Below are positions 1 through 25,536 of a DNA stretch of 25,536 bases, in pieces; position 1 is the first letter of the stretch; every line of letters starts with the position of its first letter. The notes under the pieces were generated by a model. It did no database searches and was not told where the DNA came from. It saw only the letters and a program-made list of their open reading frames with translations. The translations under genes and the position numbers were made by a program. The stretch comes from a virus: positions 1-25,536 of the IMG/VR virus record IMGVR_UViG_3300017987_002072, one strand, 5' to 3'.

Positions 1-179
1 AGCTGCGGCATAGCAGACGACATCGCTCCTTGCGTGTATGTGTTGAGCGCGTCCTGCCCGCCTGCAAGGTGGGTCACGTAGCGATTCTGCGCGGTGTCGG
101 CGCTAGACTGAGCGTTGCCTGAACGTGTCCGTTCCGCCTCGGCTTCAGCCGCTAGCTGTTGAGCTGTCTTAGTCGCCAT
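1..179 (-). CDS. Partial structural-region protein, N-terminus only
   Basis: An ATG-started frame runs off the left edge of the window with no stop, so only about 59 residues are visible. It opens MATKTAQQLAAEAEAERTRS and continues Ala/Gln/Thr/Ser-rich and polar, with helical character and no membrane segment. Its start overlaps the stop of the upstream gene by 11 bp, so it belongs to the same minus-strand late operon. It lies downstream of the fibre gene, where internal virion, chaperone or lysis proteins are often found. No family is recognised from so short a piece. Confidence 0.65.
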   Translation of the reverse strand, partial: MATKTAQQLAAEAEAERTRSGNAQSSADTAQNRYVTHLAGGQDALNTYTQGAMSSAMPQ

Positions 180-582
180 CGTGTTCCCCCTGTTTCTCTT
201 TGAGCTCCGCCTCCACCTCGTCACATGCGTCCAGCCACTCGATCGTCTCTTCCACCATCGGCCCGACTCGATGAGTCCACGGAACCTTATCGCTCTTCAC
301 CATCGACTTGAGCTTCTCCCACTCGGTTTTCTCGAGCAGGAGCTCACGAACGAACAGGGTCCGATCCGGCGCGATCGCCCTCTCCTGGCCCGGCTGCTCC
401 TCGGAAATGTCCTGGAGCTTCTCGCCGATCCGGTTACAGAGCTTCAACTGCTCGAAACCCTTGGCCATGTCCGGGAAGGCGACACAGAACCCCGTCCAGA
501 CGATATTGAAGAAACCGTCGCCGTCTTCCCCCTCCGGGAATACGAGCTTCCGAGCGTTCTTTTTGGCTGTCTTCTTGGACAC
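169..582 (-). CDS. Hypothetical acidic protein downstream of the fibre gene
   Basis: Predicted 137-residue soluble protein. I chose a GTG start because an AGGAGG Shine-Dalgarno sits 4 bases before it. The in-frame ATG further upstream has no such site and would overlap the fibre gene. The N-terminus is Lys/Arg-rich (SKKTAKKNARK). The rest is acidic and probably helical, with the segment VGPMVEETIEWLDACDEVEA near residues 105-125 and a charged tail. There is no signal peptide or membrane helix. Its position right after a large repeat-built fibre could suit a fibre-assembly chaperone or a small tail protein, but that is positional inference only. Confidence 0.75.
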   Translation of the reverse strand: MSKKTAKKNARKLVFPEGEDGDGFFNIVWTGFCVAFPDMAKGFEQLKLCNRIGEKLQDISEEQPGQERAIAPDRTLFVRELLLEKTEWEKLKSMVKSDKVPWTHRVGPMVEETIEWLDACDEVEAELKEKQGEHDGD

Positions 583-590
583 GAATCCTC

Positions 591-2468
591 CTACGCCGTG
601 ATGAGTCCTAAGCTGCAAAGCGCTGCGTGAATACCAGCAGCACTTACTGCAACCCCTGTTGGTCGAGAAACCGGTGCTGTCGCAAAGAAACCGGCTTTAG
701 ATCCGTCGTGGTTCAGATCGCCGTTAAGTTCAAGCTCAGTATCCACATACAGTGTATCATCTGAGTCATCGTAGTACATGAACACGTCTGACCCTGCGAC
801 GAATCGCATCCTATCTTGATGTGCGTCGATGTAGTATGTACCAACGTTTGTATCATAGTCAGGTGCGACAACAAGACGAAGCTCACCACCTTCAGGCTGT
901 CCGGTCCCACCGGCTTGAAGTATAAGGGTGCCGACTGCCGTATCGGCAGTGCCAACCCACAGAGTGTTTGTAACCGTTACCCCACCACCAGCCGGACTAA
1001 GGGTCATGTTGCCATTAGAGGTAATTGCTAGCGCGTTCAAACCGCCGATGTAGTCGTAGAAGTTGATTGAATGATCAGTGGCGCACGTCAACGACCAGTA
1101 GGAAGTGGGCGATGAGCCGTCCCTGAAAATCACTTGCGACTGCTCAACCCCAGAACCATCAAGGCCAGATTCTAGGATGATGTAAGCATTATCTGTGGTG
1201 CTTTTCACATACAGATATGCACTGGTTGTCGCTGATGAGACAATTACGTGACCGGTTGGACTGATTGTAAGATCGCCATCCTGCGTCGCCAAGAGCACTG
1301 AAGCCCCACCAACCAGATCATAGATCTGGAAGGCGTTGCCATTGGTCTTCTGAACCACCCAGGTGTCAGTCGTGTAGTCTCGGAAGTAAATACGGGAGTA
1401 CGTAGTTTCTGAGTTGTCACTATCACTTATGAGATAGAGATGCGCTGCACTGGTATTCGTAACCGTCAATGTGGTGTTTACTATCACATCACCGCCGTTG
1501 GGGTCGAGAATAAGATCACCCGCAGGCCCTAATGTCATGTCGCCGTCTGAAACGGCATAGATGAGCGAACCACCATAGATAGCATCGTACAATCGAAACG
1601 CATGGGCGCTTGTGCTTCCAAGCTGCCAATATGGTGTAAGCTCTGATCCGTCACGAAAAACAATCGTCCCTTCTTCAGCGGGACCATCAATTCCTGAATC
1701 CATATACAGATAAACATCGCCCGTTTGTGACCGGATATAGACTGTGTCTTCGAACCACGCGTCTGCCGCAGTGAGATTCCCACTAAACGTCCCCGTCGTC
1801 GCGCTGACTCCGCCGTCTTTAAGCTCCACACCATCAACTGTGACCCCCACGCCATCTGAGTATTCAGCAACTACATCGGTCTCAACGTTCGACGGACACC
1901 GCACGAGGTCGTTGAACCAAGCCTCTACCCCATGCTGGAATAGAGCACTCAGCCCGCCACCTGCCGACATTAGGAGAACGCCGCCAGCCTGATAGAATCC
2001 AATACCTGTAGCGTCAGCAAATGACAAACCGGGAGCTGCACTCGAACCGCTAGGGCCTCGTACCGGATAACCGAACGTCCACTGTCCACTGATCGTCTCG
2101 TTGCTGGCAACACGGGCCAGGATAGAACCGTCAGTAATCTGCGACTCAGCAATCGTGAGTGCAGCCTCGTGTTGAGTGACATTGCTTTCAGCGATCCGCG
2201 CATCTGGCATGTCGCCTGTGAGCTGCGTGCAGGCGATCGCGAGTGCCCCCTCGTGCTGCTTTACCACGCCTTCTGGCACCTGTGCGTCAACGAGGCTCCC
2301 GGCGATCGAACCGAGCGTCTGATATGTGGCCTGATAACCTTCACCGTTCGACACCAGCGCGTACCCCTCGGTACCCGCTTCCGGTCGATCGGACGAGAGC
2401 GCTACGTGCCGCTGAAGCGCCAGCATGTTGGGATCGGTCGTCCCGAACGGAAAAGCGAATCTACTCAT
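591..2468 (-). CDS. Repeat-built tail fibre / receptor-binding protein
   Basis: Predicted 625-residue protein. Residues about 63-131 carry two short repeats of the form QHE-x-AL-x-IA-x-x-Q and then ARVASNETISGQWTF, a phrase familiar from tail fibre and tail appendage proteins. Residues about 243-321, 343-411 and 417-500 are three related beta-rich repeats, each with Y-L-Y/I, FRDG-like, IYD/FYD-x-x-GG and DGDMTL-x-P elements, as in triple-stranded beta fibres. The C-terminus (LNGDLNHDGSKAGFF, then SLGLITA) resembles common phage fibre endings. Sampled stretches at 1200-1440 are only about 40-45 percent GC, below the neighbouring genes, suggesting exchange of the host-range region. The start overlaps the upstream stop by 4 bp (ATGA). 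Receptor binding is inferred from family type and position. Confidence 0.85.
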   Translation of the reverse strand: MSRFAFPFGTTDPNMLALQRHVALSSDRPEAGTEGYALVSNGEGYQATYQTLGSIAGSLVDAQVPEGVVKQHEGALAIACTQLTGDMPDARIAESNVTQHEAALTIAESQITDGSILARVASNETISGQWTFGYPVRGPSGSSAAPGLSFADATGIGFYQAGGVLLMSAGGGLSALFQHGVEAWFNDLVRCPSNVETDVVAEYSDGVGVTVDGVELKDGGVSATTGTFSGNLTAADAWFEDTVYIRSQTGDVYLYMDSGIDGPAEEGTIVFRDGSELTPYWQLGSTSAHAFRLYDAIYGGSLIYAVSDGDMTLGPAGDLILDPNGGDVIVNTTLTVTNTSAAHLYLISDSDNSETTYSRIYFRDYTTDTWVVQKTNGNAFQIYDLVGGASVLLATQDGDLTISPTGHVIVSSATTSAYLYVKSTTDNAYIILESGLDGSGVEQSQVIFRDGSSPTSYWSLTCATDHSINFYDYIGGLNALAITSNGNMTLSPAGGGVTVTNTLWVGTADTAVGTLILQAGGTGQPEGGELRLVVAPDYDTNVGTYYIDAHQDRMRFVAGSDVFMYYDDSDDTLYVDTELELNGDLNHDGSKAGFFATAPVSRPTGVAVSAAGIHAALCSLGLITA

Positions 2469-2887
2469 CCCACCAACCTCAGAGCCTTGCCGGATGCCGA
2501 CATGTTGATGATCTCAGTTTCACCGTACTGGCTGTCGATCGTGACCGTCGCAACGATTCGCTTCCCCTTTTTCTTGAACGGAACGCGCATATCGACTTCC
2601 TCTTCGGTGTTCCCGCGAGGAGGTGGGCCACCGCTAAAGCTCTGTTGCGCCACGTTCACGCGATCGACGGTGACGTTCACCGTGATGTTGTATCCGGCCT
2701 TGTGCCGCATGGTGAGGTCGATTGACCTGAACACCGACTTCCCCGCATGGCCCGAGGGGTAGTTACCCCACGTCTCGACATAGGCGTCGTATGCGGCATA
2801 CGTGCCGTCCCGTTGTAACTGTCGGCGTCCCACCCCGTAGCAGAGGATCCGCGCGCCCGCACGTTCACCGAAGTACGTGTACGGCAT
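2465..2887 (-). CDS. Small tail-associated protein between tail tube and fibre
   Basis: Predicted 140-residue soluble protein. I chose ATG at 2887 (MPYTYFGERAGARILCYG) because it overlaps the upstream stop in a TAATG arrangement. The longer reading extends into the upstream gene and gives Arg-rich, unnatural sequence. Residues about 70-95 (AGYNITVNVTVDRVNV) and 108-130 (KKKGKRIVATVTIDSQYGET) look like beta strands, so it may be a small beta-sandwich. It is translationally coupled to genes on both sides. I recognise no family; position suggests a tail completion protein or fibre adaptor. Confidence 0.8.
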   Translation of the reverse strand: MPYTYFGERAGARILCYGVGRRQLQRDGTYAAYDAYVETWGNYPSGHAGKSVFRSIDLTMRHKAGYNITVNVTVDRVNVAQQSFSGGPPPRGNTEEEVDMRVPFKKKGKRIVATVTIDSQYGETEIINMSASGKALRLVG

Positions 2888-5322
2888 TATTCCTCTTCTC
2901 CGATGTAGTAGGACACGTTGCCAGAGGCCGGTTCGTAGTCGGAGTAGTTGCCGTCCTTCTCGTCGCGGATCGCGAAGTAATACCAACCCCAGGCATCCGT
3001 AACGTCGATCTGGACACTCGATATCTCGGTGTCCAGGCCGTAGACCGTCGCGAACGGCGGATCGGTCGGATCAACCGCATCCGGGCCATGCACATGCAGG
3101 TTGTGGGTTACTCCGCTCTCGCCAGAGTTCGTCCAACTCGCGACCAGATATGTCTTCCCCTGCCCTGCCGGGTTCCGGAGTTCGGTGACGTCCAAGTCGG
3201 TCGGCGGCTGCAAAGGCGTACCTCCTCCGCCGCCCTCGACTTCCTCGTTCGTGGTGAACTGCGTGCTGGCGTTAGGCCCGAGATACGCCGAAGCGGCGCC
3301 CCCTTTCTCGTGTCTCACTCGCCACTCATATGCGGTGTTGTGAGTCAACCCGGTGATCTTGTAGTGATTGCCATAGACCGGTTCTACGGGTATCTCCTCG
3401 CCGGCAACCGTCCAGACGGAGCCACCTTGCACCCGATACTCGAGTGTGCAGACACATCCGGGCGTGCGATCGCCATCGGTCCAATGGGCTTTCGCGACGG
3501 TCGTGCCGACTCCGGTGGTCGAGGGGCTCGTCGGTGGCCCCGCAGGCGGATCGGGTGCGTCCACTGGCTCCACCATCCCGGCGCACGCAACCCCGATGTC
3601 AATGTCGGTATCCGGCCCAAGAAACACCTGGCGTCTCGTGTCGAACGCTGCAATGATGGATTGCGTGTCCACCGAGGAAAGCGAGCTGATCGTGAGGTTA
3701 TCCCAGGCGACGCCGGTGGCTTGTGATGATTGATGCTGAACCACGCCCATGAGATTGTAGTCGTCGTCGCCAGTCCAATCGGCACCAATCGTCAAGGTCC
3801 CGAGCGAGACCTCATTGTCCCCCGTGATCGGATCGGCCCTGAAAGCCGTCGCCACTCCGTTTTCTATCCGGACGCCCAGCCGGATGTACGCTGCATAAGC
3901 AAGGGCCACATCCCCCTCAAGTTCCACCTCATCCTGATCGCCCCCTGTGTCGTAGCGTCCGAACACGATGCTTACGAGATCGTCGTCCTCACGGCGCAAC
4001 GTGATGAGACACATGTTGTTGGCATCCTTCACCAAGAACGCGATTCCGGGCCATCCATGAAGCGCCTGGCTGGCGCCTCGTTTCACGTCAGCGGAGAACT
4101 CGAAGTTGTCGCTGTAGAATTCCGTCGTGTACCACTTCCGGACCGCACCACTTCCCACCCAATCCAGCTCGTAGGCGTTCGACACTCGATGGATGAATCC
4201 ATCCGCCAGCAACCCTTCGTCCGGAGCCGCTTCCGAACCCGACCCGTCGTCGTCCGATTCGACTTCCCACCCGCTAACGATGTTGCTGGCGTTGGCGAAC
4301 ACCCAGAGGATCTGGTCCCGGTCAACATCGTGTACAGCAACGATCGTGGAGGGATCGGAAATCGTCTCGATCGTGTTCGGTACGGCGTCCCACAGGGGCT
4401 CCGCGTTCGCGAAGCTGCGCATACGCATCGGGCCGCGCCTGGACCATACGTAGAGGTACCCTTCAGGTCCTTCGACTGCTGCCTGACCGCCTGCAAAACC
4501 GATAGCTCCGTCGATCGGTCGTTTATCCCACGAGTCGCGACCGGATCCCGCGATCGCCCAGACACCGTAGGGCGTCCCCACGAACAACACTTCACCGGCC
4601 ACCACGGCACCCACAACAGTTTCCCGTGCACTCCTTACTCTGTGGCCGACTCCCATGCTATCTGACGAGGAGAACGCAGCGAAGAAGGGGCCGGAGAACC
4701 GTAGGAGCTCGGGCCGGTCGTTCTCTGTTCCCGTACCGTGCCCGTGGCCCCATCCCCAGAGGTGTTGATTGAAACTCACCACTCCTCTGAAGTACACGTC
4801 TCCCGCACCCTCGCCTGACAGATCCTCGGACATATCCACGAGGCCTCCGGACACCGTGTACTCGCGAGTCTTGTAGGTCACACCCGCGTTGCTGTGCGCG
4901 ATGTACGCCGTACCCAGGCCCTCGGCCACGTAGATGACAGCCGGATCGGTCGCGCTAGACCATAGGGTGCCAACGGGTTCAGGTGTGAGGTTGCTCTGCA
5001 AGGCTCCGCCCGAGTTGTACCACCCGCTGAAGTCGGATTCGAGACGGTACAGGTAAAACTTGTCCGTCGCCGTCGAATGCCCAACAGCCAGCACCCAGTC
5101 GGCAAACGGCGTGATTACGAGAACGGACGTGATATTCGCCGGTGTGCCCTGGTCGTCTTTCAACGTCATGGCGAGCTGCGTACCTGGCGCCACCATGAAC
5201 CGGCCAATACCAGAAAGCCCCATGTTCCTCGCTGTACGACATGCACCGCGAAGGTCGATGGCCTCGTTCGCTCCATCGACAATCCCCTTCGTGAAGGGAC
5301 CGAACGGCCACGGCTCACGCAT
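2887..5322 (-). CDS. Large tail protein: propeller-like core, inserted sandwich domain, two FN3 domains
   Basis: Predicted 811-residue protein. Residues about 1-340 have repeated strand-turn units with aromatic and Gly-rich motifs (VIYVAEGLGTAYIA, VLFVGTPYGVWAIAG, GYLYVWSRRGPMRMR), resembling the beta-propeller tail nozzle/stabilisation proteins of podoviruses (T7 gp12 and P22 gp10 types). After the blade-like VDRDQILWVFANASNIV an Asp/Gly linker leads to a concanavalin/LamG-like sandwich (about 400-548). The core appears to resume at IIAAFDTRRQVFLGP. Two fibronectin type III domains follow (about 590-690 and 704-805), joined by a Gly-rich linker. Its start overlaps the adaptor-like gene by 8 bp. 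Nozzle function is inferred; the FN3 calls rest on typical W, Y-x-W-R and T-Y patterns. Confidence 0.75.
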   Translation of the reverse strand: MREPWPFGPFTKGIVDGANEAIDLRGACRTARNMGLSGIGRFMVAPGTQLAMTLKDDQGTPANITSVLVITPFADWVLAVGHSTATDKFYLYRLESDFSGWYNSGGALQSNLTPEPVGTLWSSATDPAVIYVAEGLGTAYIAHSNAGVTYKTREYTVSGGLVDMSEDLSGEGAGDVYFRGVVSFNQHLWGWGHGHGTGTENDRPELLRFSGPFFAAFSSSDSMGVGHRVRSARETVVGAVVAGEVLFVGTPYGVWAIAGSGRDSWDKRPIDGAIGFAGGQAAVEGPEGYLYVWSRRGPMRMRSFANAEPLWDAVPNTIETISDPSTIVAVHDVDRDQILWVFANASNIVSGWEVESDDDGSGSEAAPDEGLLADGFIHRVSNAYELDWVGSGAVRKWYTTEFYSDNFEFSADVKRGASQALHGWPGIAFLVKDANNMCLITLRREDDDLVSIVFGRYDTGGDQDEVELEGDVALAYAAYIRLGVRIENGVATAFRADPITGDNEVSLGTLTIGADWTGDDDYNLMGVVQHQSSQATGVAWDNLTISSLSSVDTQSIIAAFDTRRQVFLGPDTDIDIGVACAGMVEPVDAPDPPAGPPTSPSTTGVGTTVAKAHWTDGDRTPGCVCTLEYRVQGGSVWTVAGEEIPVEPVYGNHYKITGLTHNTAYEWRVRHEKGGAASAYLGPNASTQFTTNEEVEGGGGGTPLQPPTDLDVTELRNPAGQGKTYLVASWTNSGESGVTHNLHVHGPDAVDPTDPPFATVYGLDTEISSVQIDVTDAWGWYYFAIRDEKDGNYSDYEPASGNVSYYIGEEE

Positions 5323-6007
5323 CAGGCTGCCTCTCGTGGCGAGCTCGTACCGCTACATCCTCATGCCTCAAGTGCGCCTCGAACGCCTGGAGCACCCGAG
5401 CTTCTTCGGCTATCAGCGCCTCGTACTCCCTGGACTCGCGGCCCACGTCCTTGATGCACATGACGATCGCGAGGTGGAGCTCAAGGAGCGCGTTGAACTG
5501 TTCGGGCCAGCGGGCCTCCAGAGTGTTGTTGGCGTGATTGGCGGCATATGCGATGTCCAATGCCGCATGTTGGGCCGCGTGGTAGAAGTTGAGCTTGTCA
5601 CCGTTCACGCTGGCGCTCGGATCACCCGTTCCGCCAACCGAGTAGTAGCTCCCACCGAAGAAATAGACGCGGGGTGCGAGATCGCATTCCTTGTCCTCAA
5701 GCGGGACCGAATGAACCTCGTCGCCGGTGGTCAAGACGGCATCGGCACCCGTTCCGGCATCACCAGCCGACTCGATCAACACCACCGACTCAACGTCCGC
5801 GGGCGCGTCCCACTTGGAGCCGTCACCCGTCACTTCGGAGATCTCGCCGAAGTAGTACGGATTCGCATCCGCGGCGATCACGTAGAGCTGCTGCAAGCGA
5901 TCGTTGATCTTGACGATCGACTCGTCCTCCTCCATGAGGACGTTCTCTTCGTTCGCCGTATGCCGGGCGTTGGCGCCGTCAATGATGTCTTGGCAAGTGG
6001 TAGCCAT
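5315..6007 (-). CDS. Head-tail adaptor-like protein (second copy of a tandem pair)
   Basis: Predicted 230-residue soluble protein with a GAGGAGT ribosome-binding site. The N-terminus MATTCQDIIDGANARHTA matches the upstream gene's MATTVAEIIDAARDRHPA, and both continue as a helical bundle with a beta insertion (residues about 60-130). Overall similarity beyond the start is low. The C-terminal half is helical and charged (FNALLELHLAIVMCIKDVG, then REYEALIAEEARVLQAFEAH). Short proteins starting with an IID/A helix after the capsid gene are typically portal-bound adaptors (T7 gp11, P22 gp4 or HK97 gp6 types). This fits the order capsid, adaptor, nozzle, fibre. The exact family is not proven. Confidence 0.65.
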   Translation of the reverse strand: MATTCQDIIDGANARHTANEENVLMEEDESIVKINDRLQQLYVIAADANPYYFGEISEVTGDGSKWDAPADVESVVLIESAGDAGTGADAVLTTGDEVHSVPLEDKECDLAPRVYFFGGSYYSVGGTGDPSASVNGDKLNFYHAAQHAALDIAYAANHANNTLEARWPEQFNALLELHLAIVMCIKDVGRESREYEALIAEEARVLQAFEAHLRHEDVAVRARHERQPDA

Positions 6008-6664
6008 TTACCACTCCTCTCTCACGTAATGCGCTCCAGCCTGGCGCTGGCCAGCCACCGCGAGGAAGAAATCGTCTTGAGCCTCGGTCAACTCGCTGAC
6101 GAACTCGTTCTTGTCGATCTTCGCCGCTTTCCGCGCTACAACGATCGACGCCATGAAGAGGACGAGCTTGGCAACGAGTAGGTCGGATGCGTTGTCCGGC
6201 AACGAGATCTCGTCGTCCAAGGCAGTGAACAGGTCCGGGATCGCCACGTACTCGAGGTCGATCGACTCGACGGTCGTCCAGTCCTGTGAGTATCCGCACA
6301 GGTAGAGGATTCCGTCCTTGATGTAAGCCGGGAATCGGCCCATCGGGTTCAGCCGATCGGAGTACTTCACGATCGTCAATGGGTCGTTGTCGTCCGTCAC
6401 GTCCGTCAGGTTCACCGTTCCGCCGATCACCTGGACGTTGGCCGGCAAGGTGTACCCGGTCGAATTCCAGAGATACGTGGCCAGGTACGACACGTTCTGC
6501 TTGGTCGCGATATAGTCGGCGTTCCAGTTCAGGATCTTGTTCACCAGGCGCCGCTGATACTGCGACAGAAACCGCATCGCGGCCTTGTCCCCGATCATCC
6601 TCTCGGTGAACGCGGGATGGCGGTCGCGCGCGGCATCTATGATTTCCGCAACTGTTGTGGCCAC
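6008..6664 (-). CDS. Head-tail adaptor-like protein (first copy of a tandem pair)
   Basis: Predicted 218-residue protein. It starts with GTG at 6664, preceded by GAGGAGT. The next gene starts immediately after its stop, with no spacer. The N-terminal helix (MATTVAEIIDAARDRH) is followed by QYQRRLVNKILNWNADYIA. A beta-rich middle (about 60-145) includes LPANVQVIGGTVNLTDV, and a helical end includes ASDLLVAKLVLFMASIVVARK. This layout, a helix bundle with a beta insertion, is the general plan of phage connector adaptors. Tandem placement with a relative suggests duplication and division into two ring or tail-gatekeeper roles; this is inference. Confidence 0.65.
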   Translation of the reverse strand: MATTVAEIIDAARDRHPAFTERMIGDKAAMRFLSQYQRRLVNKILNWNADYIATKQNVSYLATYLWNSTGYTLPANVQVIGGTVNLTDVTDDNDPLTIVKYSDRLNPMGRFPAYIKDGILYLCGYSQDWTTVESIDLEYVAIPDLFTALDDEISLPDNASDLLVAKLVLFMASIVVARKAAKIDKNEFVSELTEAQDDFFLAVAGQRQAGAHYVREEW

Positions 6665-6667
6665 GGC

Positions 6668-7150
6668 CTACTCCTCTTCTGGTGTCTCCCCCTTGGCCTT
6701 CTTTTCCCGTTCCGCCTTCACCTTCGCAGCCTCGGCTTCTCGCTCAACCTTCCGCTTGTCGGCGTTCAGCGCCATGTCGATCTGGTCGATCACGCCGGGA
6801 CGCGGCTCGTCCTTCTCCATCTCTATCTCCCACAGGAACTTCAGGGCGCCTTTCCTTGGCCCCTCGGCCCGTTTGATCTCCGCCTCGAAGTACTCGTCGT
6901 ACTGGTCGGGATTCTCCAGGAGATCGTTCTGAAGCTGTTCGATCGACACCGCCAATGCGGGCGGCTCCTCGGGCTCCAGCCCAGGAATCGGCGCTGACGG
7001 TACGTTCGGCTTGTTGGGATCGCGAGGCGGCACCTTCTCGGTGCACAGCACCTTCTCGCCGAAGATGTTGGCTTTGGAAGCCTCTTCGCGCTGTTGCTGT
7101 TTGAACGCCTTCTCTCCAAGCACTTTGGGACCTAGTGAATACTCTGGCAC
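6668..7150 (-). CDS. Charged, largely disordered structural-region protein
   Basis: Predicted 160-residue protein starting at GTG (MPEYSLGPKVLGEKAFKQQQ) just behind a strong AGGAGG site. The sequence is Lys/Glu/Pro-rich. A middle helix (SIEQLQNDLLENPDQYDEYF, about 88-107) is followed by a long charged helix ending in KVKAEREKKAKGETPEEE. It looks like a disordered or coiled adaptor rather than an enzyme. The upstream gene's frame stays open across most of it, but that competing frame gives Arg/Gly/Ala-rich, unnatural protein. I therefore take this frame as the real one downstream of 7150. Function unknown. Confidence 0.7.
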   Translation of the reverse strand: MPEYSLGPKVLGEKAFKQQQREEASKANIFGEKVLCTEKVPPRDPNKPNVPSAPIPGLEPEEPPALAVSIEQLQNDLLENPDQYDEYFEAEIKRAEGPRKGALKFLWEIEMEKDEPRPGVIDQIDMALNADKRKVEREAEAAKVKAEREKKAKGETPEEE

Positions 7151-7676
7151 GGTGCCTCCTATAGTTCTTCAGCTCGGTGTCAACGGTGACGGTCGGGCCT
7201 TTGGTCGAGCCCTCCCACTTCTTGCCGAAACTCCACGCATCCCCGGCTTGCATGAGGGCGAGCTCCCTGGCATAGGCCCGGCGTCTCTTCATCTCGTCCC
7301 GTCCGTCGATCGCACGGAGCTTTTTCTCCACCGTGCTCTCGCGAAGGTTTCGGTAGTTGTAGTCGGCCTCTTTGAGGTCGGCCACGATATGCCCTTCCGA
7401 ATACCAAAGCGGGAACGTTGCGATCCGCCTGAAGCCTTGCATCGTCAATCTTCCAAACAGGAACATCCGAACAACGACTGCGCTGTTCGGACCGAGGGAG
7501 CGTTCCACCATCATCTGTCCGGCGCGATTGCGGAAGGAATTGGGGTCGATGATGCCGACCACCCACTTCCCTGCCATCGCGTTCACTACTTCCATGCGTG
7601 GATCGACTTCCTCCCGGAGCCGCTCAAGCAAGCTCGCGGGTGGTTTGATCGCGTATGGATCGTCTATCAGTCGCAT
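6744..7676 (-). CDS. Hypothetical structural-region protein with apparent stop loss
   Basis: The frame encodes 310 residues, but only about the first 175 look like real protein. It starts at ATG with GGAGGACC directly upstream. The believable part runs from MRLIDDPYAIKPPASLLERL through VGIIDPNSFRNRAGQMMVER, RRIATFPLWYSEGHIVADLK and TVEKKLRAIDGRDEMKRRRA to TVDTELKNY near 7157. It looks like a small alpha/beta head or tail protein. From there the frame enters the next gene and becomes Arg/Gly/Ser-rich. A TAG lies in the -1 frame exactly where a stop is expected, just before the next gene's ribosome-binding site. A one-base indel, natural or from sequencing, could explain this. The probable native extent is about 7155-7676. 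Confidence 0.6.
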   Translation of the reverse strand: MRLIDDPYAIKPPASLLERLREEVDPRMEVVNAMAGKWVVGIIDPNSFRNRAGQMMVERSLGPNSAVVVRMFLFGRLTMQGFRRIATFPLWYSEGHIVADLKEADYNYRNLRESTVEKKLRAIDGRDEMKRRRAYARELALMQAGDAWSFGKKWEGSTKGPTVTVDTELKNYRRHRARVFTRSQSAWREGVQTATARRGFQSQHLRREGAVHREGAASRSQQAERTVSADSWAGARGAARIGGVDRTASERSPGESRPVRRVLRGGDQTGRGAKERRPEVPVGDRDGEGRAASRRDRPDRHGAERRQAEG

Positions 7677-7711
7677 GGTCCTCCAGGGAGAGGGGCCGAA
7701 GCCCCCCTCGG

Positions 7712-9358
7712 TTAACTCAACTGGTTCATGTGCAGAACTTCGCCGTTCAGCGGGCTCGGCTTGAAGCCGACAACCACGTCGGGGTCAGTGACCGCCAACG
7801 TCGTCCCGGAGGCGAGAACGACGATATGTCCGTTTCTGTGTCCACGTGTGGGCTCCACCGGGGAAGGCAGCGATGCTGCCTGTACGGTGTCAGCCACGAA
7901 AGGTGTTGCCTGGACAGCGTACATGGTGTTGTCAGGCACCGAGTCCGGTACGAACGTGACAGCAGCGGCGTCCACCGTGGTCAGCTCGTCCGTGTTGCAA
8001 GTGAAATTCCCGGAATCGGCCTCGATGAGGATGTAGCCGATCCTGAGTTTGCCAGGCGTCGCGCCCGGCAAGGCCGCAATCGCTTCGGCGGCAGTGTCGA
8101 AGGCCATGTTTGTTGTCTGGCCACGACCGTCGATCAAGTTCACACGACTCGTGATCGTGCCGGCCGCGTCGATCTGGAGCAGGATGGCACCAAACTTCTC
8201 GGCTGTAACCACATGAGCCGCTGTGAAGTCCCAGTTGTCCTCGGCTGTCTTGCTGTACTCCACACCGTCGATGATGTAGGTGAAGGCGCCGAACGACACG
8301 TCTTCCAGCTCGCCGACTGTCGCTGCAATCGTCGGAGCCGAAACGAGACGGTCCTTTGTTTCCGGATAGATCTCCAGGGTTTCGAGGTCGCTGGCGTCTA
8401 CCATATCGTCGGTGTTGGCTGTCCAGGTGCCGGCATCGGCTTCGACCAAGAAATGACCGATCTTGATGTTGCCGGTATCCGGATCCGGAAGGGCTGCGAT
8501 CGCCTCGGCGGCGGTGTCGTAGTCCTGCGGGGTACCTACGACCTTGGTGCTGATCGTACCCGCCGCATTGATCTGGATGAGCACTGCACCCCACTGATTG
8601 AGCGCCACCACATGGGCAGCCGAGAACGAGATCCCCGATTCGGCGTCCTTGTGGTATGTGACACCATCAATGCAGTAGTCGAAGTTGCCGCACTTGAAGT
8701 CCTGCACGTCGTCGGCGACCGTGCGGCGATCGATCGCGAGACGCGGGTTCGTGAGAACGCCATCGTAGTTGGCCGAAGGCACAACCACCTCAACGTCGCC
8801 GATACCGCTCATTGCGCGGCACCACAGATCGACCGTGGCCACCTCGAACCGGAACCCCGGTTTGATGACTGCAAGGCGTTTGTCGCCGGTGTACCCCAGG
8901 AGGTTGGCCGACACGAGATCGGCTTCGTCAAAGGCGTCCGTCTGGCCATCCCAGTCGGCGCTGTTCGTTTCCAGCGTAATGACACCGATCCCGATCTTGC
9001 CTGCATCGGGTGCCGGTACGGCTGCCAGGGCTGCGGCTTCGTCGGCGTAGTCCTGATCGCCTGTGTTGGGGTTGGATTTCGTGGTGATGTTGCCGTCCTT
9101 GTCCACCATCACGAGGATGTGCATCCACGTCCCGATGTCGGTGGCATGAACGGCTGAAAGTGAGATGCCCTCTTCCAGGGCCTTGGAGTAAATCTGCCCA
9201 TCCAGGACATACGTGAACGCCGATACGTCAAACGTCTCGGGTGTCGCGTTCACTGAAAGAGTGACCGGGGTGAGCACCCCGTCATGAAGCGGAGCTACGC
9301 GGCGGAACTCGCGCGCGATCTTGGCATCCGCATGAATTTTGGAATCTTGGACCGCCAT
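7712..9358 (-). CDS. Triple-repeat capsid-adjacent protein (putative decoration or head fibre)
   Basis: Predicted 548-residue protein, first gene after the capsid gene, with a GGGAG ribosome-binding site. It contains three diverged repeats of about 100 residues (about 48-150, 227-327 and 359-466). Each has the order F-x-Y-x-x-DG-x-x-Y-x-K, a short S/F-x-AxH segment, a W/F-G-x-x-L-x-x-I/V-D/N-x-x-G-x-I-T/S core, an AAxAIAALP-like helix, and GKIxIGxxxxEAxxxx-W/F. Linkers and a C-terminal beta domain ending in GEVLHMNQLS surround them. No membrane segment is present. Position and repeat design suit a capsid decoration protein or head fibre, by inference. A tail protein is the alternative. Confidence 0.75.
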   Translation of the reverse strand: MAVQDSKIHADAKIAREFRRVAPLHDGVLTPVTLSVNATPETFDVSAFTYVLDGQIYSKALEEGISLSAVHATDIGTWMHILVMVDKDGNITTKSNPNTGDQDYADEAAALAAVPAPDAGKIGIGVITLETNSADWDGQTDAFDEADLVSANLLGYTGDKRLAVIKPGFRFEVATVDLWCRAMSGIGDVEVVVPSANYDGVLTNPRLAIDRRTVADDVQDFKCGNFDYCIDGVTYHKDAESGISFSAAHVVALNQWGAVLIQINAAGTISTKVVGTPQDYDTAAEAIAALPDPDTGNIKIGHFLVEADAGTWTANTDDMVDASDLETLEIYPETKDRLVSAPTIAATVGELEDVSFGAFTYIIDGVEYSKTAEDNWDFTAAHVVTAEKFGAILLQIDAAGTITSRVNLIDGRGQTTNMAFDTAAEAIAALPGATPGKLRIGYILIEADSGNFTCNTDELTTVDAAAVTFVPDSVPDNTMYAVQATPFVADTVQAASLPSPVEPTRGHRNGHIVVLASGTTLAVTDPDVVVGFKPSPLNGEVLHMNQLS

Positions 9359-9392
9359 CTCATTCTCCCTCGTAGAGGATTAGGCTGCGGCG

Positions 9393-9444
9393 GGGAGGTC
9401 GCCCTCCCACGCCGTTGATCATATGTGACCGATATAGATCACAT
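9393..9444. other. Two small hairpins in the capsid-to-decoration gap
   Basis: The 89-bp gap holds two inverted repeats. GGGAGG/CCTCCC has a 4-base loop (9393-9408). ATGTGA/TCACAT has a 10-base loop (9423-9444) just after the capsid stop. Neither is followed by a T run, so they are weak terminators at best. They could protect or process mRNA between the highly expressed capsid gene and the next gene. Confidence 0.35.
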
Positions 9445-9447
9445 TTG

Positions 9448-10860
9448 TTATGCCACTCGGACCAGATCCTCGATCCGGAAGCTCTTTCTCGGACCCAGGC
9501 AACCCAACTGCTTATACAGATTCCCCACGGCGTAGAACACGTCCTTCCGTCCCGTGCCGTCAGTCACACGGTTCCAGATCGCGCCAGTCAGGTCGTCCCA
9601 CTCCCAACCACCGAGGGTCCAACGCTTGAACGTGTCGGTCTGGAGCCCGAAACAGAGTTGAGGCGGCATCTTGCGGCAAACGCGGAGCTGTGCCTCACGA
9701 TCGGAGAACAGCACCGACAGCTTACCCTTACCGCCGGTGAACGAACGGGGATCGTTCAGTACCTTGTCGCCCTTCAAGGACTTCCAGTACGAACGCGCAC
9801 CCGAACGGGATGTGACCACCACGTCAGGCTTTCCGCCGCCCTTCACAAAAGTCTCGTCGTCGGCGTAGATGAGCATGTCCTCGTTCAGTGTGCCATCGAA
9901 CCCGAGAGAACCGTCATCACCGTCGATAACGATAGAATTCCAAAGCGTGTAGGATCCACGAGCAAGGTTCTGGAACGTGGCCAGAACTGATCCGTCGTCC
10001 ACCATACCCGTCAATCCCATGAACTCTCTGTCATCCACAGATGAACCAGAGTCATCACCCGGGAAGATGTAGTCGTTGTCGGCTACACCAGTGGGCAGGG
10101 CGTCGATGTTCAGGATCGTCTCGGTCGCGCTCTGGGTTATGCTCTCAACCTTAGCCGACTGGCTGGAGCCTGCACTCCGGAGCGGGCTGCCATCGGCAGC
10201 CACTGAGAACACGATCGTCTCGCCTTCCAGGAATTGCAGGAACGCATCCTCGAGGCCCGCGATACCCATCGCGGAGTCGATCTGGAGTGTGGTATCCGGA
10301 GAGGCGTCGTTGACCCTCGCCTTGATACCGGCACCGTAACCGAGCGTCATGCGGTCGAGCTCGTTGTTGAGTCGGGTCACGAGGTCGGGCAATGCCCGCT
10401 CGGCCCAGTCAAGGAATGCCCCACGGTCAGAGCGTACACGCCGCATCACGTCTCCGGACATCTCAACGGTACCCTGAACCTTTTTCAGGTATACACGTGC
10501 GTTCTTGATGAGCGGAGCGCCGGCGACAGGGATATAGTCGCCTTCCTTACGTGCACCGACACCAGCCGGGAGCTGGAAGTATTGGGCGGTTTCGATATAT
10601 CGACCGCCAGTCGTTTCCTCAGTCTTGACGTTGTTGTCTTCCTCGAAGAGGTCGAGCAACTCGGAATCAGAAACGACGTTATTGAAGATGGGCTCATTGA
10701 AGATGATCTTCATCGCTTCGTTGATCCCACCCGTTCCCGAGGTCTGCGTCGTCTCCCCGGCAAACGCTAGCCAGGGTATCGCCACACCCGCTGCGGGGGC
10801 CACATAGATGGCCAGCAGCACCGACACAAGCCCGAGAACGACCTTCTCAAACCGTCTCAT
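9448..10860 (-). CDS. Major capsid protein with a signal-peptide-like N-terminus
   Basis: Predicted 470-residue HK97-fold-type major capsid protein. Support comes from its place after the scaffold gene, its size, and features such as GTGGINEAMKIIFNEPIFNN, YIPVAGAPLIKNARVYLKKV, the spine-like helix DWAERALPDLVTRLNNELDR and the domain-like LNEDMLIYADDETFVKGG. The ATG at 10860 has a GAGG site. The first 35 residues are unusual: MRRFEK, then a hydrophobic run (about 7-33) ending AFA-G, like a secretion signal. Natural-looking capsid sequence begins right after it, at GETTQTSGTGG. The only other upstream start in frame is a GTG inside the hydrophobic stretch, without a good ribosome-binding site. 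Confidence 0.8.
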   Translation of the reverse strand: MRRFEKVVLGLVSVLLAIYVAPAAGVAIPWLAFAGETTQTSGTGGINEAMKIIFNEPIFNNVVSDSELLDLFEEDNNVKTEETTGGRYIETAQYFQLPAGVGARKEGDYIPVAGAPLIKNARVYLKKVQGTVEMSGDVMRRVRSDRGAFLDWAERALPDLVTRLNNELDRMTLGYGAGIKARVNDASPDTTLQIDSAMGIAGLEDAFLQFLEGETIVFSVAADGSPLRSAGSSQSAKVESITQSATETILNIDALPTGVADNDYIFPGDDSGSSVDDREFMGLTGMVDDGSVLATFQNLARGSYTLWNSIVIDGDDGSLGFDGTLNEDMLIYADDETFVKGGGKPDVVVTSRSGARSYWKSLKGDKVLNDPRSFTGGKGKLSVLFSDREAQLRVCRKMPPQLCFGLQTDTFKRWTLGGWEWDDLTGAIWNRVTDGTGRKDVFYAVGNLYKQLGCLGPRKSFRIEDLVRVA

Positions 10861-10901
10861 GGTCGCCTCGTAGTTGTGAGTTTTACGCTACTGAAGGACT
10901 G

Positions 10902-12089
10902 CTACCACTTGGTGCCGCGTACCCATCCTTTGGCACGTAGGCCTTTGATAGCATCCTTCACTCCCGCGCCTTTGGGCGGCGCTCCCGGTTCTGGTACGGC
11001 GCCTCCTGCGCCCGCTGAGGGCACAGCGGCGGCTTCCTTCCGGTTACGCACAGCCGCTCGAACGCGGTTCGGTGTCGCTTTTGCCTCTTCGGCCAGCCTC
11101 TGAGCCTCGGGACTTGCAGGTCGCGCTACTGAGGGGGTGGTGGAAGGCGGGGCCGACTGCCCCTTGTTACCCGGCTCGGACCCTATGCCATAGAGTCGAA
11201 GGCGGTTGGAAAGAATCGTTGGTATATCGTTCAGAAACCTCGGCAAATCAGCCGGGTTTATCACCTCGATTTTGCGTGACTCCAGAAACCTCTTCACGTC
11301 ACCTCTGGCATCAGCTAAGAACTGAGTCGCCATACCCTGCGAGAGTGTCGCGGGGATCATCGACTGTAGTGTGTCCTCGATGCCGCGAGACTGTTCTCGT
11401 GCAGCACGTTGGTAGGTGATCGTATCCCGCACCTGGTCCTTCCGCTTGATACGATCGGTTTCCATCCGCGCCTGGCTGGCTTCCTTCACGCTGGCGTCCC
11501 GCTCCCACTCGTCTACTCTCTCGGTAACGGCGGAGTACACCTCGGGATCCGCGAGGAGGTTCAAGGCCAGGTCCTTCTTGATCTCCGGTGCTACGCCCTC
11601 CATGATGAAGTTGACCGGATCGTTCCGAAGGAACATCTCAACCTCGGCGAACTCCTCCTGCATCTGCGAGAGCTCCTGCCGGTCGGCCTTGATCTGCTCG
11701 CTCCGCCTGTAGCCGTTGTACATCTGGTTCATGCGCTCGGCTACGTTTTTGTCGCTCGTCTCAATCTCGATGGGATCGCCATCGGGTTCCCTGCTCGGGA
11801 GCTGAAAGACGAACGTCTCGTCTTCATCCTCGGGCGAGGGGGGCTGCTCCCCTTCCGGGGTAGTTGCCCCCTCCTCACCCTCGGGTACTTCGGCTTCTTC
11901 TGAGGGCATGCCTGGCGCCTCAGTAGTCTCGGCGCTGTCGTCTGTTGTGCCATCAGGAGGTAATGCGTTCGGGTCCTGCCCGAGGTCTTCGGGTTCGGTA
12001 CCCCACTGGCTATCGTCGCTCTGCCGAGTTGACTCGATAGCCTGTTGGATCGGGCTTAGGTCGTCAGTCGTCGTCACTTCGTCCGGCAT
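10902..12089 (-). CDS. Scaffolding protein
   Basis: Predicted 395-residue protein with a GGGAGG ribosome-binding site. Residues 1-100 are very acidic and low complexity (EEAEVPEGEEGATTPEGEQP). A helical, coiled-coil-prone centre follows (about 115-290, including DRQELSQMQEEFAEVEMFLR), then a basic Pro/Ala/Gly-rich end finishing KGLRAKGWVRGTKW. An acidic head, long helical middle and basic C-terminus directly between portal and capsid genes is the classic phage scaffold arrangement. In that family the basic tail contacts the capsid subunit and the protein leaves the procapsid or is cleaved. No protease motif (Ser/His active-site pattern) is evident, so a separate protease or non-proteolytic exit is implied. 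Confidence 0.8.
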   Translation of the reverse strand: MPDEVTTTDDLSPIQQAIESTRQSDDSQWGTEPEDLGQDPNALPPDGTTDDSAETTEAPGMPSEEAEVPEGEEGATTPEGEQPPSPEDEDETFVFQLPSREPDGDPIEIETSDKNVAERMNQMYNGYRRSEQIKADRQELSQMQEEFAEVEMFLRNDPVNFIMEGVAPEIKKDLALNLLADPEVYSAVTERVDEWERDASVKEASQARMETDRIKRKDQVRDTITYQRAAREQSRGIEDTLQSMIPATLSQGMATQFLADARGDVKRFLESRKIEVINPADLPRFLNDIPTILSNRLRLYGIGSEPGNKGQSAPPSTTPSVARPASPEAQRLAEEAKATPNRVRAAVRNRKEAAAVPSAGAGGAVPEPGAPPKGAGVKDAIKGLRAKGWVRGTKW

Positions 12090-12106
12090 TGTACCTCCCG
12101 AGGGAA

Positions 12107-14311
12107 TTAAGCCGCCTCAACCGCTGTGGGAGACGGCGGGCCTTCTTCAGTCTCTTCTTCAGCGCCTTCAGGTGGCTGTGGCGCCTGGTCGTTCACGTTC
12201 TGTTCGGTCTGCATCGCGTTCGCCGCCTTCGCCATCTCGGCCAGGATATGCGTTACGCGGTGGACCACGAACTGTTGCTGTGTCTGTATGTCGAGCTTCA
12301 GGTACTCCGGTGAAGCCATGAACTCCTCGTGGATCGCGAGGTGCGTCAGGTTGTCGTACCACTCAAACACGTAGATCGACTGCGCGGGCTCGCCCTGCAC
12401 GAGCCGTCCATTCTCCTGCTCGGCGGTAACGCGGTGAATTCCACCAGGCCGGACAGCACGTCCCAGGTGCGGGAACCGTGCGAGCTCTAGGTAATGGTTC
12501 ACCGCTGCCGGTGTACCTATTGGGCCGAACAGCCCCTCCTGGTACATGAGGCTGATCCGTGCCTGACGTTCCGACCTAGACTCGGGCAGCATGCTCTCGA
12601 GGTCGGGTACCACATTCACCTTGCCAGTCGAGAACATCTCAGGTAGGACCATGACGGTGCGTGCGACGTTATCTTCGCCGGCGTAGCTCACGATCTTTTC
12701 GGTGTCCCAGATCATCGGTAGCCAGGCGATCCAGTCCTCTGCGAGCCGCGCGAATTCTTCGACCGCGCGCTTCACTGTGGGTCCCAAATACCGATCGGCG
12801 TTGAACCTGAGCTCGCGCACGAGCTCGGCGGGCGCGTTCTTGGTGGGCGCTTTGCCTTCGGTTCCTTCCAGAACGCCCAGTTCCTTGAACTCCGTCTTCA
12901 GCCAATCCTGTGTCCTCCACACGTCCATCGAGATGTTCGGTGGTGCCACGTAATCAAACGCCTTGATACCCGTGCGCGCGTTCGCGAACAGAATCTCACC
13001 AGGTCGGTTGGTGATTTGGTTCTCTTTGATCCCTGATCCCAAATCGACCACGGCTTTCGGGTTGGTCGCGAGGTTCCGGTGCTCGAGTATCTGTGCGGTA
13101 CCGCGATTGTACGTCTGTTGCAGCGGGTTCATCGCCTCTTGTGGAGTCGATCCACGAGGTCTACCCGGAATGTGCACGAACTCAAAACACCTGATCGGAC
13201 TCGTGTACTTGAACCAAGCGGGCCTGACGCTATCACGGAGCACCTTGTTCTTCGTGACCACGAGCAGCCGCCCGCCCGGCGACTGGTCGTTCTCCTCCAT
13301 CTCCGGGATAACCTTGCTCGGCGCCTTCCAGAGAGTATCTACTCTGACGAGTCCCGACTCGGTTTGCCTCGAAGTCGAGAACTCGCTTCCGGCTCTTGCT
13401 GACGCTGCGCCGTAGTACCCGGATCCGAACAGCATCCGGTAAAGCTCGCCGTGCCCTTCGGTATCCGAGTCCCTGACATCGGGCTCCACCCACATCTGGT
13501 AGAGGTCGAACACCTCTTCCTGTGTCAGGTAGGAGCGGTGCATGTGCCACCGTTTCTCGAACCAAGGCCTCGGGTTCCACTCGCCGCGACACTCAAGCGG
13601 TCCCATCACGTCCACCACGAGGGCGCCTTCCTTCTCGGAGTATGGCTCCCCAGTGACGTTGTAGCCCATACCGTCAGGCGTGAGCTCTACGAGGGGTGTA
13701 CCGTCTTGGTCGTAGGGCGCCTGCTTGATGATGCGATCGACCGTTGAGCCGTCAGGGCGCACGAGCTGGAGCATCGCCGGACCCATGTAGCGACGGGTAT
13801 CGCCCTTGTTCGGATCCACCCGTGTCTGGAGGAATGCCTGAGCTCCGGGAATGAGCCAGGCCATCAGCCGGTCGATCCGATCGGTCATCGCAACTTCCTG
13901 CCAGACCGTCTTGAACACCGTATCCATCGCCTCGGCCAGCATCGCGTCGATGCGATCGGGGCCGGGCCTGAAGGTGATGATCGGTTGGTTCTCGGTAAGG
14001 CGGGCGTGAGTGACGATGTACCAGTAGAGCAGTCGGTTGATGGCGGGCCGTTGTCTCCAGCGGCGTTCCTCGTCGGTCATGAGCCGCGTTATGTCGATGA
14101 ATCGTCCGAGTCTATCGCTCCAAACGGACCATTGCTGGCCGCACAGCATGCGGATGTTCTCTTCGACCTGGCGCTCGTATTTCCTGAGAGGTTCGTCTTG
14201 GGGTTTCCAGTGGGCCTGGACGTATGCTATGCGCTGTTCGTCGTACCCGTCCGGCTCGAACGGGCTGCCCCGCATGGGAGGGATGGCGTTGAGGGAATCG
14301 AATCGCGCCAC
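12107..14311 (-). CDS. Portal protein (P22-like size)
   Basis: Large protein of about 734 residues between small head genes and the scaffold, close in size to P22 gp1. Portal-like segments include RPAINRLLYWYIVTHARLTE followed by NQPIITFRPGP, the wing/stem-type PIRCFEFVHIPGRPRGSTPQ with EAMNPLQQTYNRGTAQILEH, and a C-terminal EWYDNLTHLAIHEEFMASPE motif seen in many portals. It forms the dodecameric DNA channel at one capsid vertex and docks the terminase. The start is uncertain. I chose GTG at 14311, two bases after the upstream stop. A TTG at 14332 and an ATG at 14275 are also in frame, and none has a clear ribosome-binding site. The tail is acidic and Pro/Glu-rich. Confidence 0.85.
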   Translation of the reverse strand: MARFDSLNAIPPMRGSPFEPDGYDEQRIAYVQAHWKPQDEPLRKYERQVEENIRMLCGQQWSVWSDRLGRFIDITRLMTDEERRWRQRPAINRLLYWYIVTHARLTENQPIITFRPGPDRIDAMLAEAMDTVFKTVWQEVAMTDRIDRLMAWLIPGAQAFLQTRVDPNKGDTRRYMGPAMLQLVRPDGSTVDRIIKQAPYDQDGTPLVELTPDGMGYNVTGEPYSEKEGALVVDVMGPLECRGEWNPRPWFEKRWHMHRSYLTQEEVFDLYQMWVEPDVRDSDTEGHGELYRMLFGSGYYGAASARAGSEFSTSRQTESGLVRVDTLWKAPSKVIPEMEENDQSPGGRLLVVTKNKVLRDSVRPAWFKYTSPIRCFEFVHIPGRPRGSTPQEAMNPLQQTYNRGTAQILEHRNLATNPKAVVDLGSGIKENQITNRPGEILFANARTGIKAFDYVAPPNISMDVWRTQDWLKTEFKELGVLEGTEGKAPTKNAPAELVRELRFNADRYLGPTVKRAVEEFARLAEDWIAWLPMIWDTEKIVSYAGEDNVARTVMVLPEMFSTGKVNVVPDLESMLPESRSERQARISLMYQEGLFGPIGTPAAVNHYLELARFPHLGRAVRPGGIHRVTAEQENGRLVQGEPAQSIYVFEWYDNLTHLAIHEEFMASPEYLKLDIQTQQQFVVHRVTHILAEMAKAANAMQTEQNVNDQAPQPPEGAEEETEEGPPSPTAVEAA

Positions 14312-14313
14312 GT

Positions 14314-14688
14314 TCAATACCCGAACATGCAATCGGCGTAGTCCAGGGTGCCGTCACCGCTTGGCGTGAACGTGAACTTGATCGCTGGTTCGCCGTAGTG
14401 TGTGGCCACGTCCATCTTGTTCTCTGTTCCGGCAACGATCGCGACATCACCAGGGTTGTTTTCCGCGTACGCGGTGGCAGCGTCCTCGAGTCCTCGAAGG
14501 AACTCCGCCGATAGTGTGCCACCGGATGTGGTTGTAAGCATACGCATCCGGATCGTACGCACACCTGCACACGGAACCGTCCAAGTGATCGCGACGCCGT
14601 TGGAGAACGCGGCGCCATCGGCCCAGTCGCCTTTGCCCTGTCGCCAGCGGCGTACGGTCGTTGGGTCCGGAAGTATGGGATGTGACAT
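14314..14688 (-). CDS. Small structural-region protein upstream of portal
   Basis: Predicted 124-residue soluble protein. ATG follows an AGGAGG site. The middle looks like a small beta domain (VAITWTVPCAGVRTIRMRML, about 32-51), followed by a helix (AEFLRGLEDAATAYAE) and a second beta pair ending GDGTLDYADCMFGY. There is no signal peptide or membrane helix. It sits directly before the portal gene and may be translationally coupled to it. I do not recognise the family; a minor head protein is likely by position. Confidence 0.7.
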   Translation of the reverse strand: MSHPILPDPTTVRRWRQGKGDWADGAAFSNGVAITWTVPCAGVRTIRMRMLTTTSGGTLSAEFLRGLEDAATAYAENNPGDVAIVAGTENKMDVATHYGEPAIKFTFTPSGDGTLDYADCMFGY

Positions 14689-14736
14689 CGCTTAACCTCC
14701 TATAAGCGCCAATATGCCCAAGGTTCGTTCAATGAG

Positions 14737-15084
14737 TCAAACGATTTCGGCGTTTACGTTCAGCTTCTTCGCGAGGTCCACACACGCCGCCCGTGTATTC
14801 AGCCCCACGCCGACAGTGCGCTCTCCGGCGTTGCTCGTCCAAAGCGCGAGCACGTTGTCTCCGTCATACACAAGCGCGTGCCTACCGGGCACCTCTTTAC
14901 CGATCTCCTCAAGAATCCGTCGCGGGCTGGTGCCGGTGAGCTCGTCAGCCAGGAAGCGTGTGGGTTCCGGGCGCTCGATCTCTTCCTCGATCTTGCGCCA
15001 ACGGACGGGAACGCCCACAGAGTAGCACGTCACAAGACCGATAAGGACCGCGATCGTCATCACCAACAACAGTCCCGTTACCAT
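14737..15084 (-). CDS. Small membrane-anchored protein
   Basis: Predicted 115-residue protein. Residues about 2-24 (MVTGLLLVMTIAVLIGLVTC) form one hydrophobic helix, followed by a charged soluble domain rich in Glu/Arg (RWRKIEEEIERPEPTRFLAD) and a small alpha/beta end (ALVYDGDNVLALWTSNAGER). Its start overlaps the previous gene by 7 bp, and that gene is also a one-helix membrane protein. The pair could act together at the membrane, for example in lysis (spanin-like) or superinfection exclusion, but no motif decides this. Confidence 0.65.
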   Translation of the reverse strand: MVTGLLLVMTIAVLIGLVTCYSVGVPVRWRKIEEEIERPEPTRFLADELTGTSPRRILEEIGKEVPGRHALVYDGDNVLALWTSNAGERTVGVGLNTRAACVDLAKKLNVNAEIV

Positions 15085-15434
15085 GTGCTCTGTACCCCGC
15101 CTTCCTCGAGTATGCGGATCGCCTCTTCTTCGATCTCGTCGTTCGAGAGGCGCCGCCCTTGTTCGTTTGCGATCGTGCGGATCATCTCTTTGGCGCGTTC
15201 GATTGTACCTTCAGAGAACTCCGCCACCGCTTGTCGTTCGTAATCGTCAAGCTGGAGAGCTCGCTGTTCCGCGTCCGGTTCCGGCTGAACCACATGAGCG
15301 TCATATCTGACGGGCGTACCGTGGACGATCGTGTTCTCGATTGTCTGTCGGCGCCCGATCTCACCTCGCCAGAGCCCGAAGAACACACCGGCTGCGGTGC
15401 CGATAAGGGCAAGCACGATTCCCTCAACTCCCAT
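15078..15434 (-). CDS. Small membrane-anchored helical protein
   Basis: Predicted 118-residue protein. It has an N-terminal membrane helix at about 3-23 (VEGIVLALIGTAAGVFFGLW). A charged region follows with a long helix pattern, including LDDYERQAVAEFSEGTIERA and NDEIEEEAIRILEEGG. It overlaps the genes on both sides (11 bp upstream, 7 bp downstream), so all are co-translated. One anchor plus a coiled-coil-like tail resembles inner-membrane spanins or tail-assembly membrane proteins. Neither is proven, and no lipobox partner was found. Confidence 0.65.
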   Translation of the reverse strand: MGVEGIVLALIGTAAGVFFGLWRGEIGRRQTIENTIVHGTPVRYDAHVVQPEPDAEQRALQLDDYERQAVAEFSEGTIERAKEMIRTIANEQGRRLSNDEIEEEAIRILEEGGVQSTW

Positions 15435-15681
15435 GTTTCAGCACCTCGTCAGGTGGAATGTCGGCTGCCACGTCTTTGACGGCCCGTTCCGGATTGCGGT
15501 GTGGTAGGATGGAATTCACTATCCAGCGCCAGAGAGCCCGCCACCACGTAGCCTTGCGGCGTTTCCGCTCATACCAGGAGAGGAGCTGTAGGAGTTCACC
15601 GCGCCTCACGTACCGCTGCGGATACTGGAAGTAATCCGCGAGCGTCACGGCGCGTGTATCTCTCGGTCTACGTTTCGTCAT
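15424..15681 (-). CDS. Small basic protein after terL
   Basis: Predicted 85-residue protein rich in Arg and Trp (MTKRRPRDTRAV, then YERKRRKATWWRALWRWIVN). The middle is a strongly amphipathic, possibly membrane-interfacial or nucleic-acid-binding helix. The start overlaps the upstream gene by 14 bp and the stop overlaps the downstream start by 11 bp. No family is recognised. Confidence 0.6.
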   Translation of the reverse strand: MTKRRPRDTRAVTLADYFQYPQRYVRRGELLQLLSWYERKRRKATWWRALWRWIVNSILPHRNPERAVKDVAADIPPDEVLKHGS

Positions 15682-15937
15682 CCATTGCCCCCAGTCGTGC
15701 CCGCGTCACTCCTTCGATCGCGTACATGAGATCCTCGGTGCTGCACCCTGTCGCTATCTGTAGCTGCGCACCCAACTCAGCGATCGCGAAGCCGAGGATA
15801 TTGATCGGCATGAGGTTTGCCGGTTCGTTACGCAGATCAACCGACCTGACACGGAGCGTCACGTCGTATCCGAAGTTCACCCGCTTGAACATGGCACGGA
15901 CGCCAATTTCATCGGCGGGTGGGATCGGTATGGTCAC
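15668..15937 (-). CDS. Small hypothetical protein coupled to terL
   Basis: Predicted 89-residue protein starting with GTG that shares GTGA with the stop of the large terminase gene. N-terminal beta-like segments (FKRVNFGYDVTLRVRSVDLR) are followed by two helices (ILGFAIAELGAQLQIATGCS, then TEDLMYAIEGVTRARLG). It is soluble and acidic at the end. It may be a minor head protein; no motif assigns it. Confidence 0.65.
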   Translation of the reverse strand: MTIPIPPADEIGVRAMFKRVNFGYDVTLRVRSVDLRNEPANLMPINILGFAIAELGAQLQIATGCSTEDLMYAIEGVTRARLGAMDDET

Positions 15938-17490
15938 AGGTACGCTCCAAACGGGTTATCGGCCAGTGCCTCGTCATCCTCCTGGAGGCTGCGAGGTGGT
16001 CGTGAGATACGTTGCTGCTCGGCTTCATACGCCAATGTGGAGGAGGACCACGCCTCCACGTCCCTCTCTTTGACCCCGATCGACGGCGCCGGCGAAGGCC
16101 TCGAGGCCGTCGCATACCGCGTCTCGTCGTACATGTCATCTCCGCCTTCGCCGAAATCATCGGCGTCCAGCTTCAGCACATCCTCCATATCGTCGGGATC
16201 GGTTGTCATGGACTCCAACTGCTCGAAACACTTGCGGTTGCCGTCTGTGTCCATGAACCGGAGCATCGGATCCCACCCGGTGTCGTCGTCCCAGGTGAGG
16301 AACTCGCGGAGATTGTTGAGCCCCATCACCCGCGAAATGTTTGCCTTTATGAGGATGATGCCCTCGTCCATGAACTGATCGGCTATTGAGCGCGTGTTCT
16401 CTCCACGAGCCCTCACTTCCGACCATGCGTCATGGCCGGCAACAATGTAGGCAAGCTTGTCGATCGGCACTTTGCGTTTGATCTGGTCGGCTTGTTGGTA
16501 GGGTTTCTTCCGTAGGCCGGTGATCGTATCGACCTTGAACACCACGCCATCTTCGTTCACAGCGTAGTGGCCGAAACTGAACGGATGCGCGAAGCCCCAG
16601 TCGAATGAGCCGAACTGCATCCAGTGACCGGGGATCTCGAAAGGTTCAACGAAATGTTTCTGCCAGTCGAGCTCGGAAAGCGCCGATCCGGCACCGGCCC
16701 TGAAATCGCCGTCTCGAAGCCAGCTTCTCCAAGGTTCCGGCAACCTGTTCAGTCTCTTCTCGTATCCGGGATCTCGCCGGCGGAGCTCCAGGTTATCGCT
16801 CACCGCGGCTCCCAGGAACACGTAGTCGTCGGGTTCCTCGAATTCGCGGTACCGTCTGTCGATGAACAGCCGCTTGAACCAGAAGTGACCCTGAGATCCA
16901 GGGTTCGACGGGTAGACCACGAACGGCCTCGAGTAGGGAACCGTTGCTCTGAGGCGGTTCGACACGAGCCAGGACACCGCCCACCAACTGTAGTGGGTGG
17001 CTTCTTCGAAGATCATTACGTCGTATTCCGGCCCCTGGTAGACAAACACGTCGTCGTCCTGCTTCAGAAACCCGAAGTACGTGCGCGACTGGTTCGGCCA
17101 CTCCATCACCATGTCGGTGGTGTTGTAGGAGTAGATCCGTTTGCCCTCGTAATGCTCCGGGATCTCCGCCCGGATCTTGTTCACGTGGTTGGCTTTGATC
17201 TCGCCCTTGGTTTTCCGGAAGATGATCGACGTGGATCCGGGCCACATGAGCGCGACAGCGACAGCGAGTCCTCTAGCGAAAAACGACTTCCCGCCACCGG
17301 CCTGCCCGCCAAATCCGATATGTTCGGGGCCATTCTCGTTGGGATCTCTGACGAGAGGAGTGAGGTTGAACGCTTCGAGCTGTTTGGGCTGGAACGCCAC
17401 CAACACACGATCCTGGTCGTGCGCGTCCTTGATCGTGACCACAGCCGAGAGGTGATCGGCAAGATCCTGCGGGCGGGGAAGCCTAGCCAT
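15934..17490 (-). CDS. terL: Terminase large subunit (ATPase and nuclease)
   Basis: Predicted 518-residue packaging motor that translocates and cuts phage DNA at the portal. The Walker A-type loop GGQAGGGKS has its lysine at residue 68. Walker B is YDVMIFEEA at 156-164, with the acidic pair E162/E163. An RNase H-like nuclease follows, with candidate metal ligands D297 (SFDWGF), D354 (AGHDAW) and D455 (DDMYDETRYA). The Ser/Pro-rich C-terminal tail may dock on the portal. I took ATG at 17490 (MARLPRPQ), which overlaps the upstream stop by 8 bp. A longer in-frame extension would lie wholly over the upstream gene and reads unnaturally. All core motifs are intact. Confidence 0.95.
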   Translation of the reverse strand: MARLPRPQDLADHLSAVVTIKDAHDQDRVLVAFQPKQLEAFNLTPLVRDPNENGPEHIGFGGQAGGGKSFFARGLAVAVALMWPGSTSIIFRKTKGEIKANHVNKIRAEIPEHYEGKRIYSYNTTDMVMEWPNQSRTYFGFLKQDDDVFVYQGPEYDVMIFEEATHYSWWAVSWLVSNRLRATVPYSRPFVVYPSNPGSQGHFWFKRLFIDRRYREFEEPDDYVFLGAAVSDNLELRRRDPGYEKRLNRLPEPWRSWLRDGDFRAGAGSALSELDWQKHFVEPFEIPGHWMQFGSFDWGFAHPFSFGHYAVNEDGVVFKVDTITGLRKKPYQQADQIKRKVPIDKLAYIVAGHDAWSEVRARGENTRSIADQFMDEGIILIKANISRVMGLNNLREFLTWDDDTGWDPMLRFMDTDGNRKCFEQLESMTTDPDDMEDVLKLDADDFGEGGDDMYDETRYATASRPSPAPSIGVKERDVEAWSSSTLAYEAEQQRISRPPRSLQEDDEALADNPFGAYL

Positions 17491-17722
17491 CGAACAGCTC
17501 GGCAATCGGTGATGGCCTGAGAAGGTCTTCGAGATATCCGCGCTCGACCTCTGCCCAAGACGCATCGCCAGAGTTTTCTGGAAAATCCGGAACCGGCCCT
17601 TCGTCCTTGAAACGCCAGCCGGGATACCCCGGCACAGGCTTCCCAAACGTCTGATCCCACCTGTGGCCGAGCTCCTCCTCGGTGCACTTCACCAGCGGTC
17701 GGCGCCGAGAGCCCTTGCTCAT
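17483..17722 (-). CDS. Small protein upstream of terL
   Basis: Predicted 79-residue protein. It opens MSKGSRRRPLVKCTEEELGH, then has an aromatic, Pro/Gly-rich stretch (GKPVPGYPGWRFKDEGPVPD) and an acidic helical end (AEVERGYLEDLLRP). It overlaps the upstream mini-gene by ATGA and the terL start by 8 bp. Direct coupling to terL makes a packaging role plausible (for example a small terminase or terminase-associated factor), but the sequence does not show a DNA-binding motif. Confidence 0.6.
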   Translation of the reverse strand: MSKGSRRRPLVKCTEEELGHRWDQTFGKPVPGYPGWRFKDEGPVPDFPENSGDASWAEVERGYLEDLLRPSPIAELFDG

Positions 17723-17871
17723 TTCTTCTTCGCGTCCTTGACGTTGGCGTACAGGGCCTTCAAATGCTTCTGCGCTTTGTGGGCGTTCTCGTGCTCCCCG
17801 CCAGGCACCAACTCGATCTTCCCGTCCTCGTGGACCTTGTACACCCGTCTACCGATTCGTCTGTACGGCAC
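17719..17871 (-). CDS. 50-residue basic protein of a common phage mini-protein type
   Basis: GTG-started frame of 50 residues: MPYRRIGRRVYKVHEDGKIE, then a Gly/His stretch and a basic helix ending HLKALYANVKDAKKK. Short phage proteins that start MPY-x-x-x-G-x-x-V and end with a KA-x-x-HLRALYANV-like helix are familiar in many tailed phages near packaging or structural genes, with unknown role. The stop overlaps the next ATG as ATGA, which supports translation. The start lies 23 bp inside the upstream gene. Confidence 0.65.
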   Translation of the reverse strand: MPYRRIGRRVYKVHEDGKIELVPGGEHENAHKAQKHLKALYANVKDAKKK

Positions 17872-18046
17872 GTTTCACCATCCGGATATCGTTTCGCGTG
17901 CACTCCACCCGCTCACCGTCCTCAAATTCAATCAACACCCGGCTACTCACGCCGTCAGGGTTCCGGTACAGCCAATCCACCACACGGCACAAGTCGTTCT
18001 GGCGCGGCCCCTTCCGAAGCCAGTAGTAGCGGAATTCGCTAGACAC
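17849..18046 (-). CDS. Small beta-type hypothetical protein
   Basis: Predicted 65-residue protein. I chose GTG (SSEFRYYWLRKGPRQ) because it overlaps the upstream stop in a tight coupling. Longer readings would overlap the upstream Cys-rich gene. Strand-like segments DLCRVVDWLYRNPDG and SSRVLIEFEDGERVECTRND suggest a small beta barrel with an Asp/Glu-Gly turn. It has two cysteines but no zinc pattern. Unknown function. Confidence 0.6.
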   Translation of the reverse strand: MSSEFRYYWLRKGPRQNDLCRVVDWLYRNPDGVSSRVLIEFEDGERVECTRNDIRMVKRAVQTNR

Positions 18047-18257
18047 GGTTCTCGTCGATCTTGTGATCGCCGCACCAGTCGGTTGGATATACCGCAGGGA
18101 ACCCCGCGATTGCCGGCGCGTGACGCCTACACCTCCCAATCGGCGCCCTCATGGCCTCGTACCCTTCACGTCCTTTCGGCACATACCATATGCACGTGCG
18201 GCACAGCATACTCTCTGCACGGCGTTCCCAGTTGTCCTGTTTACTTCCCTCACTCAT
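18039..18257 (-). CDS. Cys/His mini-protein (putative zinc finger)
   Basis: Predicted 72-residue protein. ATG at 18257 has a GAGGAGT site and overlaps the upstream stop as ATGA. Candidate zinc ligands are C-x2-C at about 19-22 (MLCRTCIWYVPKG), then GRCRRHAP and DWCGDHK near the C-terminus. A paired knuckle with two Cys followed by Cys and Cys/His is common in phage DNA- or protein-binding mini-proteins. Function unknown. It belongs to a run of Cys-rich genes here. Confidence 0.65.
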   Translation of the reverse strand: MSEGSKQDNWERRAESMLCRTCIWYVPKGREGYEAMRAPIGRCRRHAPAIAGFPAVYPTDWCGDHKIDENRV

Positions 18258-18574
18258 ACGAAACTCCTCTCGGCCTCGTATATCTCGCGGTACAGCTTCG
18301 ACGTGCAGTGCGGGCAAAAGCCATACGTCTCCATGAACAACCTCTCGCCCAACTGGTGATAATCGGTGTGTACCTGAGCACAGGCAGGGAAAGCGCGGTC
18401 GTCGTCGTGGCGAAGCCCATGATCCTCGTGCGATGCCTGGACCTTGCCGACGCACTGGTGAAATGGGTTCACGAGCATAAGCCTCCATTTCCGCGAACTC
18501 ATTGGACGCTCGCGTGCGGCGCACGGCTTCAACCTCAGCCACGCCAGATACTCCTCATCAACGACGTTTGGCAT
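18254..18574 (-). CDS. HNH-like / DUF968-type small nuclease candidate
   Basis: Predicted 106-residue protein. ATG at 18574 with GAGG five bases upstream is preferred; a longer reading covers the upstream Zn mini-gene. The order EEYLAWLRLKPC, then QCVGKVQASHEDHG, DDDRAFPACAQVHTDYHQLG and CPHC follows the phage pattern YL-x-W-x-R-x-x-PC...C-x-x-x-V-x-AHH...DD...PLC-x-x-HH-x-x-x-H-x-G of HNH-related proteins (DUF968/NinG-like). The usual AHH is here ASH-x-x-H, and the first Cys pair is incomplete, so activity is uncertain. In several phages an HNH protein near the terminase is needed for end cutting; such a role here is inference. Confidence 0.55.
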   Translation of the reverse strand: MPNVVDEEYLAWLRLKPCAARERPMSSRKWRLMLVNPFHQCVGKVQASHEDHGLRHDDDRAFPACAQVHTDYHQLGERLFMETYGFCPHCTSKLYREIYEAERSFV

Positions 18575-18722
18575 GTTGCCTCTGGAGCTCGCGAAGGGCC
18601 ACACGCTGACGCTTGCCAAGTAAATCGTGCTCAGGGTGCGCTCGGTAGTAACAGTGAGGTGAGTGGTAACCCCACAGCCCTCCACATTCCGAGCACTCGG
18701 TCGCGTTGACTGTGCGCTTCAA
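18558..18722 (-). CDS. 54-residue zinc-knuckle mini-protein with TTG start
   Basis: A TTG start preceded by GGAGAGG gives 54 residues: MKRTVNATECSECGGLWGYH, then SPHCYYRAHPEH and a basic helix ending RQHAKRR. Candidate ligands are C-x2-C at 10/13 and the later Cys/His set (H20, C24, H29, H32). The frame fills the otherwise empty stretch between the methyltransferase and the HNH-like gene. It overlaps the latter by 17 bp. Good zinc spacing and a ribosome-binding site support it, but the rare start codon lowers certainty. Confidence 0.55.
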   Translation of the reverse strand: MKRTVNATECSECGGLWGYHSPHCYYRAHPEHDLLGKRQRVALRELQRQHAKRR

Positions 18723-18778
18723 TCGAGGTCCTCTCCGTAAGAAACCAAGCAGCCTGCACCACCTAACGACGTTTGGCA
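18560..18778. repeat. 14-bp direct repeat at two gene ends
   Basis: The word AACGACGTTTGGCA occurs at 18560-18573 and again at 18765-18778, 205 bp apart. Each copy encodes the last residues (A-K-R-R) of a minus-strand gene: the TTG mini-gene and the methyltransferase. The two copies bracket the mini-gene. A shorter match (CGTTTGGCAGC) lies at the end of the next upstream gene near 19520. Confidence 0.7.
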
Positions 18779-19509
18779 GCAGGCACCTCCAGAAGCGCGA
18801 CCTTCACGGCCTTCGCGATTGCCCGACCCATCGAAAGGGGAACGCCATTGCCAATCATTTGACGCTTTGCGGTCATGGTGAACGCCGTAGTGTCAAGCAT
18901 GTCACGGGGAAAACCTTGCCGCTCAAGCATGTCTCCCACGGACAAACGGCGCCCCTCGTGGGGCGCCGCCCCTCCGGTTTGGTTTGGGCGTTTCTTTGTT
19001 TTCCCGCTACCACCGATCGCCACCGGCTGCTCTCGTGCGTCACACACAACAGACGGGTATTGTGCTGGCAGTTTCGTCGCGACCGGCAAATCAAGGGACG
19101 ACAACCCCGCCCACCAGAAGCGGCGTGTCCGACTTGTAAACCCGCCGCAATCAACATCTCGAACTGTCGCCCAACCGACAGCGCCTAAAGGCGTCGGAGC
19201 GTCAGCAACGTTCTCCATCACCCACCAACGCGGCTGTGCTTCAGCGACTATACGCTCAAATTCAGGAATTAAATCGGGCGCCACACGATACCCTTGCGCT
19301 CGAATCATGTGCACCAGCCGACTAAACGCCTGACATGGTGGCCCCCCTATCACACCATCAAACTTCCCCGCTGGTGGATGAAACCTCCGAATATCCCCAC
19401 CCCAAAGTAGGTCTGGACCCCGCACAAGACAGAACCCCTCCTCCTCAAACGCCATATCCAGGAGGCCGATACCCGGAAAGAGGGAAAGCACCAACGAAAC
19501 ACCTTCCAT
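18763..19509 (-). CDS. DNA cytosine-5 methyltransferase (orphan, compact)
   Basis: Predicted 248-residue enzyme that transfers a methyl group from S-adenosylmethionine to cytosine C5. Motif I is SLFPGIGLLDMAF (9-21). The catalytic cysteine lies in GGPPCQAFSR (about C59). The ENV motif is at 99-101, the QxRxR-type motif VIII is TSRTRRFWW (125-133), and the motif X region is QMIGNGVPLSMGRAIAKAV. At 248 residues it is shorter than typical bacterial enzymes, with a small target-recognition region, as often seen in phages. No restriction enzyme neighbours it, so protection of phage DNA from host restriction is the likely role. It overlaps the upstream gene by TAATG. Confidence 0.9.
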   Translation of the reverse strand: MEGVSLVLSLFPGIGLLDMAFEEEGFCLVRGPDLLWGGDIRRFHPPAGKFDGVIGGPPCQAFSRLVHMIRAQGYRVAPDLIPEFERIVAEAQPRWWVMENVADAPTPLGAVGWATVRDVDCGGFTSRTRRFWWAGLSSLDLPVATKLPAQYPSVVCDAREQPVAIGGSGKTKKRPNQTGGAAPHEGRRLSVGDMLERQGFPRDMLDTTAFTMTAKRQMIGNGVPLSMGRAIAKAVKVALLEVPAAKRR

Positions 19510-19808
19510 TACCGACCACCTCGTTTGGCAGCTTCACCCTCCAATCGCTTCAACGTCTGGAGATAGTCGATCTCGAACCGCGCTCGCTCCAACATCATGT
19601 AACACGTGAGAGGACGGTTCACCGGACCCTTCAATCCGAACTGACCCGTGTTCTCGTCCCACATGATGACCAACCGCTCCATCATCCTGTACGACTCGGG
19701 CATCTCCTCGGCCTGCTCGCCGCAATGACACATCACCCGCTGCCCCGGAGGAGCCTCACCCTCCTCCTTACACTTCGGGCATACGTAAATCCGCCTCTCG
19801 TCAGCCAT
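19509..19808 (-). CDS. Zinc-ribbon protein upstream of the methyltransferase
   Basis: Predicted 99-residue protein. I chose ATG at 19808 (MADERRIYVCPKCKEEGEAP) with GAGGTGAGGT just before it; a longer frame would overlap the upstream mini-gene. CPKC and CHCGEQ near residues 10-37 form a plausible zinc ribbon. A helical remainder follows (ERLVIMWDENTGQFGLKG, then CYMMLERARFEIDYLQTLKR). It is directly coupled to the methyltransferase start. Unknown function, possibly nucleic-acid binding. Confidence 0.7.
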   Translation of the reverse strand: MADERRIYVCPKCKEEGEAPPGQRVMCHCGEQAEEMPESYRMMERLVIMWDENTGQFGLKGPVNRPLTCYMMLERARFEIDYLQTLKRLEGEAAKRGGR

Positions 19809-19812
19809 TACC

Positions 19813-19944
19813 TCACCTCGTCGGCACCGCGTCAGTGTACGAACCGCACTTCGGACACCGCTCATACTTGCCCCATAACGCACGGTCACTCTTCATCCGC
19901 ACAAACCACCGGCAATGCTCGCAAAACAACCGGAAATACTTCAC
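19813..19944 (-). CDS. 43-residue zinc-ribbon mini-protein
   Basis: A GTG start gives 43 residues: MKYFRLFCEHCRWFVRMKSD, then YERCPKCGSYTDAVPTR. CEHC and CPKCG are the two halves of a minimal four-Cys zinc ribbon, common among tiny phage proteins. An in-frame stop lies two codons before the GTG, so no longer form exists. The GAGG upstream is closer to the start than usual. It ends four bases before the next gene's start. Confidence 0.6.
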   Translation of the reverse strand: MKYFRLFCEHCRWFVRMKSDRALWGKYERCPKCGSYTDAVPTR

Positions 19945-19960
19945 ACCTCAGCTTCGGCAC

Positions 19961-20095
19961 TCAAAGGCCGACTCGCCAGCCTTGATGGTTGGCGTAACGG
20001 CGATAGCAAGCCTGCATCAAAACCCAGGCACCACGCACGATGATCACCCATACCGCAACTGCTGGCACAAGCTTAAAAGCGACGTCGTCAATCAT
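19961..20095 (-). CDS. 44-residue single-span membrane mini-protein
   Basis: ATG at 20095 with a strong GAGGAGGT site gives 44 residues. Residues about 7-28 (FKLVPAVAVWVIIVRGAWVL) form one membrane helix, followed by a basic, aromatic tail (YRRYANHQGWRVGL). The start overlaps the upstream stop by 8 bp. It could be a holin-like, exclusion or regulatory micro-protein; nothing identifies which. Confidence 0.6.
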   Translation of the reverse strand: MIDDVAFKLVPAVAVWVIIVRGAWVLMQACYRRYANHQGWRVGL

Positions 20096-20399
20096 TGGAT
20101 ACCTCCTCCTCAACCCCCGTGTTCTGACCCGCCTCGCCAGGGCCCCCCTCTCCCTCCAGATCCACCGTGTCCCCCACATCACTCATCACATTCACCGGAC
20201 CATCGTGCATGTGACGCACTATCGCCTCCGTACCCTCGTCCGGACCCCCCTTACTCATCGCCACTACCATCCGCTGGAAATCGTCACTCTCCAACGTCTC
20301 TCCACCTACCGGCGCACCCATGCTCGTTACATAGTCGATCCGCACCGACCCACCATCCAAACGACGGAAACGCACGTTCCTACCCTGAAAGACCTGCAT
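20088..20399 (-). CDS. Acidic hypothetical protein
   Basis: Predicted 103-residue soluble protein with a GAGGAGG ribosome-binding site. The N-terminal half looks like a small beta fold (GRNVRFRRLDGGSVRIDYVT). The C-terminal half is Gly/Glu/Asp-rich and probably disordered (GDTVDLEGEGGPGEAGQNTG). It has no cysteines, unlike many neighbours. Unknown function. Confidence 0.65.
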   Translation of the reverse strand: MQVFQGRNVRFRRLDGGSVRIDYVTSMGAPVGGETLESDDFQRMVVAMSKGGPDEGTEAIVRHMHDGPVNVMSDVGDTVDLEGEGGPGEAGQNTGVEEEVSND

Positions 20400-20421
20400 A
20401 ACTGCCTCCTCACCTTTTTAG

Positions 20422-20460
20422 GCGAAAAAAATTCGCGGCTAGGGTCCTACATTGGGACCC
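20422..20460 (-). terminator. Hairpin pair with a T7 run, possible terminator or attenuator
   Basis: In the 86-bp gap after the first late gene, the minus strand reads GGGTCC, a 7-base loop, GGACCC, then a short GC spacer and GCGAA-TTTTT-TTCGC. The seven Ts fall about 10 bases after the first stem, further than in a standard terminator. It may partly terminate transcription or mark a packaging/processing site. The next gene's ribosome-binding site lies just downstream. Confidence 0.4.
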
Positions 20461-20485
20461 CGGACGAACGACCACCCTTTTCTTG

Positions 20486-21118
20486 CTACCCCCCGTCGGT
20501 TTCCTCGATGGCGTCGGTGGCTTGCGTCTTGGCGTGACCGGGGTGTGCTCCGTGGATCGTCACCTGGATGGGCTCGGTGTCCTTCTTGGTGCCGATCGGT
20601 GACTTCTCGATGCCGGCGATCTTGCGGATAGCGTCCACGATGGCCAGTCGTTGGGCATCAGTTGCTGCGGGCTGCGTCATCCATACTGGCTCACCACACT
20701 CGGGACACACCGCATGGGCATCACACTTGCCACACCTGGCAGGCACCGGCTCGACTCCATCAAACCGCTCGATCATAACACGCACCATCCTGCCGAGCTC
20801 CGTCCTGGCCAACTCGCGCAACTCCTCATCCAACGCAGCCCGACCACTACTCGCCCGGTTACCCGGCACCCCACCACGCAACAGCTTGCCATGCCCATGA
20901 GAAGGCGTCTCCATAGGAGGCAACACACCCAACGCCTCAGCCTCCTCGACACACTTGGCCCGACGCGGAGCACTCTTACGGAGCGCACGCAGCTCAGAGA
21001 GCCGTCTCTTGCTCCCTGGTTTGGGCAGAGCTCGGCCTGTTTCGGGGTCACGCAGTGTTCCGATGGACGGATCGAAGATGATCGGTTTGGAGGTGGGTGT
21101 TGGTTGGTCGTCTTGCAT
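20486..21118 (-). CDS. Zn-finger protein, candidate small terminase or DNA-binding factor
   Basis: Predicted 210-residue protein, first gene of the minus-strand late operon. The N-terminal third is Pro/Arg/Lys-rich. A segment reading GHGKLLRGGVPGNRASSGR, then an Ala/Glu/Leu-rich helix, resembles the G-x-L-x-x-G-x-PGN-x-x-x-GR openings of some putative phage DNA-binding or small-terminase-like proteins. A zinc knuckle follows (CGKCDAHAVCPECGEPVW, about 127-144), then a helix DAQRLAIVDAIRKIAGIEK. The assignment is tentative. No ribosome-binding site precedes its ATG, and the message may be leaderless. Confidence 0.55.
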   Translation of the reverse strand: MQDDQPTPTSKPIIFDPSIGTLRDPETGRALPKPGSKRRLSELRALRKSAPRRAKCVEEAEALGVLPPMETPSHGHGKLLRGGVPGNRASSGRAALDEELRELARTELGRMVRVMIERFDGVEPVPARCGKCDAHAVCPECGEPVWMTQPAATDAQRLAIVDAIRKIAGIEKSPIGTKKDTEPIQVTIHGAHPGHAKTQATDAIEETDGG

Positions 21119-21125
21119 GGATGCG

Positions 21126-21155
21126 AGGTTAGTGGTTTCGGGGTGTTTTGGTCAA
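21126..21155 (-). promoter_or_regulatory. Putative sigma70-like promoter for the late operon
   Basis: On the minus strand TTGACC and TAACCT are separated by 18 bases. The predicted transcription start falls about one base before the ATG of the first late gene. No Shine-Dalgarno precedes that ATG, so a leaderless mRNA is possible. Confidence 0.45.
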
Positions 21156-21172
21156 ACTGGTCCCTCCAAAAT

Positions 21173-21189
21173 GGTTGCGCCACGCAACT
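21173..21189. promoter_or_regulatory. Palindromic operator, copy 1
   Basis: GGTTGCG-CCA-CGCAACT is an inverted repeat (six perfect pairs, 3-bp centre). It lies between the divergent promoters, 6 bp before the plus-strand -35. The same palindrome recurs at 22031-22047. A dimeric repressor or activator is the likely ligand. Confidence 0.6.
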
Positions 21190-21195
21190 TGGGGC

Positions 21196-21224
21196 TTGAC
21201 ACCACGGCTCCGCCGTGCTACCCT
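21196..21224 (+). promoter_or_regulatory. Plus-strand promoter 1 with extended -10
   Basis: A consensus TTGACA is followed after 17 bp by TACCCT. TG stands one base before the -10, forming an extended -10. The predicted start is near 21231, giving a leader of about 70 bases before the first gene of the island. Confidence 0.65.
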
Positions 21225-21298
21225 ACCCTACAGCCCACCCTCGGGCGACGGCGACAGTCCACGGCCGGCAGACAGTGGACAGACACGACGGAGGCAGT

Positions 21299-21694
21299 AT
21301 GTCACTCACCAAGCAGCAGCTCCTCGATGCCGACCTCGGCGACCCCAAGACCTACCGTATCACTCGTGATGGCGATCGCGACATCCAGTGTAAGGGATGG
21401 GAGATAGGTACAGGCAGCACGTACGATGCGATGCGATCCACGACGCGGTGGACGACAGTCACCATCTACCTCACCACGGGCGGTAATCTCGTGACGCAGC
21501 GCGGCTCGATCACGCAGTGGCAGGGTGAGGATGACCACTATGCCGCTGCGATCCACCGCGAGCCTGCCGACGCACTCGCATGGCTGGTGGCGGATGGCGG
21601 CGACTACCTCGGCCCGGCTAGCAAAGAGGCATGGGAAGAGGCGTGCACGACGGTCCCAGCCCTCGAGGACCACGACACCGAGCTCGTAGACTAG
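21299..21694 (+). CDS. First gene of the plus-strand island, hypothetical
   Basis: Predicted 131-residue soluble protein. ATG at 21299 follows GGAGG; an upstream in-frame ATG lies inside the promoter region. It opens MSLTKQQLLDADLGDPKTYR. A beta-rich middle follows (TRWTTVTIYLTTGGNLVTQR), then an acidic helical end (ASKEAWEEACTTVP). The WEEACT and AWLVADGG segments suggest a compact alpha/beta fold, but I recognise no family. Its own strong promoter and leading position fit an early gene. Confidence 0.75.
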   Translation: MSLTKQQLLDADLGDPKTYRITRDGDRDIQCKGWEIGTGSTYDAMRSTTRWTTVTIYLTTGGNLVTQRGSITQWQGEDDHYAAAIHREPADALAWLVADGGDYLGPASKEAWEEACTTVPALEDHDTELVD

Positions 21695-21716
21695 CCTCTA
21701 TCACAGGAGAGACAAG

Positions 21717-21965
21717 ATGATCACCCCACGATTTACCCTCAGGCGCGTTGACGATCATATCGACATTATCAACCACAGAGGCACGATAGTCGCCATGCTC
21801 GTCGACGGCCAAGAGCAGATCTGCCACGATCCATACGCCGACTCATACGCGCTACTCATGGACGAGCCCGCCACCGACTGGCCGCAGGCGATCATAGACG
21901 CGGGCTTGGATATAGACACCATCCGGACCATCGACTCGATGCCCGTACCCGACATTACCATCTAA
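21717..21965 (+). CDS. Small acidic protein, second island gene
   Basis: Predicted 82-residue protein with an AGGAGAG site. An N-terminal beta hairpin (FTLRRVDDHIDIINHRGTIV) is followed by an acidic helical part (ADSYALLMDEPATDWPQAII) and a hydrophobic tail. It is highly acidic, as are many phage proteins that mimic DNA, though that is speculation. It ends 20 bp before a terminator hairpin, so it closes the first transcript. Confidence 0.7.
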   Translation: MITPRFTLRRVDDHIDIINHRGTIVAMLVDGQEQICHDPYADSYALLMDEPATDWPQAIIDAGLDIDTIRTIDSMPVPDITI

Positions 21966-21985
21966 CCTCTCTCTCCTCCACCTTC

Positions 21986-22012
21986 AGAGCCCGGAGCAGT
22001 CAGCCGGGCTCT
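21986..22012 (+). terminator. Rho-independent-type terminator
   Basis: A perfect 9-bp stem (AGAGCCCGG / CCGGGCTCT) with a 9-base loop is followed by TGTTGTAT, a short imperfect T tract. It stands between the second island gene and the next promoter. Confidence 0.7.
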
Positions 22013-22030
22013 TGTTGTATCCCCTCCTAT

Positions 22031-22061
22031 GGTTGCGCTACGCAACCAACTGTGCTATTAT
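22031..22061 (+). promoter_or_regulatory. Promoter 2 with overlapping operator copy 2
   Basis: The perfect palindrome GGTTGCG-CTA-CGCAACC (22031-22047) covers a weak -35 (TTGCGC). After 17 bp comes TATTAT with TG one base before it (extended -10). A protein bound here would block RNA polymerase. The predicted start is near 22068, about 40 bases before the next gene. Confidence 0.65.
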
Positions 22062-22106
22062 CCATGTGGAGGTAGTTGCAGGACGACAATAGACAAGGAG
22101 GATATC

Positions 22107-22481
22107 ATGACTGCTGGAGTGCAGGCACAGCCTGCCCATCCCCCCAATCCCCCCCAAGCTCCACGTGCCGAGGACAGACTCCCGCCAATGGAGACTCCTT
22201 GGGGAAGGTCTGACTTCACCGAGCATCTCGGATGCGGCATCATCGCGGTTTCCACGCCATCTCATGGTGGCATGTACGTGCCGAAGCATCTTCACTGTCT
22301 CATTCCCGATCGTGCACGCGCATGGGCTGCGAAGTGGAGCGGAAGCGAGAGCTGGTATGAAGAGGACTGTGCTTGGGCGATCGTGGTGCACTGGATACCC
22401 GAGCCATTCGCGAAGGAGTTGCGTGAGTCTGCTGCGGCCATGCTGAAAAGCATGATCGAACGCGGGAGGTTCGATGCCTAA
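22107..22481 (+). CDS. DUF7007-like protein
   Basis: Predicted 124-residue soluble protein. ATG follows AGGAGG at good spacing. After a Pro-rich start the body reads TPSHGGMYVPKHLHCLIPDR, then WYEEDCAWAIVVHWIPEPF. HGG plus WYEED-x-x-WA-I/V-V is the pattern I associate with the DUF7007 family of phage and plasmid proteins of unknown role. That name is from memory and should be checked. It is the first gene behind the operator-controlled promoter and overlaps the next gene by 8 bp, so it is probably expressed early with the genes after it. Confidence 0.7.
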   Translation: MTAGVQAQPAHPPNPPQAPRAEDRLPPMETPWGRSDFTEHLGCGIIAVSTPSHGGMYVPKHLHCLIPDRARAWAAKWSGSESWYEEDCAWAIVVHWIPEPFAKELRESAAAMLKSMIERGRFDA

Positions 22482-22908
22482 GGACTATCACGGTCCCGAG
22501 GACATGGGTAAGCACGCGCGGCACATCGCCAAGGTGCACCGCCCGATGCCCACATACGGCAGCCCGACAGACTGCCAAGGCTGCGACCAAACCCGACTCT
22601 GCGATCCCTACATCGTCACCTGGGACCAGATCGAGTATCTCGAGGGCCGGCTGGACACGGAGGCGCAGATCGAGCGCGTGTACTACTGCCCTGACTGCTA
22701 CCTGGACATCACTTGCGTAGGGCTCGACCACGCCGAGTCTGTGATCCTGGAGTGGAAGGCTGCCGCGATCGAGCTCATCGAGCACGCAACCGCGATCGTC
22801 CTACGGCTGGACCTAGCCGACATCGAGAAGGCCAGCCCAATGTGCTCGGCGATCCGCGAACCCCTACGGCACGCCATCATCGCCATGCGGCGTGTACTGG
22901 AGGACTGA
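22474..22908 (+). CDS. Cys-rich protein with helical C-terminal half
   Basis: Predicted 144-residue protein with a GGAGG ribosome-binding site. Six cysteines fall in the N-terminal half: DCQGCDQTRLC (C34, C37, C43) and YYCPDCYLDITC (C72, C75, C81). This suggests one zinc site with ligands split around a helix. The second half is helical (ILEWKAAAIELIEHATAIVL). A role in nucleic-acid or protein binding is possible; I recognise no family. Confidence 0.75.
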   Translation: MPKDYHGPEDMGKHARHIAKVHRPMPTYGSPTDCQGCDQTRLCDPYIVTWDQIEYLEGRLDTEAQIERVYYCPDCYLDITCVGLDHAESVILEWKAAAIELIEHATAIVLRLDLADIEKASPMCSAIREPLRHAIIAMRRVLED

Positions 22909-23105
22909 TGCCACGCTACCAATTGATGGACGGCGTGACCGGAGAGCGCCACGAGACGGCAGACGATCCTCGCGACCTACTCGAACCCTACATGCAGGGC
23001 AAAGACGTGTTGGTCGCGTTCAAGGACCACAGCTACGCCGTGCAGTGTGAAGACGGCCAGCTCCTTGATTGGATCGCCGTGCCGGTGGTGGATAACCACG
23101 CATGA
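22908..23105 (+). CDS. 65-residue hypothetical protein
   Basis: ATG shares a base with the previous stop (TGATG). The product is 65 residues: MPRYQLMDGVTGERHETADD, then LVAFKDHSYAVQCEDGQLLD and a short hydrophobic end. It looks like a small all-beta domain. Its stop region overlaps the next start by 4 bp (ATGA). Nothing more can be said about function. Confidence 0.65.
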   Translation: MPRYQLMDGVTGERHETADDPRDLLEPYMQGKDVLVAFKDHSYAVQCEDGQLLDWIAVPVVDNHA

Positions 23106-23401
23106 CAGCCTGTTACTACAACATGCCCCCAGGGTCAGCGGAGGCATACGACCGGTGGCTTCGCGAGACGGAGCCACCACAAGAGGAGGAAGACATGGAC
23201 ACCACACCACACCCCAAGTTCGTGCAGATCGCGTACGGCGCCGGCAACGACGGCTACGACGAAGCTCTCCTTGCGCTCGACCAGGACGGGAACGTCTGGG
23301 AGCACATCGCGAATGATCGCACGTACAGGCTCAACACGCCCAACGAATACACCAAGAAGAAGGGCTGGCACCCGCTCGTCATGGATCGACACGAGGGTTA
23401 A
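23102..23401 (+). CDS. Hypothetical island protein, start uncertain
   Basis: Predicted 99 residues from the ATG that overlaps the previous stop. An internal ATG at 23195 has a much stronger site (GAGGAGGA) and would give 68 residues starting MDTTPHPKFVQIAYG. The N-terminal 31 residues (MTACYYNMPPGSAEAYDRWL plus an acidic linker) look like real phage protein, so both forms may be made. The body contains DEALLALDQDGNVWEHIAND and ends KKKGWHPLVMDRHEG, a small beta fold. No family is recognised. Confidence 0.65.
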   Translation: MTACYYNMPPGSAEAYDRWLRETEPPQEEEDMDTTPHPKFVQIAYGAGNDGYDEALLALDQDGNVWEHIANDRTYRLNTPNEYTKKKGWHPLVMDRHEG

Positions 23402-23410
23402 CCTTCACCC

Positions 23411-23605
23411 ATGACACCGAAAGAACTTGAGGAGGCTCTCCAGCGGCTCGGGCTCACCATCCCGATGGCCGCTGACCTCCTCGGCATACACCGATCGCAC
23501 CTTTGGAAGATCCTGAAGGGTCAGTACGAGGTGCCTGGGCCGGTCGCTGGCTGTGTGGAGTGCTGGCTCGTGAGACAAGAGGAGAACTTCAATGCCGCAG
23601 ATTGA
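23411..23605 (+). CDS. Small helix-turn-helix DNA-binding protein
   Basis: Predicted 64-residue protein. Residues about 4-38 (KELEEALQRLGLTIPMAADL, then LGIHRSHLWKILKGQYEVPG) match the HTH of XRE/Cro-like proteins: a first helix, turn, and recognition helix with H-R-S-H-L-W-K-I-L. The family binds operator DNA as a dimer. It is the only clear DNA-binding regulator on the island, so it is a candidate ligand for the two palindromes, though this is not shown. Its ribosome-binding site is weak. It overlaps the next gene by 14 bp. Confidence 0.75.
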   Translation: MTPKELEEALQRLGLTIPMAADLLGIHRSHLWKILKGQYEVPGPVAGCVECWLVRQEENFNAAD

Positions 23606-23807
23606 ACACATATACCACCACCCAGGGGGAGGCCGAAAAGATGTCGCGCGGAAGATTGATATGGGATTCGATCCGGACTGCGAGACGCTACGGTTCCAGT
23701 GGGCCTTGATTGAACGCCTGGAGCGCATCGCCACGCTGCTGCAATCCATCAAGGACGAGAGGAGCGCCGCGAACCACCTGGAAGCCAACCACCCGTCAAG
23801 GATATGA
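23592..23807 (+). CDS. 71-residue hypothetical protein
   Basis: ATG follows GAGGAG. The product is soluble. The first third is His/Gly/Arg-rich (MPQIEHIYHHPGGGRKDVAR). A helix follows that is likely to form a coiled coil (FQWALIERLERIATLLQSIK). It ends with a stop shared with the next start (ATGA). Function unknown. Confidence 0.65.
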   Translation: MPQIEHIYHHPGGGRKDVARKIDMGFDPDCETLRFQWALIERLERIATLLQSIKDERSAANHLEANHPSRI

Positions 23808-23890
23808 GGCTCCTACTGAACGCCCTCCGTTTGATCGCCATCTACGGAGGGCTGTTCCTCGTCGCGTACGCCCTCAACAGGCTTCTCTGA
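23804..23890 (+). CDS. 28-residue membrane micro-protein (tentative)
   Basis: The ATG overlaps the previous stop as ATGA. The 28 residues (MRLLLNALRLIAIYGGLFLV, then AYALNRLL) form one hydrophobic helix with basic ends. Most codons end in G or C, as in the neighbouring genes. The frame lies over the 3' end of a convergent minus-strand frame and contains a hairpin, so it may be chance. If real, it is the last gene of the island. Confidence 0.4.
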   Translation: MRLLLNALRLIAIYGGLFLVAYALNRLL

Positions 23891-24037
23891 CGGATCGCCG
23901 ACCACCACATCACAATGGACAGTGATTGTGGCAAAACACACCTCGTCAGGCCGAGATTTCTCACCGTCCGGCAAAACACGAGTGATCGTTGCATCCCCGT
24001 TCATGTACGCGCGATACAACCTTATATCGCTAATCAT
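23813..24037 (-). CDS. Hypothetical protein at the convergent junction
   Basis: Predicted 74-residue protein whose ATG overlaps the upstream stop by 8 bp. The N-terminal two thirds (MISDIRLYRAYMNGDATITR, then PDEVCFATITVHCDVVVGDP) look like a small beta domain. The tail is acidic and disordered. Its GC is lower than that of its neighbours, and the ribosome-binding site is about 13 bases away. Its 3' end overlaps the opposing micro-gene by 78 bp. Confidence 0.5.
   Translation of the reverse strand: MISDIRLYRAYMNGDATITRVLPDGEKSRPDEVCFATITVHCDVVVGDPSEKPVEGVRDEEQPSVDGDQTEGVQ
23822..23852. terminator. Perfect hairpin between converging operons
   Basis: GCCCTCCGT and ACGGAGGGC form a 9-bp GC-rich stem with a 13-base loop, exactly where plus and minus transcription meet. 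There is no long T run on either side. A bidirectional terminator is a reasonable guess. It overlaps both short frames here. Confidence 0.4.
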
Positions 24038-24224
24038 GTGTGGAATCTAACTCCTCGTCGCCTACATCCTGAACCGGCTTCTTTAACCACTCCTCAAACG
24101 AGAGCTGCGTCCGGTTTCCCTTGCTGAGGCGCAGCCACTCCTTGTGCCGCTCCACGATCTCGCGATCGCGCGGAGGACCGCCACGAGTGCATACGATCGC
24201 GTTTCCATGCACCCGGCACGGCAT
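24030..24224 (-). CDS. Small charged protein after the membrane hydrolase
   Basis: Predicted 64-residue protein. ATG overlaps the upstream stop (TGATG). It starts MPCRVHGNAIVCTRGGPPRD, a type of opening (MPC-x-VH...CTRG) seen in short phage proteins of unknown role. It continues with a helical, charged part (EIVERHKEWLRLSKGNRTQL) and an acidic end. C3, H6 and C12 could bind a metal. A longer frame would run into the upstream gene. Confidence 0.65.
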   Translation of the reverse strand: MPCRVHGNAIVCTRGGPPRDREIVERHKEWLRLSKGNRTQLSFEEWLKKPVQDVGDEELDSTHD

Positions 24225-24799
24225 CACGCACCCACCATCGCCAACAGGTAGAACCCGATCGCCGTGAGTAGGTGCCACACTCCATGACACCACCGGGCGA
24301 TCGGCATCGGAGCCCACCGTTCCCTGTCGAGGTTCCAGGCCAGGTACGCCAGACCGAACGTCAGGATCGCAAGCCCGTTCATCCAGGTCACGCCAGCCTG
24401 TAGCACGATGATCGCAAACACGATGCCGATCGCATGGTTCAGGTTCACCTTCGGATCGAACTTATTACGCATGAGCCCGAACAGAGCTCCAGTTAGCAGG
24501 CCGATCCAGCTACCCGTCGCCAGGTACCCGAGCACAGCGAACATGCCGCTGTCATCGCTACCCGCTGCCCAGTTGATACCACAGCACCGAATCGTCTTGA
24601 ATGCGTGGTACACCGCGCTACCCAAACCCAACCAGAACATCGCGATCGCAAACCGCTCGTCGCCGGTCTGGAGGAAATACAGGGCGCCGGCTATCACGTA
24701 GACGATGTTCGACCAGGTGTTGATGTCGCTGTACGGTGGTTTCGATCGCTTTAGGTACTCGTCGTCGGCCCAATGGCCGTACTTCCAGTATTCGGTCAC
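24224..24799 (-). CDS. CREST-superfamily membrane hydrolase candidate (ceramidase-like)
   Basis: Predicted 191-residue protein with about six or seven membrane helices. GTG at 24799 follows GGAGAG and overlaps the upstream stop (GTGA). Signature residues of the CREST group (alkaline ceramidases, PAQR, Per1, TMEM8) appear in order: NTWSNIVYVIAGALYF after a charged N-terminus, S61-x3-H65 in GLGSAVYHAF, D82/D83 in AAGSDDSGMF, and H172-x3-H176 in CHGVWHLL. In that superfamily Ser, Asp and three His form a metal site that hydrolyses lipid amides or other membrane substrates. The substrate here is unknown. It is encoded between a RusA resolvase and a small protein. Its role could be altering host membrane lipids. 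Confidence 0.7.
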   Translation of the reverse strand: MTEYWKYGHWADDEYLKRSKPPYSDINTWSNIVYVIAGALYFLQTGDERFAIAMFWLGLGSAVYHAFKTIRCCGINWAAGSDDSGMFAVLGYLATGSWIGLLTGALFGLMRNKFDPKVNLNHAIGIVFAIIVLQAGVTWMNGLAILTFGLAYLAWNLDRERWAPMPIARWCHGVWHLLTAIGFYLLAMVGA

Positions 24800-25221
24800 A
24801 GCACACTCTCCTGTATCTCGCCCTTGGGTAGGACGCATATCTCGAGTCTGGGGTTGTGGCGCTCGGTGTCGAAGCGGTACTCGTGGGCCTCAGACACCTG
24901 CTTGTCGTCGTCGTACGCGGCGCCCTGGAGCGCATCCTCCACCACCTTGATACGGTTGGTAAGGTCGCCTATTCTCTTCTCGCGATACCACACGACGATG
25001 AGCGTCACCTCGGTAGGACCGGGAATCGGCCTCATGCCGGCTGCGAGCGCGAGGTTCTGCGCCGACTTCTGGTATTCCTTCGCCTCGGCGCTCTTGTACG
25101 TGATTGCTCGCCACCGCTTGCGAGCTCGGCTGTACCTGGCCGTAGTGCGCCAGTATCGGTTCGATGATGGCGGAACGGGTAGCGTGAGTACCTGGGCACC
25201 ATCAGGAAACGGAGAGCTCAC
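24796..25221 (-). CDS. rusA: RusA-type Holliday junction resolvase
   Basis: Predicted 141-residue enzyme that cuts four-way DNA junctions during phage recombination and before packaging. It opens with the RusA-like LTLPVPPSSNRYWR. The family's metal-binding region is GDLTNRIKVVEDALQGAAYD with D86, N89, K92, D96 and then DDDKQV (D104-D106), close to the usual D-x-DN-x-x-K...DAL-x-G...DD-x-x-V. The familiar DxDN is here GDLTN, a small change. GTG at 25221 was chosen because it overlaps the upstream stop (GTGA). Length is normal for RusA, about 120-140 residues. Confidence 0.85.
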   Translation of the reverse strand: MSSPFPDGAQVLTLPVPPSSNRYWRTTARYSRARKRWRAITYKSAEAKEYQKSAQNLALAAGMRPIPGPTEVTLIVVWYREKRIGDLTNRIKVVEDALQGAAYDDDKQVSEAHEYRFDTERHNPRLEICVLPKGEIQESVL

Positions 25222-25508
25222 GACTCCACGGCCTCGTACGTGTCGTGGAAGATGCCAGGCTCGCACGGGTACATCTCACCTGCTACGCCTGTGATGATCC
25301 AGTCACCGATCTCAGCGAACACTTCGCCTTCCAGCGATCGACACGCGAGCTTGCACGTGGACACCCTGGATCGGTCGGGGTGCCAGTACGCAGCGGCGAC
25401 CTGGAGCTCCTTCGGCAACACCCGGCGCTTCTCCAGTATCTCGAGCGCGACCTCCTCGGTGAGCTGCCACGCATCAACTACAACGGGTTTCTTGCGGTAT
25501 TTAGCCAT
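25218..25508 (-). CDS. Small conserved phage protein (MAKYRKKPVVV type)
   Basis: Predicted 96-residue soluble protein. The opening MAKYRKKPVVVDAWQLTEEV and the end GDWIITGVAGEMYPCEPGIF, then YEAV, form a pattern common in many phages (M-x-x-YRKKPVV-x-A...GDWII-x-G-x-x-GE-x-YP-C-x-P-x-IF). Its role is not established. The middle has CKLACRSLEGEVFAE. It is coupled to rusA by a 4-bp overlap. The family is usually found among replication or early genes. Confidence 0.8.
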   Translation of the reverse strand: MAKYRKKPVVVDAWQLTEEVALEILEKRRVLPKELQVAAAYWHPDRSRVSTCKLACRSLEGEVFAEIGDWIITGVAGEMYPCEPGIFHDTYEAVES

Positions 25509-25536
25509 CGATCGGTTCTCCCGGATACTCCATGTC
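25501..25536 (-). CDS. 3' end of an upstream gene, cut by the window edge
   Basis: The last visible codons in this frame read DMEYPGEPIDG and stop with TAA, overlapping the next start by 8 bp. Such overlaps are the rule in this operon. Too little is present to say more, and a chance frame cannot be excluded. Confidence 0.4.
   Translation of the reverse strand, partial: DMEYPGEPIDG

Follow-up and report, generated by a model that had tools for sequence, protein, structure and literature searches.

The locus studied here raises the question of whether a phage carries its own membrane-embedded lipid hydrolase, and what such an enzyme would do in the infected cell. The window, i.e., the whole stretch of 25,536 bp that was analysed, is an IMG/VR virus record with its terminase, portal and major capsid genes on the minus strand. 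The first-pass annotation had placed a gene for a CREST/ceramidase-like membrane hydrolase at 24224-24799, in a phage operon beside rusA. The reading frame was found exactly there, on the minus strand, with a GTG start, 191 codons (24227..24799) and a TGA stop (24224-24226). The gene order in the operon, likewise on the minus strand, was a conserved phage gene of phrog_419 with no assigned function (25218..25508, the first gene seen of the operon), a RusA-type Holliday junction resolvase gene immediately upstream of the CREST gene (24796..25251; Pfam E 1.2e-13, phrog_34 E 9e-21), the CREST gene, and an ORF of 64 aa (24030..24224) with a weak PHROG match. The rusA stop and the CREST start share a 4-nt GTGA overlap (24796..24799, minus strand), which points to translational coupling, and a putative Shine-Dalgarno sequence, AGGAGAG (24806..24812, minus strand), lies 6 nt upstream of the GTG. 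In the segment TGATG, the CREST stop overlaps the ATG of the 64-aa ORF by 1 nt. Because the CREST gene overlaps both of its neighbours, it looks like part of an operon, and the claimed setting beside rusA was thus borne out. Elsewhere in the window, positions 18763-19509 encode a short (248 aa) cytosine-5 DNA methyltransferase that matches DNA methyltransferase families.

In Pfam searches, the window protein matched the Ceramidase family (PF05875) with E 4.3e-6, yet its 26.8 bits fell short of the curated cut-off (32.5 bits); it had no match to HlyIII/PAQR (PF03006), and none in NCBIfam, PHROGs or PADLOC. Six relatives were collected from bacteria, each scoring above the Pfam Ceramidase cut-off, and two from phages: L011, from a 39.5-kb IMG/VR contig (35% identical to the window protein, E 1e-18), and L028, from a 41.6-kb IMG/VR contig (27% identical, E 4e-8), the latter found via the DNA pattern W-x-H-x-x-W-H-[LF]-[LF]-x-A. 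Consensus-like probes built from the family's motifs served only to find real relatives, and identities to the probes are not evidence. The Pfam Ceramidase model had no match in L011. An HMM was built from bacterial proteins of the Pfam Ceramidase type only, with the phage sequences left out. This bacteria-only HMM scored the window protein at 52.7 bits (E 2.6e-14 at Z=10,000), L011 at 75.1 bits and L028 at 18.4 bits, while shuffling of the three phage proteins gave at most 10.8 bits in 6,000 copies. None of the window's other ORFs scored. In the reverse direction, a phage-only profile (window plus L011) matched bacterial CREST genes in all six of the genomes known to hold one, with E down to 6e-10, and was sparing elsewhere, with just 1, 4, 2 and 8 matching genomes in four phylum samples of 146-198 genomes each. 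HHalign joined the phage and bacterial profiles at 99% and E 8e-19. Against PDB sequences, a mixed phage/bacterial profile found human ACER3 at E 7.9e-9, in a match that spanned the whole domain and kept every motif in register, followed by weak matches to SID-1 proteins, which are also CREST. The similarity to known CREST members is significant, and the window gene encodes a CREST-superfamily protein; the identity proposed at first reading held up with the bacteria-only and phage-only profiles, in the profile-profile comparison, in the ACER3 match and in the seven-helix model described below.

The motifs that had been picked out by eye were all present at the residues named, i.e., N27-T-W-S-N31, S61-x3-H65, D82-D83 and H172-x3-H176. 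NTWSN (residues 27-31, 24707..24721) is at the start of TM1, and the NTxSN form of this motif is also found at ACER3 residues 36-40. S61-x3-H65 (24605..24619) is at the end of TM2 (helix 48-67), D82 (24554..24556) at the start of TM3 (helix 76-95), and H172-x3-H176 (24272..24286) at the start of TM7 (helix 167-190), all read on the minus strand. Alignment equates S61, H65, D82, H172 and H176 with ACER3 S77, H81, D92, H217 and H221. In ACER3, each histidine and the aspartate are essential, and S77A costs about 600-fold in activity (PMC9436119). The aspartate column required care, since a 6-residue insertion before D82 makes it alignment-dependent: MAFFT put D82 in register in two modes and left a gap there in three. 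The choice between D82 and D83, left undecided in the first-pass annotation, was settled as D82 by the register of D-x-x-[GA]-[MI]-[YF], which is common to nine relatives. The H-to-D spacing is 17 in the window protein, 14 in L028, and 11 in L011 and the bacterial proteins (that of L008 being read off the alignment).

None of the five catalytic positions has been lost in the window, L011 or L028 protein, despite identities of 27-35%. This conservation bears on the reading that the phage protein is an inactive CREST-fold protein with a structural or regulatory role. Some members of CREST do have no known catalytic activity; Myomaker, one of the best fold matches of the window protein, is an example. 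Receptors and energetics proteins for which hydrolysis is unproven also count among the CREST relatives (PMC9017321). Given the intact catalytic set in three such divergent proteins, we consider an inactive role very unlikely.

With the aspartate column in register, AlphaFold2 gave a model of seven helices with pLDDT 76.4 and pTM 0.76. The comparison of such a model with known folds had been proposed at first reading, and it went in favour of CREST: all 12 of the 12 best PDB matches in Foldseek were CREST proteins (ACER3, AdipoR1/2 and Myomaker), with moderate TM-scores of 0.51-0.59, and the best was ACER3 (PDB 6g7o; E 1.1e-3, TMq 0.55). An earlier model from an alignment with a gap at D82 had a pLDDT of 66, and ACER3 was still first. 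The input alignment held bacterial CREST proteins, so that the CREST likeness of the fold is not independent of it; the model therefore supports the CREST fold and is no independent proof. The seven core TM segments were predicted at moderate confidence, with TM3-TM4 unusually short. K+R residues were counted on either side of the membrane, with helix ends set by eye; the ratios of the active-site side to the opposite side were 12/1, 13/3 and 8/1 in the three phage proteins. By the positive-inside rule, this bias would put the N-terminus and active site in the cytoplasm, as in ACER3, where both face the cytoplasm (PMC6303388).

The window protein thus resembles ACER3 (PDB 6g7o) in its five catalytic residues, its NTxSN motif and its predicted N-in topology. 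It differs from ACER3 in being only 191 aa long, in having an H-to-D spacing of 17 rather than 11, in having S24 at the position of E33 of the regulatory N-terminal Ca2+ site, and in lacking the pair that forms the C21-C196 disulfide, with A11 at the first position and no cysteine at the TM6-TM7 loop position. The bacterial Pfam Ceramidase proteins (e.g., L005, L006 and L010), which come from Myxococcota, Bdellovibrionota, Acidobacteriota, Planctomycetota and Bacteroidota, are about 20-30% identical to the phage proteins in the alignment and have in common with them the motifs NTWSN, GxGSxxYHA, DxxGMY, WxLD and HxxWHLL. The phage proteins, at 191-200 aa, are shorter than these bacterial proteins, with 90-95 rather than 112-117 residues from the aspartate to the last HxxxH; unlike them, they have a W-x-H preceding the last motif and do not reach the Pfam Ceramidase cut-off, which the bacterial relatives exceed. 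The cysteine pair is present in most bacterial relatives, whereas inspection of the sequences found neither cysteine in the phage proteins, L008 or L046. Across the bacterial relatives L005-L010 and L065-L086, the cysteines matching ACER3 C21-C196 were both present or both absent, a pattern that suggests a real structural pair even in bacteria. Three ceramidase-family genes (L065, L066 and L005) were found in a single genome of Bdellovibrionota (Oligoflexia; G008).

These comparisons raise the possibility of a true ceramidase, i.e., that the phage cleaves ceramides in a sphingolipid-making host, for example to alter the envelope or to free fatty acids in the course of infection. The nearest family is indeed Pfam Ceramidase/ACER3, and several of the phyla in which the relatives occur include known sphingolipid makers. 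Ceramides alter both the adsorption of phages and the sensitivity to them in Caulobacter (PMC6445935). Against this, the phage proteins lack the cysteine pair seen in ACER3 and in most bacterial relatives, CREST members act on different lipids, and a sequence alone cannot give the substrate. Ceramide would be a plausible substrate, and we nevertheless rate a true ceramidase as unlikely. To our knowledge, no substrate is known for the bacterial members of the ceramidase/adiponectin-receptor fold.

The company that the gene keeps was compared among the phages. The L011 contig carries portal, helicase, exonuclease, D5 primase and DNA polymerase I genes, and the L028 contig carries terminase, portal, major head and tape-measure genes. 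The CREST gene is followed in L011 by an HD-domain gene and DUF6378, and is preceded in L028 by HD, VRR-NUC and Dam-like genes, the latter assigned by reading the sequences. Like the window protein, then, those of L011 and L028 are compact, keep the catalytic residues and are encoded beside genes of DNA or nucleotide metabolism, and L028 differs in having STLTS in place of NTWSN. The core phage genes, in contrast, are unrelated: in tblastn searches of the window proteins against the two contigs there was one weak stretch only, the CREST gene aside. The suggestion that the gene be sought in related phages was therefore answered in two ways, as it turned up in two phages with unrelated core genes and was absent from three contigs, possibly fragments, that have the window's terminase, portal and capsid. 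In the tree, window and L011 group together (97/95) and the placement of L028 is unsure; a single origin of the three phage CREST proteins was neither shown nor rejected (p-AU 0.53). The phage CREST gene is an accessory, horizontally moving gene.

Accessory status of this kind, with absence from related contigs, is typical of superinfection exclusion genes, and bacterial PAQR homologues affect membrane potential (PMC9017321). One might thus propose that the phage protein acts in the manner of bacterial PAQR/TrhA proteins, altering a channel or the membrane potential, and so blocks rival phages. The retention of catalytic residues in three divergent phage proteins favours chemistry instead, the operon is of the replication type with no recognised immunity or lysogeny region adjoining, and the protein had no match to defence models; we regard this proposal as quite improbable. 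A role in lysis, in which the protein would damage the membrane as a hemolysin III-like partner of holin and endolysin, would draw on the ability of some bacterial CREST proteins (hemolysin III) to lyse eukaryotic cells (PMC3146951). Pfam gave no hemolysin III match, and the neighbours, rusA in the window, an HD-domain gene in L011 and VRR-NUC/Dam-type genes (read from sequence) in L028, are not lysis genes, which argues weakly against lysis. A part in lysis seems to us highly improbable. Both exclusion and lysis are less likely than a lipid amidase/esterase.

Wider searches for phage members were largely negative. Scans of 50,697 phage records with the window protein, L011, L028 and one bacterial member gave no match, no PHROGs family matched the phage CREST protein, and a plasmid scan with the window protein gave no match. 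One consensus-like probe found nothing in plasmids and phages, the window protein alone found no usable relatives in viral and genome collections, and patterns of the bacterial-type motifs in viral contigs gave no relative that a bacterial query confirmed. L051 and most other pattern matches were rejected as frame accidents, and L079:1130-2082, from Bacteroidota, was set aside as a cellular ceramidase-family gene split in two frames, by either pseudogene formation or sequencing error. In a 9.5-kb viral contig, L030:1293-1972 is a frame that overlaps a portal-like gene in its 3' part and has SxxxH, D and W-x-H-x-x-WHLF in CREST order; TM1 was not obvious in it, and the CREST profile gave no match to it. 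L046:3-722 is a ceramidase-family gene of the bacterial type; it lies upstream of an integrase-like gene in an IMG/VR contig and is probably the host flank of a prophage. Because the scans need exact pattern matches, the true count of phage CREST members probably exceeds three.

We favour, as somewhat probable, the view that the compact phage CREST protein is an integral inner-membrane, Zn-dependent amidase/esterase of the alkaline-ceramidase type that alters host lipids. The seven helices would put S61, H65, D82, H172 and H176 where TM2, TM3 and TM7 end on the cytoplasmic side. If the chemistry is like that of ACER3, the three histidines would hold Zn2+, the aspartate would position the attacking water and the serine would stabilise the oxyanion. 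Hydrolysis of a lipid entering from the membrane would release a free fatty acid and leave the head part. The protein would be expressed together with those of replication and recombination, probably at an early stage of infection, and the HD, DUF6378, VRR-NUC and Dam-like neighbours of the L011 and L028 genes fit such expression. The outcome, most likely, would be a change of the host membrane lipids from inside. The comparisons themselves establish homology, the motifs, seven predicted helices, the layout of the operon and the occurrence of the gene in three phages whose core genes are unrelated; from these we infer Zn binding, catalysis, a lipid substrate, an active site on the cytoplasmic side, the timing and a benefit to the phage. 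More tentatively, phages may have a hitherto unrecognised lineage of compact intramembrane CREST hydrolases of the ceramidase type, which would spread with early genes among unrelated phages and attack, from the cytoplasmic leaflet, a host membrane lipid with an amide or ester linkage.

Phages are known to remodel the nucleotide metabolism and the cell walls of their hosts. The openly available literature, as far as we searched it, describes no phage enzyme with the ceramidase/adiponectin-receptor fold that works within the host membrane. If the protein is active, direct attack on lipids from within the membrane becomes a testable part of phage takeover, and the phage proteins would be small bacterial-virus models of a fold with medically relevant human members (ACER3 and AdipoR). 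In a viral structure library there was no phage among the good matches, and the good matches with a named source were giant viruses of eukaryotes, which sets them apart from the window phage; the best were CREST proteins such as the Marseillevirus LCMAC103 'Ceramidase' and that of EhV-86, with TMq about 0.5-0.6. Viruses have thus taken up CREST genes before. Proteins of this fold were seen in a Megaviridae sample, Marseillevirus LCMAC103, EhV-86, Catovirus and Sylvanvirus, many of them still annotated as 'uncharacterized'.
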